From NCBI GenBank assembly GCA_003551705.1, contig PUNJ01000059.1, forward strand, positions 1 through 63,146: a stretch of DNA of 63,146 nt, in the 5' to 3' direction. Shown here piece by piece: positions 1 to 63,146 of the stretch (position 1 is the stretch's first letter; every line of letters begins with the position of its first letter). Origin of the DNA: Chloroflexota bacterium (lineage in GTDB: Bacteria; Chloroflexota; Dehalococcoidia; UBA2247; RBG-13-53-26). The notes beneath the pieces were generated by a model, which saw only the letters and a program-made list of their open reading frames with translations, had not been told where the DNA came from and did no database searches. Position numbers and translations under genes: made by a program.

Positions 1-535
1 CCAGGGCCTACGGGCCATGACTAGTTGACTGCGCAGGTACCAGGGCGCAAAAAAGGTTTACCTTATTGCGACGCGCCTGCAGGCGTGGCCTCCAGGCGTG
101 CATTTGAGCGGATCCTTTTTCCCAGGTCTTCGGCCCCCTTGCAGGCGGGTATAATCGTATAATCGGTCAGGCTCGCCCGTAACCCCCGCTAAAATCGCAT
201 CTGCTGAAGCGGTGGCGGGCATGTTATGAGTCGGATTTGTGCCGGGAGCCCGTGCGTGTAGGCACTCACTCTTTGTGACAGTATCGAGCTTGAGTTCGTT
301 CACTATACATGCAACCAGATTCTTTGATCAAAAGAATTCATCAGAACCACAGCGGCTATTTGTGAAGCCTTGGTAAGTGCTTGAATGTATTACTTAATCT
401 GCGTCCCGTGACCTTGCGGGATTCCGGCCTGAATACCCCCCGGCCTACATTTTCCTTTTGGACTGCATCAACGTCACCCATGAGCCGGGCTAGTTGATAC
501 AGCAGACTACGAAAACCCATGATGTCCCCTCCATG

Positions 536-799
536 TCATAGTGCCGACCATTCAATGCAGGTGTCCTCAATGCGCCGCTGCCGGCAGATGTAGCCAAGCC
601 GGTGCCGGGTCTCTATCCAGTACCGGTTGCCCACCTTGCGCCGTAGCCGCATAATGTAGAAGGGTAGGCTACCCTTCTGCGTGCCCTCAGGCCACACCTC
701 AAGCTCCAGGGCTCTGCGGGGGACTAACTGGCCCTCCCAGACCATCAGATGGTCCAGCAATCGTTGTTCGGTAGGAGTGAGCGTTTTTGGTCTTGGCAT
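536..799 (-). CDS. Stand-alone winged-helix DNA-binding protein (OmpR/PhoB-type Trans_reg_C domain)
   Basis: Translation LTPTEQRLLDHLMVWEGQLVPRRALELEVWPEGTQKGSLPFYIMRLRRKVGNRYWIETRHRLGYIC matches the OmpR-type effector wing pattern; no receiver domain present. Confidence 0.7.
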   Translation of the reverse strand: MPRPKTLTPTEQRLLDHLMVWEGQLVPRRALELEVWPEGTQKGSLPFYIMRLRRKVGNRYWIETRHRLGYICRQRRIEDTCIEWSAL

Positions 800-850
800 G
801 TCCCCCCTATTGCTGGTGTCCCGTCATTGTCTCACGGTATCCGGCCCGGG

Positions 851-1207
851 TCAAAACCTATCGCCCGGCGAAAGCCTCTTGTGGGCGGCCCTGGCCCGTT
901 CACTTGCCGCTGATGCACCATACCGGGCCAGCATGGAACGGCTACGCCACCCGGCAAGCTGCATAAGATCGCCCTCCGTGCCTTCATTCATCAGCCATAG
1001 GTGAGCGAACGTGTGCCTGAATAAGTGAGTATATGCATGGCTGATGCCTGCCTCTTTCGCCCTGTCCTTGACTATCTGATAAATACCAGAGGGTGTCATC
1101 GGCCCAGGTGTACCAAGCCATAAGCTATCACAGGCTGCCCGTGAATGACTGGCCCGCACCCGGAGGTATCTGTCAATGTCCCTGGAGGCCTTCGCACCAA
1201 AAGACAC
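851..1207 (-). pseudogene. Tyrosine recombinase C-terminal catalytic fragment (truncated integrase)
   Basis: [37 protein letters not shown] resembles the H-x-x-R / H(W)-Y active-site region. The same frame runs a little further upstream ([18 protein letters not shown]) and then meets a stop codon, so the N-terminal half is missing. Confidence 0.65.
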
Positions 1208-1710
1208 GACACGGGCCCGGCTGCCCTTGCCCGTGATTTGGAAGGCACGATGTGTGCATCATAGACGGACGCCTGAGCAGATGTCAATATCCTGAGAGCA
1301 TTACTCACCGAACGCGCTACGATTGTGGCAATAGGTGCCTGCTGAGAAGCAAGACCAGACACATACCAGGCGTGCGTACCGCAAAACGTACCGCACCAAC
1401 ACCGAGTGGCAGCAGCACCTTAGTCCCAGGCTGGCTTTAGCACTCAAACAGGTCGGGGCATATATTGAGCTATAAAGACAAGGCTGTCTGGGCGGACCTG
1501 GCCCGCCTGCGGTTGATTCTGCCTGCCAAGGACGGGAAACGGACGTCGGTTATATGGGTCGAATCCAGTCACGGGGTGTGTCGCCGAGTGCTGACACTCC
1601 ACGGCAGCGCGCTCATTGAAAACTCAGGGTGACCTTATGTTTACGCGAAAAACTGTAATGTTATACGTTTTTAATGTTTTGCCAGGCACCAAAGAAAAAG
1701 CCTGTAGGCA

Positions 1711-2014
1711 CCTTACATTACCTTACACAAATTAAGTTATTGTTAATCTCTCAGGCACGATTACCTTACATTACCTTACAAAAACAGGGTCCTACCTTAC
1801 AAAAATCGCTCAGGCGTGGACCGTGCCTGACCTTACAAACATTATCAACCTTACATTACATTACCTTACAAAAAAAAGGGCTAACCTTACAAAAATCGCT
1901 CAGGCGTGGACCGTGCCTGACCTTACCAACCTTACCAAAATTCTACCCAACCTTACCAAAATTGCTCAGGCGTGGACCGTGCCTGACCTTACAAACATTA
2001 TCAACCTTACCAAA
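1711..2014 (+). repeat. Direct-repeat (iteron-like) array: about 14 same-strand CCTTAC motifs plus three near-identical CAGGC-GTGGACCGT-GCCTG palindromes
   Basis: Counted by eye: CCTTAC near 1711, 1721, 1764, 1774, 1795, 1831, 1849, 1864, 1885, 1921, 1930, 1951, 1987, 2004. Palindromes at 1811-1829, 1901-1919, 1967-1985. Confidence 0.9.
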
Positions 2015-2049
2015 AAAACATAAGGGGGTCCCTAGTTTTTGGGTGCGTT

Positions 2050-2391
2050 ATGACAACCCTCGAACATAACATAAAATGTAAAGTGGGGATAGTAGACATA
2101 ATGATGCGGCAACCGATACGGCAACCTGGGGGCGAAATGGGTCAATCAAAGTGCGACATCTGCAGTACTCCCTACGCGCAGCATGCAATCTGCGACGGGT
2201 GCGGCATCCTGGCGGGGCCAGGGCACCTATACAGCCACGTGGTGACCGTCGCCGGGTTGAGGTTGAGTGATAGCTGTGCTGACTGCCGGGATCACCGGCT
2301 CGAACTGGTCGCTGCAGGCGACAAGTACAGCCTGGCGCTGGCCAGGTTAATCAAAGCGGATGAGGGCGGGACGCTGGGCTTCCTGCAGTAA
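2050..2391 (+). CDS. Small Cys-rich (zinc-binding-like) orphan protein of the integrated element
   Basis: KCDICSTPYAQHAICDGCG...DSCADC cysteine-pair spacing; ORF directly downstream of the repeat array. The true start may be internal. Confidence 0.5.
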   Translation: MTTLEHNIKCKVGIVDIMMRQPIRQPGGEMGQSKCDICSTPYAQHAICDGCGILAGPGHLYSHVVTVAGLRLSDSCADCRDHRLELVAAGDKYSLALARLIKADEGGTLGFLQ

Positions 2392-2403
2392 GGAGGGGGG
2401 CAA

Positions 2404-2583
2404 TTGAGTAGCATAACCAACGGGTACCAGGGCGCTGGCCCGGCTGCTGGCCGCATGGAAAGCAGGCCAGCAGGCCGTGCCTTCGCCTCAAAGGTTCGCA
2501 CGCAGGCCGATTGCCTGACCTGCCCGCATTGGCAAGGGCCGTACTCGTTGCTGTATCGCTTGCTGCATTGCATCGCCACCTGA
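2404..2583 (+). CDS. Small orphan ORF with TTG start (about 59 aa, Cys-containing)
   Basis: Strong SD-like 'aaggaggggggcaa' just before TTG; LSSITNGYQGAGPAAGRMESRPAGRAFASKVRTQADCLTCPHWQGPYSLLYRLLHCIAT*. Not in the supplied ORF track. Confidence 0.4.
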   Translation: MSSITNGYQGAGPAAGRMESRPAGRAFASKVRTQADCLTCPHWQGPYSLLYRLLHCIAT

Positions 2584-2622
2584 ACCAGTCCCTCAAATCG
2601 CCGGTCGGGGTCCGGCACCATG

Positions 2623-2880
2623 CTACTCTGTGCCTTCGCCGGCCAGTAGGCGGAGGGTAAGCCGGCGGGAATTCTCGGATGTTACCGTAACCACCCAATC
2701 ACCCTCGCCGACATCCTCCGGCTGGGGCTCACCGGCGAGGAGGACATGAAACCGGGCCGCCGCTTGTGGCCTGGCCATAGCCTCCAGCTTTGCTAATCTA
2801 CGCTCTATGCTGTCCATCGCCACCTCCGTTAATCGCTTCTTCCAGACGGGCAAGTCGTATCTCGAGGCTGGCCGTCTCAC
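2623..2880 (-). CDS. Small orphan protein (MDSIERRLAKLEAM... likely start inside this ORF)
   Basis: Open frame with amphipathic N-terminal helix; lies in a minus-strand run of small element ORFs. Confidence 0.45.
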   Translation of the reverse strand: MRRPASRYDLPVWKKRLTEVAMDSIERRLAKLEAMARPQAAARFHVLLAGEPQPEDVGEGDWVVTVTSENSRRLTLRLLAGEGTE

Positions 2881-3100
2881 AGGCCTTCAGCCCTATACTG
2901 GCCAGGTAGCCCACGGTCCGGGCTCGGATGAATATGTCGCCGGACGTCGAATGTAGCACCTCGTCGATCAGGCAGGCAAGCGTACGCAGAAGCCCGCCCG
3001 CGGTTTCAATCTCTTGGTTTGACACGCGTATAGCCTCCAGCCCGCATCGTTTTGTAGGCTGTCCTGCCCGTCTCATTCGAGCGTACTGGCGACTATACAC
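2798..3100 (-). CDS. Small orphan helical protein
   Basis: SNQEIETAGGLLRTLACLIDEVLHSTSGDIFIRARTVGYLASIGLKACETASLEIRLARLEEAI; coding-like composition in a minus-strand gene run. Confidence 0.45.
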   Translation of the reverse strand: MYSRQYARMRRAGQPTKRCGLEAIRVSNQEIETAGGLLRTLACLIDEVLHSTSGDIFIRARTVGYLASIGLKACETASLEIRLARLEEAINGGGDGQHRA

Positions 3101-3129
3101 CCTAGCTTGCTCGCGGTTCTTAAATGGTA

Positions 3130-3276
3130 TCAGTCAACTTCTAGCTCGCTGGCGATCTCGGCGCGGACTCTGGCAAGCTGGTCCCGTAGCCCCGCAACCT
3201 GCCCGTGGTCGCCGGACTCAAGGGCGCTGACAATCGCCTTTTGCAGTTGTTTGATCTCACTCAGTCTACCTGTCAT
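3130..3276 (-). CDS. Small orphan ORF (48 aa)
   Basis: ATG...TGA frame: MTGRLSEIKQLQKAIVSALESGDHGQVAGLRDQLARVRAEIASELEVD*; coiled-coil-like. Too short for the supplied ORF track. Confidence 0.45.
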   Translation of the reverse strand: MTGRLSEIKQLQKAIVSALESGDHGQVAGLRDQLARVRAEIASELEVD

Positions 3277-3486
3277 TTTTCACCTCTTTCTTTGGGTAGG
3301 GGGTACCGCTGTGGGGAAAGGAGAAGGGTATGGAAACCCCAAGCCCACGGCGTCCGCGGCTCCCTCAATGATGACACGCCCTTTTTGGCTTCGCTGAAGC
3401 TGCAATTATGCGGCTTGCCCCCTCACGTTTGTAGACTAGTACCTTCATTCTGCCTCCCCCGTTTCTCTAGTTACTTCGCCAAATGA

Positions 3487-3855
3487 TTATTGTGCGAGGC
3501 ATATTCCTGCTGTTATGTCTAGTCCCGTGCCTAGCTTCTGTCTCACAGGCTGTATATCGCATGACTTTTCTCGCTTTAGCCGGCCGTTTCGGGTCTTTAG
3601 CCGGAGAATTGCGGCGTCCTTTATGAAGTCCCAACCCAGGCGATTAGCACACCCTTCGTGGAGGGCAATGCCGCCAGTCGCTCCCATCCAGAAAACGAAA
3701 GCTCCGGCGATCGCTTCGCCACAGAAGAAACACTCCTCGGCGTTATGGAGGATGCCCGCCCGTATCAGTCCTTGTGTGTTCGGGTCCTGCTTATTGTGGC
3801 AGCTCATTGCCCCGCCTCCGGATGATGCCAGTCCCGCGTTGTGGTAAACCTGCAA
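3487..3855 (-). CDS. Orphan element protein, possible metal-binding (ECFFCGEA...HEGCANRLGWDF)
   Basis: Overlaps the end of the primase-polymerase gene; CxxC and H/C residues. Confidence 0.5.
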   Translation of the reverse strand: MQVYHNAGLASSGGGAMSCHNKQDPNTQGLIRAGILHNAEECFFCGEAIAGAFVFWMGATGGIALHEGCANRLGWDFIKDAAILRLKTRNGRLKREKSCDIQPVRQKLGTGLDITAGICLAQ

Positions 3856-5576
3856 CCGGCCATAAGTTTGAAGTCCAGCTCCAGGCCATTAGGGTTCTTC
3901 TCCGGATTTACCCAATTCTTACATTTCCGGACGGCCACCTTGCCAGCGTCCATGTTGAGATATAGCCGGGGCTTCTCCAGGCCAAAGCTACCACCTCTCC
4001 CCAAACTCGCTCCCGGATTCTTCTGTAGAGCAATGATGGCAATACCGCCTCTCAGCTTTTCATGTATCTGGCGTATCCATTCACCTACAATGTAGAATTC
4101 ACCGGATACCTCGAGAAAGTCGATAATGTTGACGGCTTCCGGTCGGATCACGTCCGGGAAGTCTGAGCTCCGCTCTTCTGCTGTGAAGGTCCATTCCTCG
4201 AGGCCAGTACCATCGAATAGCTCCAGACGACTGGCTAGCTCGGTTTCCCCCATTTCCGAGGACTGGTAGAAAATCGCAAAGTCCCTCATGTTCTTGTAGA
4301 CGAAATTCAAGAGAAACGCCGTCTTGCCAGCATCGGGCGCGCCCGCGATGACAATGACGTTGCCGGGGTAACACTTAAACATCCGCTCAATGCCAAAAGG
4401 CCAGCGGAGGTCCAGGGGCGTCCGGCTGCCCGCTCGCTTAAAATCAATCGGCCTGACTGCTGTATCGACGTGGCGAAAAAGGCGACTATCCTTGGGATGC
4501 TGTTCGATCTCGCCGGCTACACGGAGGCGTGACATGATCAGGCGTCGGTTTGATTTCTCGCTGTCCGACCGGATGCCAAGTTCGCGATCCATGTCGACGT
4601 AGGAGAACCAGCCCTTTTGGTCCCTGGTCCACTCGCTCACTCGCTTAATGAGCGGAGGTGCTTTTGTTGCGCTCTTCTCCGAAGATGCCGCTTTTTTTGC
4701 GCTTTCTGTTGCGCTTTTGTTGCGCTCTGTGTCAAAGCTGGCATCTGGAGGACTATTATTATCGCGCGTATATAACCATTGGTCCCACGCCTGCTCCACA
4801 CCTGGCAGCGCAACATTTCCGCAACAGAAAGCTGTTGCGTCAGGCGTATATCGTGACCCACTGGCCGCAACCTTCCGGACTTCATCCTCTGTAAGTGGAG
4901 GTCGGCATTGCTGGCGGTTGGTTTCAAGCAATGCGGCTTCAATCGCTGCTTGCGTCATACCGCGCTTCCGCATGGTGCCGGCCAAACTGAGCAAAGTATG
5001 GTTTCGCCGGGTCTCTGGTATCAGCCCCCCCACCGGCTCCGCTGCCTCCGCCGTAGCCTTCGGTTTCGCCTTGAGTGCCTCCGCCGCTGCTAGCGGTAGC
5101 TGGTCCCAGGCGTAGAGATTGTCAGGTGTCGGCATGATCTCCAGGACGTAGGCCCCCGGCCCGTTCGAGCCCACCACATTCACGAAACCGCCGTTGCCCC
5201 GACTGTCCACACCTGGCAGCAAACCGGCGACTGTCTTAACGGGGAAGCCCGGACTGGCGAAGTAGAAGTGAGACCCGCCCCGCGGGGTCCTGACGTGTGG
5301 CTTGAGGCCAGCAGCCTCGAACAGCTTCGCCGCCTCCGCGGTGTCGCAGTCAAAGACAACGACTTTGCCAGTCACGATGCCCCATAGTTTGGGCCGCAAG
5401 CTGTCTTGCCAAGTATGAAGCTCGGTATCGGTCGGTTGCTGGTCCTGATACCGCGCCCAAGGCACACGTGGCGCTTTGCCGGTATCGCCGCCCCCGGAGG
5501 GAATGAGGCTATATCCCAGCGTGTGTAGCTTCCAAACAACGGGGTAGATATCAACCGCGGCAGTCATCGTCCGCAC
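3804..5576 (-). CDS. Bifunctional DNA primase/polymerase (prim-pol) with C-terminal AAA/RecA-like ATPase; element replication protein
   Basis: N-term LHTLGYSLIPSGGG..GKAPRVPWARYQ...VVFDCDT...RTPRGGSHFYF (prim-pol motifs), PriCT-like helical middle, C-term PGNVIVIAGAPDAGKTAFLLNF (Walker A). Confidence 0.88.
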   Translation of the reverse strand: MRTMTAAVDIYPVVWKLHTLGYSLIPSGGGDTGKAPRVPWARYQDQQPTDTELHTWQDSLRPKLWGIVTGKVVVFDCDTAEAAKLFEAAGLKPHVRTPRGGSHFYFASPGFPVKTVAGLLPGVDSRGNGGFVNVVGSNGPGAYVLEIMPTPDNLYAWDQLPLAAAEALKAKPKATAEAAEPVGGLIPETRRNHTLLSLAGTMRKRGMTQAAIEAALLETNRQQCRPPLTEDEVRKVAASGSRYTPDATAFCCGNVALPGVEQAWDQWLYTRDNNSPPDASFDTERNKSATESAKKAASSEKSATKAPPLIKRVSEWTRDQKGWFSYVDMDRELGIRSDSEKSNRRLIMSRLRVAGEIEQHPKDSRLFRHVDTAVRPIDFKRAGSRTPLDLRWPFGIERMFKCYPGNVIVIAGAPDAGKTAFLLNFVYKNMRDFAIFYQSSEMGETELASRLELFDGTGLEEWTFTAEERSSDFPDVIRPEAVNIIDFLEVSGEFYIVGEWIRQIHEKLRGGIAIIALQKNPGASLGRGGSFGLEKPRLYLNMDAGKVAVRKCKNWVNPEKNPNGLELDFKLMAGCRFTTTRDWHHPEAGQ

Positions 5577-5746
5577 CTGTCCAAATACTCCTCGAGTGCC
5601 CGCCGGGGGATGATGACACGCCTATCTGAAATGCGAATTGCGGGAATGCGGCCTTGAGCGATCAGATTGCGTAGCGTTCGCTCACATAGCCCGAGCTCAA
5701 GCGCAGCTTCTTTCACACTCAGAGTTAAGCGCTCATCTGCTGGCAT
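5564..5746 (-). CDS. Excisionase/MerR-type helix-turn-helix protein
   Basis: MPADERLTLSVKEAALELGLCERTLRNLIAQGRIPAIRISDRRVIIPRRALEEYLDRCGR. Confidence 0.82.
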   Translation of the reverse strand: MPADERLTLSVKEAALELGLCERTLRNLIAQGRIPAIRISDRRVIIPRRALEEYLDRCGR

Positions 5747-5948
5747 CGGGAACGCCTTCCGGCCAGAGTTGGCGTTCTGCGACGCCCAGGGCAGCAGCGA
5801 GCCGCCCTCGGACGCTGGGCCCTGGGTAAGCATTGTAGCGCTCAATCTGGACGATCCGAGCTGTCGAGACGCCCGTCGTTGCGGACAGCTCCAGTATCGA
5901 CCAGCCTTGAGTTTTGCGAATCTCTTTCAGCCGATTCATCTTCTCCAC
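5733..5948 (-). CDS. XRE-family HTH transcriptional regulator
   Basis: MEKMNRLKEIRKTQGWSILELSATTGVSTARIVQIERYNAYPGPSVRGRLAAALGVAERQLW. Confidence 0.85.
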   Translation of the reverse strand: MEKMNRLKEIRKTQGWSILELSATTGVSTARIVQIERYNAYPGPSVRGRLAAALGVAERQLWPEGVPDASR

Positions 5949-5953
5949 CTTGA

Positions 5954-5987
5954 CAGGTAGCGATCAATTATTATATTATTATACCTG
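5954..5987. promoter_or_regulatory. Candidate operator/promoter region between the XRE gene and the rightward genes
   Basis: Inverted repeat CAGGTA (5954-5959) / TACCTG (5982-5987) flanking an AT-rich core, next to a TTGACA-like box on the minus strand. Confidence 0.4.
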
Positions 5988-6027
5988 AACATGGTTGTCA
6001 ACTGCTACGGCTTACGGAGGACGTGAA

Positions 6028-6132
6028 ATGAAGTATTATTATAACATACACAACAAAAACGACAAAAGAGCGAGTATAGCGTTACGCCTTAGCGTTAATG
6101 CACGGCGGGTATTATGTGGAAAGTCGAATTAG
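6028..6132 (+). CDS. Putative 34-aa leader ORF overlapping the start of the next gene
   Basis: Strong SD 'cggaggacgtgaa' before ATG; MKYYYNIHNKNDKRASIALRLSVNARRVLCGKSN*; its stop lies 19 nt inside the 6114 ORF. Confidence 0.45.
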   Translation: MKYYYNIHNKNDKRASIALRLSVNARRVLCGKSN

Positions 6133-6956
6133 GTGTAGCCAGATATAGGACCCTGAAGCTGAGGGAGGGCATTCTTGTGCCTGAAGGCCGGCTAGAGGGC
6201 ATACTCTGGCCCTTCAGAAACCCTACTTTGCCCACAGACTTCTATAATGTGAGGGACGCCAAGACAGCTATTGAATTCTGCCGTGAATACGCCCCCCTGG
6301 GCTATGACTGTCTTACCGCTGACAAGGTGGGTGGCGACCCGCTCGAATGGGTGCTAACTCATGCAGGCAATGTCAGGTTTGTCCTCGACATGGTTTACGC
6401 TTTGGGACAGCATGACGCTAGCAGTCTCTACGACCTGGTAAGGGACAATGCTCTGGAAGTCCACTTGACAGACACAGCAGGTCAGCCGGTCGGCTCTCCC
6501 ATCACGGGGCTCTTCCGTACACCACATCTTTTGAAGTATGCCGCCGGTTGTGACTATCGCGAATTGATTCTATGGTTACCCGCTCAGGAGCAGGACATCT
6601 TGGATATCGTCCCAGGCTTGGTGACAGATATTGTGAATGACAACACACAGAACATGGGGCAAGAGTTATGGAGCGATGTCCGAACTGATGGCACCCAATT
6701 CCTATGGGTGCATAAGTTTCGGTCGCTTCTCGAGGCTATATGGTCTATGGTCGGAGATTTGGCCGTCAAAGGTGTGGCCAACCCTTCGCGGCTTCGCCGC
6801 TGTGAATGGTGTGGGGCCATTTTCGAGGTTACTGACAAGAGACAGAAATTCTGCCCGCCGGTGGAATCACCCTTCGTCAGCAGGCAACAATCCCCCTGTG
6901 GACTGAGTTATCGCCAAAAGAAGCTAAGAGATAAGGCAAGCGGAGGCACATCATGA
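6114..6956 (+). CDS. Element protein with C-terminal zinc-finger-like motif (CEWCGAIFEVTDKRQKFCPP...CG), translationally coupled to the integrase
   Basis: 280-aa ORF, 4-nt overlap with the integrase start, C-terminal CxxC...C...C cluster. Confidence 0.75.
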   Translation: MWKVELGVARYRTLKLREGILVPEGRLEGILWPFRNPTLPTDFYNVRDAKTAIEFCREYAPLGYDCLTADKVGGDPLEWVLTHAGNVRFVLDMVYALGQHDASSLYDLVRDNALEVHLTDTAGQPVGSPITGLFRTPHLLKYAAGCDYRELILWLPAQEQDILDIVPGLVTDIVNDNTQNMGQELWSDVRTDGTQFLWVHKFRSLLEAIWSMVGDLAVKGVANPSRLRRCEWCGAIFEVTDKRQKFCPPVESPFVSRQQSPCGLSYRQKKLRDKASGGTS

Positions 6957-8152
6957 GAGGCAGCATAAAGCAACGCTCAAAGGGAACCTGGACAATCACA
7001 ATCGTCACGGGGAAGGACGCCGCTGGGAAGCGTATCAGGCATTACGAGACTGTCACGGGCAGCAAGGACCGGGCCGATACCCGCCTAGCCGAGCTCATAG
7101 TGGAGCTTTCCAAAGGCACCTACGTCAAGACCCCACGGGCCTTGACCGTGGGCGAATACCTGAGCCAATGGATGGCCAGCCAGTCCACGAGGTGCCGCCC
7201 AAAAACTATGGAATGGTATGGGAACATTGTCAAGAACCGGCTATCTCCTGAGCTAGGGCATATTCCATTGTCACAGTTAAGGCCTTCTCACGTGGCGCAG
7301 TACTTCGCCAAGTTAAGAGACAAGGGCGCGACTTTGACCCTGGCCGCCGGCGATTATAGAACGCTGAGGAAGGCCCTGCGTGATGCCGTAAAGCTCGGGA
7401 TCGTGGGCATTAACGCTTGTGCGGGCGTTTCACCCCCGAAGCCCCAGGACCAGGATATGCAGGTATTGAACCCCGCCGACCTGGGAAGATTCTTGGCTGC
7501 CGTTGAGCAAGCCCCTTTCCCGTACGGTGCCTTGTATCGTACCATGCTTTATACTGGCCTCCGGCGAAATGAAACCCTGGCCCTGACCTGGGGCAATTTG
7601 GACCTTGAACTATGCACGCTTCGGGTGGTCAACGCCCAATGCCACGTGAACCGGGTATTCACCTTGCTGCCGCCCAAGACACGGGCAGGCCGCCGCGCTG
7701 TAGACTTGCCGCCATCCCTGGCCGTATACCTCCGGGAATACCGGGCGAAGGTGGAGGGCCAGAGGGCTATGATAGGCAAGCCATTAACCGATAGCGATTT
7801 TGTATTTGCCCAGGTGGACGGCAGCCCCCTCTTGCCGGGGACGGCCAGCCAGACCTTCCGAAAGATCATTCGTAAGACCGGCCTCAATATCAGGCTTCAC
7901 GATCTCCGGCATACCTACGCCTCAGTAATGATAGCCGCCGGCGTGAACGTACGGACCTTAAGTCAGTCTTTGGGCCATGCCCAGGTTAGCACCACGCTTA
8001 ATGTCTACTCGCACATGTTCCCTGGGGCTGGTAAGACAGCCGCCGCCGACTTTGACCGGGTGGTCAGTCCTTGGGTGGAAAATGCCGACAATTGCCGACA
8101 AGAAGAGGACTCTGGAGAATTCTGCCGACAAAATGCCGACAACCCGTTTTGA
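6953..8152 (+). CDS. int: Phage-type tyrosine recombinase (integrase)
   Basis: SAM-like N-terminal domain (VGEYLSQWMASQSTRCRPKTMEWYGNIVKNRL) and catalytic TGLRRNE...HDLRHTYASVMIAAGVNVRTLSQSLGHAQVSTTLNVYSHM. Confidence 0.95.
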   Translation: MRGSIKQRSKGTWTITIVTGKDAAGKRIRHYETVTGSKDRADTRLAELIVELSKGTYVKTPRALTVGEYLSQWMASQSTRCRPKTMEWYGNIVKNRLSPELGHIPLSQLRPSHVAQYFAKLRDKGATLTLAAGDYRTLRKALRDAVKLGIVGINACAGVSPPKPQDQDMQVLNPADLGRFLAAVEQAPFPYGALYRTMLYTGLRRNETLALTWGNLDLELCTLRVVNAQCHVNRVFTLLPPKTRAGRRAVDLPPSLAVYLREYRAKVEGQRAMIGKPLTDSDFVFAQVDGSPLLPGTASQTFRKIIRKTGLNIRLHDLRHTYASVMIAAGVNVRTLSQSLGHAQVSTTLNVYSHMFPGAGKTAAADFDRVVSPWVENADNCRQEEDSGEFCRQNADNPF

Positions 8153-8160
8153 TTTAGGCG

Positions 8161-8232
8161 TGAGCCGGGTGGGATTCGAACCCACGACGCCCTGATTAAA
8201 AGTCAGGTGCTCTACCACTGAGCTACCGGCCC
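8161..8232 (-). tRNA. tRNA-Lys (anticodon UUU), likely attachment site of the element
   Basis: Reverse complement GGGCCGGTAGCTCAGTGGTAGAGCACCTGACTTTTAATCAGGGCGTCGTGGGTTCGAATCCCACCCGGCTCA folds as a cloverleaf; anticodon loop CTTTTAA. No encoded CCA. Confidence 0.93.
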
Positions 8233-8481
8233 GACAACCATACTATTTTACCCGATTCGTGAGATAATTTCTTCCCTCTGAACGCCTCTTTTAGCATTAT
8301 CGGAAGTGAATACCGGCAGACCTCGCTTTCAAGATATTGGTAGGCGACCAGGTGCATCAGCGCAGGGTACGCATGAAGCCAGGTTTATTCACAGGTCAGG
8401 CATGGCCGACAGGGAGGGCAGGTTCTTATCAACCAGCCTGCAAGAAAGTGTTCTACCTCGTTTCGAACCGAAATGGGACGT

Positions 8482-9732
8482 CTACCCCGCAAAACGTCTG
8501 AATACCAGAACGGCATTATGGCCTCCAAATCCAAACGAGTTGGAGATGGCCGTTTGTATCGACGCTTTGCGAGACTGATTGGGCACGAAGTCCAGGTCCA
8601 ACTCCGGGTCGGGATGGTCCAGGTTCATTGTTGGCGGTATCGCCCCTCCCCTGATACTCATGATAGTTATAATCGCTTCGAGTGCGCCGGCAGCACCCAG
8701 AAGATGACCGGTCATGCTTTTGGTGGAGGATATCGGTATGCCATATGCGGCATCGCCAAAGGCGTTCTTGATGGACCGGGTTTCGGCGGTGTCGTTGAGG
8801 AGGGTCGCCGTGCCGTGCGCGTTTATGTAGTCGACTTCCTCTGGGCTGATGCCTGCGTTCTGCAATGCTTCACGCAAGGCCAGAGTAGCGCCCGCTCCGT
8901 TCGGCATTGGCTGAGTTATATGGAATGCGTCACTGGTCGAACTGTAGCCAAGTATCTCGGCCAGGATCGGGGCACCCCGCTCAAGGGCATGCTCCATGTC
9001 CTCCAGCACCAGAACAGCCGCGCCCTCTCCCAATACGAAACCGTCTCTTTCGCGGTCGAACGGCCGGCAGGCATTGCGGGGAGTGCCGTTCCGGGTGGAC
9101 AGTGCCCGGGCGGAGTTGAAAGCAGCTATGCAGATAGGCATTATGGGTGCTTCGGTACCGCCTGCAAGTATTGTTTTCATCTTCCCGTGCTGGATTGCCT
9201 CGTAGGCATGGCCTATGGCGTCACTGCTACTCGTACATGCTGAAGACACTGAGTAGCTCCGACCCTTGATACCCAGCAGGAGGGACACCTGTACCGGAGC
9301 TGCATCGCCGATCATGGTGGGGGCCAGGATGGGGCTTATCCGTTTAGGACCAACCTGGCTGAGCACATTGAACTGCTCGCAGACCTCCAGAAGCCCGCAG
9401 ACACTGTTGCCCAGGAATACCCCCGTCTCATGTGTGTTGCTTGAGTCAATGGTGATGCCAGCGGATTCCGCAGCCTGCAAAGCGGCCGCCGCCGCAAACT
9501 GAGTGAATCTGTCCATGCGACGGGCTTCCTTGTGGCTGACATAGTCAGTAGCCCGAAAGCCCTTGACCTCGGCTGCAAACTTGGTTTCGAAAGAGCTGTT
9601 ATCGAAGCTGCTGATATAGTCTATTCCCGACTTGCCAGCTATCACGGAATCCCACGTCTCAGTCACGTCGAGTCCTACGGCGCTGATCGTACCCATACCG
9701 GTAACAACCACCCGGCGGTCATTCGTATGCAT
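8482..9732 (-). CDS. fabF: 3-oxoacyl-[acyl-carrier-protein] synthase II
   Basis: VVVTGMGTISAVGLDVTETWDSV, SSACTSSSDAIGHA, NAHGTATLLND, SFGFGGHNAVLVF. Confidence 0.93.
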   Translation of the reverse strand: MHTNDRRVVVTGMGTISAVGLDVTETWDSVIAGKSGIDYISSFDNSSFETKFAAEVKGFRATDYVSHKEARRMDRFTQFAAAAALQAAESAGITIDSSNTHETGVFLGNSVCGLLEVCEQFNVLSQVGPKRISPILAPTMIGDAAPVQVSLLLGIKGRSYSVSSACTSSSDAIGHAYEAIQHGKMKTILAGGTEAPIMPICIAAFNSARALSTRNGTPRNACRPFDRERDGFVLGEGAAVLVLEDMEHALERGAPILAEILGYSSTSDAFHITQPMPNGAGATLALREALQNAGISPEEVDYINAHGTATLLNDTAETRSIKNAFGDAAYGIPISSTKSMTGHLLGAAGALEAIITIMSIRGGAIPPTMNLDHPDPELDLDFVPNQSRKASIQTAISNSFGFGGHNAVLVFRRFAG

Positions 9733-9755
9733 GTTCTTCCCCCCTACTATCTGGC

Positions 9756-9956
9756 CTATTTGAGTCCGGTTGGCCCGATTCTGGTGCGATTCCTTCTGAC
9801 GAAGTTCTCCAAGTCTTGGGTTGAGATGCGGTACCTTCTGCCCAACCTTACCGCATCCATCTTGCCCATCCGGATATAACTGTACACCGTCAGGACATGC
9901 ACCTGAAGGAACCTGGCCACCTGTTCCGGGGTGAGGAAATTTTGCTCGATTATCAT
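9756..9956 (-). CDS. Helix-turn-helix DNA-binding protein (excisionase family)
   Basis: FLTPEQVARFLQVHVLTVYSYIRMGKMDAVRLGRRYRISTQDLENFV. Confidence 0.82.
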   Translation of the reverse strand: MIIEQNFLTPEQVARFLQVHVLTVYSYIRMGKMDAVRLGRRYRISTQDLENFVRRNRTRIGPTGLK

Positions 9957-10279
9957 AGTGCCAGTTTCTCTATTCTCTTGGTTCTTCTTTGGTCAACTAT
10001 GTGCTACTTAGTATTTTTTATAAAAACTTAATCAAATTTAGAAGTGATAATGTTCTAGAAGAATGTTCTATTAGCTTTGAAAAGGCCCATGAATGGGGAA
10101 ATATGAGCCCTTAGGATCATAACGCAGGGATCACCCGGTCGTGGGCTGGACCGGCCATGCGAGGGCCAGGCTTGACCGGTCCATGCGGATCCAGGATAAG
10201 GAAGGGTGACCATTCAAACCCTCGCCGCCTTCCCCACATTTGCCTTCTGCATGCCTGATTAGGTATAATCTAGCTTGAA

Positions 10280-11500
10280 ATGGCTGATCGTGCCCTAACT
10301 GGACTCAAGGTAATCGAATGGGCCAGTTTCATAGCCGGGCCTTACTGCGGTAAACTCCTTGCCGACTTGGGTGCCGAAGTCATAAAAGTTGAACGCCCCG
10401 ACGGCGACGAGTCGCGACAGCGGGGGCCCTTCCCTGATCACGTTCCACATCCTGAGAAGAGCGGCCTGTTTCTGTATCTAAATGCCAACAAGCTCGGCGT
10501 TACCCTCAATCCGGATACAGACACAGGCAAGAACATTCTTCAAGACATGATCAAGACCGCCGATATACTTATCGAGGACCATTTGCCCTCTGAAATTGAG
10601 CAGCTTGGCCTTGACTACGCGAGACTACGCGAGATCAATCCCGGCCTCATAATGGTTTCCATCACTGCCTTCGGGCAGACAGGTCCCTACAAGGACTATA
10701 AGGGTTACGCCATAAACGCCAGCGCTCTGGGGGGTCAAAGCGTCTGCGCTGGAGAGCGGGGACGTGAACCTCTCACCCCGCCGCTATGTCTGGGACACTA
10801 CCAGAGCGGCACCGCAGGCGCTACTGCCGCCATGGCTGCCCTCTTTGGCCGGGACCTCACTGGCCATGGCCAGCATGTTGATATCTCCGAGGCCCAGGTA
10901 TGGGCTACCCTGCATACCGGTAACCAGGAATCTTCCTTTATCATGCATGGCATGAAGAGAATACGCTGGGGACATCGCACCCCCGGGGTATACCCATATA
11001 CCATTCTGCCATGTAAAGACGGCTTCATCAGCATGATCGCCATCCAGGGCTACCAGTGGAAACGGTTCCTGGAACTCCTGGGTGAGGGTTCCGTACCGGA
11101 ATGGTATGCCAATGAGCCCCGGTATCAGGACCGGCGGGAGCTCAGCCTGAAGTATGCTGATGAAATGGACTCTTTGCTGGCACCATGGCTCATGTCGCAT
11201 ACCAAGAAGGAAATCTACGATCTCTGCCTGGAGAAGAGGATTCCGTTTGCTCCCGTCAGGAACATGGAAGAGGTGGTCAACGACGAGCACCTGAAGGTAC
11301 GGGAGTATTTTGTTGAATATGATCATCCCGCGGCGGGAAGGCTTAAATACCCTGGCGCGCCCGGCAAGTTCACGGAAACTCCGTGGAGCATTGAAGTTCC
11401 GGCGCCCTTGCTGGGGCAGCATAATGAAGACATATACTGTGGCCGCTTGGGCTACGCTAAACAGGAATTGGCAGAACTACGCATTGGAGGAGTGATTTGA
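10280..11500 (+). CDS. CaiB/BaiF (family III) CoA-transferase
   Basis: LTGLKVIEWASFIAGPYCGKLLADLGAEVIKVERPDGDESRQRGP. Confidence 0.93.
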   Translation: MADRALTGLKVIEWASFIAGPYCGKLLADLGAEVIKVERPDGDESRQRGPFPDHVPHPEKSGLFLYLNANKLGVTLNPDTDTGKNILQDMIKTADILIEDHLPSEIEQLGLDYARLREINPGLIMVSITAFGQTGPYKDYKGYAINASALGGQSVCAGERGREPLTPPLCLGHYQSGTAGATAAMAALFGRDLTGHGQHVDISEAQVWATLHTGNQESSFIMHGMKRIRWGHRTPGVYPYTILPCKDGFISMIAIQGYQWKRFLELLGEGSVPEWYANEPRYQDRRELSLKYADEMDSLLAPWLMSHTKKEIYDLCLEKRIPFAPVRNMEEVVNDEHLKVREYFVEYDHPAAGRLKYPGAPGKFTETPWSIEVPAPLLGQHNEDIYCGRLGYAKQELAELRIGGVI

Positions 11501-12714
11501 ACCCCGAAAAGCCACTTCCTTTGCAAGGGATCAGGGTCATAAACTTTGGCTGGGTGTTTGCCGGCCCGTACCTGGCTACCATGCTTGGTGATCTCGGAGC
11601 TGAGGTTATCAAGATGGAGACCAGGAGCCGTATAGACTCGATGAGGCTCAGTCCGGATAACTTGGACCGTGATCCCGACAGGGATCCCTGGTTCCATAGC
11701 GGCGTTCGTAACCAGTTGAGCGTAACCTTGGATATGGAGAAGCCGGAGGCCATTCCCATTATCAAGGACCTTATCAAGAAGGCTGACATAGTTGTTGAAA
11801 ACTTCGCCCCCAGAGTCATGAGGCAGCACGGGCTGGGATATGACTCACTGAAGGAGATCAATCCCGGCATCATCATGATCTCCCTTCCGGCCACAGGGCA
11901 CTACGGCCCTTTGCGAGACGCACAGACCTATGGCCCCTCCCTGACCGGTCTGGCAGGGGTTGACGGCATGGTGGGCTACCATGGAGAGCGCGTTCTGGGC
12001 CTGCAGCAGGCTTATGCAGACGTGAACAGCGCCCTGCACGGGGCCTTTTCCGTGCTGGCGGCGCTCTGGTACCGAAAGCGGACGGGCAAGGGCCAGTTTA
12101 TGGATATGGCCCAGTTGGAGGCCGTGATCGGCATTGCTGGCGAGGCCGTCATGGAATATGTCATCAATAGCAATGTCCTCGGGACGCTGGGCAACCGCTA
12201 TCCTGCCATGTGCCCCCATAACAACTATCCTTGCCAGGATGATGACAAGTGGGTATCCATCGGCGTGAAGACGGAGGAGGAATGGGCTAGTCTGTGCCAG
12301 GCCATGGGCAAACCCGAGTTGAGCAGAGACCCCAGGTTTGGGGACAAGTTCCTCCGGATGAAGAACGTGGTCGAACTGGACAACCTGATAACCGGTTGGA
12401 CAATGGGCTATACTTATTATGAGGCTGCGGAAATCCTGCAGCAGCATGGGGTGGCTGCGGCGCCTTGTTTGGATACCGAGGGGCGCTTTTTCGACCCACA
12501 CCTTCAAGAGAGGCGGACTTATCTTGAGGTGGAGCACCCGATCACCGGTGTGGATTTTGTGGCTAATTCGGCTTGGGCCTTGTCCGAGAATCCGACTGAG
12601 ATACGGCTGCGTTCCCCGATACTCGGAGAACATAACAGCTACGTATTCAAGGAAATCCTGGGCATGTCCGATGAAGACATTGCAAGGCTTGAAGAAGCCA
12701 AAGTCATCTATTAG
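11497..12714 (+). CDS. CaiB/BaiF (family III) CoA-transferase, second tandem copy
   Basis: LQGIRVINFGWVFAGPYLATMLGDLGAEVIKMETRSRIDSMR; 4-nt overlap with the previous gene. Confidence 0.93.
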   Translation: MNPEKPLPLQGIRVINFGWVFAGPYLATMLGDLGAEVIKMETRSRIDSMRLSPDNLDRDPDRDPWFHSGVRNQLSVTLDMEKPEAIPIIKDLIKKADIVVENFAPRVMRQHGLGYDSLKEINPGIIMISLPATGHYGPLRDAQTYGPSLTGLAGVDGMVGYHGERVLGLQQAYADVNSALHGAFSVLAALWYRKRTGKGQFMDMAQLEAVIGIAGEAVMEYVINSNVLGTLGNRYPAMCPHNNYPCQDDDKWVSIGVKTEEEWASLCQAMGKPELSRDPRFGDKFLRMKNVVELDNLITGWTMGYTYYEAAEILQQHGVAAAPCLDTEGRFFDPHLQERRTYLEVEHPITGVDFVANSAWALSENPTEIRLRSPILGEHNSYVFKEILGMSDEDIARLEEAKVIY

Positions 12715-12790
12715 TCTCTATCTCGGCTGAAGCCAGCGACCCTGACGCAGTTCTATCCAAGCTACCCCTGACCCGGATGGTGTATCTTCT

Positions 12791-13513
12791 ATGCAGGAAA
12801 AGCTTGTGCATGGTGCCAGACTTTTGGGACTGGACCTGTCCGCTGAACAGGTCCGGACCTTTCAGGAATTCTACCAGGAACTGGTAGCCTGGAATGAGAA
12901 GGTCAATCTAACGGCCATCACCGGCTATGAAGAGGTCCAAGTTAAACATTTCCTTGATGCGCTTACGGTGGTCCCTACTATTGAAGAGATGCTGGATGGC
13001 AAGGATCCCGGAATTAAGGTCATGGACATTGGTTCCGGGGCGGGTTTGCCCGGCATACCCCTGAGCATTGTGCTTCCTTCTGCGAATTTCGTGTTGATGG
13101 ACTCCATCGGCAAGAAGACAGCCTTTCTGCAGCATGTTGTCGACAGGCTGGGTCTCAATAACGTGCGGGTGTTGACCGGGCGTGCCGAAGATTTCGGACA
13201 TCAACCTGATTACCGTGAAAAGTTTGATCTTGTGGTGTCTCGTGCTCTGGGTAAACTGGCTGCGGTAATCGAACTGAGCTTGTCCTTTGGGCGTTTGCAT
13301 GGACTGATCATAGCTCAGAAGAAAGGGGATATTACGGACGAGGTCCAGCAGGCTGGAAAGTCATTGGAGATGATGGGGGGTCGGCTTAAAGAGCTCAGGG
13401 GAATTGAGATGGAGGAGCTTGCCAATCACAATCTGGTGATAGTTGAAAAAGTGGCAGCAACCCCATCGAAATACCCGCGGCGTCCCGGTATGCCGGCCAA
13501 GAGGCCGCTTTAG
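12791..13513 (+). CDS. rsmG: 16S rRNA (guanine527-N7)-methyltransferase RsmG
   Basis: WNEKVNLTAITGYEEVQVKHFLDAL ... VMDIGSGAGLPGIPLSIVLP ... GRAEDF. Confidence 0.92.
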   Translation: MQEKLVHGARLLGLDLSAEQVRTFQEFYQELVAWNEKVNLTAITGYEEVQVKHFLDALTVVPTIEEMLDGKDPGIKVMDIGSGAGLPGIPLSIVLPSANFVLMDSIGKKTAFLQHVVDRLGLNNVRVLTGRAEDFGHQPDYREKFDLVVSRALGKLAAVIELSLSFGRLHGLIIAQKKGDITDEVQQAGKSLEMMGGRLKELRGIEMEELANHNLVIVEKVAATPSKYPRRPGMPAKRPL

Positions 13514-13538
13514 GGGACTTCCCCATCCCCCCTCGTAG

Positions 13539-13558
13539 GGCAGGTTTCCCAACCTGCC
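13539..13558. repeat. Inverted repeat GGCAGGTTtcccAACCTGCC downstream of rsmG
   Basis: 8-bp perfect arms, 4-nt loop; no T-tract, so terminator function is uncertain. Confidence 0.6.
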
Positions 13559-13626
13559 GGAGAATCGGTTGTTCACCACTGGGCCACCATGACCCATGCA
13601 GCCAAGAACCGCTTCCCACATTGTCA

Positions 13627-14305
13627 GGGTGGGTTAGTCCCGATGCCGACGAAGACGCCGGCCCCGTAGACCACGCAAGGAACGTAACCCACCATCTACC
13701 TGAGCACTGAGCACTGAGTACTGAGTGCCCCACCCCCACCTTAGGAGGATTAAGCCTCTCACAAGCACGAGGGTATTTCGAGCCATGGACTTTTAACGTA
13801 CGAGTAGCGCAATTACCTCTCACCAGCAGACGCTACCTAGCCAGGCGGGCGTTAACGGTGGGTTTCGCCCCGGCGCTCGCAGAATTATACTGCCATCCCA
13901 TGCCCGGGGCTCTACCCACCCTACGCCCCACGCCACCCCAACGACCGCAACCGTTATGCGGGCCGCGCACCCGTAGGGTGGGTTAGTCCCGATGCCGGTG
14001 AAGACGCCGGCCTCGGAATCACGCAGGGACGTAACCCACCATCTACGTCTCTCACAGGCACACGCCTCCTATGCCGACGAAGACGCCAACCCCGTAGACC
14101 ACGCAAGGGACGTAACCCACCGTCTACGTCTCTCACAAGTCAAAAGCCTCGTATTCTACTGTTGATCCGGGCGTTCATGAATCTGAACAGGTTTAATTCA
14201 TCGTTGAGCGCCATTTTGTGGAAGTGCGTAGAATGGGTTAGTCCCGATGCCGACGAGAACAGTCACCACAACGACCACAACCATTTGCGGGCCAGGCAGC
14301 CGTAG
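13627..14305. repeat. Cluster of related intergenic repeats bounded by GGTGGGTTA ... GTAACCCACC
   Basis: Copies near 13627-13699, 13973-14047 and 14070-14136 (partial), and a 5' fragment at 14235. They share 'ttagtcccgatgccgacgaagacgcc...acgcaagggacgtaacccacc'. Confidence 0.85.
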
Positions 14306-14417
14306 GTACGTCCCCACGCCGCTGGTCTCAAGACAGGGTGGGTCGAGTCCTGGATCGTGGTGGCGCTGTGTCGTGCATGCCCAGGGACGATACCCAGGAG
14401 CATCTTCTAACCATGCA

Positions 14418-15287
14418 TTAGGCCACCCCGTCCACGATCCTTGGCACGTATCTTTCCCATCCACCGGGCATCAGGTGCATTCCCTGGCATAGGGGCTTCA
14501 TACGCCTGAGCAGGTCAATAGACAATTGCACACTCGCTGCGGGCACCTCTTCCCTGGATAGTCCTTCCAATTCTCTGATGAGATAGTCGGGAACGTTGAC
14601 ACCGGGAAAATTGCTATTCATGAATCTGGCCATGCTGGCGGACCTCAGCATAATGTGGCTCACCAGGATGGGAACATTGAGATCGCTTACCGATTCCACA
14701 AAGGCTGCCATGGTCTCTGGTTCATAGACCGGCTGAGTTATGATGTATTGGGCTCCCTGGGCTACCTTCTCTCGCAGGTCAGCAACCTGATCCGGTTTGA
14801 GTCCCTTCTCAGCTATGGCCTCAATTCCTATGGAGAACCGCGGCGAGCCTTCCAGGTTGTGACCTGCCAGATCCTTGCCCTGGTTAAGCATCACCGCTGC
14901 CTGGACCAGGGAACTACAGGACATGTCATTTACCGGTTTTGCGTCGATATGGTCGCCTACCAGAACATCGTGGCCGGCTACCACCAGAACATTCTCGACT
15001 CCGGCGATGGCTGCTCCAAGCAATTGGGATTGAAGGGCCAGACGGTTGTGGTCGCGAATACAAATCTCCATTACCGGTTCGATGTTCCTTGACTTAAGCA
15101 CCTGACACAGGATAAGGGGTGCCGCTCGCATAACCGCCCTCTGATTGTCTGTAACCAGTATTGCGTCAGCATAGTTCCTCACCATGTCAGCCGCATTCAG
15201 AAAACCCTGTATACTTGTCCCCTTAGGGGGGGTCAGTTCACAAGTAACACAGAAACGGCCGCCTCTGATTGCTTCCGAAATCTGCAT
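14418..15287 (-). CDS. metF: Methylenetetrahydrofolate reductase (MetF)
   Basis: FCVTCELTPPKGTSIQGFLNAADMVRNYADAILVTDNQRAVMRAAPL...GAQYIITQPVYEPETM; likely ATG at 15285-15287 with SD. Confidence 0.88.
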   Translation of the reverse strand: MQISEAIRGGRFCVTCELTPPKGTSIQGFLNAADMVRNYADAILVTDNQRAVMRAAPLILCQVLKSRNIEPVMEICIRDHNRLALQSQLLGAAIAGVENVLVVAGHDVLVGDHIDAKPVNDMSCSSLVQAAVMLNQGKDLAGHNLEGSPRFSIGIEAIAEKGLKPDQVADLREKVAQGAQYIITQPVYEPETMAAFVESVSDLNVPILVSHIMLRSASMARFMNSNFPGVNVPDYLIRELEGLSREEVPAASVQLSIDLLRRMKPLCQGMHLMPGGWERYVPRIVDGVA

Positions 15288-15321
15288 GTTCAGCCTCCCT
15301 GCACAGAAGTTGCTTGGACTT

Positions 15322-17352
15322 TCATGCCTTGGCACCCTGGCCGGCTTGTGATTGCGCCGCCTTTTTGGACCCAGCCTTTGTTTCGGGTGGGGCGATACCC
15401 AGTTTCCTGGCGGAATGGTCCCGGCCCATGTAAAAGTTCAACCACGAAGCGGTACCCATCAACTCCCAATTGGGTGGAGGTACGATATCTTCCACGATCT
15501 CTCCTTCTGCGCCATGGCTTTTCAATCGCTGGTAAGCCCGCACCCAAACGCATTTCTTTTCCGGGTTGACCTCGCACCAGCCCAGATAACTGCCGCCGCA
15601 TGGCCCGTTTCTCTGGCTCTTCGGGCATTGTGACATGGGACAGAGAAAAGCGACGTCAAACAATGCGCAATCGCCGCAGTTCTGACACCCAAACATGGCC
15701 ACCTTGGCCAGGTGCTCACAGAATTCGAATGCTGACTTCATCCTATGCGAGTTGTCAATCATTTTCACCATCGGCCGCAGCGACTTGAAAACCACGCTAC
15801 TGGGATTGAACATCGTGGCATGGGCTACCCGGGCGAACTGGTATATGGGCGGCTTGGCTCCTTTTTCTTTGCGCGGTGCCGACCTTTCGGTATTCAGCCC
15901 AGTATCCGGGTCCTTTTCAAAGAAATAGAACCCGTCCGGTTGGGGAAAATCGAACTCGGGGACGAGGTCTCTCCAGCGAGGGGCCATCTCGTCTCCGCGC
16001 TGGACTATCTCTTCCAGCGTTTCATAGCTAATACCATGTCCGCCAATGTGGGCACCGGCGTAGCCCATACCCTTCGCCATGGCATACATCTTGGCAGCCC
16101 GCATTATTCTGGCTGATCTGCCCTTGTCCTTGTCCTTGGCCTCCTCTGCAATCGTGGCCAGCAGCTTATCGCTCACCACAGCCCCCGGTATGCCGTTGGA
16201 GTTCATCAGCCTTGCCGCTCCCAAAGGCAATATATAGATATTGGCCAGTACCGGTACGTTGACATGGCCGTGCATTCTAAGCCAGAGCATGATCTCGTGC
16301 ATCTTTCTGGCATCGTAGCCCAATTGCGGAATTACGAACTTGGCGCCTGCCCTGATCTTCTTGTCCAGCTTATAGTATTGGCATAGGAGTTCCGACTCCG
16401 TAGCCTTGAAGGGGGAAACAGCTGAACCAGCAAAGAAGTCGGTAGGGGCCAGCTTGACTTTGCGGCCCATGGTCTCATGGTCCATACCGGCATTCATCAT
16501 GTCGAGCATCTGCAGGCCGTGCACTGCATCCAGGTCGAAAACGGGCTTGGACCTTCCCTTGAAGCCGCCATCAGAGGGATAATCTCCAGTCAACATCAGG
16601 ACGTTTCTGACACCGAGTCCGGCCAGCCCGTACAGCACACTCTCACATTCGTTCCTGTTCTTGTCTCGGAAGGCCAGGTGGACCAGGGGCTCGATACCCA
16701 GCTTTCTTACCTCGGTGCACAATATCTCCGTGGATATGGCCGGGTTCCCGCCAGGGTTGTCGGTGACGCTGACGGCGTGGACGGTGCCCTTTTTGGCAGC
16801 CCTTCTGGCGTTTTCGATCAATTCTTCCTGCTGCATCTCGAAGGCGCCTCGACCGGGAATCTGCTCCCAGGTGATGCAAAAAACTTCAGGGTCTAATATG
16901 GCCTCTCTGAGCACGTTGGCGTTCTGTTGGATCCTGGTCTGGACTCTGTCCATCAGGGCGGCTATGGGCCGGGCTAGCCGGGTCGCAGAAGCTTGGGTGT
17001 CAACGCCTGATAAGGTAATGTAGTCATCGGCCTCGATCTGGAGACCTTCCTCCAGGCTCAACACCCGGTGGGCCTGATCAGAAGTGTCTGCATCTACCAG
17101 AAGCAGCGGGATATTCTTGGTAATCCATCCTTCGCGCAGCTTACGGTGCAGTTGAAAGGCCGTCCCTGGGGGGTCGATATATCCCAGGACAATCAAGTTG
17201 GGAAAGTTCTTGCGAGCTTTCTCCAGTCCCTCCTTCTCATCTGCCGCATGAGTGATCTCCAGGGACCCCTGCACAGCTTCCTGGATTATGCCTACCAGTC
17301 CCTGATGACTGGTTATCACTAGGATTTGATTTGTCCGTTCTTCTCTATGCAT
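15322..17352 (-). CDS. Fusion: degenerate response-regulator receiver-like domain + MetF-like TIM barrel + MTHFR_C Cys-rich domain
   Basis: N-term ILVITSHQGLVGIIQEAVQGSLEITHAADEKEGLEKARKNFPNLIVLGYID (receiver-like); middle VTDNPGGNPAISTE...GAKFVIPQLGYD; C-term CQNCGDCALFDVAFLCPMSQCPKSQRNGPCGGSYLGWCEVNPEKKCVWVRAYQRLK. Confidence 0.85.
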   Translation of the reverse strand: MHREERTNQILVITSHQGLVGIIQEAVQGSLEITHAADEKEGLEKARKNFPNLIVLGYIDPPGTAFQLHRKLREGWITKNIPLLLVDADTSDQAHRVLSLEEGLQIEADDYITLSGVDTQASATRLARPIAALMDRVQTRIQQNANVLREAILDPEVFCITWEQIPGRGAFEMQQEELIENARRAAKKGTVHAVSVTDNPGGNPAISTEILCTEVRKLGIEPLVHLAFRDKNRNECESVLYGLAGLGVRNVLMLTGDYPSDGGFKGRSKPVFDLDAVHGLQMLDMMNAGMDHETMGRKVKLAPTDFFAGSAVSPFKATESELLCQYYKLDKKIRAGAKFVIPQLGYDARKMHEIMLWLRMHGHVNVPVLANIYILPLGAARLMNSNGIPGAVVSDKLLATIAEEAKDKDKGRSARIMRAAKMYAMAKGMGYAGAHIGGHGISYETLEEIVQRGDEMAPRWRDLVPEFDFPQPDGFYFFEKDPDTGLNTERSAPRKEKGAKPPIYQFARVAHATMFNPSSVVFKSLRPMVKMIDNSHRMKSAFEFCEHLAKVAMFGCQNCGDCALFDVAFLCPMSQCPKSQRNGPCGGSYLGWCEVNPEKKCVWVRAYQRLKSHGAEGEIVEDIVPPPNWELMGTASWLNFYMGRDHSARKLGIAPPETKAGSKKAAQSQAGQGAKA

Positions 17353-17711
17353 TCATCTTTCCCTCAGGTACATATTAAGCTATCCGGCATCAGCGCGTGG
17401 AGCGGCGCAGTTTGCCGGATCGGTTATAGTGAAAGAGGTTGGTGGGGAGGTTGAGCGAGCGGAGATCCAATATACGAGAGCCTGAGCGGTACAACCTGCG
17501 GCCAGTCTGGTCAATAAGCGTGACATACTCAAGCCCTCAGTAACGCAAGTATAACATAGCTTCGCGTGCTTGGCTAATCGGCCACAAAGCGGCAAGCTCC
17601 TGTTCGTCGAGTTTGACCCCTGTCTGTTCGTGACGTTATACTGGTTAAGGACTCCGTGGGGTCTGCTGAGTGCCGCGTTTAAGTCTAGTGTGACGAAAGG
17701 AGAGGGCAGCC

Positions 17712-19304
17712 ATGATGCCCGGCATCGCTGATAAAAGGGAAATCTTCAAAGAGTCCCGCATGTTCCGTTTCCTTAATGACGAGCAGATGGACCTTATCCT
17801 TGATTTGTGCCGCGATGAGTTTTATGAGGCGGGGGTGCGGATACATAGTGAAGGCGAAAGGGCGGAGAACCTGTATGTAGTAGCTTATGGCAGGGTACGT
17901 CTCGAAATGGAGATGCGTATAGGGTCTCGATCCAGGAAGCAAGTTACCGTGGACGTTGCCTCCAAAGGGGAGGTCTTCGGCTGGCCATCACTCACTGAGC
18001 AACCAATTCACAGGATGACCGCAGTCGCCATCGAAAATACACAACTCTTGGCGATCAGCGGCGAGCTATTGCTGAAGCATTGCGAAACAGATGCAGACTT
18101 GTACCGCAAGGTCGCTAACGCGGTCATAAATGTGGTGTCGGACAGGCTGGCTAGTGCCAAGCAAACACTGGCCCACGTTCTTTCCGTGGCTTCGCACGAC
18201 TTGCGTGCGCCATTAGCTACCATTCATAGCTGCCTAGATGCGCTCCTGGGGGGGTTTGCCGGCGATATAGACGGCACCCAGCGAGAACTCCTGGCTGGCA
18301 GCAGGCAACGTATCCTTGACCTTACTCATATGGTGGACAACATTCTGGAGATCTCACACATTGAGATCAGGAAAGGCGATTTCGAACAGATATCCATACC
18401 CGAACTCGTGGAGAAGAGCATCGACGATGTACAGGGACCTGCCCAGCAGCGTGATGTCCGCATTGTCAATAACGTACCGAGCAATACACCGCTGGTGCTG
18501 GGTATTCCGGCGCGGCTTCTGCAAGTGCTGAACAACTTGCTCAGCAATGCCGTGAAGTTTACTCCGTCAGGCGGGACGGTCTCCATTGATATTGAAGAGA
18601 CAAAGAACTACATACTGACCAAGGTCTCTGATACCGGCATCGGCATATCAAAGGAAGAAATCCACAAGATTTTCGACGATTTCTATCGAGGTATAAGGGT
18701 TGATGCCGAGGGTGCCGGATTGGGCCTGGGCATAGCGAAGAGGATTATCGAAGCCCACCGGGGCATGATCTACGTAGAAAGCCCGTGTCCCGAGACGGGC
18801 GTGGGTACGCGTTTCACGTTCACACTGCCCAAGGTCTCGCCCGGTGGAGATGATCAGGAGAAGGACGAGTTACGCCCGACGCACGGGGCGAAGATAGTGG
18901 TTGCTGATGACGACCCCCATATGCTTAGGGTTACGAGCCTGTTCTTGCAGTCACAAGGTTATCAGGTCTTCGGGGTCTCCGATGGGGAGGAAGCCTTGGC
19001 CAAGGTGGACGAGATCGCCCCAGACCTTCTTATTCTGGACCTGCTCATGCCCAGGATGGACGGTTTCGAGGTCTGCAAGAGGATTGAGGAAAAGGTGGCC
19101 CAGGGTGGCAAGCGAGTGGCCATTATAATTCTCAGTGCGGTCAGGGAGGACAGCAGCCGACGGCGCTATGAGTTGGAAACCAAGACCGCATTCAAATATG
19201 ATGCTTATCTGGTAAAGCCCATTGCCCCTCCCGAATTGATACAAAACGTGGAGAAGATTCTGTTACGGTACAAAGCCGTGGGTAATCCAAAGGAGGAATC
19301 ATAA
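17712..19304 (+). CDS. Hybrid sensor histidine kinase: cNMP-binding-like N-terminus, HisKA, HATPase_c, C-terminal receiver
   Basis: EAGVRIHSEGERAENLYVVAYGRVRLEM (CRP-like); VASHDLRAPLATI; SNAVKFTP; KVSDTGIGISKEE; GAGLGLGIAKRI; VVADDDPHMLRV...LLILDLLMPRMDGFE. Confidence 0.93.
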   Translation: MMPGIADKREIFKESRMFRFLNDEQMDLILDLCRDEFYEAGVRIHSEGERAENLYVVAYGRVRLEMEMRIGSRSRKQVTVDVASKGEVFGWPSLTEQPIHRMTAVAIENTQLLAISGELLLKHCETDADLYRKVANAVINVVSDRLASAKQTLAHVLSVASHDLRAPLATIHSCLDALLGGFAGDIDGTQRELLAGSRQRILDLTHMVDNILEISHIEIRKGDFEQISIPELVEKSIDDVQGPAQQRDVRIVNNVPSNTPLVLGIPARLLQVLNNLLSNAVKFTPSGGTVSIDIEETKNYILTKVSDTGIGISKEEIHKIFDDFYRGIRVDAEGAGLGLGIAKRIIEAHRGMIYVESPCPETGVGTRFTFTLPKVSPGGDDQEKDELRPTHGAKIVVADDDPHMLRVTSLFLQSQGYQVFGVSDGEEALAKVDEIAPDLLILDLLMPRMDGFEVCKRIEEKVAQGGKRVAIIILSAVREDSSRRRYELETKTAFKYDAYLVKPIAPPELIQNVEKILLRYKAVGNPKEES

Positions 19305-19705
19305 TGTCAGAGCATGCCAAGATACTGATAGTCGATGATGACCCGGTACTGGTGAAGGCAACAACTGCTGTTCTGGAAAGCGCGAGCTACCGTGTTGTTG
19401 CTGCTTATGATGGCGAGGAAGGTCTGGCAAAGGTAGCCTCGGAGATGCCCGATCTGATTATCCTTGATGTGATCATGCCCAACAAGGATGGTTTTGTTGT
19501 TTGTGAGGAGTTGAAGGGTGATCCAAAGTATGTGGATATTCCTGTTATCATGCTCACGAGCTTTGCCGAGAAGAGGGGTGAGACCAGCATTCCAGTCAGT
19601 GCCGGTCTGACGCTGGAGGCTGAGGACTACATAGATAAGCCGGTGAAACCTGACGAATTGCTGTTCCGTGTTGCCAGGCTCCTGAAAAAGAAGGGCATCG
19701 GCTAG
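19304..19705 (+). CDS. Single-domain response regulator (CheY-like receiver)
   Basis: ILIVDDDPVLVKATTAVLES...DLIILDVIMPNKDGF...YIDKPVKPDELL; overlaps the kinase stop. Confidence 0.93.
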   Translation: MSEHAKILIVDDDPVLVKATTAVLESASYRVVAAYDGEEGLAKVASEMPDLIILDVIMPNKDGFVVCEELKGDPKYVDIPVIMLTSFAEKRGETSIPVSAGLTLEAEDYIDKPVKPDELLFRVARLLKKKGIG

Positions 19706-19832
19706 CACCACCTTCCCCTTGTTGGGAGCAACTTCACATTCCAATCTGGAGGACAGCTGGGGGCTTCCTAGTTTTGGGGGCCCCTTTTGCTTGTCCGATC
19801 GGGGGACGTTTTCAACACTTGCCGTTAAGGAA

Positions 19833-20483
19833 CTAATCACCGTTCACGGCGATGTAATAGGCCTTCATCACTTCGACCATTTCTGCCGGAACAAGATTTA
19901 CATTGCCCAGAGAGCGCGCTCCTATGTATATCCTGGCCGCTTTTTCCAGCATTTCGCAGTTCACGAGGGCCTCCCGTATCGTTCTTCCAACGCTCAGCAC
20001 ACCGTGATTAGCCAGCAGGACTGCGTTCCTCGGACCGAGTGCCGCCAGCGCATTCCGGACCAATTCCGGACTGCCCGAAAGTCCGTACTCGGTTACCAGT
20101 ATCTCGCCCCCCAAGTGCGTTATCTGGTCATCCAAGATACACGGAATCTCCATCCCGGCCACAGCCAGAACACTGCCATATATGGAGTGCGTATGTATCA
20201 CCGCATTTACCTTCTTGCGAGTCTTGTAGATGCCCAGGTGCAAAGGCATCTCGATGGAGGGTGAGTACGGGCCCTCGATGAGTTTGCCATCGAAGTCCAC
20301 TATGGCTATATCCTCGGCCGTCATCGTATCGTAGAAACGTCCGCTGGGACTGATGGCTGCCAGGGTGCCGTCCCCAGCGCTTGGGATACGCAAGCTCACG
20401 TTTCCCGATGTGCCAACCACAAGGTCCTTCTCGCACATCCTCTGCAGCGCTTCCAAAACTTCCTTCTTTTCCTTCTCCCACAT
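19833..20483 (-). CDS. Class II aldolase/adducin family protein (fuculose-phosphate-aldolase-like)
   Basis: LVVGTSGNVSLRI...VIHTHSIYGSVLAVAGMEIPCI...VLLANHGVLSVG. Confidence 0.9.
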   Translation of the reverse strand: MWEKEKKEVLEALQRMCEKDLVVGTSGNVSLRIPSAGDGTLAAISPSGRFYDTMTAEDIAIVDFDGKLIEGPYSPSIEMPLHLGIYKTRKKVNAVIHTHSIYGSVLAVAGMEIPCILDDQITHLGGEILVTEYGLSGSPELVRNALAALGPRNAVLLANHGVLSVGRTIREALVNCEMLEKAARIYIGARSLGNVNLVPAEMVEVMKAYYIAVNGD

Positions 20484-20485
20484 GT

Positions 20486-22015
20486 CTATCCTATTTCCTC
20501 CAGCAGTTCCTCCAAGGATTTAACCGCCCGGGACCAACGCTCAAAATGACGCTCGTACTCTTCGCCACACTTAATGTCAGGTTCGACCAATCTCCATGCA
20601 GGCTGCATTCCTTCCATGGCGCTCGCCAGGTCCGGATAAACGCCGGCGCCGGTGGCAGCACACATGGCTGTTCCGGAAGCCGTGATCTGGGCGGCATCGA
20701 AGCATTTTACCCGGTCTTGCAAGGCATCTGCAAGAACTTGGGCCAGAGTCCTGCTCTGTGCCAGCCCGCCGCCCACGCTGACCCCGGCCGCCTTCATTCC
20801 GGACACAGCTTCCAACTGGAGGCAGTTGGCTTTGAAAGCATAGCACAGGTTCTCTATTGCGGCCCTGATTAGGTGCTCCTTGCGGATTGCAGTCACACTC
20901 GGGGTTATCGGAAAGATGAAACCGCCCAGGTTGGGTTTGAGGCGAGTCATGTCCATAATGACCGGCCCGATGTATGCCAGAACACCTTCTGATCCTGGGG
21001 CGATGCCTGCGGCCATCCGGTCCATGACGGCATAGGCATCCTCTTTGCTGTCAACACCGGTGGTCTCGTAAAGCAGGGACTTGAGCCAGCTATAGGCTCC
21101 TCCTGCTTCCGCGGCATTGCTTTCCAGTACCCATGTTCCGGGCAGGACGTGGCATCCGGACCAGATCCGGCCTGCGGGATCGATCACCGGCTGCTGGGTG
21201 ACCATTTGCAGCGTGGCGCTCCATCCTGCCACTATCCCGACCTGCGCTGCGTCCTTCAGTCCCATGCCCAATAGCCCGCATTGGGTATCGCCTCCGCCGG
21301 TGCTGACGCAAGTGCCGGGTACAAGGCCTGTTTGCTGCGCGGCAGCCGCAGTCACCTTGCCCGCGCAGGTTCCGGCGAAAGACATCTTGGGACACAATCC
21401 CGGCGGTACTCTCAAGGTAGCCAGCAGGCTGTCTGACCAGCAGGCCGAGCTCACATCCAGCAAGCCTGTATCGCCATCCAGCGACGGTTCACCGACACGC
21501 TCGCCGCACAGCCGGAAAATGATCCAGTTCCCAATGGAAAGCACAGTACTTATACGCTCATGTATTTCAGGCTTCTGCGCTTGGAACCAACGCAACTTGG
21601 CAGGAGCAAGGAGAAAGGAGGGGATGTGCCCGGTTATGCGGTGTACCTGCCGGCCCATGTCTGAGTCAATGAGAAATCCTTCCATGAGCGCTCTCAGGTC
21701 CGTGTTTGGTCCGGCATAGAGCTCGTTGCCATCCTTGTCCAGGAACACGAGGCCGAGTCGCTGGCTGGCGACGCTGATGCCGGCTATGTTTGCAGGGTTG
21801 ATGGCGGACTTGCCGATTGCTTCCTTTATGACCTGGCAAATCAAGTCCCAGAACTCGCTGGTGTCGAATTCTTTGCCAAGGGGGGAGGCGTCTGCGGGCG
21901 TCAAGTAGGTCCAGTCCCGGCGGGCTGCAGCAACAGTCGCTCCCTGCAGGTCAAAGACGAAGGCGCGACATCCGCCGGAGCCGGCATCAATGACTAGAAC
22001 ATACCGGCTAGACAT
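20486..22015 (-). CDS. FGGY-family carbohydrate kinase
   Basis: YVLVIDAGSGGCRAFVFDLQG...VSVGGGLAQSRTLAQVLADALQ. Confidence 0.9.
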   Translation of the reverse strand: MSSRYVLVIDAGSGGCRAFVFDLQGATVAAARRDWTYLTPADASPLGKEFDTSEFWDLICQVIKEAIGKSAINPANIAGISVASQRLGLVFLDKDGNELYAGPNTDLRALMEGFLIDSDMGRQVHRITGHIPSFLLAPAKLRWFQAQKPEIHERISTVLSIGNWIIFRLCGERVGEPSLDGDTGLLDVSSACWSDSLLATLRVPPGLCPKMSFAGTCAGKVTAAAAQQTGLVPGTCVSTGGGDTQCGLLGMGLKDAAQVGIVAGWSATLQMVTQQPVIDPAGRIWSGCHVLPGTWVLESNAAEAGGAYSWLKSLLYETTGVDSKEDAYAVMDRMAAGIAPGSEGVLAYIGPVIMDMTRLKPNLGGFIFPITPSVTAIRKEHLIRAAIENLCYAFKANCLQLEAVSGMKAAGVSVGGGLAQSRTLAQVLADALQDRVKCFDAAQITASGTAMCAATGAGVYPDLASAMEGMQPAWRLVEPDIKCGEEYERHFERWSRAVKSLEELLEEIG

Positions 22016-23006
22016 GACCTTTCCATACTTGAGGATTGGCCAGGTTGCCGGGACGCTGTCCCTTCAGGAATGTCTCAATGCCCTCGACGATCATCATGGA
22101 ATGGCGGGCCACCGACTCGTCGGTAGCACCTCCGATATGGGGGGTAAGGACCACATTGTCCAGGTCCAGAATGGGATCGTCTGGTTTCACCGGCCACGCC
22201 TTGTAAACGTCAAATGCGGCGCCGGCGATGCGGTGCTGCCGTAGGGCGTCGACCAGGGCGGCCTCATCAATAACATAGCTGCTGGCTGCATTTACCAGAT
22301 AGGCAGTGGGTTTCATGAGGGCTATCCGACCGGCGCTGATCAGGCCGGTGGTTTCCTGGGTGGTTGAGCAATGGATGCTTACAACATCTGACTGCTGCAT
22401 GAGGCTATCCAGGTCGGTGGGCGTGGCTCCCAGAGACTTCATGGTCTCGGCGCTCACGTGGGGGTCGGTTGCCAGGATTCTGGTATCAAAGGCGGCCAGC
22501 CGCCGGGCCACTTGACGGCCTATGGCACCCAAACCAGCGATGCCAACCGTCTTGTTCCATAACTCGCTACCGCGCATATGCAGGTAGGCAGCCATGGGGT
22601 CTGTCCACTGGCCTGATTGCACCATGTGGTGGGCGGTGGGGATATGTCTCAGCAAGGACAGCATGAGGCCGATCGTTAGTTCGGCCACGGCAACGGCGTT
22701 ACGTCCAGGGGTGTTGATTATTGGGACGCCGAACTCGTTTGCTGCGGCGAGGTCGATATGGGCCAGGTCGGCGCGGCAACAGCCGACCAGCTTGAGGTTT
22801 GGGGCCTTTTCGAAGACCTCGCGTTGCAGGAAGTCGGCCTCGACCACGAGTATTTCGTAGCCTTGCTCCTGTATGGCCGTGATGAACTCTGCGGATGAAA
22901 GAAGCCGCTTGGTTTCCATCCAGCTTTGGTAGCTGATGCCGTCAAGCAGCTTCTTGAGCCTGTCGAGGCCTGACGGACTGAATGGTGCCAGAATAAGGGC
23001 TTTCAT
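22008..23006 (-). CDS. D-isomer-specific 2-hydroxyacid dehydrogenase (NAD-binding)
   Basis: LWNKTVGIAGLGAIGRQVARRLAAFDTRILATDPHV ... NAASSYVIDEAALVDAL ... NVVLTPHIGGAT. Confidence 0.92.
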   Translation of the reverse strand: MKALILAPFSPSGLDRLKKLLDGISYQSWMETKRLLSSAEFITAIQEQGYEILVVEADFLQREVFEKAPNLKLVGCCRADLAHIDLAAANEFGVPIINTPGRNAVAVAELTIGLMLSLLRHIPTAHHMVQSGQWTDPMAAYLHMRGSELWNKTVGIAGLGAIGRQVARRLAAFDTRILATDPHVSAETMKSLGATPTDLDSLMQQSDVVSIHCSTTQETTGLISAGRIALMKPTAYLVNAASSYVIDEAALVDALRQHRIAGAAFDVYKAWPVKPDDPILDLDNVVLTPHIGGATDESVARHSMMIVEGIETFLKGQRPGNLANPQVWKGHV

Positions 23007-23062
23007 CGCTGGCTTTCTACCGGGGGAAGAAATTAAACCCGCCTTGGTGCCCCGGTGAGAAT

Positions 23063-23761
23063 TCAGGTCAGGGTATCCATGAACCGGACCATTTCATCGG
23101 CGTCATACTGCTGCACACTGCCATCTTGATCAACAAGGAAGAATACGAGCCCCAAACGCCGAAATCCTACGGTTTCTCTGTACTTCCTTAGCACTTGTTT
23201 GAAGTTTGGGGTCATGGGTATTGCCAGAGCGTAGTGGTCTTCTGCGTTACACATCCTGGAGACCAGTTGTCCTACACCCACTTGGAAGTTCATTTCCGCT
23301 GAGGTAAAGCCCCCTAACGTCTCGCCTTTTACTTCGACCACCCAGTTTTCCCCCGGACGGCTAGCCGAGATGTCAATGGTCCCATTAGGGACCTTTACCT
23401 TTTCGAGAACTTTGAACCCCGCCTGGCGCATATGCTCGACCAGAAATCTGCAAACCTCGCCTTCTCTAAATGCTATTCTCTCCCCGTTGACGGCCGTTGA
23501 TTTATATATCGCCTTGCAGGAATTGCAGATCTTCCAATTTGTGCCCCGGTTCTTCTCCAACCAGGCTACGGCCTCGTCAAGTCTATCGAAGAAGACTTTG
23601 GGTACGTCCACCGTCATGATTCTCAACTTGGTACAGCTTGCAGTATGCAGGATATTGTACTTCACTCCAGAGGGACCGTGTCCCGAGAAATCGTTGTATA
23701 CTAATCCCCTGCCACTGGCGTGGAGTGCGGCTAGTTCGGCATCGGTTTCTACGAGTTTCAT
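23063..23761 (-). CDS. Predicted PD-(D/E)XK-type nuclease-like protein with N-terminal CxxC region
   Basis: NGTIDISASRPGENWVVEVKGETLGG (D...ExK motif); KICNSCKAIYKS. Confidence 0.6.
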   Translation of the reverse strand: MKLVETDAELAALHASGRGLVYNDFSGHGPSGVKYNILHTASCTKLRIMTVDVPKVFFDRLDEAVAWLEKNRGTNWKICNSCKAIYKSTAVNGERIAFREGEVCRFLVEHMRQAGFKVLEKVKVPNGTIDISASRPGENWVVEVKGETLGGFTSAEMNFQVGVGQLVSRMCNAEDHYALAIPMTPNFKQVLRKYRETVGFRRLGLVFFLVDQDGSVQQYDADEMVRFMDTLT

Positions 23762-23907
23762 GCTCGGTACCCCCCTTGCTTTAAGTTGTCCTAGTTTCCC
23801 CCTATTCTATCCCATTTTCTCCTTTGTCACGAGTTTTGGCTATGTATGCTCATCCCCGGGTTGTGGCCGGCATAACTGGTTGTCAAACAACGCATGAGGC
23901 AGGTCCT

Positions 23908-24756
23908 TCACCACAGCCCGGCGGCCACGGTCACCTTGCTGCGGTCCACCAGCGTTATGGCATCGGAGGCGCAATGTCTGCGGCATATGCCGCATCCGTA
24001 GCACTGGCGGGGGTCGATCTCGGCCTTCTCCTGTATGGGGTTGTAGGCTATGGCCCTGAACTGGCACAACTTCAAGCACTCCCGGCAGCCGTTGCAGCGG
24101 TCCGGGTCGGTTACAGCGACGTATTCCGCCCTGAATAGTACGGGCATGTCGTAGTTGACTGTCGCCAGCAGGCCCATGCAGCCGGTGCGATCGCAATTGC
24201 AGATGGCTCCCGTAAAAGGGGTAATAAAGGTCCAGACAGTGTGACAGAGCCCGTCCTGCTCATGGTCCTCCATGGAGCGGAGGGCTTCCTCTTTGCTCAG
24301 TTCCTCAAGACCGGCGCTGTCCGGACCGTTGAGATAGTCGGCCGAGACCTCTTTCATAAGTGAGGCGAAGTTGCTTTGCGCGGCCGGCAGGGAGGTGACG
24401 GCATAACAGCAGCGATGCTCCGAGCCCCTCAGGGAATGCCGGCAGATGCAGGGCAATCGCACGATGGAGCCGACAAAATCGAAGATCAGTTCGACATCTT
24501 CGAGGGGCAGTACCTGGCCGAAATGGTTTCTTTTTTGCCGCCTGGTGACCGCAGACCTGGCAAGGCGTTTGACGAAGCTGGGGGCGCGGTCCAAGTCCTT
24601 CAGCTTGTTAACGTTGTTCGACAATCTCTCCGGATGTCCCAGGAAATCGATGATGAACTGGCGTCGCTTGAGGTCGCTCAGCAGGTGGTCCGAGTAATTG
24701 GCTGCCTGCAGGTACCATTTTTTGCCTTCACCGTGCTTGGTGCAGAATTCACACAT
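23908..24756 (-). CDS. 4Fe-4S dicluster ferredoxin-type protein with extra N-terminal Cys-rich region
   Basis: PDRCNGCRECLKLCQFRAIAYNP...DPRQCYGCGICRRHCASDAITL; also CEFC, LPCICRH. Confidence 0.88.
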   Translation of the reverse strand: MCEFCTKHGEGKKWYLQAANYSDHLLSDLKRRQFIIDFLGHPERLSNNVNKLKDLDRAPSFVKRLARSAVTRRQKRNHFGQVLPLEDVELIFDFVGSIVRLPCICRHSLRGSEHRCCYAVTSLPAAQSNFASLMKEVSADYLNGPDSAGLEELSKEEALRSMEDHEQDGLCHTVWTFITPFTGAICNCDRTGCMGLLATVNYDMPVLFRAEYVAVTDPDRCNGCRECLKLCQFRAIAYNPIQEKAEIDPRQCYGCGICRRHCASDAITLVDRSKVTVAAGLW

Positions 24757-24798
24757 TGAATGACCTATCCCATGTTCACTGGCTGCAAGGGTCCGGTT

Positions 24799-25134
24799 CT
24801 ACCCTTCAGACTTCTCTTCCAGCGAGTGCACTATTCCCATAACCCTGTCCACCGGGACCGTGAACGCCAGTCCTGTTCCGGGTTTGTCCAATCTGGCGAC
24901 CTTGATGATCTCGTTTATAATGCCCTCGCTCCGGTCCCTGTCGATAAGGGAGAGCATGATCTCCTTTTCTGGTTCTATGCAGATACCGAGGATTTTCTGG
25001 TGTTCGTGAATTCCGAGACCACGACCGAACACAATTGTGCCCCCCTCGGCCCCCGCCTTCATGGAGGCCTCGAGGACCCGGTCTCCCCATCCTCTGTTTA
25101 CAATGGTGACAAGAAGGACTTTTTCCGTGGCCAT
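24799..25134 (-). CDS. P-II-like regulatory protein
   Basis: VLLVTIVNRGWGDRVLEASMKAGAEGGTIVFGRGLGIHE...KEIMLSLIDRDRSEGIINEIIKVARLDKPGTGLAFTVPVDRVMGI. Confidence 0.82.
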   Translation of the reverse strand: MATEKVLLVTIVNRGWGDRVLEASMKAGAEGGTIVFGRGLGIHEHQKILGICIEPEKEIMLSLIDRDRSEGIINEIIKVARLDKPGTGLAFTVPVDRVMGIVHSLEEKSEG

Positions 25135-25136
25135 GG

Positions 25137-25859
25137 CTACCCCCTTTTCTTTGTTTTGATGCGCACAATCAGTCCGAGAGTCAATATTGACAGGATTGGT
25201 GCCAGGAACACCAGTCCTATAATCCCAAAGCTATCAGTCACCGGGTCCCTGCCTTCCAGCGCCGAAGCAAGGCCAAGGGTGATTGCCAGTAAGAAGGTGA
25301 CTACTATAGGGCCCGTTGCAACGGCTCCTGCATCTATGGCAATGGATACGATGTTCTTTTGACTGAGCCAGACTATGGCGAGAACCAAAGCATAGCCGGG
25401 GGCCAGTATCACGTACACTGGAAAGTCGTATACAATCCGGGCCATGCCCAGTCCTGCAAAAACGGCCACTCCCAGCGACGTTACGTGTATTATCAGATGC
25501 TTTCGTATCGAGCCTCCGGAGGTGATTTCCACTTGATCACTCAATACCCTGACTGACGGTTCTCCAAAGGTGAGCGCATAGCCTAACAAAAAGCCCAGGA
25601 GTATTGCAATCCACCTGTGATCTAAGCCTGCTATTGCGGCTCCAATCTCTTCGCCGACCGGGAAAAAGGCAACTTGCACACCTTGGAGGAAGAGAATGGC
25701 CCCGATCGCAGCCAGCAGGAATCCCACCAGGTGCTTGACAACAAACTGGCGCGGCAGCTTGACGTAAGCGAACTGAAAGAAAAGGAACAGGGCCAAGAGC
25801 GGCGCAAGTGACCTGGCAACCGTGAAGAAGGTCTGATGGAGGTTTTCAAATATGGCCAT
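25137..25859 (-). CDS. DUF1538-family integral membrane protein
   Basis: Multi-TM; LLGYALTFGEPSVRVLSDQVEITSGG; GAVATGPIVVTFLLAITLGLASALEGRDPVTDSFGIIGLVFLAPIL. Confidence 0.82.
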   Translation of the reverse strand: MAIFENLHQTFFTVARSLAPLLALFLFFQFAYVKLPRQFVVKHLVGFLLAAIGAILFLQGVQVAFFPVGEEIGAAIAGLDHRWIAILLGFLLGYALTFGEPSVRVLSDQVEITSGGSIRKHLIIHVTSLGVAVFAGLGMARIVYDFPVYVILAPGYALVLAIVWLSQKNIVSIAIDAGAVATGPIVVTFLLAITLGLASALEGRDPVTDSFGIIGLVFLAPILSILTLGLIVRIKTKKRG

Positions 25860-25868
25860 GACAACTAC

Positions 25869-26561
25869 TCAAGCAAAAACCCCGACCAGCAGGATGCCGA
25901 TGACGGGTCCGATGGCGGCCAGCCCGATCAGCCCGAAGCTTTCTGCCAGGGTGGATTTCTGGGCCAGTACGGCGCTGAACCCAAGGCCCAAAGCCAGTAT
26001 GACAGGAACTGTCATAGGCCCCGTCGTGACCCCACCGGCATCAAAGGCCACAGGGATGAGCTGGCCAGGAACAAAGAAGGACAGCACCAGGACGATGCCA
26101 TAGTTGAATATCAATATGTACCGGATGGATATCCCCAGCACGATCCGCAACAGAGCCATGCATATATATAGGCCTATACTGGCAGCGATGACGTAAGCCA
26201 GTGCATTATCGAGGCCCACCCCCGCATTCACATCGGCCAGTTGCTGCGTCAGGACAATTACACCGGGTTCGGCCACTGTTACCGAGAAACCCAGTACGAA
26301 GGCCACACCGAGGACAAAGAGCAGGGAGGCATGGTGAGGAAGTTCGGAGCCAACCGTTTCTCCCAGAGGCATGATACCCACCCTGACTCCAACAAGAAAC
26401 AGAGTGATGCCGATAAGCACCATAACGGTGCCCCCCAGGAACTGCAGGAAGACCGTGGTCGGCATCTGCACAAAGGCAAACTGCAGTATCACCACGCCCA
26501 GTACCAGGGGCATGATGGCCTGAAGGACCTCAAATAGGGTCTGCTTGATCAGTCTTGTCAT
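25869..26561 (-). CDS. DUF1538-family integral membrane protein, second copy
   Basis: GFSVTVAEPGVIVLTQQLADV; GGVTTGPMTVPVILALGLGFSAVLAQKSTLAESFGLIGLAAIGPVI, parallel to the neighbouring gene. Confidence 0.82.
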   Translation of the reverse strand: MTRLIKQTLFEVLQAIMPLVLGVVILQFAFVQMPTTVFLQFLGGTVMVLIGITLFLVGVRVGIMPLGETVGSELPHHASLLFVLGVAFVLGFSVTVAEPGVIVLTQQLADVNAGVGLDNALAYVIAASIGLYICMALLRIVLGISIRYILIFNYGIVLVLSFFVPGQLIPVAFDAGGVTTGPMTVPVILALGLGFSAVLAQKSTLAESFGLIGLAAIGPVIGILLVGVFA

Positions 26562-26741
26562 GGTTGTCCTCTGTTGGGACCTTGCATAGATTGTAATGGC
26601 TCGGGGCAGTCATTTCCAGGCAGATGCGACGCTTTTCGTCGTGTAGACACCTGGCACTATGATGAGGCTCTATGGGCCGCGTCCCGCTGTTTCCCTGGCA
26701 GGTGCTTTCCCTTACAATAGGGTGAAATCCAAGGAGGCATC

Positions 26742-27236
26742 ATGGAGATAGCTCTGATCGTTGCGGTAGCCGTCCTGGCCGTGGCTGTACTTGTCCTGCT
26801 TCTCAGGTTCCGGCGGAACGGTGTCCCTGAGGTCGAAGACGGTCTGAATGAGCTTCGCACCAGGCTCGATATGCTGGTTTCGGCCACTTCCATCTCTGCC
26901 CAGGAAACCAGGCAGAGCCAGGAGGCAATGAAGAAGCTGCCCCGGGAGGTGCTGGAATCGATCACGGGCAGCCTGAGCAAGAGAAGCGGTCGGCTCCACG
27001 AATTGATGGCCACCTTTGAACTGACGCAGTATGACCGCCTCTTCTACCTGGGTGAGCCGGTGGACTTCGTGGGCATTAAGTATGATGAGGGAGTGGACTT
27101 CATTGAGGTGAAATCGGGCAAGGGGCGATTGTCTGCCGACGAGAAGCGTCTGCGGTACCTGATCGACAGGGGCTGCGTGCGCTATGTGCAGCTCAGCGTC
27201 GAGCGAATAGGCGTGGCTGAGGAGGTTGTTGAGTAG
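26742..27236 (+). CDS. Membrane-anchored predicted endonuclease (Holliday-junction-resolvase-related, PD-(D/E)XK-like)
   Basis: N-terminal TM MEIALIVAVAVLAVAVLVLLLRF; PVDFVGIKYDEGVDFIEVKSGKGRLSADEKRLRYLID. Confidence 0.7.
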   Translation: MEIALIVAVAVLAVAVLVLLLRFRRNGVPEVEDGLNELRTRLDMLVSATSISAQETRQSQEAMKKLPREVLESITGSLSKRSGRLHELMATFELTQYDRLFYLGEPVDFVGIKYDEGVDFIEVKSGKGRLSADEKRLRYLIDRGCVRYVQLSVERIGVAEEVVE

Positions 27237-27360
27237 GCGGGATCTGGGACCGAAGATCCTGGTCCATGCGGATACGCATTCTGAGGAGGTTGCCAGGTGG
27301 GAGCCAATGGCGGGTCCGGGTTGTCCGTCCCGCGTCTGTCCTGTACAATCGCTAGACATT

Positions 27361-29988
27361 ATGAAAATAGAAACTAGTTCCCGGGTTGCCATAGCCGGCG
27401 GCGGCCCGGCGGGCATCATCTTTGCCCTGTATCTGCAGCGTTACGCACTCCAGCAAGAACTCTATCCGCAGATCACCATCTATCAGCCGCGGGACTTCGC
27501 TGAAGGCGGCCCCAAGGGCTGCAAAGGTTGCGCCGGCATACTCTCCGGATCGCTGCTCGGACATCTCGAAGACCTGGGGCTGACGCCGCCTGAGGAGGTG
27601 GTCCAGAACCGCCTGACCACCTACACCATACACAGTCCGCATACCTCCATATCCATCACCAACACCGAGCATGAACATGATGTTGTCAGCATCTATCGTG
27701 GCGGCGGCCCGAGGCTCTCGCATGGCAATAATGTAGCCAGCTTTGACGGCTGGCTTCTGGCACAGGCTCAGGATCGCGGCATCACCGTGGTCAACCAGCC
27801 TGTAGAGGGTATCGACCTGGGCTTCCGCCCCGGAGTGGCGGTGGCGGGCAGAAGGCTGGAGTGTGATCTGGTGGTCCTGGCCACGGGCGTTGCTTCAAGG
27901 CCGGTGCCGGTCACGGGAATCGACTATGTGCCGCCGAGGACCAGAACAATGGCCGTGGGTGAGTTGTATGCAGGTGTTGACCAGGTGGAATCGCGACTGG
28001 GCAATGCGGCGCATGGTTTCCTGATACCCCGACTGGGCGTGGTATTTGGCGGTCTGGTTCCCAAAGGCCCTTTCATCACGGTTACGGTCCTGAGCCTGGG
28101 CAGGCCTCCGGTCACCATTGAAGACTTCCTGAGCTATGATATCGTGCGACAGGTGCTGCCCGACGAATATGAGCGGGCCTGCGGCTGCCGTCCGAGGGCG
28201 GTGGTTGGCTCGGCCCGCAACTATTATGCCGACAGGTTCGTGGCTATTGGTGATGCATCCGTTTCCAAGCTGTACCAGGACGGGCTCACTTCGGCCTTTC
28301 TGACTGCCAGGCAGGCTGCTTATACCGCAGTCCATCATGGGATAAGGCGGCGTGACTTCGCAGACCACTACCGGCCGGTATTCCGCCAGGTGGAGAGTGA
28401 CAATCGCTGGGGACAGTTGCTGTTCTCCACCAACCATAGGGCCAAGGCCTCGCGGACTTTTCTTCTGACGCAATATAGATTGACCAGCAACGAACAGACG
28501 AACACAAGAGGTCCTCAGCCCTTCACCAGGGCAGCCTGGGGCATGCTCACAGGAAGCTATCCCTACAAGGACCTGATGCGGGCCCTGATTCGACCGGCTT
28601 CAGTGGGCAGGTTCATCAAGGAGCTGCTTCTGGAGAGTGTTCGCATGAACATCAGTCGAGGTGACGGTAGCCATAGGAGGCTGTACGTTGGTGGCAGGAA
28701 AGTGCTCATACTGGGCAGCGGCTTTGGCGGCACCTATACCCTGCGCTCCCTGGTTCCAGCCCTGAATCGCAATGAAAACGTGGAGACCGTCTTGGTGAGC
28801 GACGAGAACTACTTTCTCTTCACACCGTTGTTGCATGAAGTAGCCCTGGGCAGGATAGCAACGCGGAACATAGCCTTCCCTATCAGGAGCCTGCACTGGA
28901 GGGACCGTTTCAGATTCCTGCATACCACGATACACAAGATAGACCTCGATGCCCGGCAGGTGATAACTCAGGCCGGTGTACTGGACTACGACTATCTTGT
29001 CATCGCTCCCGGCAGCACCACCCGTATGACTGCCCTGGGCGATAGGGGGGAGATCGTATTCACCCTGAAAACCCTGAATGATGCCAGGCTGATAAGGGAC
29101 CATATCATTCGCATCTTTGAACAGGCCAATGCAGAGATCTGTCCTGACCGTCAGAAACAGCTGCTTACTTTCGTGGTGACCGGGGCGGGCTATACCGGAA
29201 TTCAGGTGGTGACCGGGCTGCGTGACCTGGTCTGCAGCAGTCTGCCCAAGATATACCGTAATGTCGACCGCAACAGCATAAGGATTGTCCTGGTTGAGGC
29301 AGGTTCGAGGATCGTTGCTGAAATGCACTACAAGCTTGGTGCCTATGTAATGGACTATCTGACGGATACTGGTATCGAAGTCAGGTTGCAGTCGCGCATA
29401 ACGCGTATCTGGAAGACAGGCGTAGAGGTTGACAACAGCGAGTACATACCTGCCGGTACGGTTATCTGGGTGTCGGGCGTTGCGGTGAGTCCGCTTGTTG
29501 TCGGTCTTGATGTGGCCAAGGACAGCATGGGTCGTGTAATGGTGAATGAACATCTCGAGGTGCCTGATGCTCCAGGTGTGTACGTCGCCGGTGATTGCGC
29601 TCACATTCACAACCCTGAGTCGAGCCGGCCCATTACACCCACGGCACACACAGCTGTCCGCCAGGCGAGAATTGTTGCCGGAAATATTCTGGCTGATATT
29701 CGTGGCATGAACAAGAAGCCCTATCGATATACCAGACCTCCCGACCTGGTCTCTCTTGGCACCTATGAAGCCGTATTCCATTGGCGTTTTCTGCGCCTCT
29801 ATGGCATGTTGCCGCGCCTTATTCTCATGGTTATCTATCTTTTCCTTATCACGGGAACCCCCAACAGGATAAGGATTGTCATCGACTGGCTGCTGTCTCT
29901 ATCTTTTGGCCGGGACACAGCCTTCTTGGGACAAAAGCAAGCCGGCAAAGAGGAGGGTCACATGTTAGAAAGCCCGGACATCTACTAA
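27361..29988 (+). CDS. Two-module flavoprotein: geranylgeranyl-reductase-like FAD oxidoreductase fused to type II NADH dehydrogenase (NDH-2)
   Basis: N-module VAIAGGGPAGIIFALYLQRY...DGLTSAFLTARQAA; C-module VLILGSGFGGTYTLRSL...VTGAGYTGIQVVTGL...GVYVAGDCAHIHNPESSRPITPTAHTAVRQ; hydrophobic C-terminus. Continuous frame over 875 aa. Confidence 0.9.
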   Translation: MKIETSSRVAIAGGGPAGIIFALYLQRYALQQELYPQITIYQPRDFAEGGPKGCKGCAGILSGSLLGHLEDLGLTPPEEVVQNRLTTYTIHSPHTSISITNTEHEHDVVSIYRGGGPRLSHGNNVASFDGWLLAQAQDRGITVVNQPVEGIDLGFRPGVAVAGRRLECDLVVLATGVASRPVPVTGIDYVPPRTRTMAVGELYAGVDQVESRLGNAAHGFLIPRLGVVFGGLVPKGPFITVTVLSLGRPPVTIEDFLSYDIVRQVLPDEYERACGCRPRAVVGSARNYYADRFVAIGDASVSKLYQDGLTSAFLTARQAAYTAVHHGIRRRDFADHYRPVFRQVESDNRWGQLLFSTNHRAKASRTFLLTQYRLTSNEQTNTRGPQPFTRAAWGMLTGSYPYKDLMRALIRPASVGRFIKELLLESVRMNISRGDGSHRRLYVGGRKVLILGSGFGGTYTLRSLVPALNRNENVETVLVSDENYFLFTPLLHEVALGRIATRNIAFPIRSLHWRDRFRFLHTTIHKIDLDARQVITQAGVLDYDYLVIAPGSTTRMTALGDRGEIVFTLKTLNDARLIRDHIIRIFEQANAEICPDRQKQLLTFVVTGAGYTGIQVVTGLRDLVCSSLPKIYRNVDRNSIRIVLVEAGSRIVAEMHYKLGAYVMDYLTDTGIEVRLQSRITRIWKTGVEVDNSEYIPAGTVIWVSGVAVSPLVVGLDVAKDSMGRVMVNEHLEVPDAPGVYVAGDCAHIHNPESSRPITPTAHTAVRQARIVAGNILADIRGMNKKPYRYTRPPDLVSLGTYEAVFHWRFLRLYGMLPRLILMVIYLFLITGTPNRIRIVIDWLLSLSFGRDTAFLGQKQAGKEEGHMLESPDIY

Positions 29989-30122
29989 GGACTGGCCACC
30001 GGTGACCGGCTGGTGACGAAGCCCGTCTTTGCTCCCAAGTCCATGCAAACCCTCCATGCGTGCATAAGTTATATGCTCAAAACAGGCAAATGCGGGATAA
30101 TTATAGTGGTGGTGTTGGAAGG

Positions 30123-32093
30123 ATGACCCAGTTCAGAATTGTTTCGGATTTTATTGCGACCGGGGACCAGCCGCAGGCGGTGAGCAAGCTTGTTGAAGGG
30201 CTTTCTCGCCGCTTCGACAAGCAGACCATGCTTGGTGTTACGGGCAGCGGCAAGACCTTCACTATGGCCAACATCATCGAAAGGGTACAGCGGCCCACCC
30301 TGGTTATTTGTCATAACAAAACGCTGGCCGCCCAGTTATGCAGCGAGTTTAAGGAGTACTTTCCCGACAATGCCGTAGAGTACTTCGTCAGCTACTACGA
30401 TTATTACCAGCCGGAGGCGTATATTCCCCGGACTGACACCTATATAGAGAAGGACTCGGCCATAAACGAGGAGATAGACAAGCTGCGCCATGCTGCCACC
30501 AGGGCCCTTTTTGAGAGGCGGGACGTGGTCATTGTTGCCTCCGTTTCCTGTATTTATGGCCTGGGTTCACCCGAGGACTACTATGGTTTTGTAGTCAATC
30601 TGAAGAAAGGGGAGATGCGCAGCCGGACCAGCATCGTACGGCAACTGGTGGAGATGCAGTACCAGCGCAATGATGTGGACTTCACCCGGGGCCGTTTCCG
30701 GGTGCGCGGGGACACCCTTGAAATACAACCCGCCTACGAAGAACTGGCCATCCGGGTGCAGTTTTGGGGTGACGAGATCGAACGGATAGTGGAGGTGGAC
30801 CCGCTCACCGGCGAACTGTTGGGGGACCGGGGCAGCATAGATATCTACCCAGCCAAACATTTCGTTACCTCCCGGAGCAAGCTGCTTGAAGCCATGTACG
30901 ACATCCGCGCTGAACTTGAGGAGAGATTGAGAGAGCTGGAGACTGCGGGCAAGCTGCTGGAGGCGCAGAGGCTGGAGCAACGCACCAACTACGATCTGGA
31001 GATGCTGGCGGAGATAGGCTACTGCAACGGCATCGAGAACTACTCCCGTCACCTTTCCCGGCGGGCGCCGGGCACTCCCCCTTGGACACTCCTGGACTAC
31101 TTCCCCGAGGACTTCCTCATGTTTGTGGACGAGTCCCACATGACGCTGCCACAGGTGCGGGGCATGTACAATGGCGACCGGAGTCGCAAGGAGACCCTGG
31201 TGGAACACGGTTTTCGCCTGCCCTCCGCTTTGGATAACCGGCCTTTGACCTTTGCCGAGTTCGAGCAACACATAAATCAGGTGATATACGTCTCGGCCAC
31301 TCCCGGGCCTTATGAGGCTGAGCACAGCCGGCGGGTGGCTGAGCAACTCATCAGGCCGACAGGCCTGCTGGAGCCATCCATCGAAGTGAAGCCCACTAGG
31401 GGTCAGATAGACGATTTGTTGGAACAGATCAGGGTTCGCGTGGGACGCGGCGAGCGGTGTCTGGTAACCACCTTGACAAAGAGGCTGGCGGAGGACCTTG
31501 CTGAATACCTGAAGGAAGTGGGTGTCAGGACGCACTACCTGCATTCAGAGGTGGACACTCTGGAGCGTGTGGAGATACTGAGGGACCTGCGGCTTGGTAT
31601 TTACGATGTCGTGGTGGGAATCAACCTGCTCAGGGAGGGTCTTGACCTGCCCGAAGTCAGCCTGGTTGCCATACTGGACGCCGACAAGGAAGGGTACTTG
31701 CGGTCCACTGGCGCTCTTATTCAGACCATGGGACGGGCTGCCAGGCACATAGACGGTCATGTTATCATGTATGCCGACCACGTTACCGGTTCCATGCAGG
31801 CGGCCATTGACGAGGTCTACCGGCGCCGGTCGATTCAGGAGGAATACAACCTGGCCCATGGTATCACGCCCCAGGGTATAAGAAAGGCCATCAAGGACAT
31901 AGCCGAGAGGGTGAAGGCGATAGCGGAGCCGCGAGCGCCTTATGCCGGGGTTTCCCCTGCCTCCCGGGAAGAGGCGGCCCGTCTGATCAAGGAACTGGAA
32001 TCGCAGATGAAGGCGGCTGCCAGGAGCCTGGAGTTCGAAAAGGCTGCTCTATTGCGGGACCGCATAATAGAGTTGAGAAGAGCCCTGAATTAG
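30123..32093 (+). CDS. uvrB: Excinuclease ABC subunit B
   Basis: [18 protein letters not shown]...[17 protein letters not shown]...[25 protein letters not shown]...[20 protein letters not shown]. Confidence 0.97.
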
Positions 32094-32101
32094 AGACCCA
32101 T

Positions 32102-32860
32102 TCAATGCCGTCCATTCCCGCTTTGCTCTGGCGGGTCGTTCAGGGGCTGATAATTGGTGAGGATATTCTTCCCGTGTTTCCTGGCAGTCCCGGTCCACTT
32201 GCCTGTGAGCGCCATCGATCTGCTTGTGGGACTTGTTGTGACCTCATTAGATAGATGGACGTTTTCCAATGGCTGGGATGCCGGCTGGAAAGATGGTTTC
32301 TTCCTTATGCTGTGAAACCATAGCATCCAGGCAATGATTACGAATACCAGATTGAGGAAGTACAATAGATCATGTATTTGCGGTCCGAATGCCCACTCGA
32401 CATAAATTGTGGAAAAAATACGGAAGAAATTGAATGCAATTAGAAGTGGTACTCCTGCCACGATACCTATCAGTCTTTGCCTTGCAGTAAGTCCGGTCTC
32501 CGCCCAGACCAGGCCGATGTAGATCCATAACAAAAGCCCTCCGAGGCATGAAATAGATATGTCGAAAAGGAGGTAAGGGTCCTGTACGGAGAGAAGCGAG
32601 GCGGAACTGGAGGCCTCAATGCCCAAGGGACGGAGTGTTCCCACCATAACACCGGCGGTCATTGAACTCAGGGTCTCGTGCACCCATGGGGCGGAGCCGA
32701 TGATAAGGGCTTCGAACAAGAGAAAGAATACGAATATGAGCAGGTAACGGAAAACAAATCTGGCCAGGCTGCCTGACTTGCTGTTTCGAAGGCAATAGGC
32801 GATTAGGGCAAAACCAATTAGTACCAGCCCGACAATGGCCGAAGCAACCCAATAAACCAT
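32102..32860 (-). CDS. Exosortase/archaeosortase-family membrane protease-like protein
   Basis: Multi-TM; FDISISCLGGLLLWIYIGLVWA...GVPLLIAFNFFRIFSTIYVEWAFGPQIHDLLYF gives Cys ... N-x-x-R ... His in the exosortase order. Confidence 0.75.
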   Translation of the reverse strand: MVYWVASAIVGLVLIGFALIAYCLRNSKSGSLARFVFRYLLIFVFFLLFEALIIGSAPWVHETLSSMTAGVMVGTLRPLGIEASSSASLLSVQDPYLLFDISISCLGGLLLWIYIGLVWAETGLTARQRLIGIVAGVPLLIAFNFFRIFSTIYVEWAFGPQIHDLLYFLNLVFVIIAWMLWFHSIRKKPSFQPASQPLENVHLSNEVTTSPTSRSMALTGKWTGTARKHGKNILTNYQPLNDPPEQSGNGRH

Positions 32861-33298
32861 AGTCCCACAACCCTACCTGAGGCCAAGACTCAACCTGGGG
32901 AGAGGTACGAACACATGGACCGTTATCAGAGTACCAAATTGGGTCCGGTCCATGCGATTGGCCCATATTGTGCGAACAGGTTCCTGGACTAGGCAGCACG
33001 AGCGTCCCCGCCCCACATCCCCTTATGTAACAGTTTTCGTATCAGGGCTTAAAGACAAGATAAACAAACGGTTACTACATTGAGGTTATATGACAGGTCA
33101 TGACCGGTCAAGGTTTCGCCCGGTGAAAGAGGTAACATATTGGCAACTAACTCAAGAATGGCTTAACATCTAGTACAGAAACAGAGAAGAGATTGCGCAG
33201 GTTGTCGAGGCTGCTATTTGGGTTTTGACTGCCCAGCCGGAGCGATGTTCGGATTATGATAGAATCTTTAGATAAAGGTCATTACTGCAGGGTCGACC

Positions 33299-34378
33299 GT
33301 GAGTAGCAAAGAGCATCTGGAAGTGGTCATGCAGGGAAAGAGAGCCATTGATGAATGGCGGACAAAATGGCCAGGTGCGGTCTTCGATCTTGAGCATGCT
33401 AATCTGATGGGTGCGGACTTGCGCTGTGCCAATCTGGACGGGGCTAATCTCAGGCGTGCAAACCTTGCTTCGGCGAAGATGCAGCAGGCAAGCCTCATAG
33501 GGGCCGTTTTAAGAGAAGCAGTACTCGATGGTGCCAACCTTGACTACGCTGATTTGACACTGGCAGACGTGATGAGTGCCAGCCTGAAAGAGGCGACTCT
33601 CTATTTTGCAACTCTAGCCGGCACGAACTTGAACAGGGCCAACCTTGAGGCTGCCGACCTGACCCTCGCTTATTTGAATTCGAGCAGGCTGGCAGGTACC
33701 AGATTCACTGGCACGCATTTCCGGGGCACCACTCTGGCGAATTGCGATATGAGCGGGTGCGTTGGCGTGAGGAATTCTATGCACCATTCCCCCAGCTCCA
33801 TAGGCCTGGACACTTTGGTCCTGACCTATCGTTCTGCAGGCAACAGACTCACACAGAACGTAGGCGTTTTCTTCTTCACTGCCGGGGTGTCCAGAGTCCT
33901 CTTGAAATCCTTGCCGGAAATCCTGTCAAAAGTGCGTTATTATAACTGTTTCGTGGCCCACGGAGAGCCTGATCGGGAATTCGCAAGGAGACTGGTAGCG
34001 AGTCTTATTGACCGGGGAGTATCCTGCTGGCGCTATTCTCTTGACGGGGTCTCAGCTAAGCGAGGACGTGGCGAGACGATCCTGAGGCGTATAGGTGCTG
34101 AGAAGATGATTGTCCTCTGCTCGGCGAAGTCACTGGTTCGAGAACGAGTACTCATGGAGCTTGCCTGGCGTGTCGATGAAGAGCCCCAACTGCTTTTGCC
34201 GGTATCTCTCGATGATGCCTGGAAGGAACCCTGGTTTCCGGTGAAGCGAGGTGAACATAACCTCAAACCCTTCTTGATAGAGAATGTGCGGGTCAGTTTT
34301 CACGACGAAGCGCGGTATGATCAATGCCTGTCTTCGCTCTTGGAATTGCTCAGGCGGGAAACGAACTGCTTGGGTTAA
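33299..34378 (+). CDS. Pentapeptide-repeat protein with C-terminal TIR-like domain
   Basis: A(N/D)LxxA repeats (ANLMGADLRCANLDGANLRRANLASAKM...); C-term YYNCFVAHGEPDREFARRLVASLIDRGVSCWRYSLDGVSAKRGRGETILRRIGAEKMIVLCSAKSLVRERVLMELAW. GTG start. Confidence 0.85.
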   Translation: MSSKEHLEVVMQGKRAIDEWRTKWPGAVFDLEHANLMGADLRCANLDGANLRRANLASAKMQQASLIGAVLREAVLDGANLDYADLTLADVMSASLKEATLYFATLAGTNLNRANLEAADLTLAYLNSSRLAGTRFTGTHFRGTTLANCDMSGCVGVRNSMHHSPSSIGLDTLVLTYRSAGNRLTQNVGVFFFTAGVSRVLLKSLPEILSKVRYYNCFVAHGEPDREFARRLVASLIDRGVSCWRYSLDGVSAKRGRGETILRRIGAEKMIVLCSAKSLVRERVLMELAWRVDEEPQLLLPVSLDDAWKEPWFPVKRGEHNLKPFLIENVRVSFHDEARYDQCLSSLLELLRRETNCLG

Positions 34379-34710
34379 GCTTTTCGCGTGGTACTAGCCC
34401 AATTGCTGGCTCCCCAGTCGGAGGATAAAGACTTCTTGTTTTGAAGGCGCTGCGAGAGGGCAGGCCGGGCGGGTTGTCGGGGGCGCCCAGTTCTTACCAC
34501 GGAGCGCATGAACCTCACATATGCCAGGAACCCGAACAGGCCAATGAGGGACGCTATGCAGACTTCGAAAGCCAGCAAGGCTTTGTTGGTCTCGTGGATG
34601 ATTACAGGGCCGTTCCAGAGACTGGCAAGGATGATGATGGATATTACAGAGAACCAGATGGCAATAGCGCAGAGCAGGAACCTCTCGACTTTTTCCATGA
34701 TCCCTCCCAC
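34375..34710 (-). CDS. Small membrane protein (two predicted TM segments)
   Basis: FLLCAIAIWFSVISIIILASLW and LAFEVCIASLIGLFGFLAYVRFM. Confidence 0.6.
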   Translation of the reverse strand: MGGIMEKVERFLLCAIAIWFSVISIIILASLWNGPVIIHETNKALLAFEVCIASLIGLFGFLAYVRFMRSVVRTGRPRQPARPALSQRLQNKKSLSSDWGASNWASTTRKA

Positions 34711-34827
34711 TTCCAGGATAGGGAACCGGCCTTAAGGACCGGTAAAAGTGGAGGCGCACAGGTAAAAAGCAGGTAACAAGATGACCTTTTCTTACTCAGC
34801 TACGCAATTTGTGTGAAGCAGGCCCTG

Positions 34828-35274
34828 CTACTCTCCCTTGATCTCAATTCTGCTCGGCATGGCCTCTTGGGACTTTGGCAACATGATCGTCAACAAGCCA
34901 TTCTCGAAGTTGGCATCGGCTTTGGTAGCGTCCACAGCCGAGGGAAGCGAAATCGCTCTGCTGAAAGGGCCATAACAGACCTCGCAGCGGTGGTAGTCCT
35001 CTTCGCTGACCTCTTCTGGCGCTTTGCGTTCACCGCTGATTCTGAGCACATCCCCTGTAATCGAGATATCTATTTCCTCCCGACTTATACCGGGCAACTC
35101 GAAGCGTACAATGAATTTGTCCTCCTTCTCGTACATCTCCAAAGCTGGTGACCAACCCATCTCGGTGGCAGGAAAACGCCGCCAGCGGAGGGGCCAGTTC
35201 GACAGCGCTTCCTCCATAAGCTGTTCCGTTTCTTCGAAGAACCTTGACGGCCTTCTACGTCTTTCCAATGACAT
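34828..35274 (-). CDS. Hsp20/alpha-crystallin family small heat shock protein
   Basis: PALEMYEKEDKFIVRFELPGISREEIDISITGDVLRISGERKAPEE...FSRAISLPSAVDATKADANFENGLLTIMLPKS. Confidence 0.95.
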   Translation of the reverse strand: MSLERRRRPSRFFEETEQLMEEALSNWPLRWRRFPATEMGWSPALEMYEKEDKFIVRFELPGISREEIDISITGDVLRISGERKAPEEVSEEDYHRCEVCYGPFSRAISLPSAVDATKADANFENGLLTIMLPKSQEAMPSRIEIKGE

Positions 35275-35991
35275 AATAACCTCCCTTTGTGGTTCTTTGG
35301 GCAGAAGTATCCGCGCTTATAGCTTTCACTTTCCATATTAACAATTGGCGCATCAGAAAACGGTTAATGTTGGGTGAATAGATGGTATCCAGATTGCTAG
35401 ACCTGCACTGGGATAATGGAAGTCCCGGCTGCCCACAGTGAATTAAGAGGTGCCGGGCGTATATTGAGGGGAGGGAGAGGCTCCTCCACCCCGCCAAACA
35501 TACCTTCTCCCTCCCCATCTAGCCCGCCCCCGTGGGGGGTTACGATTGCGGGCTTAGCACCTGGTAATTGCCGCACGTAGCAAACAGCGTTACTGGTACG
35601 AGTTTGGATGTGCCTATTGGGCCGGCTCTGGTCAATTGCAGCTCGTACCCTTTTGTGATACGCCACTATAATTTTCAGGTTAACATAAACGTGGTTTAAT
35701 TGAGGTTAAGGCCTGTGTAATTGTGGTTGCTACTTGGTGCCCATATGGATAGCGCGAGATAACAAAAGAGTTGGGTTGGCGGCGCTAGCGGGCTGCGGGG
35801 GTTGTTCTTCCCATGGCCGCTGATAGAGCACATTTCGACATGCCTGCGTCCGCATTCCGCGCCTGTTCTGTGGGTGGCGGAGAGAGGAAGCAGCCTGGGT
35901 GAGCCTGGCAGGGTCACCATCTCTGTTAGCCCGGAGCCACCAACGCGTAATCCTGTTACCTGCCTGACCGTATACGACCACGAACTGTGTA

Positions 35992-37212
35992 TCAGGGTCG
36001 CTTGAACAACCGTTTCAACCGGCGCGCTGGGGTAAGGGCCAAGTAGACCAGTGTCTTGATTTGGGCATTATGGCGTATCTGGCCAGCTTGTGACCATTGT
36101 AGGCTGGGGTCCAACTTGGTCTTCTCCACTTGTACGTGTCCTTCAACACCCAACTGAGATGCCAGGGAGGTGAGCACATGAGACCAGATATGCTCCTGGA
36201 TGAGCGCCGCCCCGCCAAAGCGGAAGAAGATCTCGTAGAGTGGGTCATTGGCGCGCGCCAGGCTATGGACCTGGCATACTATCCAACCATTCTGCCTGTA
36301 AGCGCTGAGGGTTACCCAACCTGCTTGGGGATGTCCTTCCGTAGTCATGAGAGCGAAAGAATCATCACTGGCATAACTGACCAGGTTGCCCGTGGCTATG
36401 GTAAGACCCCGATTGGACGCGTTGATCAACATAGATTCTCCTGGTTGAACACCAGACGGGGTGAGATAACACCGGGTGTGAGGTGGATGCAGCTTGGGGA
36501 AGGTCCTCTTAAATGTGTCCATCACTTGTCTTGGTCCAATCTCGAGCCCCTCTAACCGCAACTCGTAGACCTCTTCCCAGAGCCGGCCGAAGCCGTCCAA
36601 GGGGCCCACAGGTCGAAGCCCGGCCAAATTGGCGTTAATTGCTGAGGGAGGACTGTCCTCGAAAACCAGTTTCATATCAGGCCGTGCCCAGTTAGCAGAG
36701 GTTGATGACTGGCGGCTGGGAGGCTTGTCTTCTGAGTCTGGCCTGGACCTCTTATGAGTAAAGATTCCTTCTATAGGCGGACTATCAGCCTCGCTCTGGT
36801 AGGACTTGAGGATCCGATCAAGCCCAATAAGTGCGAATACTTCTTTGTGATGTGCGTTCAAGGACGCTACCAGCAACTCCTGTTTAGTCTGGCTGGCACG
36901 GGTATGAAGCTTGATAAGCGTACTCACGCCTGAACCATCGATAATTCCTGCGCGGGCAAAGTCAAGGATCACAAACCTGTATCCTGCCCGGCGGGACTTT
37001 TCCCAGGCGTCGTTTAGGGGTTTATCTGCGGCAGACGTTATACTACCGGTCAGGTTGATCACGGCGGCATCATCCCGCAACTCGATCATTTCAATATGCA
37101 AGTCGTTACTGGCTGATTCTGTCCTCTCGGTCTTGGTATGGTTACCATTACCCTGTTCTGGTCTGCCAGAGTCGTTGGACTTCTGCTTATGACGCTTCTT
37201 GATTGCTTTCAT
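35992..37212 (-). CDS. STAS-domain protein fused to a C-terminal domain seen in SRPBCC/DUF1990-like proteins
   Basis: DDAAVINLTGSITSAADKPLNDAW...FVILDFARAGIIDGSGVSTLIKL (STAS); C-term GFGRLWEEVYELRLEG...ESMLINASNRGLTIATGNLVSYASDDSFALMTTEGHPQAGWVTLSAY. Confidence 0.75.
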   Translation of the reverse strand: MKAIKKRHKQKSNDSGRPEQGNGNHTKTERTESASNDLHIEMIELRDDAAVINLTGSITSAADKPLNDAWEKSRRAGYRFVILDFARAGIIDGSGVSTLIKLHTRASQTKQELLVASLNAHHKEVFALIGLDRILKSYQSEADSPPIEGIFTHKRSRPDSEDKPPSRQSSTSANWARPDMKLVFEDSPPSAINANLAGLRPVGPLDGFGRLWEEVYELRLEGLEIGPRQVMDTFKRTFPKLHPPHTRCYLTPSGVQPGESMLINASNRGLTIATGNLVSYASDDSFALMTTEGHPQAGWVTLSAYRQNGWIVCQVHSLARANDPLYEIFFRFGGAALIQEHIWSHVLTSLASQLGVEGHVQVEKTKLDPSLQWSQAGQIRHNAQIKTLVYLALTPARRLKRLFKRP

Positions 37213-37631
37213 AATCCCTCCTCGCTATGCACGGTTACCCCTTCACGTTCAAAGGGGGCCGTGTAGGTACTTGTCGATTACCTACTCTTATCTACGGCAG
37301 GCTTAATGTCAACAGCCTGGGACACAGATCTGCGCTGAACAATGAGAGCAGTAACAATTTCCTCTTTCAGCATCCGGAAGAAGGCTTAAGGTCAGGGTAA
37401 GATAACAGGAGTCTGCAATCAGCACGATCTGCCTCGGCAGCCGGGATGTAACAGAAAAGCAACTGATGCTTGCCGATTTTTTATGCTTTTTTGATAGACG
37501 CGATGCTAGCATTAGTAGGTAGGCAGGGCTGGCACCGGTGTGCGCCCCGATTCCACCGATAGCCAGCATACGGAGTCTTTCGGCCGGATTCGGACTGAAC
37601 CGGTTCAATCAGGTAAAGGAGGTACAAAGTG

Positions 37632-38009
37632 ATGGAGGATGTAGAAAGCTTACTTAAGACCACGCTCCAAGAAGTCGAGAAGCTTCTGACCAGCAAGGCG
37701 GTGGTCGGTGATCCCATGAAGGTTGATGGTTATACCTTGGTTCCGATGGTTAGCCTCTTCTTCGGCATAGGCATCGGCGGTGGGGGTGGCGGTGGCAAGG
37801 AGAAGGAACGAGGCGGCGAGGGCAAGGGCGTTGGCAGTGGTGCCGGCGGCGGCGTTAGGCCCGTTGGTGTCGTCATCGTGGGCCCGGAAGGCGCCAAGCT
37901 TGAGCCCATAAAGAGTGGAGCCGCTTCAGTTGCCGACCGCGTTACTGAAGTTGTCGGTCGCGTTCTGGAGAAGCGGGCGGAGAAAAAGGAAGAGGGTAAG
38001 CCGGAGTAA
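37632..38009 (+). CDS. GerW/YtfJ-family protein
   Basis: TTLQEVEKLLTSKAVVGDPMKVDGYTLVPMVSLFFGIGIGGGGGGG...GGGVRPVGVVIVGPEGAKLEPI. Confidence 0.85.
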   Translation: MEDVESLLKTTLQEVEKLLTSKAVVGDPMKVDGYTLVPMVSLFFGIGIGGGGGGGKEKERGGEGKGVGSGAGGGVRPVGVVIVGPEGAKLEPIKSGAASVADRVTEVVGRVLEKRAEKKEEGKPE

Positions 38010-38025
38010 GACATACCTGCATTGC

Positions 38026-38361
38026 ATGATGAAAGACACAGGAGCGACCGGACCCTTGATGAAATTTCTCAGCCAGGTCTCGCCCTTTGACAAGGGCAAG
38101 CCAGTGCGGCTAGGTCAGGACAAGGTCTTGGCGGGAGCAAAGATTGTTCTGGGAGACTTGGTGCTGGTACCGATCCTGCGGGTATCTTGTTCGTGCTCGA
38201 GCCTGGGAGGGGGGGTAGTCTTTATCGGCTCCAAGGTTCCGGTCGCCATGCTCATGATCTCTTCACAAGGGCGCAGTGCCGTCAACATGGATGGCGAGGA
38301 GGTTTCCATTGAACAGTTCCTGGCGTTTCCCGAGATACGGGACCAGGTAGAAAGCCTGTAA
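38026..38361 (+). CDS. Divergent GerW/YtfJ-like protein
   Basis: AKIVLGDLVLVPILRVSCSCSSLGGGVVFIGSKVPVAMLMISSQGRSAVNMDGEEVSIEQFL has the same layout as the preceding GerW-like protein. Confidence 0.6.
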   Translation: MMKDTGATGPLMKFLSQVSPFDKGKPVRLGQDKVLAGAKIVLGDLVLVPILRVSCSCSSLGGGVVFIGSKVPVAMLMISSQGRSAVNMDGEEVSIEQFLAFPEIRDQVESL

Positions 38362-38370
38362 AAGGCAGGA

Positions 38371-39231
38371 CTAATCTAGAGTGATCTTTACCAATCTTAC
38401 GGCATCGAGTGGTTTGTGATTGCTGTCAACCGGCACGGCAGCTATCTGCCTGACTACGTCCATGCCCTCGATAACCCGGCCGAATACTGCATAGTTGCCG
38501 TCGAGGCTATGCTGAGGTCCATCGCAGATATAGAACTGGGATGATGCGCTATCAGGTGCCTGAGACCTGGCCATGCCCAAGGTGCCATCGACATGCTTCA
38601 AATCGGGGTGGACTTCCAGCTGGATCTTGTCATCCGATCCGCCTGCCCCGGTTCCTGTGGGGTCACCGGTCTGTATTACGAAGCCTTCAACGACCCGGTG
38701 AAAGATGAGGTCCTGGTAGAAACCCTCGTCAACCAGCTTGATGAAGTTGCCCGTGGTAATGGGTGCCTTGTCTTCAAAGAGTTCCACCCTGATGTTGCCC
38801 ATACTTGTCTCGATTGTTGCAGTGCGCAAAATCCCTCCTAGCCCTGTAGTGAAGGCAGTTTCGGCTGACCAATCCGACCAGGCTCCCCGGCTATCCTGAT
38901 AGCGGACGCGCCAGTAGTAAATTGTGTCCGGCTCCAAGGTATTTGCGGGCACAACGATGAACCTGTACTTTGAGGAGTCAACAAAGTCGAAGACCGGGTC
39001 GGCCATGTAATCGCCAGCTTCCGTTCTTATCTGCCAGTGAGCAGCCGCACGTGTATCGGTCCTGTCCACGTCATAGAAGGGGGAGCCTTCAAGCACCGGC
39101 ATCAAGCTCGTATTTGTTAGCCCGGCGATCGGGGCAACATTGCTGGGCTGCTTGGGGGGTGTATTCCCCTCAGCGCATGATATCAAAAGTAAAGACACAA
39201 GTAGCAGGACTAACAAGGGTAGCTTATGCAT
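38371..39231 (-). CDS. Lipoprotein with Fn3-like region and cyclophilin-type peptidyl-prolyl isomerase domain
   Basis: Lipobox [91 protein letters not shown]. Confidence 0.92.
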
Positions 39232-39495
39232 GTTCGACCCTTTTCTTCTTGCCGGCGTGGCCTCCAATTTGGCCATGCTCATATGGAATCATATTGTGTT
39301 TAGGGCTTCCAGGTCAAGTGGCGGTGACGCGCCTGGGCGGCATACATTATGAGCATTAACGGAAGTTGCTTTTTCTCTGGTAATTCGAAGCTAACAGGTG
39401 ATATAGTGTTAAGGTGGAACCAGTTAGGCTCCGGGGTGAACAGTACATGGTCTAAGCGTGATGCCTGACGGGATTAATCGCATTTGAAAGAGAGA

Positions 39496-41934
39496 ATGGA
39501 CAAAGAGCTGAAGCAAAAACGAGTAAGGAAAAAGAAAGAGCAGCTTGATTTCGTCTGGTTGCACGTCTTGCCTAAGGACCTCTGGCTCAAGGTCCGTCGA
39601 GGCGAAACTGTCTGGGAGGCACTGCAGCCGACGGATGTGGAAATTGGAGGCGATTGCGGGGGGCTTGGCAAATGCGGCAAATGCAAAGTAAAGATACTGT
39701 CTCCAGTAGGCATACCACCGATCAGGGAACGTGACCTCCTTACTGAGGATGAATTGGACCAGGGCATACGGCTTGCCTGCAGAACGGGACTCAAGCGCGA
39801 TCTGGTCGTATCGACGGAAGAAGCGGATTCCGACCAAGACTATGTTCAGATTCTTACTACCAGCCATACCCATGGAGGTAGACATCTCCCTGTACATTAC
39901 TTCGAACCGCTGGTGGAGAAGCGACTCGTAACGGTATCTGGCGGCATTCAGGTTGACGGTCTGGCGGACCTTGAACGCTTAAGGCTTGCAATGGGACCGG
40001 CATACCAGAAACTGAAGTCCACGCTGAACTGTCTACAGACACTGCCGGAGGCGCTGAGAGCGACCGGGTACGATGGCGTGGCGGTATTGCATGAGGACTT
40101 TCTGCTGGCGTGGCAAGACCGGGCGGAAATGTTCCACCAATATGGTATCGTTTTTGACCTTGGCACCAGCACCCTGGTGGGCAAGCTCATCAATCTGGTG
40201 GACGGGGTTGAGGTTGCAGTGGCTTCTTGCCTTAATAGCCAGAGCAGATACGGTACAAATGTCATCAGCCGTCTCCAGTATGTCAGGAATCATCCCAGGG
40301 GTGTCGAGAACTTGCACCGCATTTTGATCAAGAACCTCAACCAGCTTTGCGCCCATCTCCTTGAAACAGCCGGCGTTAAGGCGGAAGACGTCTTTGTTGC
40401 TGTAGCTGCCGGCAATACTGCCATGCAGCATCTACTATTGAAGCTAAATGCCTCATGGATTGCCGAGGCGCCCTTCACGCCCGTGGTAACCGATGGCATG
40501 GCAGTCAGGGCTTCGGAAACGGGTCTCATGCTGCACCCGGATGCTGTGCTACATGTTATGCCGGCAAAATCCGGGTATATTGGTGGCGATCTCCTGGGTG
40601 TGATCCTCGCTAGTGGTGCATCGGAGCAGGAAGAAGAGATTGTGCTTGGGCTGGACCTTGGCACAAATGGAGAGATCTTTCTTGGCAATGGTTCCAGGAT
40701 GATGACTTGCTCGGTGGCAGCCGGTCCTGCACTGGAGGGGGCCAGGATCAGCGACGGCATGATTGCCAAGGCTGGCGCCATCCAGTCAGTAAGCTTCGAA
40801 GGCGGAGATCTGCATTATCTCGTTGTGGGCAATATCAAGCCCAAAGGCCTTTGTGGCAGCGGTCTGGTCGAGTTGGTAGCGGTACTCTTGGAGCTTGGCA
40901 TAATAGATCATGAGGGTCTTATTCGTAGGCCCAGGAACAAGGTGGCCCGTAAACTCCGGTCGAGGGTGGTCCGGAGGGGAGGTGTCAACGATTTCCTGGT
41001 CTGTTCCGCCGACGAAAGCTTCCACGGAAAGCCGATCTACCTCAGACAAAGAGACGTGCGCGAGTTGCAACTGGCGAAGGCGGCTGTTGCGGCCGGCATA
41101 AGGACCTTGATTGAGGAAATGGGTGTCGAAATTGATGACATCAGCCAGGTGTATCTTGCAGGTGCTTTAGGCAACTATGTTAACCGCCACAGTGCCATGA
41201 GGATCGGTTTGTTGCCGAGGTTTGATCCTGACAAATTGGTGCTGTTGGGTAATGCTGCTGGGACAGGCGCTTCCATGGTTATCCTTTCCAGGGAGTACTG
41301 GCAGATGGCGAAGGCCCTGGCCGTTTCCATCGAGCACGTCGAATTGTCCTGGCGCACTGATTTTGACGACCATTTTGTTGCTAATATGGATTTCCCCAAA
41401 GACAATGCGTTGCACCTTCATAACAATGAGGCGCTGAACCACATTGTCAGCGAAGTCAGTGTTGGAGAAGTGATGACCACCCATTATCCCACAATACGCA
41501 CGACCGCGACGGTTCTAGAAATGAATAACCTCTTACGGGATACCGGCCGCCATGGTTTCCCCGTATTGGATGAGAATGGCCGTCTTTTTGGTGTAGCGAC
41601 CATAGCCGATTTGTCCAGGGCTCTTGAGAAGGGCGGCAATGATCTGAGGGTGGGTGAAATCGCAACCCAGGAGCTTTTCGTTGCTTTCCCCGATCAGCTG
41701 CTGGATGAGGTATTAGGGGCAACCAGAGAAGACTATGGACGCATCCCGGTTGTGGAACGGGATGACATGAGATGCCTGGTCGGTGTTCTGCGTCGCCAGG
41801 ACATCATGAAAGCTTATCGCCTGGCTCTGAAGAAGGCCACGGCCCGGGAGAATGGCTGTAACGAAATCCCGGAATCCGATAATGATAACTGGTCCGAGGC
41901 CCTGAACGGGGCTAGACAAGGCAACGGTAATTGA
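39496..41934 (+). CDS. Corrinoid-protein reductive activator (2Fe-2S + ASKHA/DUF4445 type) with C-terminal CBS-domain pair
   Basis: GGDCGGLGKCGKCKVKI (2Fe-2S Cys pattern); YGIVFDLGTSTLVGKLI; VLGLDLGTNGEIFLG; AGALGNYVN; C-term VGEVMTTHYPTIRTTATVLEMNNLLRDTGRHGFPVLDENGRLFGVATIADLSRAL (CBS). Confidence 0.9.
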   Translation: MDKELKQKRVRKKKEQLDFVWLHVLPKDLWLKVRRGETVWEALQPTDVEIGGDCGGLGKCGKCKVKILSPVGIPPIRERDLLTEDELDQGIRLACRTGLKRDLVVSTEEADSDQDYVQILTTSHTHGGRHLPVHYFEPLVEKRLVTVSGGIQVDGLADLERLRLAMGPAYQKLKSTLNCLQTLPEALRATGYDGVAVLHEDFLLAWQDRAEMFHQYGIVFDLGTSTLVGKLINLVDGVEVAVASCLNSQSRYGTNVISRLQYVRNHPRGVENLHRILIKNLNQLCAHLLETAGVKAEDVFVAVAAGNTAMQHLLLKLNASWIAEAPFTPVVTDGMAVRASETGLMLHPDAVLHVMPAKSGYIGGDLLGVILASGASEQEEEIVLGLDLGTNGEIFLGNGSRMMTCSVAAGPALEGARISDGMIAKAGAIQSVSFEGGDLHYLVVGNIKPKGLCGSGLVELVAVLLELGIIDHEGLIRRPRNKVARKLRSRVVRRGGVNDFLVCSADESFHGKPIYLRQRDVRELQLAKAAVAAGIRTLIEEMGVEIDDISQVYLAGALGNYVNRHSAMRIGLLPRFDPDKLVLLGNAAGTGASMVILSREYWQMAKALAVSIEHVELSWRTDFDDHFVANMDFPKDNALHLHNNEALNHIVSEVSVGEVMTTHYPTIRTTATVLEMNNLLRDTGRHGFPVLDENGRLFGVATIADLSRALEKGGNDLRVGEIATQELFVAFPDQLLDEVLGATREDYGRIPVVERDDMRCLVGVLRRQDIMKAYRLALKKATARENGCNEIPESDNDNWSEALNGARQGNGN

Positions 41935-42015
41935 AGAACTGTTGACACACGTTTGTATTGCTCTTAACATACCACCACCCGGGGAGCATGGGGGACGAGA
42001 GGTTGGAAGCTGCAA

Positions 42016-42813
42016 ATGATTATCGTCGGTGAGAAGATAAATACAAGCCGCAGGAGTATATCCGAGGCGGCGGAGAAAAAGGACGCGGAGTTCATCCTGA
42101 TGATGGCCCGGGAGCAAGCAGAAGCCGGGGCCGGCTTCATCGATGTCAATGCCGGCACCTTCCTTGATCAGGAAGTTGATCGTCTATGCTGGTTGGTGGA
42201 AACAGTCCAGGGCGGCCTGGACCTGCCTCTATGCCTGGATAGTCCTAATCCAGATGCGTTGGCCGAAGCTATGAAGCGCCATAAAGGCGAGCCGATGATC
42301 AATTCCATTTCACTGGAACCGGACCGGTACCGATCGCTTCTCCCTGTAATCACTTCACGTCCCTGTCGGGTTATTGCCCTTTGTATGGCTGAGACGTCGA
42401 TGCCGACTACCGTGGAGGAACGGTTCACGGTGGCCGCCGAGCTGATCAGCAGGCTCACGGGGGAGGGCATTCCCCTGGAGAAGATCTATGTCGACCCACT
42501 GGTGCAACCAGTTTCTGTTGACACCAATATGGGGCTTGCTGTGCTTGGAGCCATCCGCAGGATAATGGAGGCGTTCCCAGGTGTAAACACCATTTGCGGT
42601 CTGTCGAACATATCCTATGGTCTGCCGCATCGCCATCTGATCAATCGGAACTTCCTGGCAGTGGCCATTGCTTCGGGTCTGAATGCCGCGATTTTGGATC
42701 CCACCGACAGACAACTGATGGCAACTCTTCTATCCATCGAGTTGCTTCTGGGGCGGGATGAATACTGCCAGAACTACATTGAAGCTTACGAGAATGGCCG
42801 TCTCGTTGCATAG
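42016..42813 (+). CDS. Pterin-binding methyltransferase (MtgA/AcsE-like CH3-H4folate:corrinoid methyltransferase)
   Basis: MIIVGEKINTSRRSISEA...GAGFIDVNAGTFLDQEVD...PLCLDSPNPDAL...NTICGLSNISYGLPHRHLIN. Confidence 0.88.
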   Translation: MIIVGEKINTSRRSISEAAEKKDAEFILMMAREQAEAGAGFIDVNAGTFLDQEVDRLCWLVETVQGGLDLPLCLDSPNPDALAEAMKRHKGEPMINSISLEPDRYRSLLPVITSRPCRVIALCMAETSMPTTVEERFTVAAELISRLTGEGIPLEKIYVDPLVQPVSVDTNMGLAVLGAIRRIMEAFPGVNTICGLSNISYGLPHRHLINRNFLAVAIASGLNAAILDPTDRQLMATLLSIELLLGRDEYCQNYIEAYENGRLVA

Positions 42814-42865
42814 TCATTCACTTGCATGATTGATCATTTCCATATGAGTCTGAAGGAGGTTCAAT

Positions 42866-43504
42866 ATGAGTGACTTCAAGGCGTTGTCAGATGCCGTTAT
42901 CAAGGGGGACATAAACGCTGCGGTGGCCCAGACCCAGCAGGCGCTTGAAGCTGGTCACAACCCACATGACGTCATTGACAAGGGACTGGTCGCCGGTATG
43001 GACGAGGTCGGTAACAGGTTCTCGAAGGGCCAGTTCTTTGTGCCCCAGATGCTGCGAGCGGCCAAGACCATGCAAGAGTGCATGAAGCTGCTTCACCCCT
43101 TGCTGAAAGAAGGGGACGTTGTCTCGAAGGGCAAGATATTGATAGGTACTGTCAAGGGTGACCTGCATGATATTGGCAAGAACCTGGTTGCCATGATGCT
43201 GGAGGGGGCTGGCTTTGAGATTGTAGACTTGGGTGTGGACGTACCGCCGGAAAAGTTTGTGGAAAAGGTGCAGGAGAATAGACCGGACATCGTGGCCATG
43301 TCCGCTCTGCTTTCCACTACGATGCCGGCCATGCCGCAAACTATCACAGCCATCGAAAAGGCCGGGTTACGGGACAAGGTCAAGGTTATGATAGGCGGGG
43401 CGCCTGTAACGGAGAAGTACGCCCAGGAAATCAAGTCGGATGGCTATGCCTCTGACGCCGGCGGCGCTGTAAACAAAGCAAAAGGCCTATTGGGCATTCC
43501 GTGA
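42866..43504 (+). CDS. Corrinoid (B12-binding) methyltransferase protein, MtgC/MttC-like
   Basis: GTVKGDLHDIGKNLVAMMLEGAGFEIVDLGVDVPPEKFVE (DxHxxG cobalamin-binding motif). Confidence 0.95.
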   Translation: MSDFKALSDAVIKGDINAAVAQTQQALEAGHNPHDVIDKGLVAGMDEVGNRFSKGQFFVPQMLRAAKTMQECMKLLHPLLKEGDVVSKGKILIGTVKGDLHDIGKNLVAMMLEGAGFEIVDLGVDVPPEKFVEKVQENRPDIVAMSALLSTTMPAMPQTITAIEKAGLRDKVKVMIGGAPVTEKYAQEIKSDGYASDAGGAVNKAKGLLGIP

Positions 43505-43532
43505 AAGTCCTTGGATACGAAGGGAGGCGCAC

Positions 43533-44984
43533 ATGAAACCAATGGGTATACCCACTTTTCAGCCCCGGCTTAAGGTACTGGACCGCAAGCAGGCGCTGGC
43601 GATTCACAATGCAGCCTTGGAGATACTTGAGAAGACCGGCTTCAAGATGGAGCATCCCGGTGCGCTGGAGATGCTCACCGGTGCGGGGTGCAGGGTCCTG
43701 AGCGATGGGCGCGTCAGGTTGCCCGGCTATCTCGTGGAGGATGCCCTGAAGTCGGCCCCCAGACAGATAGCCCTTCATGACCAGAAGGGGAACAAGACCA
43801 TGCCGCTCGTCGATGGCAACCCCTTTTACGGGACGGGTTCTGATGCCACCTTTACCATCGATGTGGAAACGGGCCAACGCCGGCGGGCGGTGTTGAAGGA
43901 CGTCGCCGATTTCGCCACGGTTATAGATGCTCTGGACAACATTTCCTTTAACATGTCCATGGCGAACCCTGAGGATGTGCCGGAGATCAAGGATATCTAT
44001 GTGCAGGTCTTTGCTGAGATGGTCAAGAATACCAACAAACCCCTGGTATTCATAGCTGACAGCGGCCGCGATTTGGCCCGGATATACGATATTGCCTGTC
44101 TGGTATGCGGGGGTGAAGAAGGTTTCCAGCAGAGACCATTCATGCTCAATTACTCGGAGGCCATCAGTCCTCTGCGCTTCCCTGAAAACGTAATGGAGAG
44201 GCTGATATTTTGCGCTGAAAAGAAGATACCCATATGTTTTCCATCCGGCGCCAATGCAGGCGGTGGATCACCCATCACCCTTGCCGGGGCCATGGCTTTA
44301 GGTATAGCCGAGAACCTGGTGGGCCTGGTTGTGCACCAGATGGCCGGCAAGGGCTCGCCTTTCCTGTTCGGTCCCAATGTCAGTACGCTGGACATGAAAC
44401 ACAGCATCGTCTCCTACGGCTGCCCTGAGTGGAGCTTGACCCAGGCTGCCCTGGCTGACATGCGGGACGAACTATACGGGCTGCCTGTGTGGGCCTATGC
44501 TGGGGCATCCGACGCCAAGGTGATGGATGCTCAGGCTGGAGCGGAGGCCATGTTCTCCATAGTCACGGCTATGCTTTCGCGTTGCGATCTGGTACACGAC
44601 GTGGCTTTTCTGGAATATGGCTTCACGTCGTCTCTCGAGATGGCTGTCATGGCAGACGAGTATATAGCCATGAGTCGCTTCTTCGTCGACGGTATCCCGG
44701 TAAGTGACGAGACCTTGGCCCTTGATGCCATTCACCGGGTGGCCGGTCAGGAGCCGAGTTCGATATTCCTCATGGATGATCATACCTATGAACACTTCAT
44801 GCAAGCCCAATTTCTACCCCGGCTTATCGATCGGAGCCGGCATGATGCCTGGGCGGAGGCAGGATCCCTGGACATGTACAGGCGGTGCAATGTCGAGGCC
44901 AGGAGGTTGCTGGCTGAACACGAGGTTGAACAGAAGCCGGAAACGGTACTCAAGGAAATCGACAAGGTAATCAAGCGCAACTAG
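43533..44984 (+). CDS. MttB-family (non-pyrrolysine) trimethylamine/betaine-type corrinoid methyltransferase
   Basis: LPGYLVEDALKSAPRQIALHD; FYGTGSDATFTIDVETGQRR; GGGSPITLAGAMALGIAENLVGLVVHQMAGKGSPFLFG; no internal TAG. Confidence 0.9.
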   Translation: MKPMGIPTFQPRLKVLDRKQALAIHNAALEILEKTGFKMEHPGALEMLTGAGCRVLSDGRVRLPGYLVEDALKSAPRQIALHDQKGNKTMPLVDGNPFYGTGSDATFTIDVETGQRRRAVLKDVADFATVIDALDNISFNMSMANPEDVPEIKDIYVQVFAEMVKNTNKPLVFIADSGRDLARIYDIACLVCGGEEGFQQRPFMLNYSEAISPLRFPENVMERLIFCAEKKIPICFPSGANAGGGSPITLAGAMALGIAENLVGLVVHQMAGKGSPFLFGPNVSTLDMKHSIVSYGCPEWSLTQAALADMRDELYGLPVWAYAGASDAKVMDAQAGAEAMFSIVTAMLSRCDLVHDVAFLEYGFTSSLEMAVMADEYIAMSRFFVDGIPVSDETLALDAIHRVAGQEPSSIFLMDDHTYEHFMQAQFLPRLIDRSRHDAWAEAGSLDMYRRCNVEARRLLAEHEVEQKPETVLKEIDKVIKRN

Positions 44985-44994
44985 AGGGGGCAGC

Positions 44995-46434
44995 ATGGCA
45001 GCCGCTATTCCACTGTATAAGCCCCTGGTTACTGATGAGGTTGAACAGATCGATCAGGGGGCGCGCTACATACTGGAGCACGTAGGAATCAATGTTTTGG
45101 ACAATGCCTGTCTGGACATGCTGGGCGAGGCTGGAGCCGAGGTAGATCGCCCGAACCAGATGGTCAAATTCAGGCCTGACTGGCTGGACTCGGCATTGGC
45201 TCAGGCACCATCTAGCTTCGTATTGCATTCAAGGGATGGATATAACGATATCCACCTGGGTGAAGGCAAGGTGCACTTCACAAATGGGGGCAGGGTCTTC
45301 CATTTCAGGGACGGCCGGACGGGACAGTACCGGTATACCATGCTGAGACACGTGGCCCGAACTGCTGCCCTGGTGCAAAATCTGGACTATATCAGGTTCT
45401 ACATGATTGCCTGCCAGGCTCACACCGTCAAGAGGGAGGTATATCATCTGAACGACTTCTTTCACTCCTTCAACAACACTACAAAGCATGTAATGGGGGG
45501 GTGTGACAATCTGGAGGGCGCCAGGCAGGTATGGGAGCTTGCTGGCTTCATTGCCGGAGGTGAAGAGCAGCTACGCCGGAAGCCGTTCCTTTCGATTGTT
45601 GTAAATCCCATTAGCCCGCTCACCATGGAGTCCAACATGCTGAATGTATTGCGGTTCTGCTGCACGCATGGCATCCCGGTAGCTTGTGACCCGTCGCCCA
45701 TGGCCGGAGCTACATCACCGGTTACCCTTGCTGGGACTCTTGCACAGATGCATGCTGAAGCTCTGGCCTGTGCGGCCATAAGCCAGGTTTTTTCTCCCGG
45801 CGCCAAGGTCCTCTATGGTGCGGTTCCTACAGTAATGGACATGCGCAAGATGGATGTCACCATGGGCTCGATTGAAATGGCAATGATGAATGCGGCGGCG
45901 GTGCAGCTGGCCGGGTTGTACAAACTACCCATATTTGGGACCGCCGGGGTGACCGAATCCAAGATATCAGACGTTCAAACGGGATCTGAGAAGAGCATGT
46001 CCAGTCTACTGGTTGCCATGGCGGGGGCTGATTGTATCCATCTGGCGGCTGGCATGCTGGACTCAGCGAACTCAATTTCGTATGCTCAGTATGTGATTGA
46101 TAACGAAATTATCGGCACGATTCACAGAGTGCTTTCTGGAATCCGGGTGGACCAGGGGACCTTGGCTCTGGATGTAATTGGCGAAGTGGGGGCGGGTGGC
46201 AACTATGTCATGCATGATCACACCATCGAATACATGATGGATGAGTTTTTCTATCCACAACTCGCTGTGCGCTCCAGTTACGATGTCTGGGAGGAACAAG
46301 GCCGCCCTGATATGCTGAGTCGCTCGAAGGAAGTTGTGCAAAGGGTTCTGGCAAAGAGTAAAGGCGGTGTCCTGGGACCGGATCTGGTGTCCAGGATACG
46401 GAAGACTTTTCCTGGTATACAGAATGCGCAATGA
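44995..46434 (+). CDS. MttB-family (non-pyrrolysine) corrinoid methyltransferase, second paralogue
   Basis: FRPDWLDSALAQAPSSFVLHSRDG; MAGATSPVTLAGTLAQMHAEALACAAISQVFSPGAKVLYG; no internal TAG. Confidence 0.9.
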   Translation: MAAAIPLYKPLVTDEVEQIDQGARYILEHVGINVLDNACLDMLGEAGAEVDRPNQMVKFRPDWLDSALAQAPSSFVLHSRDGYNDIHLGEGKVHFTNGGRVFHFRDGRTGQYRYTMLRHVARTAALVQNLDYIRFYMIACQAHTVKREVYHLNDFFHSFNNTTKHVMGGCDNLEGARQVWELAGFIAGGEEQLRRKPFLSIVVNPISPLTMESNMLNVLRFCCTHGIPVACDPSPMAGATSPVTLAGTLAQMHAEALACAAISQVFSPGAKVLYGAVPTVMDMRKMDVTMGSIEMAMMNAAAVQLAGLYKLPIFGTAGVTESKISDVQTGSEKSMSSLLVAMAGADCIHLAAGMLDSANSISYAQYVIDNEIIGTIHRVLSGIRVDQGTLALDVIGEVGAGGNYVMHDHTIEYMMDEFFYPQLAVRSSYDVWEEQGRPDMLSRSKEVVQRVLAKSKGGVLGPDLVSRIRKTFPGIQNAQ

Positions 46435-47038
46435 TAGAGAAGGTCTTGTTGAGTCCCCAAAGGTTCGTCGCTTGCTAGCTTGCAGGGTATTCAAGCCTGC
46501 CTTGATTCATCTTCAGCTATCGAGAAGGTCGCCGCACCTGCGCATAGACTATGTTCCGTCATACCTGCACATAGCGCCCCGGGCGCTGGAGGACCGGCTC
46601 CGGCGGGAAATCAGGGTGGCTGAAAAGAAAAGGCAGGAAGTGACCCTGCTCTATGGAGAATGCTTCCCGGACATGCAACATTTCTGTCAGTTAAGCGGGG
46701 TCCACAAAATACCTTGCCTGCACTGCTATCAGATCCTCTTGGGACATGAGAGGTTTCAGCGGTTAATGGACCAGGAAGCCGGCACCTTCTTCGTAGAAAG
46801 CGACCTGATTACACATTTCAAGGAATATTGCCTGGACCCCTTGGAACTTCATGACCAAGAGATGCGCTACCTTTTCTTTGGCAATTACAAAAAGTTGCTC
46901 TATGTGCGCCAACCTGGTGATCCAGACCTGACTCCTGAGGTGGAAAGCCTGGCCGGCATTCTTCAACTGACGGCCGAGATACAGGATGCTGACTACTCGC
47001 ACCTTGAGCGGGAACTGGCCAAACTGGGGTTTTTGTAA
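46424..47038 (+). CDS. DUF1638-like protein at the end of the methyl-transfer operon
   Basis: LACRVFKPALIHL...IDYVPSYLHIAPRALEDRLRREI...VTLLYGECFPDM; overlaps the preceding MttB stop. Confidence 0.7.
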   Translation: MRNDREGLVESPKVRRLLACRVFKPALIHLQLSRRSPHLRIDYVPSYLHIAPRALEDRLRREIRVAEKKRQEVTLLYGECFPDMQHFCQLSGVHKIPCLHCYQILLGHERFQRLMDQEAGTFFVESDLITHFKEYCLDPLELHDQEMRYLFFGNYKKLLYVRQPGDPDLTPEVESLAGILQLTAEIQDADYSHLERELAKLGFL

Positions 47039-47298
47039 CGTTATCTGGCCCGGGAAATGGTCAGCGGTCGTGCCATCCTCGAGAAACTGTTCTCAAGTAC
47101 CGTGTGAATAGCCGGGTCTCGCCAAAATAAGCACCCGAACATCATGCCGTCAGGTATACTCCTCCTTCGAGTTATGTAACAGCAGCCTACTTGGTCCGGA
47201 ACTTGCTCGTTACCCAGCCATAAGCTCGTGCAACTCGTTGTTAATGTGCGGTACAGTAAGCTTTAAGCAAGGGAAGAATTAGTTCACAATGCAGTAGG

Positions 47299-47332
47299 TG
47301 ACGGACTGGTCGCTTCGGCGGCCAGTCCGTCA
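47299..47332. terminator. Strong hairpin between convergent genes (probable bidirectional terminator)
   Basis: TGACGGACTGG...CCAGTCCGTCA, 11-bp perfect arms, between the + operon end (47038) and the - MFS gene end (47363). Confidence 0.65.
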
Positions 47333-47362
47333 CGTATGGCACCATGACCGCTGCCTTGTTTC

Positions 47363-48835
47363 TCAAGTCACTGTGTCCTGGTCCTGCTGTGTCGGGGGAA
47401 GAGTGATACCTCTTTGTTCTTTTTCGTACCTTCTCTGTACACTTGCCAAGGAGACTACTGCTGAGGCGGCTGCCAGTATTGCGCCAGTGATGTAGGCCCA
47501 ATGAAGCCCGCTCAGGAACTGGTCGATCTCTGCCGGGGTGAACGATCCAGGTTGACCCGATAGCGTGATCGGGGCTATGCCATAGAGCACGGCTGCGGCA
47601 ATACCGATACCCAACACCATGCCTACATTGCGCATGGCAGCCAGTATGCCCGAGGCGACACCCAGGTAGACCGGGGGCACGTTGCCCATAACGGCGCTGT
47701 TATTGGGACTGCCAAATATGCCCATGCCGAAACCGAAGATGGCCAATCGCCAGACAACATCCATGACGGAAGAAGATGTATTCAGAGTGCTCAAGAGCGC
47801 GAGTCCCAGGCAGGAAAGCCCCATGCCCAGAAAGGCGAGACCCCTGGTACCCATGCGGTCGGAAATGATTCCGCTGATCGGTGCTACCATGAGCGCTGCG
47901 AGGGGTGAAGCAGCCATGACAATACCTACCGTCCCCACGGACTGTTTGAGGACAAAGACAAGATAGAAGGGCGTAAGGAAGATGGCACCATAGATTGCCA
48001 TGAAGCTGAGCAGAGCAGCCAGGTTGGCGAAACCGAAGGTACGGTTGGAGAACAAGGATAGATTGAGCATGGGCTGGGGCGATCTCATCTCGATCCAAAT
48101 GAAAACAAGGCTGGAAAGGATTGCGACCGCGATCATGATCAGGCCTGCAGGGGACAACCATCCCCAGTCCTGGCCCCTGTTGGAGTAGAGGAGTATGGTT
48201 ACGAGAAATACCAGGGCCGCCAGGGCGCCGGGATAGTCCAACGTTTGTCCCGGCTTCTTGGATCCTGCCGGTATGACTCGCAAGCACCACAGGAATGAGA
48301 AGATGCCAATGGGGATATTGAGGAGGAAGATTGCCCTCCATGTAGCATGTTCGGTTATCAGTCCGCCCAGTGTAGGTCCGGCGGCCAGTCCGACCGATAT
48401 TGCAATGGCGCTGATGCCCAGAGCCTTGCCCCTCTCATGTGGGGGAAAGGCGGATGTAATGATGGCGAAGCTTACCGACATCATCATGCCGGCTGCGAGG
48501 CCCTGCAGGGACCGGAAGGCTATCAGCATCCATATCGACTGGGAAAGAGCGCAGAGGACCGAAGTGATGGTGAAGGCTGCCAGGCCGGTGATGAATACCT
48601 TCTTGTAGCCTAACATATCGCCGAGACGGCCATAGAGGAGAATGAGAGAACTGATGGTTAACAGGTAGACGGTTGGTACCCATTGAGCGACACCGATGTC
48701 GGTCTGGAAGTGGTTGGTGATGTTCGGAAGTACGGTATTGACTATGGAAGCATCCAGGGGGCCCATGATATTCCCGATCATGACGGCGAGGAGGACTTGC
48801 CATTTCTTCTGGTATACCTTGTCATCAATGCTCAT
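47363..48835 (-). CDS. MFS transporter, DHA2/EmrB-QacA type
   Basis: LLAVMIGNIMGPLDASIVNTVLPNITNHFQTDIGVAQWVPTVYLLTISSLILLYGRLGDMLGYKKVFITGL; 14-TM-like. Confidence 0.93.
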   Translation of the reverse strand: MSIDDKVYQKKWQVLLAVMIGNIMGPLDASIVNTVLPNITNHFQTDIGVAQWVPTVYLLTISSLILLYGRLGDMLGYKKVFITGLAAFTITSVLCALSQSIWMLIAFRSLQGLAAGMMMSVSFAIITSAFPPHERGKALGISAIAISVGLAAGPTLGGLITEHATWRAIFLLNIPIGIFSFLWCLRVIPAGSKKPGQTLDYPGALAALVFLVTILLYSNRGQDWGWLSPAGLIMIAVAILSSLVFIWIEMRSPQPMLNLSLFSNRTFGFANLAALLSFMAIYGAIFLTPFYLVFVLKQSVGTVGIVMAASPLAALMVAPISGIISDRMGTRGLAFLGMGLSCLGLALLSTLNTSSSVMDVVWRLAIFGFGMGIFGSPNNSAVMGNVPPVYLGVASGILAAMRNVGMVLGIGIAAAVLYGIAPITLSGQPGSFTPAEIDQFLSGLHWAYITGAILAAASAVVSLASVQRRYEKEQRGITLPPTQQDQDTVT

Positions 48836-49337
48836 ACGAATGAATCCGTCTTCGTTGGGGGTGCGGTCTGCGTAGCCAATAAGGTCATGCACGGTGCATG
48901 CACGGATGAGGCCAGTATAACACCGTGGGCCGTGGCCTCACAAATTGTGGGAAGCGAGGGTGGCGGCGGAACCCCGCTGGTATTGGATGTGGGGTGGTTT
49001 TACAAATCTGGCTTGACTTCCGCCGGTCCCCGTCTGAAGGTGTTTCCGGTTCCCCAATAGCTGAACCTCTATTACCCCCCCATGTAACTTCGGCTAAACG
49101 AAAGATGCCCTCATCACTATTAAGCAACCTGTTTCAAAAACAATCGTTATCCCGTCTAAACCGATACTCAACAACCAGTAACCGGTATTGAACCGGCTGG
49201 CTGATAACATAAAAACGAATTGAAGCTTCGGATGGCGAAATGTTAAGAAGCGCGCCTTGGGCCTGTTCTGCAGGCTGGTCGATCTTGGTGGCGCATACTT
49301 CCCGGAAGACCGGGAGTAATGAAAGGAGGCCAAATAA

Positions 49338-50417
49338 GTGAAGAAAAGGACATTGTTTATCATCCTGGCTGCAGTCATGGTTCTGGTGCTGTCCAGCGTG
49401 CCGGCTATGGCAGATAACAAGTCGGTAGACACAAAAGTCACGGTTATCGGTGGCGGTGGAGGGAGTGCTCCAATAATCAAGGCCATGTGGGTACAGGATA
49501 CGACCCCCTACTTGGAAGACGGTGATCCTGCGCATGTGCAACCCGGTTCACAGTTCCTGCCCCCTATGAAATTCGAGGGCAAGAAGGACCTCGAGTTCTG
49601 GGTAGTCGTAACAGACCCTGAGGGTGTATCAACCATCCAGTTGGTCGAGATCAACGTGTACTATCCTGATGGGGCCCACAAGTTCCAGTTGATCCTGGAA
49701 AAGGTGGACAAGTGGGAAGTCGGTATACCGGCGTACCAAGCTGCTCTAAGCTCATGCCTTGTCAAGTACGGGCCAGGTTACGATCATGCTAACGTACAAC
49801 ACCAGTTGGATCAGTCGCTGTCAGCGGTCTATATGGCTACGGGGTACATGCACTACCATCAGCCGGCCGGCACATATGCTTTCTGTGCTGATGCCATGGA
49901 CACTTTTGGCAACTGGGCCAGCACGGATGAGACCGACCTCTGCAGCTCTTTCTGGTATATTCCTGTGCCAGCCCTCGAATTGGACTTCAAAAAGGTAGAC
50001 TACGGTACTGTCCAGGTTGGAGCCCAAAAGATGGTCGGTGGCGACAGGACATTCCTATCTAAGGACGGCAAGCCTACTGTCCGCAATATCGGCAATACGC
50101 CCGTGCAGATCATGGTTGCTCAGGACGATATGGGCTTTGGATATAGCGGAATCGGTGCCGACAAGGAATGGAACGTACAATATAAGGCCAGGCTCGGACA
50201 TCTTCCAGCTGACCTGGTCTACTTTGAACCAGGTTGGGCAAAGGGTGATGCGGTACCAGTCTCGATCCCATGGACCGTGTTGCCGAACATACTTCCTCTA
50301 TGCACCACTGACAAGATGGACTTTGGTATCGAAGTGATCAAGTCAAAGCCTTCGGTGAAATGCGGGGAGATGCTCATAGGCTGGAGGATACCTGGTCCTC
50401 CTAACAACGCAAGCTAG
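49338..50417 (+). CDS. Secreted protein of unknown function (signal peptide)
   Basis: GTG start; KKRTLFIILAAVMVLVLSSVPAMADN signal peptide; SD 'gaaaggagg'. Confidence 0.7.
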   Translation: MKKRTLFIILAAVMVLVLSSVPAMADNKSVDTKVTVIGGGGGSAPIIKAMWVQDTTPYLEDGDPAHVQPGSQFLPPMKFEGKKDLEFWVVVTDPEGVSTIQLVEINVYYPDGAHKFQLILEKVDKWEVGIPAYQAALSSCLVKYGPGYDHANVQHQLDQSLSAVYMATGYMHYHQPAGTYAFCADAMDTFGNWASTDETDLCSSFWYIPVPALELDFKKVDYGTVQVGAQKMVGGDRTFLSKDGKPTVRNIGNTPVQIMVAQDDMGFGYSGIGADKEWNVQYKARLGHLPADLVYFEPGWAKGDAVPVSIPWTVLPNILPLCTTDKMDFGIEVIKSKPSVKCGEMLIGWRIPGPPNNAS

Positions 50418-50435
50418 AGATCGATGGAGACGGAA

Positions 50436-50467
50436 AGCCACGCGTTCGCCCAGGCGGGCGCGTGGCT
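50436..50467. terminator. Hairpin between the two exported-protein genes
   Basis: AGCCACGCG ... CGCGTGGCT perfect arms. Confidence 0.5.
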
Positions 50468-50507
50468 CCTTTACCGGAAATGCCGTCAGACCATGAGGAG
50501 GCGGGAA

Positions 50508-51536
50508 ATGAAGATGTACAGGTTTGCGATTTTGCTGGTTGCCATCCTGGTCTTGTTGCAAGCCGCAGGCGTACTGGCTGCAACAGGCTTTGGTATGGGT
50601 CCAGCCACCCTGGAGGTGCAACGCGGCATCAAGGGCTGGGACATCCAGGAAACGCTGTTCATTATGTACACGGGTGAGTCGGACCGGCCGGTCAGTTTGA
50701 GTACTTCGGGCGAAATAGCGGATTGGCTATCCTTCCATGAAGGGGAGGAGGCATCCGGTCCCACCCGTACCATAACAGCGGCGAATAACGAGTGGACATA
50801 TACGCCCGTGACCATAAGCGTGCCCGTAAACAGGCTAATAGGGCAAGCAACCGGAGTAGTGCACGCGATGACAGAGCCCGACACGGATGCCGGCGAAACG
50901 GTAGGCATGTACAGCGAGGTCCAAGTTGTCGTGCAGGTGACCGCCCGTAAGAACATTCCAGCGGGGACCAGCCTCGTCCCTCTCTCCCCGGAGCCATTTG
51001 ACCTCACCGGTAACGACTATAAGGTCGGACATGGATCGGTGGGTCTCACGCTTGATGTGCAGAACGTTCCCAGTAATGTTGCCGTGGACCTGACGGTGAT
51101 GAAGGACGTTCCGGACAGTTTATTGGCCGATTTGCAGTTCCTGGCAGAGCGGGTCCGGTTGGAGATAATGGATGCTGCCTACGTAATTGCAGCTTCTCGA
51201 GTTAATCTGGAGCCTGAGTTCGTCAACGATGCCCTTATGCAGTTGAAGGTGGGTCGTGCCTGGGCAGACATGTACGGAGTTGAAAACATCCGCATATGCA
51301 GAATTGGTCTGAATTCCGAGGTGTTGGATACCGTGTTTGTAGGATACGATGGGGACTCAGCCGTCTTTGAGGCAGTTAGTAACGGCGATTTTAGCCATTT
51401 CGCTTTGGTGAGCGTCAGTTCAGACTCTTTCACAGATATCAACTGGTCGCTGATTGGCGGAATCGCTGGAGGAATGGTGCCTCTGGCCATAGTGGGCATT
51501 TTGCTCATTAGAAGAAGGCGTGAAGCCACATCATAG
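50508..51536 (+). CDS. Exported, C-terminally anchored protein (signal peptide; C-terminal TM + Arg cluster)
   Basis: MKMYRFAILLVAILVLLQAAGVLAATG ... SFTDINWSLIGGIAGGMVPLAIVGILLIRRRREATS. Confidence 0.75.
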   Translation: MKMYRFAILLVAILVLLQAAGVLAATGFGMGPATLEVQRGIKGWDIQETLFIMYTGESDRPVSLSTSGEIADWLSFHEGEEASGPTRTITAANNEWTYTPVTISVPVNRLIGQATGVVHAMTEPDTDAGETVGMYSEVQVVVQVTARKNIPAGTSLVPLSPEPFDLTGNDYKVGHGSVGLTLDVQNVPSNVAVDLTVMKDVPDSLLADLQFLAERVRLEIMDAAYVIAASRVNLEPEFVNDALMQLKVGRAWADMYGVENIRICRIGLNSEVLDTVFVGYDGDSAVFEAVSNGDFSHFALVSVSSDSFTDINWSLIGGIAGGMVPLAIVGILLIRRRREATS

Positions 51537-51654
51537 TCTTGTTCATGCAAGTCTTCACAAGGTAGTCCGCAAAGCATATTATTTGCAGACTCCTGAACGC
51601 GCTCTGCCTAGTGATGACGAGCCTTTAGATTGACCAGGGACCTGGTATGCTCTG

Positions 51655-51710
51655 GCAGATTGCTCACCACCGGCGGACTGACCAGTCGCCGCGGTGAGCA
51701 ATCTGCTTAT
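51655..51710. terminator. Long hairpin between convergent genes
   Basis: GCAGATTGCTCACC ... GGTGAGCAATCTGC, 14-bp perfect arms around a partly paired CGGCGGACT/AGTCGCCG interior. Confidence 0.7.
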
Positions 51711-51718
51711 CAGGGGGC

Positions 51719-52096
51719 CTACCGTCGCCGGCCCTTGCCTCCACCGAAACCGCCGCGGCCACCGCCGCCACCGCCGCCACTACGACCTCCGCCGTAGCCG
51801 CCCCCGCGTCCGCCGCCACCGCCGTAGCCGCCGCCTCTGCCGCCAAAGGAGCCGCCACCGGTAGGACGTGGCCGGGCTTCGCTGACCTTGAGTGTGCGGC
51901 CATCAAATTCAGTGTTGTTGAGTCCTTCCTTGGCGGCGTCTGCTTCATTGGCATTAGCCATATCCACGAAAGCGAAGTCCTTGCCCTGTATCAGCGTGAT
52001 TTCGCCTACAGTCCCATAGGGGGAGAAGAGTTCTCGGATTTGCTCTTCCGTGATCGAGTAGCTGAGGTTGCCAACATAAAGTCTTTTGCCAGGCAT
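51719..52096 (-). CDS. RRM RNA-binding protein with glycine-rich C-terminus
   Basis: KRLYVGNLSYSITEEQIRELFSPYGTVGEITLIQGKDFAFVDM...; GGGYGGGGGRGGGYGGG tail. Confidence 0.95.
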   Translation of the reverse strand: MPGKRLYVGNLSYSITEEQIRELFSPYGTVGEITLIQGKDFAFVDMANANEADAAKEGLNNTEFDGRTLKVSEARPRPTGGGSFGGRGGGYGGGGGRGGGYGGGRSGGGGGGGRGGFGGGKGRRR

Positions 52097-52762
52097 ACTG
52101 CCTCCTTCCATTATTCTTCTCTCCACAACATAATGTTTCGTGTCTGGAGCCAGGAACATCTTGCGTTCCGACTTCGTTGCAGGCAACCCATCATGAATAG
52201 AAGAGATCTGACCAGTATTGACTTAGTTATCCTGGGTGTCGAGGCTTCAAAGGCTTTCTAAATGCCTTGATCTTCTCCACGCGCTCTGACGGGGATCACT
52301 ATCGAAGGGCTCACTCGGGGCTTAACGCTTCTTATGCTTCTTACGAAGGACAACCGGGACAGCATCCGAGAAGCAACACCTTGCCCGTTGTCTAGTTGCA
52401 AGGCTCGACCTTGAAATCGAGAGTTCCTATTACATCAATAGTCTGAATGATTTATCGCCTTCTCCGAAGCCTGGTCGGGAATCTTAAGAGACTGCTAGAT
52501 GTCAGGGAAGGTGTACTTTAGCGCCCCATCTTCATCATGCAGTAAGTACTCTCATCATACTACGCCACCGAACCCAATGCAACATGATATTGCGCAAAAG
52601 AGTCTCGATAGTGAGCGGGTAACTGGCATTGACGTCGTCCTACTCCCATATAAAGACCCGGTACTGGACGTGGTTGGGCGTAGACCTCGGCCCTCCTTTG
52701 TGCTAATATCATGGCGGTCTACCGGGCAAGGTCGACTGCCGCTCGGCAACTGAAAGAGGCTA

Positions 52763-53455
52763 ATGAAAGTTTCAGTCATTGTGCCAACCTATAATGAACG
52801 GGACAACATGGCGCCGCTAGTGGAAAGGATCAACACCGTTATGAGCGAGCGTGACTATGAGGTCATCGTGGTCGACGATAACAGTCCTGACAGGACTGTC
52901 GATGCGGTGCAGGCGCTTGCAGACCGTTATCCGGTGAAGGTCATAAAACGAATGAATGAGCGCGGTCTGGGCACTGCTGTGCTGGAGGGTTTCCGCCAGG
53001 CTAGTGGAGACATAATGGGCGTAATAGATGCCGACTTGCAACATCCGCCTGAGGTGATCCGTGACCTGGTAGTGGCCATGGACCAAGGGGCTGATATTGC
53101 GATAGCTACCCGCTACATGGAAGGCGGAGGCGTGAAGGAATGGCCCCTGCTGAGAAGGATCAAGTCAATGGGTGCGGGCCTTCTGGCCAAGCCGCTTACC
53201 AGAGTCCGCGATCCCATGAGCGGTTGCTTTATGCTTACCAGAGAGATAGCGTGCTCCAGCCAATTCCGGCCGATCGGCTACAAGATCCTCCTCGAGATAC
53301 TGGTGAAGGCCAGATACCGGAAAGTAACGGAGGTGCCGTATACCTTTGGTACCAGGTATGCCGGCGAAAGCAAACTTGACGTGAAAGAGCAATTCAGGTA
53401 CATCGGGCTGCTTGTCAAACTCTACCTCTACAAGTTGCGGCCTCGCCGTTTGTGA
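52763..53455 (+). CDS. Glycosyltransferase family 2, dolichol/polyprenol-phosphate mannosyltransferase-like
   Basis: KVSVIVPTYNERDNMAPLVERI...EVIVVDDNSPDRT...IMGVIDADLQHPPEV. Confidence 0.93.
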   Translation: MKVSVIVPTYNERDNMAPLVERINTVMSERDYEVIVVDDNSPDRTVDAVQALADRYPVKVIKRMNERGLGTAVLEGFRQASGDIMGVIDADLQHPPEVIRDLVVAMDQGADIAIATRYMEGGGVKEWPLLRRIKSMGAGLLAKPLTRVRDPMSGCFMLTREIACSSQFRPIGYKILLEILVKARYRKVTEVPYTFGTRYAGESKLDVKEQFRYIGLLVKLYLYKLRPRRL

Positions 53456-53555
53456 GCCCGATGAGACCGGTCCCGTGCGGCCCTGTGTACTTGATCAATG
53501 CTACGCGCCCATAGTGCTTCAAAGTCCGGGATAAGGCGCTATTCATGATGATGGT

Positions 53556-54239
53556 CTATCGGCCATACCCCTCTTGTTTCTCCAAGTCAGGGAAGGCGAC
53601 ATCCAGGATTGCGGGAGTCACTACGCCGGCGGACAGTATCAATTTCATGGCGCTGTCTACGGACATGCTGGTCTTTGTGACCTGCTCCGGATAAGAGATT
53701 TCGAAGAACCCCGAAGTCGGATTGGGTGCAGTGGGGATATACAGATTCAGCATTTCCCTGCCCGCCGAATCGTGTATTCTGCCGGTGACGAAGGCTATGG
53801 TCCTCATGCCCGCCCGGGGAAACTCCACCAGGACAACCTCCTTGAAGCCGCCTGTCTTTTGAGGCAGGGTTATGCTGTCCAAGACACGCCTCACTGTGTT
53901 ATAGACCTCTCTTACGACCGGAAGCTTGTTGACCATCGACTCAGCATACTCGATAAACCTCCGGCCCAGCACGTTGGTGGCTAACAGTCCTATCAGGTAT
54001 ACCAGGATGAGCAGGACGATCAGTCCTACTCCTGGCACTACATATGCGCCAAGAACAGGCTCCAATACGGGCCTCAGAATGCCGTCTATGAAGTTGAATA
54101 GCCACAACATTACGAGGACGGTAACCACAAGCGGTGTTATGATGATGACACCAGTGAGCAGGTTGCGGCCTGCGTTCCGCCGGATTTGGGAAAGCCTGTT
54201 TTCTAACTTTGCCTGCATAGGAATACCTCTCAAGCGCAT
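53556..54239 (-). CDS. DUF502-family membrane protein
   Basis: NLLTGVIIITPLVVTVLVMLWLFNFIDGILRPVLEPVLG...VPGVGLIVLLILVYLIGLLATNVLGRRFIEYAESMVNKLPVVREVYNTVRRVLDS. Confidence 0.88.
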   Translation of the reverse strand: MRLRGIPMQAKLENRLSQIRRNAGRNLLTGVIIITPLVVTVLVMLWLFNFIDGILRPVLEPVLGAYVVPGVGLIVLLILVYLIGLLATNVLGRRFIEYAESMVNKLPVVREVYNTVRRVLDSITLPQKTGGFKEVVLVEFPRAGMRTIAFVTGRIHDSAGREMLNLYIPTAPNPTSGFFEISYPEQVTKTSMSVDSAMKLILSAGVVTPAILDVAFPDLEKQEGYGR

Positions 54240-54606
54240 TTAATACTGTTCCGCTCAAGCACTAAACGTGCTTCATGAACGTGCTGCCCCTTGAACAATC
54301 CACCTTTAGGCCCGCAGAAGATCACCTGGGCCGGGGCCTAGCTACATTGTAACATGCTTGGGTCATGGGTAGTGGCCACAGTGATCATAGCGGCAGCGTG
54401 CTTGAGGCATTGACACTGCCTCTTGTATTGGTTTGGAAAATTCTCACGAAATCGTCACTGGTCGTCTACTGTTTCCTAATAGGCGGAAGGCGATACGTAA
54501 TACAGTGGTGCTAGTTTTGAGATGAGCAACGGTAAGCCTTTAGGTCCGGAAGGGCTGCAACGCAGTGCCAGTGCCATCGGCTCCGTGAGTGAGAAAGGAG
54601 ACTGAA

Positions 54607-54927
54607 ATGAAATTCGTGGCGATTTCGCGGACAAAGGACATTTTCTACCTGTTACCAACGGAAGAGCAGATGGAGCTCACCAGGGGGGCAATACACTATG
54701 CGGAGAAGTACCGCAAGCAAGGCAAGTTCGTCGATGTAGTCATCGAACCAAACCTTAAACAGACCATCGCAATCGTAGAAGCAAGTTCACACGAAGAGGC
54801 TACCCGTATGACCATGGAAAACCCGCTTGCCCGGTACCAGGATATAGAGTTTCGCCCGGTGGTCGACTTTGATGAAGGACTACGCGTCGGCCTCGAAATT
54901 ATGGGCCAAATGATGGCTGTTCGTTAG
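54607..54927 (+). CDS. Small YciI/muconolactone-isomerase-like ferredoxin-fold protein
   Basis: MKFVAISRTKDIFYLLPTEEQMELTRGAIHYAEKYRKQGKFVDVVIEPNLKQTIAIVEASSHEEATRMTMENPLARYQDIEFRPVVDF. Confidence 0.6.
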   Translation: MKFVAISRTKDIFYLLPTEEQMELTRGAIHYAEKYRKQGKFVDVVIEPNLKQTIAIVEASSHEEATRMTMENPLARYQDIEFRPVVDFDEGLRVGLEIMGQMMAVR

Positions 54928-55022
54928 CTGGTCAGACGAGATTGGACGTCAGCCTTGATTACGCCTGGTTGACATCAAGGTCTTGTCTCCGTTATGGTTG
55001 GTTTGCCTAATACCATCCAGGA

Positions 55023-55397
55023 GTGCGCATGGCCATAAATAGGGAATCGCAAGGCCTTGACGCTACCGGCTTGGCTGCGCTTGCCAGGCGTAAGGAAATA
55101 GCGCCCGCTGAACTCGTCGAGAGTACGATCAGCCGGATCACCCGCATAAATCCCTCTGTTAATGCAGTAGTAACAGAAGCGTACGAACAGGGCCTTGCTG
55201 CAGCCGAATACGGTCTGCTACAAGGCCCTTTTTGTGGTATGCCTTTCCTTCTCGAAGATACTTTCGCTGCTCATGGCGGTCTGGGGATGACTTCTGGTTT
55301 GGCTTTTCTCCTTGATTATGTTCCGGACCACGATTCTTCAGCCTCACACCCACCCAGGCCCGAAGGCCGGGGCCGGAATTATCGCAAACTCATCTAG
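55023..55397 (+). pseudogene. N-terminal remnant of an amidase-signature protein
   Basis: LAALARRKEIAPAELVESTISRITRINPSVNAVVTEAYEQGLAAAE...GPFCGMPFLLEDTFAAHGGLGMTSGLAFL, then breakdown; no serine-rich catalytic region downstream. Confidence 0.75.
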
Positions 55398-55556
55398 AAC
55401 AGAGAGTCGGTATATTGACAAGAGTTGTTACCGTCGCTTTCGGTGTTGTCACCGAGAAGAGACTATTAATTACTCTGAATTAACCCTGTCTTAAGGCGAC
55501 AATGCTAAGCTGTACCACGAGCCTCACCCGCAAGTACGCTCGACAAAGGGGGAGAC

Positions 55557-56117
55557 TTGGCAAGAAATAGACGGGAGCCGATCAAGCGGCGCATTGTGGA
55601 GATGGCTCCTGAAGCCCTAACAAATGACAACACGTCCAAGTCGGGCAGACTTGGTACCAGACGGTCGGTTAACATAACAAGAAGCACTATCATCAGAGCT
55701 CCGGTGGAGGAGTGTTTCCATAGAGTCATGAAGCAACTCGAGGAAACACCGCAGTGGGACCCAATGATAAGAGAGGTCCAACCCCTGGTAATCAGGCATG
55801 TGCGGGTGGGTTCGATGAGCAGGGTCATCTTCTCGCTGAATGGCTCCAGTGAAGAGGCGGTCGTTCTTGTTCGGGCCTTCGTTCCCAACCGGTCACTTTT
55901 TTGGACTTCAACACATAGTAGCCAGTTACAGGAAGAATGGCAATTCAGGCCTCTACCCTTTGGGACCATGGTCTTGGTCACACTCGGCTACAATCCATCG
56001 GGCGGCTTGGCCCAGCGCATTTCCGGCATGATAGCTATGAGAAGAAAGTTCGAGAAGTCCGTAGATGAAATGTTGAATCATCTGCAGGTATTCCTGGAGA
56101 GCGCCAAAGACCCTTGA
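55557..56117 (+). CDS. SRPBCC (START/polyketide-cyclase-like) family protein
   Basis: NITRSTIIRAPVEECFHRVMKQLEETPQWDPMIREVQPLV...SRVIFSLNG...SGMIAMRRKFEKSVDEMLNHLQVFLE. Confidence 0.75.
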   Translation: MARNRREPIKRRIVEMAPEALTNDNTSKSGRLGTRRSVNITRSTIIRAPVEECFHRVMKQLEETPQWDPMIREVQPLVIRHVRVGSMSRVIFSLNGSSEEAVVLVRAFVPNRSLFWTSTHSSQLQEEWQFRPLPFGTMVLVTLGYNPSGGLAQRISGMIAMRRKFEKSVDEMLNHLQVFLESAKDP

Positions 56118-56389
56118 TTCGTCCTGTTGCCATAATGGAGGCTCACGGGCGATCCCATGGTACCTCTGAAGTTGGGGTTTTCCCTTGTTCCAATTTGGTA
56201 CGCCCACGATTGTGGGCACAGAGTGGTTCGAGTTATCCTATTCAAGCCATTTCCACCCGCATGAAGCGGGACAGGGAGGAGGTTGGGACCTCCTCCCTGT
56301 ATTCATGTATGCCGGTCATGCATCAGCCTTTGGAGTGGAAGTCCTTCATAGTCCAGGGAACGGAATTATTTCGCAGAGACAAGGGCGTC

Positions 56390-56670
56390 AGTGTGAGGTG
56401 AGTTCTGAAAGAAGTCCGAGCGAGAACCACGCCCCGAACAACAGAAACCGGATAGTAGGTCATGATCGGTGGGTGAGCGGGCATGAGGCGGTGAAACCCG
56501 TGATTCCCAAGACTGGCTGGTGGTAAATCCGGCGGGGACGGGGTGAAAAGGCGGGCGCTTATGCCGAGAGGTCTACGGCCCTGTCTAAGAGACTGCCGGC
56601 CTGAAAACAGCTGGGAAAAGGCGGTGGAAGTCAGTAGAGGCCGGTGAAGACCCCGCCTCCCCGATTCTTC
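56390..56670 (+). mobile_element. Group II intron 5'-ribozyme remnant (no RT ORF)
   Basis: 'gccgagaggtctacggccctgtcta ... gaaaacagctggg ... ggtggaagtcagtagaggcc' resembles the conserved stretch preceding the RT ORF in many bacterial group II introns; sequence then changes to unrelated material. Confidence 0.6.
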
Positions 56671-56686
56671 GAGAAATCCCGGCAAT

Positions 56687-56938
56687 TCAAGACCGGCAGA
56701 TGATCAGCGGGACCGAGTACTCTGTCCGCTCTTTAGCGCGTTCTCCTTTGTCTCCGTTGACCCTGTCATCCGGGCATTCCCCGAGCGCGAGTAATTCATT
56801 TCGCAGGCCGATATATATCTCTGTAGCTTTGGGTGTGCCATAGCGTTCCAAAGCTCTCCTTATGGTACCAATCTCGCTGGGCGTGAGATTTTCTACGCTG
56901 TAGGAATCCGGGGTGTTTTTGTCTTTCACAATCTTCAT
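56687..56938 (-). CDS. Small hypothetical protein
   Basis: MKIVKDKNTPDSYSVENLTPSEIGTIRRALERYGTPKATEIYIGLRNELLAL; coding-like. Confidence 0.45.
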   Translation of the reverse strand: MKIVKDKNTPDSYSVENLTPSEIGTIRRALERYGTPKATEIYIGLRNELLALGECPDDRVNGDKGERAKERTEYSVPLIICRS

Positions 56939-56962
56939 AAGTTATCGTCCTGATCGCCTCAC

Positions 56963-57199
56963 CTAGAAACAGGAGTGACTTTCATATTCGAGCATTGAAT
57001 CGCCACAGATTTCGCACCGGGGTGCCAAGCTAAGGTAATCTCTTTCTGTGTCTGGTGCTTGTGACATCGCAAAGCCTGCAATGTGGGCATTTTCCTTTTC
57101 CATATGCATGATTTCTTCGTCCACCGTGTCTGGTCTTGAATTATCTCTCAAAATTACAGCTACCTCCCCAGAGATTGCCACGAGTGCATGTGTTTCCAT
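56963..57199 (-). CDS. Small hypothetical protein with C-terminal CxxC
   Basis: METHALVAISGEVAVILRDNSRPDTVDEEIMHMEKENAHIAGF...CEICGDSMLEYESHSCF. Confidence 0.4.
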   Translation of the reverse strand: METHALVAISGEVAVILRDNSRPDTVDEEIMHMEKENAHIAGFAMSQAPDTERDYLSLAPRCEICGDSMLEYESHSCF

Positions 57200-57553
57200 G
57201 TCTTAATGGATTAAAGACAATTATCACCTGTGCTTGCGTTAACGTCTGTGACTTTTGTCATTTCCTGATTAAGCTGGATAATACGTGACGTTATCCTCGG
57301 GAGGGGCGGGAACAGTTCTTTGATTTCGCTTTGCCGTGTCTCTGGCTTGCAGTTAGGCACTCCAGCCGGAGATATATGTCTGGGGCTTCTACTGTCTTGA
57401 CAGAACGAAGATGACAATTTATTATTTGGCAACATCCTGCCTGGTTGCCGAATAACGAATCTTTCCAGGCTTCTGAAGGATTGCCGGCTGTGCTGGAATC
57501 TATTTCATAGACGGACTCGATTGGGACCCAGTCCCAGGGAGGTTGGAAAAACA

Positions 57554-57829
57554 ATGATCAAACTGGTGAAGAAGCCATGTGCGTACTGTAGTGGTACTGG
57601 CAAAGTGGCCAACAAGACTGTGACCGGCTTATGGAGCAAATGTGTAGCCTGTGATGGTTTCAAGTTTGTTCTTGTTCCTGCGAGTTCGGTAGAATGTGAG
57701 AACTGCGCAGGTACCGGCAAGAGGGTGTCGCCGGGGTTATTGGAACCATATCGTTGCCGCCGTTGTGGAGGTAAGGGCTGGAGTGAGCCAAGGGGAACGG
57801 CGAGCATAGTCAAACAATCCCATAAATGA
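57554..57829 (+). CDS. Stand-alone DnaJ-type zinc-finger protein (CxxCxGxG-like repeats, no J domain)
   Basis: CAYCSGTGKV...CVACDGFKFV...CENCAGTGKR...CRRCGGKGW; SD 'gggaggttgg' before ATG. Confidence 0.82.
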   Translation: MIKLVKKPCAYCSGTGKVANKTVTGLWSKCVACDGFKFVLVPASSVECENCAGTGKRVSPGLLEPYRCRRCGGKGWSEPRGTASIVKQSHK

Positions 57830-57850
57830 ATAGCAAAACCACAATGGGAA

Positions 57851-57885
57851 GGCGGACCCCGAAACCAACTCTCCGAGGTCCGTCT
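57851..57885. terminator. Hairpin downstream of the zinc-finger gene
   Basis: GGCGGACCCCG...CGAGGTCCGTC imperfect stem. Confidence 0.5.
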
Positions 57886-57934
57886 CAGGCTTGATACCTG
57901 GCTAAGGCCTTCCGGCTACTGAATGCACAGCGTC

Positions 57935-58096
57935 CTAGAACACTCCTACGGCGAGCAGAACGATCAGGACTATAACAATTACTACCAGAATTGTACTTGG
58001 AAAGTAGCCCCATCTCCTGCTATAGGGCCAAACGGGCAATATTGCCAGAAGAGCAAGTATTGCCAGCACTAATAGAAGTACGCCAAGCCACCACAT
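57935..58096 (-). CDS. Small hydrophobic membrane protein (DUF3309-like)
   Basis: MWWLGVLLLVLAILALLAILPVWPYSRRWGYFPSTILVVIVIVLIVLLAVGVF. Confidence 0.75.
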   Translation of the reverse strand: MWWLGVLLLVLAILALLAILPVWPYSRRWGYFPSTILVVIVIVLIVLLAVGVF

Positions 58097-58154
58097 GTTT
58101 TTCTCCTTTCCCTCCATGCCTGTTGAAGAGTTCCCAGGCTGGAAGCTGATTACA

Positions 58155-60632
58155 CTAGCCTTCAGGCTCATAGGCATGGCTGGGTACACGGGCCTCTCTT
58201 CGCTCACCGCCGTCCGGTGAAACAAAGTGCCTGAGTTTGCCCGCCATTTCCTTGAGCTTGCTATCTACGCGGTTGTTCACCGTGCCTTCCGGGTAGGTAC
58301 CATCATCCCTTCTGCGACCGGCCTCGATCCCGGTAAGCAACTCGATACCTTCGTCAATGGTCTTAACACTGTAGATGTGAAATCTGCCCTGCTCTACTGC
58401 TTCCACGATCTCCTCATCCAGCATCAGGTTCTGCAGGTTGTTCCACGGTATCATCACTCCCTGTTGCCCCGTCAGGCCCTTGGCTTTGCATACCTGGTAG
58501 AAGCCCTCGATCTTGTAATTGACACCACCGATGGGCTGGATCTCACCCTTCTGGTTTACCGAACCCGTTACGGCGATATCCTGTCTCAGCGGTATGTCGG
58601 ATATACTGGACAACAGGGCGTGAAGTTCAGCCGAGGAAGCACTGTCTCCCTCTACTCCGGTGTAGGACTGTTCGAAACAGAGACTGGCTGACAGGGACAG
58701 AGGGTGCTCTTGAGCATATTTCCATCCCAGGTATCCACTCAGTATCAATACGCCCTTGTCATGGATGCGGCCGCTGAGTTGGGACTCTCGTTCGATGTTT
58801 ATGACACCTCCGCGCCCGAGGAAGGTCTGGCAGGTAATCCGGGAGGGTTTGCCGAAGGCTACGTCACCCAGGGCATAAATGCTCAGACCGTTTACCTGAC
58901 CTACTACCGATCCCTCGGTGTCAATCATGATGGTCCCCCGTGTGATCATCTCTCTGATTCGTTCGTCAGGCAGGTTGTGCCGGAACTTCTGCTCGTCCAG
59001 AGCCCGTCTTACGTGGCTGGAGGAGACCAGATCGGCATTATCCGATTTCGCCCAATGCTCCGCCTCCTGCACGAGTTCCTTAATCTTGGCGAAACGGGAG
59101 GAAAGCTTGTTCTGGTCCTCGACGTGGCGGGAGGAATATTCGATTACCTTGGCGACACCGCTGGGATCGAAGTGCTTGATTTCACAGTCTTCACAGCACC
59201 CGGCGATGAAGGCGGCGTAGGCAAACATGTTATCGTCGTTTCGCTCAATCTCCGGATTCACGTCGGCCTTTATCTTAAACAGTTCCCAGAAGTCGTCGTC
59301 ATAAGTGGCCAGCATCTGGTAGAGAAAGGGGTCGCCTATCAGGACTACCTTCACATCTATGGGCATTGGTTCCGGCTTCATGCCCTGTGGTGCAATAAGG
59401 CCGAAGGTCTCGTAGGCGTCCTCCACGCCCAGTTTGTGGCTCTTCACGGCCCGCTTCAGCGCCATCCACACACCAGGGTTCATCAATATGTCCCGGATAC
59501 TGACCAGCAGGTAACCCTGATTGGCCAGGTGCAGGGATCCGGGCTTGAGCATGGTGTGGTCGCTCAGATAGCCGCCGAGCAGGAAACGTCGCTCCGTCTT
59601 GCCGAACATGTTCGTGAACATGGGATTGGACTCCTCGATAACCGGCGCCCCCTTGGTCTCGCTGTTGTCCACAAACAGGTTGACTTGATAGGGAAGGTAG
59701 GGGTCCCGGCCGCGTGCCAAAACATTGGCTGGCATACCCATGAACATCTGCTGCTGTTGCTGTTGGGGGTCTTGCTGTTTGAAGATTTCCAGGTTTTCCA
59801 CCGTGTATTTCTTCAGGCCGTCTATGAACTTTCGAACTTGAGGTACATTTTCAAAATCACGTTCAAGTCCTGAAAACAGGTGTGATACGGTAAACCCCGC
59901 CGTTTCCCTGTCACTGGACTCGAGTCTCTCGCCCAACTGTTTCTGTAGGTCACCGGCCTTTTCGAACATGGTCTGAAGCTTCTTCATCAGTTCCATCCGG
60001 CGCTCTTCAAGCTGAGCGCGGTCTTTCTCGCTCATTGCCATGTACTCGCTTTGGGACAGAGGTTCCCCGTTCTTGGTGGGGACGGCGACCGGTCCCATTG
60101 GGGACATTTGGAAAAGGAAACCCTGCTGTTTAGCTTCCTCTTCTGCTTCACGGAACATCCCCTGCTGTTCCTTCTGTACCTCCTCGACCAGGGCCTTCCG
60201 CCGGTTCTGATACTCTTCACTGGAGAAAGCTTTGGCCAGGTCCTCCTTGAGACGGTCCAGAACGTTGCTTACCCCTTCGCGAAAAGCCTTGCCCTTACCC
60301 TGAGGCACGCTCAGGACACTGGGCCGGTCAGCGTCGTCAAAATTGTACACGTAACACCAGTCATCCGGGTGTATCTCTCCACGAACCTCCTCCTGCCTTT
60401 GCAAATAGGTCTTCACAATAGCTGTCTTCCCCGACCCCCCAAGGCCTGATACGAAGATATTGTACCCATCGTGGTCGACGGATAAGCCAAACTGCAGGGC
60501 CTTTATAGCCCTGTCCTGGCCGATAAATTCCCGGAGTGAAGGGATATCGCTGGTGCAGTCAAACTTGAAGATATCGGGATCGCACCGCAGTCGCAACTTG
60601 TCCGGAGTGACTTCGTTATAATGCATACCCAT
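58155..60632 (-). CDS. Lon-family (LonB-like, AAA + S16 peptidase) ATP-dependent protease
   Basis: FIGQDRAIKALQFGLSVDHDGYNIFVSGLGGSGKTAIVKTYL; TGVEGDSASSAELHALLSSISDIPLRQDIAVTGSVNQKGEIQPIGGVNYKIEGFY (Ser/Lys dyad region). Confidence 0.92.
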   Translation of the reverse strand: MGMHYNEVTPDKLRLRCDPDIFKFDCTSDIPSLREFIGQDRAIKALQFGLSVDHDGYNIFVSGLGGSGKTAIVKTYLQRQEEVRGEIHPDDWCYVYNFDDADRPSVLSVPQGKGKAFREGVSNVLDRLKEDLAKAFSSEEYQNRRKALVEEVQKEQQGMFREAEEEAKQQGFLFQMSPMGPVAVPTKNGEPLSQSEYMAMSEKDRAQLEERRMELMKKLQTMFEKAGDLQKQLGERLESSDRETAGFTVSHLFSGLERDFENVPQVRKFIDGLKKYTVENLEIFKQQDPQQQQQQMFMGMPANVLARGRDPYLPYQVNLFVDNSETKGAPVIEESNPMFTNMFGKTERRFLLGGYLSDHTMLKPGSLHLANQGYLLVSIRDILMNPGVWMALKRAVKSHKLGVEDAYETFGLIAPQGMKPEPMPIDVKVVLIGDPFLYQMLATYDDDFWELFKIKADVNPEIERNDDNMFAYAAFIAGCCEDCEIKHFDPSGVAKVIEYSSRHVEDQNKLSSRFAKIKELVQEAEHWAKSDNADLVSSSHVRRALDEQKFRHNLPDERIREMITRGTIMIDTEGSVVGQVNGLSIYALGDVAFGKPSRITCQTFLGRGGVINIERESQLSGRIHDKGVLILSGYLGWKYAQEHPLSLSASLCFEQSYTGVEGDSASSAELHALLSSISDIPLRQDIAVTGSVNQKGEIQPIGGVNYKIEGFYQVCKAKGLTGQQGVMIPWNNLQNLMLDEEIVEAVEQGRFHIYSVKTIDEGIELLTGIEAGRRRDDGTYPEGTVNNRVDSKLKEMAGKLRHFVSPDGGERREARVPSHAYEPEG

Positions 60633-61043
60633 GACTCTCCTTTCTACTCTTCATTGGCGGATCCCGGTGGGGACGCCGGCTATGTCGGTCCCATGACCGA
60701 CCAAACCCACAGCGTCCGGTCTGTTGCCGTTGCCATGCAGGTGGGAACAAAAAGGGATTGTTCCCGGCTCATGAATGGATACTCGCTGCTTGCCTGCGGA
60801 CGGCAAAACTCAATCCGAGAACACTCGTTCACATATTAGCAAGGCAATATCAAATAGTCATAACAGGGACTCTCGGGAGGATTGCGTAGATATGACATTT
60901 ACGTGGAGAAGGGGGCAAGACACTGGGCGACATGACCAGAGCCCAACTGATGGGGGGCCACTAGCACAAGCAGATGGTAATTCGGTGCGTACCGGAAGTA
61001 ACGTCGTTGCTGGCCTAATTGGTAGGAATGCAAAAACCGTTTT

Positions 61044-62876
61044 CTATGTCACCGGTTGTTTACCGGGCGATGCGGCCCGGTGACGCTGGTGCTGGGTGAG
61101 GAGCCGCTTCCGGAGCCGGATGGTCCTGGGCGTTATCTCCACCAGCTCATCGCTGTTGATGAAATCCAGGGATTCCTCCAGGCTCATCCTCACCGGAGGC
61201 GTCAGCCTGACGGCGATATCCGAGGTTGAGGAGCGAATATTGGTCTGTTTCTTCTCCTTGCATACGTTTACCGCCAGGTCGTTGCTCCTGGAGTTGAGAC
61301 CCACCACCATGCCCTCGTAAACCGGCGTGCCGGGATCGATGAAGGTCAGGCCTCGCTCCTGGGCGTTGTCCAGTCCATAGGTGCAGGCTATGCCGTCCGC
61401 AGCGGCAACCAGGGCGCCCATCCGGGACGAGTTGATCTCGCCGGTCCAGGGTTCATAGCCCCGCAGCAGGGTATTCATGATGCCATCGCCCCTGGTTGCG
61501 GTCAGGAAGAGGCTGCGAAAGCCGATGAGACCGCGCGTGGGGATGCGGTATTCAATGTGAACATTCCCGCGACCGTCATTGGCCATGTCTGTGAGCGTCG
61601 CCTGCCGTTTGCCCAGGATCTCGGTCAGGGCCCCGATGTTCTCCTCGTGGGTATCGATGATCAGGTCCTCGACCGGCTCGAGTATGGTGCTGTTATATGA
61701 CCGGGTTATGGCTTCGGGCTTGGATACTTCGAATTCGTATCCCTCCCGGCGCATGGTCTCGATGAGGATGGCCAGATGCAGTTCACCCCTGCCCGATACT
61801 AGAAAGACATCGGCGCTGCCCGTGTCCTGCACCCGCAGGCTGATATTGGTCTCGAGTTCGCGGTACAGCCTTTCCCTGAGCTGTCGTGATGTACAGAACC
61901 GGCCCTCCCGTCCCGCGAAGGGCGAGGCATTGACGCCGAAAGTCATCTTCACGGTGGGTTCCAGTACATCAATGGGCGGCAAGGCATCCGGCTGCTCCGG
62001 AGAGGCTATGGTATCGCCGATGTTGACCTGCTTTATGCCGGAGATGGCGACTATATCTCCCGCCTGGGCGCTCTCGGTCTGCAGCCTTTTGAGTCCAAGA
62101 TAGGTGAGTATTTCGTTGACCCTGTAGACCGTCGTGCCGCCGTCTCTTGATATGGCGACTACCTGGTCGTGTACGGATATGCCGCCGCGAAATATTCTGC
62201 CTATGGCCAGCTTTCCCTTGTGATTGTCATAGTCCAGGCTGAAGACCAGCATCTGCAGCGGTCCGGTCTCATAGGCGGGCGGCGGGACCTCCCTCAGTAT
62301 GCAGTCAAACAGCGGAGTCAGGTCCGTGCCCCTGGTGCCGGCGTCCACGGAGGCCGTTCCCTCGCGCGCGCTGGCATAGAGGACCGGGAAGTCCAACTGG
62401 TCGGCGCGCGTTGCCAGGTCGAGGAACAGGTCCTGGGTCTGGGCCAGAACCTCGCTGACCCTTGCCTTGTCCCGGTCGATTTTGTTGATAATTAGTATTG
62501 GTTTCAGGCCTTTCTCCAGGGCCCGGCGCAGGACGAATCTGGTCTGGGGCATGGGACCTTCCACCGAGTCCACCAGCAGCAGGCACCCGTCGGCCATGCT
62601 GGTTACCCGTTCAACTTCTCCGCTGAAGTCGGCATGGCCCGGGGTGTCGATGATGTTGATCTTGACGCCCCGGTAGATGAGGGCGGTATTCTTGGCCAGG
62701 ATGGTGATGCCCTTTTCCCTCTCCAGGGGATTAACATCCATGAGGAGTTCGCCCACCTGTTCATTGTCCCGGAAAACCTTGCTTTGCTTGAGCATGGCGT
62801 CGACCAGGCTGGTCTTGCCGTGGTCGACGTGGGCGACGATGGCTACATTTCTGATGTCGTTACGATACGCGGTCAA
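61044..62876 (-). CDS. typA: Translational GTPase BipA/TypA
   Basis: RNVAIVAHVDHGKTSLVDAMLKQSKVFRDNEQVGELLMDVNPLEREKGITILAKNTALIYRGVKINIIDTPGHADFSGEVERV. Confidence 0.96.
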   Translation of the reverse strand: MTAYRNDIRNVAIVAHVDHGKTSLVDAMLKQSKVFRDNEQVGELLMDVNPLEREKGITILAKNTALIYRGVKINIIDTPGHADFSGEVERVTSMADGCLLLVDSVEGPMPQTRFVLRRALEKGLKPILIINKIDRDKARVSEVLAQTQDLFLDLATRADQLDFPVLYASAREGTASVDAGTRGTDLTPLFDCILREVPPPAYETGPLQMLVFSLDYDNHKGKLAIGRIFRGGISVHDQVVAISRDGGTTVYRVNEILTYLGLKRLQTESAQAGDIVAISGIKQVNIGDTIASPEQPDALPPIDVLEPTVKMTFGVNASPFAGREGRFCTSRQLRERLYRELETNISLRVQDTGSADVFLVSGRGELHLAILIETMRREGYEFEVSKPEAITRSYNSTILEPVEDLIIDTHEENIGALTEILGKRQATLTDMANDGRGNVHIEYRIPTRGLIGFRSLFLTATRGDGIMNTLLRGYEPWTGEINSSRMGALVAAADGIACTYGLDNAQERGLTFIDPGTPVYEGMVVGLNSRSNDLAVNVCKEKKQTNIRSSTSDIAVRLTPPVRMSLEESLDFINSDELVEITPRTIRLRKRLLTQHQRHRAASPGKQPVT

Positions 62877-63146
62877 TCAGCTATACCTTCCTTTTCATGT
62901 CGAACCTTTTCATTATACACTTCCCGTGTCATTTTGTTCACCGGCGTTACAGCATGATGTCCCGTACCCCGGTGATGGCTGCCGCCTGGCTGCTGCAGTA
63001 CGCGGCCCCCGCGAGAACCTGCGCAATCCTGGCATGTAGAAGGTTAAGAAATGATCAGCGCGCTATTGACTCGGTATTACGCCCTATTATATTCTTTGTT
63101 CAGCGTTCAACCCGCCCAGGTAGCGCACTTTGGAGCAGAGTTCACA

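Follow-up and report, generated by a model that had tools for sequence, protein, structure and literature searches.

Near one end of a 63,146-nucleotide stretch of Dehalococcoidia DNA, here called the window, short direct repeats are packed densely into a virus-like element, raising the question of whether they mark the site at which this element starts to replicate and, if so, which protein acts on them. An earlier note on this DNA had proposed an iteron origin paired with the prim-pol replicase encoded nearby. Here, we find the origin type reasonably probable from comparison with phages, whereas the pairing with this particular prim-pol is weakened.

Counting of the repeats gave exactly 14 CCTTAC hexamers at 1710-2010, starting at 1711, 1721, 1764, 1774, 1795, 1831, 1849, 1864, 1885, 1921, 1930, 1951, 1987, and 2005, all on the + strand and none as GTAAGG. 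Each copy is preceded by A and followed by A (10 copies) or C (4 copies), giving iteron-like units of the form ACCTTAC(A/C) (ACCTTACA, ACCTTACAAA). This agrees with the earlier count of about 14 same-orientation CCTTAC(A/C) hexamers in about 300 bp. The three palindromes noted before are also present, and they are identical and 21 bp long (TCAGGCGTGGACCGTGCCTGA, pattern TCAGGC-N9-GCCTGA, without strand; 1810-1830, 1900-1920, and 1966-1986), sitting within repeated modules at spacings of 90 and 66 bp. In 2,000 dinucleotide shuffles of 1691-2020, CCTTAC occurred 0.34 times on average and at most three times, versus 14 observed, and the best count of any hexamer was five. The array thus contains several short direct repeats of the same sequence beyond chance, one of the features by which an iteron origin is recognized.

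A second such feature, easily melted A+T-rich DNA beside and within the repeats, was likewise found, and the AT-rich character described earlier was upheld. The GC content of 1701-2014 is 42%, versus 55% for the whole window, and A+T-rich stretches are located both between and within the repeats. Nearest-neighbour stability over the element part (1-8160) ranks 1829-1878 as the least stable 50-bp stretch and places 1729-1778 and 1631-1680 among the five least stable as well; together they delimit a candidate unwinding region at 1631-1878 (no strand). The long DNA fold of the array region is unremarkable (z -1.7), and the Rfam search gave no RNA family match at the array. Elsewhere in the window, Rfam matched a pyrrolysine insertion element (PYLIS_3, mttB) at 45949-46048, just above the gathering score, and a group II intron domain at 56387-56556. 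No comparable array was detected in the own genome, nine family genomes, and 392 other genomes of the class, and no DnaA box-like site was found at the array region, both of which count against an origin. The palindrome is absent from IMG/VR. Two other explanations of the repeats were rejected: a MITE or copied array, given that the 24-nt inverted repeat on its flanks (75%) scarcely departs from chance level and no other genomic copy was found, and coding repeats, since the open frames spanning the array have no convincing Pfam match.

The array region belongs to a virus-like element integrated at tRNA-Lys. The tRNA-Lys gene (8160-8232) is abutted by a tyrosine integrase gene (6953-8152, + strand; Pfam Phage_integrase), and 45 bp of its 3' half form the att site (8159-8203, no strand), which is repeated at 532-576 of contig C37, adjoining a P-type ATPase gene. 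Part of the element is missing, because window position 1 is a contig end. Genes for an XRE/Cro-type regulator (5733-5948; Pfam HTH_3), an excisionase-type HTH protein (5564-5845; Pfam HTH_17, TIGR01764), and the prim-pol replicase (3804-5576, 590 amino acids; Pfam, PHROGs, and structure model) form one leftward series on the - strand. The replicase carries Prim-Pol, PriCT-1, and RecA/DnaB-like domains according to Pfam and is the only replicase in the visible part of the element. Its gene ends at 3804, 1.8 kb from the array as stated before, with several small open reading frames in between; this lack of adjacency counts against the origin reading.

Two lines of evidence carry the interpretation of the array as an origin: the repeats exceed chance by far and occupy the least stable DNA within the element part of the window, and CCTTACA arrays adjoin or lie in replicase genes of unrelated phages. 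An IMG/VR scan for three tightly spaced CCTTACA, with one motif of reversed core as control, yielded 113 loci versus 55 for the control. Arrays were non-coding in 75/113 and 13/55 cases, respectively (Fisher 2e-7). A replicase homolog was encoded within 300 bp at 33 of the 113 CCTTACA loci, as compared to 1 of the 55 control loci (Fisher 8e-6), a contrast that is biased because the replicase queries were partly chosen from the CCTTACA loci themselves. In the non-coding subset alone, the association was not significant (23/75 versus 1/13, p=0.10), and with the queries used, 50 of these 75 arrays had no replicase homolog within 1 kb, both counting against an origin. Where a non-coding array did have a replicase homolog within 1 kb, it was at the 3' side in 21/25 cases. 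The replicase-adjacent arrays represent about 13 independent groups, and their Pfam-checked neighbours include DnaG-type, Toprim/AAA_25, Prim-Pol/DUF5906, VapE-like, DUF927, and Pox_D5 proteins. Neighbours of the control arrays are mostly non-replicases by Pfam, with two possible exceptions (L356, L317). Literature searches on TGTAAGG and CCTTACA yielded no description of such a phage iteron.

CCTTACA is absent from named Pseudomonas phages that have a related Prim-Pol/D5 gene; in the corresponding place, TGTGTTGGGT / ACCCAACACA repeat sets flank an A+T-rich stretch, a layout resembling that published for PICI (PMC6092414). In Turba (L362), Lodos (L364), and vB_PstS-pAN (L368), these sets are located directly 3' of the Prim-Pol gene and are likely to be unannotated origins. 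Repeats of other kinds were also seen in the phage contigs. Largely non-coding ACCNN pentamer arrays occur at L069:2348-2662, L160:9119-9392, and L076:6250-6539, with genes on the same contigs for similar-looking proteins of about 195 amino acids that have no Pfam match. In L388, 18 GACCGAA are crowded into about 210 bp, upstream of a helicase homolog at a distance of about 2.5 kb.

The prim-pol gene itself contains repeats of a different sequence. The AlphaFold model of its product predicts a winged helix at amino acids 309-369 (4470-4652, - strand; pLDDT about 80; recognition helix SNRRLIMSRL), preceded by a disordered linker at amino acids 246-305. The DNA encoding this linker (4665-4839, - strand) holds four CGCAACA plus inverted copies (GCGCAACA, GCGCAACAAA), not CCTTACA. 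Relatives of this prim-pol come from Dehalococcoidia and other Chloroflexi MAGs, and single-sequence searches gave no match in IMG/VR or GTDB contigs. One relative (L024) is followed by a large terminase gene and is therefore probably part of a prophage. An intein-like insertion is located at the Walker A motif of another prim-pol/helicase homolog (L056:9938-12619), and ten GCTTCG repeats lie at a prim-pol gene end in a further MAG of the same class (L025:4213-4347).

Most relatives have no external array, an outcome that in part bears out the refutation anticipated by the earlier note, and many have repeats inside the gene, namely same-orientation 6- to 8-mers clustered between the primase and helicase parts. 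For 9/11 genes, synonymous codon shuffles matched the observed intragenic cluster in no more than 7/200 trials. Most of the family repeats fit N4-ACA: CGCAACA (window), CGTTACA, CGTGACA, CGGGACA, CGTAACA (other-strand reading), GTCTACA, GACCACA, and CCTTACA; in a few relatives, the repeats deviate from this form (CCTTAAA, TCAGCA, TCAAGC). Repeats within an initiator gene that appear selected as DNA, as in the lambda O gene, are thus a property of the prim-pol gene and not of the array, and the linker cluster is a candidate for a second, intragenic origin beside it.

Iteron sequence appears to co-vary with the winged-helix recognition helix in this family. Among 22 genes compared, one column of this helix holds R or K in 7/7 genes with a CG-type motif, the window gene included, versus 1/15 others, where the p value of 5e-5 is uncorrected for kinship and only descriptive, because motif strand and class were assigned by eye after the column had been noticed. 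In the two CCTTACA genes, the residues at this column are Y and H. L053 and L055, with nearly the same helicase sequence, differ in both recognition helix and iteron. By inference, the window prim-pol would read its own GCGCAACA, leaving the CCTTAC array as a possible target of a different initiator. The element thus encodes a winged-helix replicase, yet one whose motif class (CG) differs from that of the array, which counts against the origin reading as first conceived.

Among the alternatives, the best surviving one, to which we give a modest chance, is that the working origin consists of the prim-pol linker iterons, the CCTTAC array being a relic or the target of another phage's initiator in the manner of a satellite or decoy. 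The conserved position of the cluster agrees with it: the intragenic cluster is the best at the locus in 12/18 full-length viral relatives, with 3.4 expected (p about 1e-5). So do the placement of the repeats in more than one reading frame, their coincidence with the linker that is disordered in the model, and the C-terminal remnant of a second tyrosine recombinase in the left part of the element (851-1207, - strand). However, an array of 14 intact, identical hexamers does not give the impression of decay, and the window cluster is small, its four CGCAACA being reached by 3/200 synonymous shuffles.

It appears doubtful that the neighbouring prim-pol/helicase is the protein that binds the CCTTAC array and initiates replication there, although no other replicase is encoded in the visible part of the element. 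Relatives lend the idea some substance. L300 has CCTTACA at the intragenic iteron positions of the family. L379 and L283 both belong to a single 36.5-kb phage contig, on which the prim-pol homolog gene contains four intragenic CCTTAC, with an intergenic array of four more about 6.3 kb away. CCTTACA therefore occurs as an intragenic iteron in the prim-pol family, and an element can have a separate array in addition to the intragenic one. In L052, the linker and the start of the prim-pol gene share one motif. These cases are opposed by the window gene's own iterons and by its recognition helix of the CG-motif class, the very observations that undercut the pairing proposed before. Use of the array by this protein is possible but less likely than the earlier note assumed. 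Because the prim-pol gene has different intragenic iterons, it is no less likely that the initiator is a second protein, encoded past the contig end or by another phage.

It is tempting to speculate further that CCTTACA (TGTAAGG) might be an iteron common to unrelated phage primase/helicase families, that a few winged-helix residues might set the iteron in the prim-pol family, and that the element might have two origins differing in specificity, an intragenic one of its own plus an orphan array used by another phage's initiator (satellite or decoy). As a complete scheme, this seems rather unlikely to hold. The likelihoods that we attach to the competing readings overlap, because several of them also take the array as origin-type.

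OmpR-type domains bind tandem direct half-sites. A stand-alone OmpR-type winged HTH protein (536-799, - strand; Pfam Trans_reg_C), encoded 0.9 kb from the array, is a possible alternative binder, and the array could be a transcription operator controlling the old integrase gene or the small zinc-ribbon-like open reading frame downstream (2137-2391, + strand; no match in IMG/VR in a single-sequence search). A promoter-like site just right of the array at 2050-2077 is weak evidence for such a role. We regard an operator as improbable, since 14 units far exceed the usual number in such operators and the replicase-near CCTTACA arrays are mostly at the gene 3' end, a poor place for one. A partition (centromere) or packaging site is very unlikely: such sites can consist of direct-repeat arrays, and in L203 and its relatives CCTTACA arrays lie about 110 bp from the small-terminase gene, but the visible element yielded no gene for ParA, ParM, ParR, or a terminase.

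Returning to the iteron-type origin, we envisage that several copies of a winged-helix primase/helicase initiator would bind the ACCTTAC(A/C) units side by side, melt the A+T-rich stretches in and next to it, and load helicase and primase, while the palindromes might be sites for a second factor or form hairpins. We infer protein binding, melting, and replication at the array. Known systems offer partial parallels. In SaPI, SCC, and PICI, the origin is an iteron array that immediately follows the initiator helicase gene on its 3' side (PMC7581432, PMC6092414); two iteron sets surround an A+T-rich stretch in PICI, and the SCC Cch2 origin mixes direct and inverted repeats (PMC6092414, PMC7581432). 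Short iterons and a primase/helicase gene in an integrated element are shared with these islands. In contrast, the window array is not directly 3' of the replicase gene but 1.8 kb away, with small open reading frames between, and has a single orientation, and the window replicase combines Prim-Pol with a RecA/DnaB-like helicase and an internal winged helix. The lambda origin has initiator-binding iterons within the gene O coding sequence (PMC7466680), a layout shared by the intragenic clusters of the prim-pol family, whereas the CCTTAC array lies between genes, a different protein family is involved, and the repeats are about 7 bp. The NrS-1 phage prim-pol recognizes a short template sequence, TTTGGTTA (PMC8718748), but there the primase reads a single-stranded template, while a duplex-binding winged helix is predicted here. 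In the prim-pol replicon pRN1, the origin closely follows the replicase gene on its downstream side (PMC4234260) and has one large stem-loop and no iterons.

Origins of prim-pol-initiated phage and satellite replicons are little mapped, and our searches found no reported origin for Dehalococcoidia elements of this kind. Repeat clusters inside or 3' of replicase genes offer a route to origins in viral metagenomes, and the comparison within the prim-pol family connects a recognition helix with its 7-bp iteron in a simple and testable way. An array such as the one described here should not be assigned to the nearest replicase before this specificity is checked.
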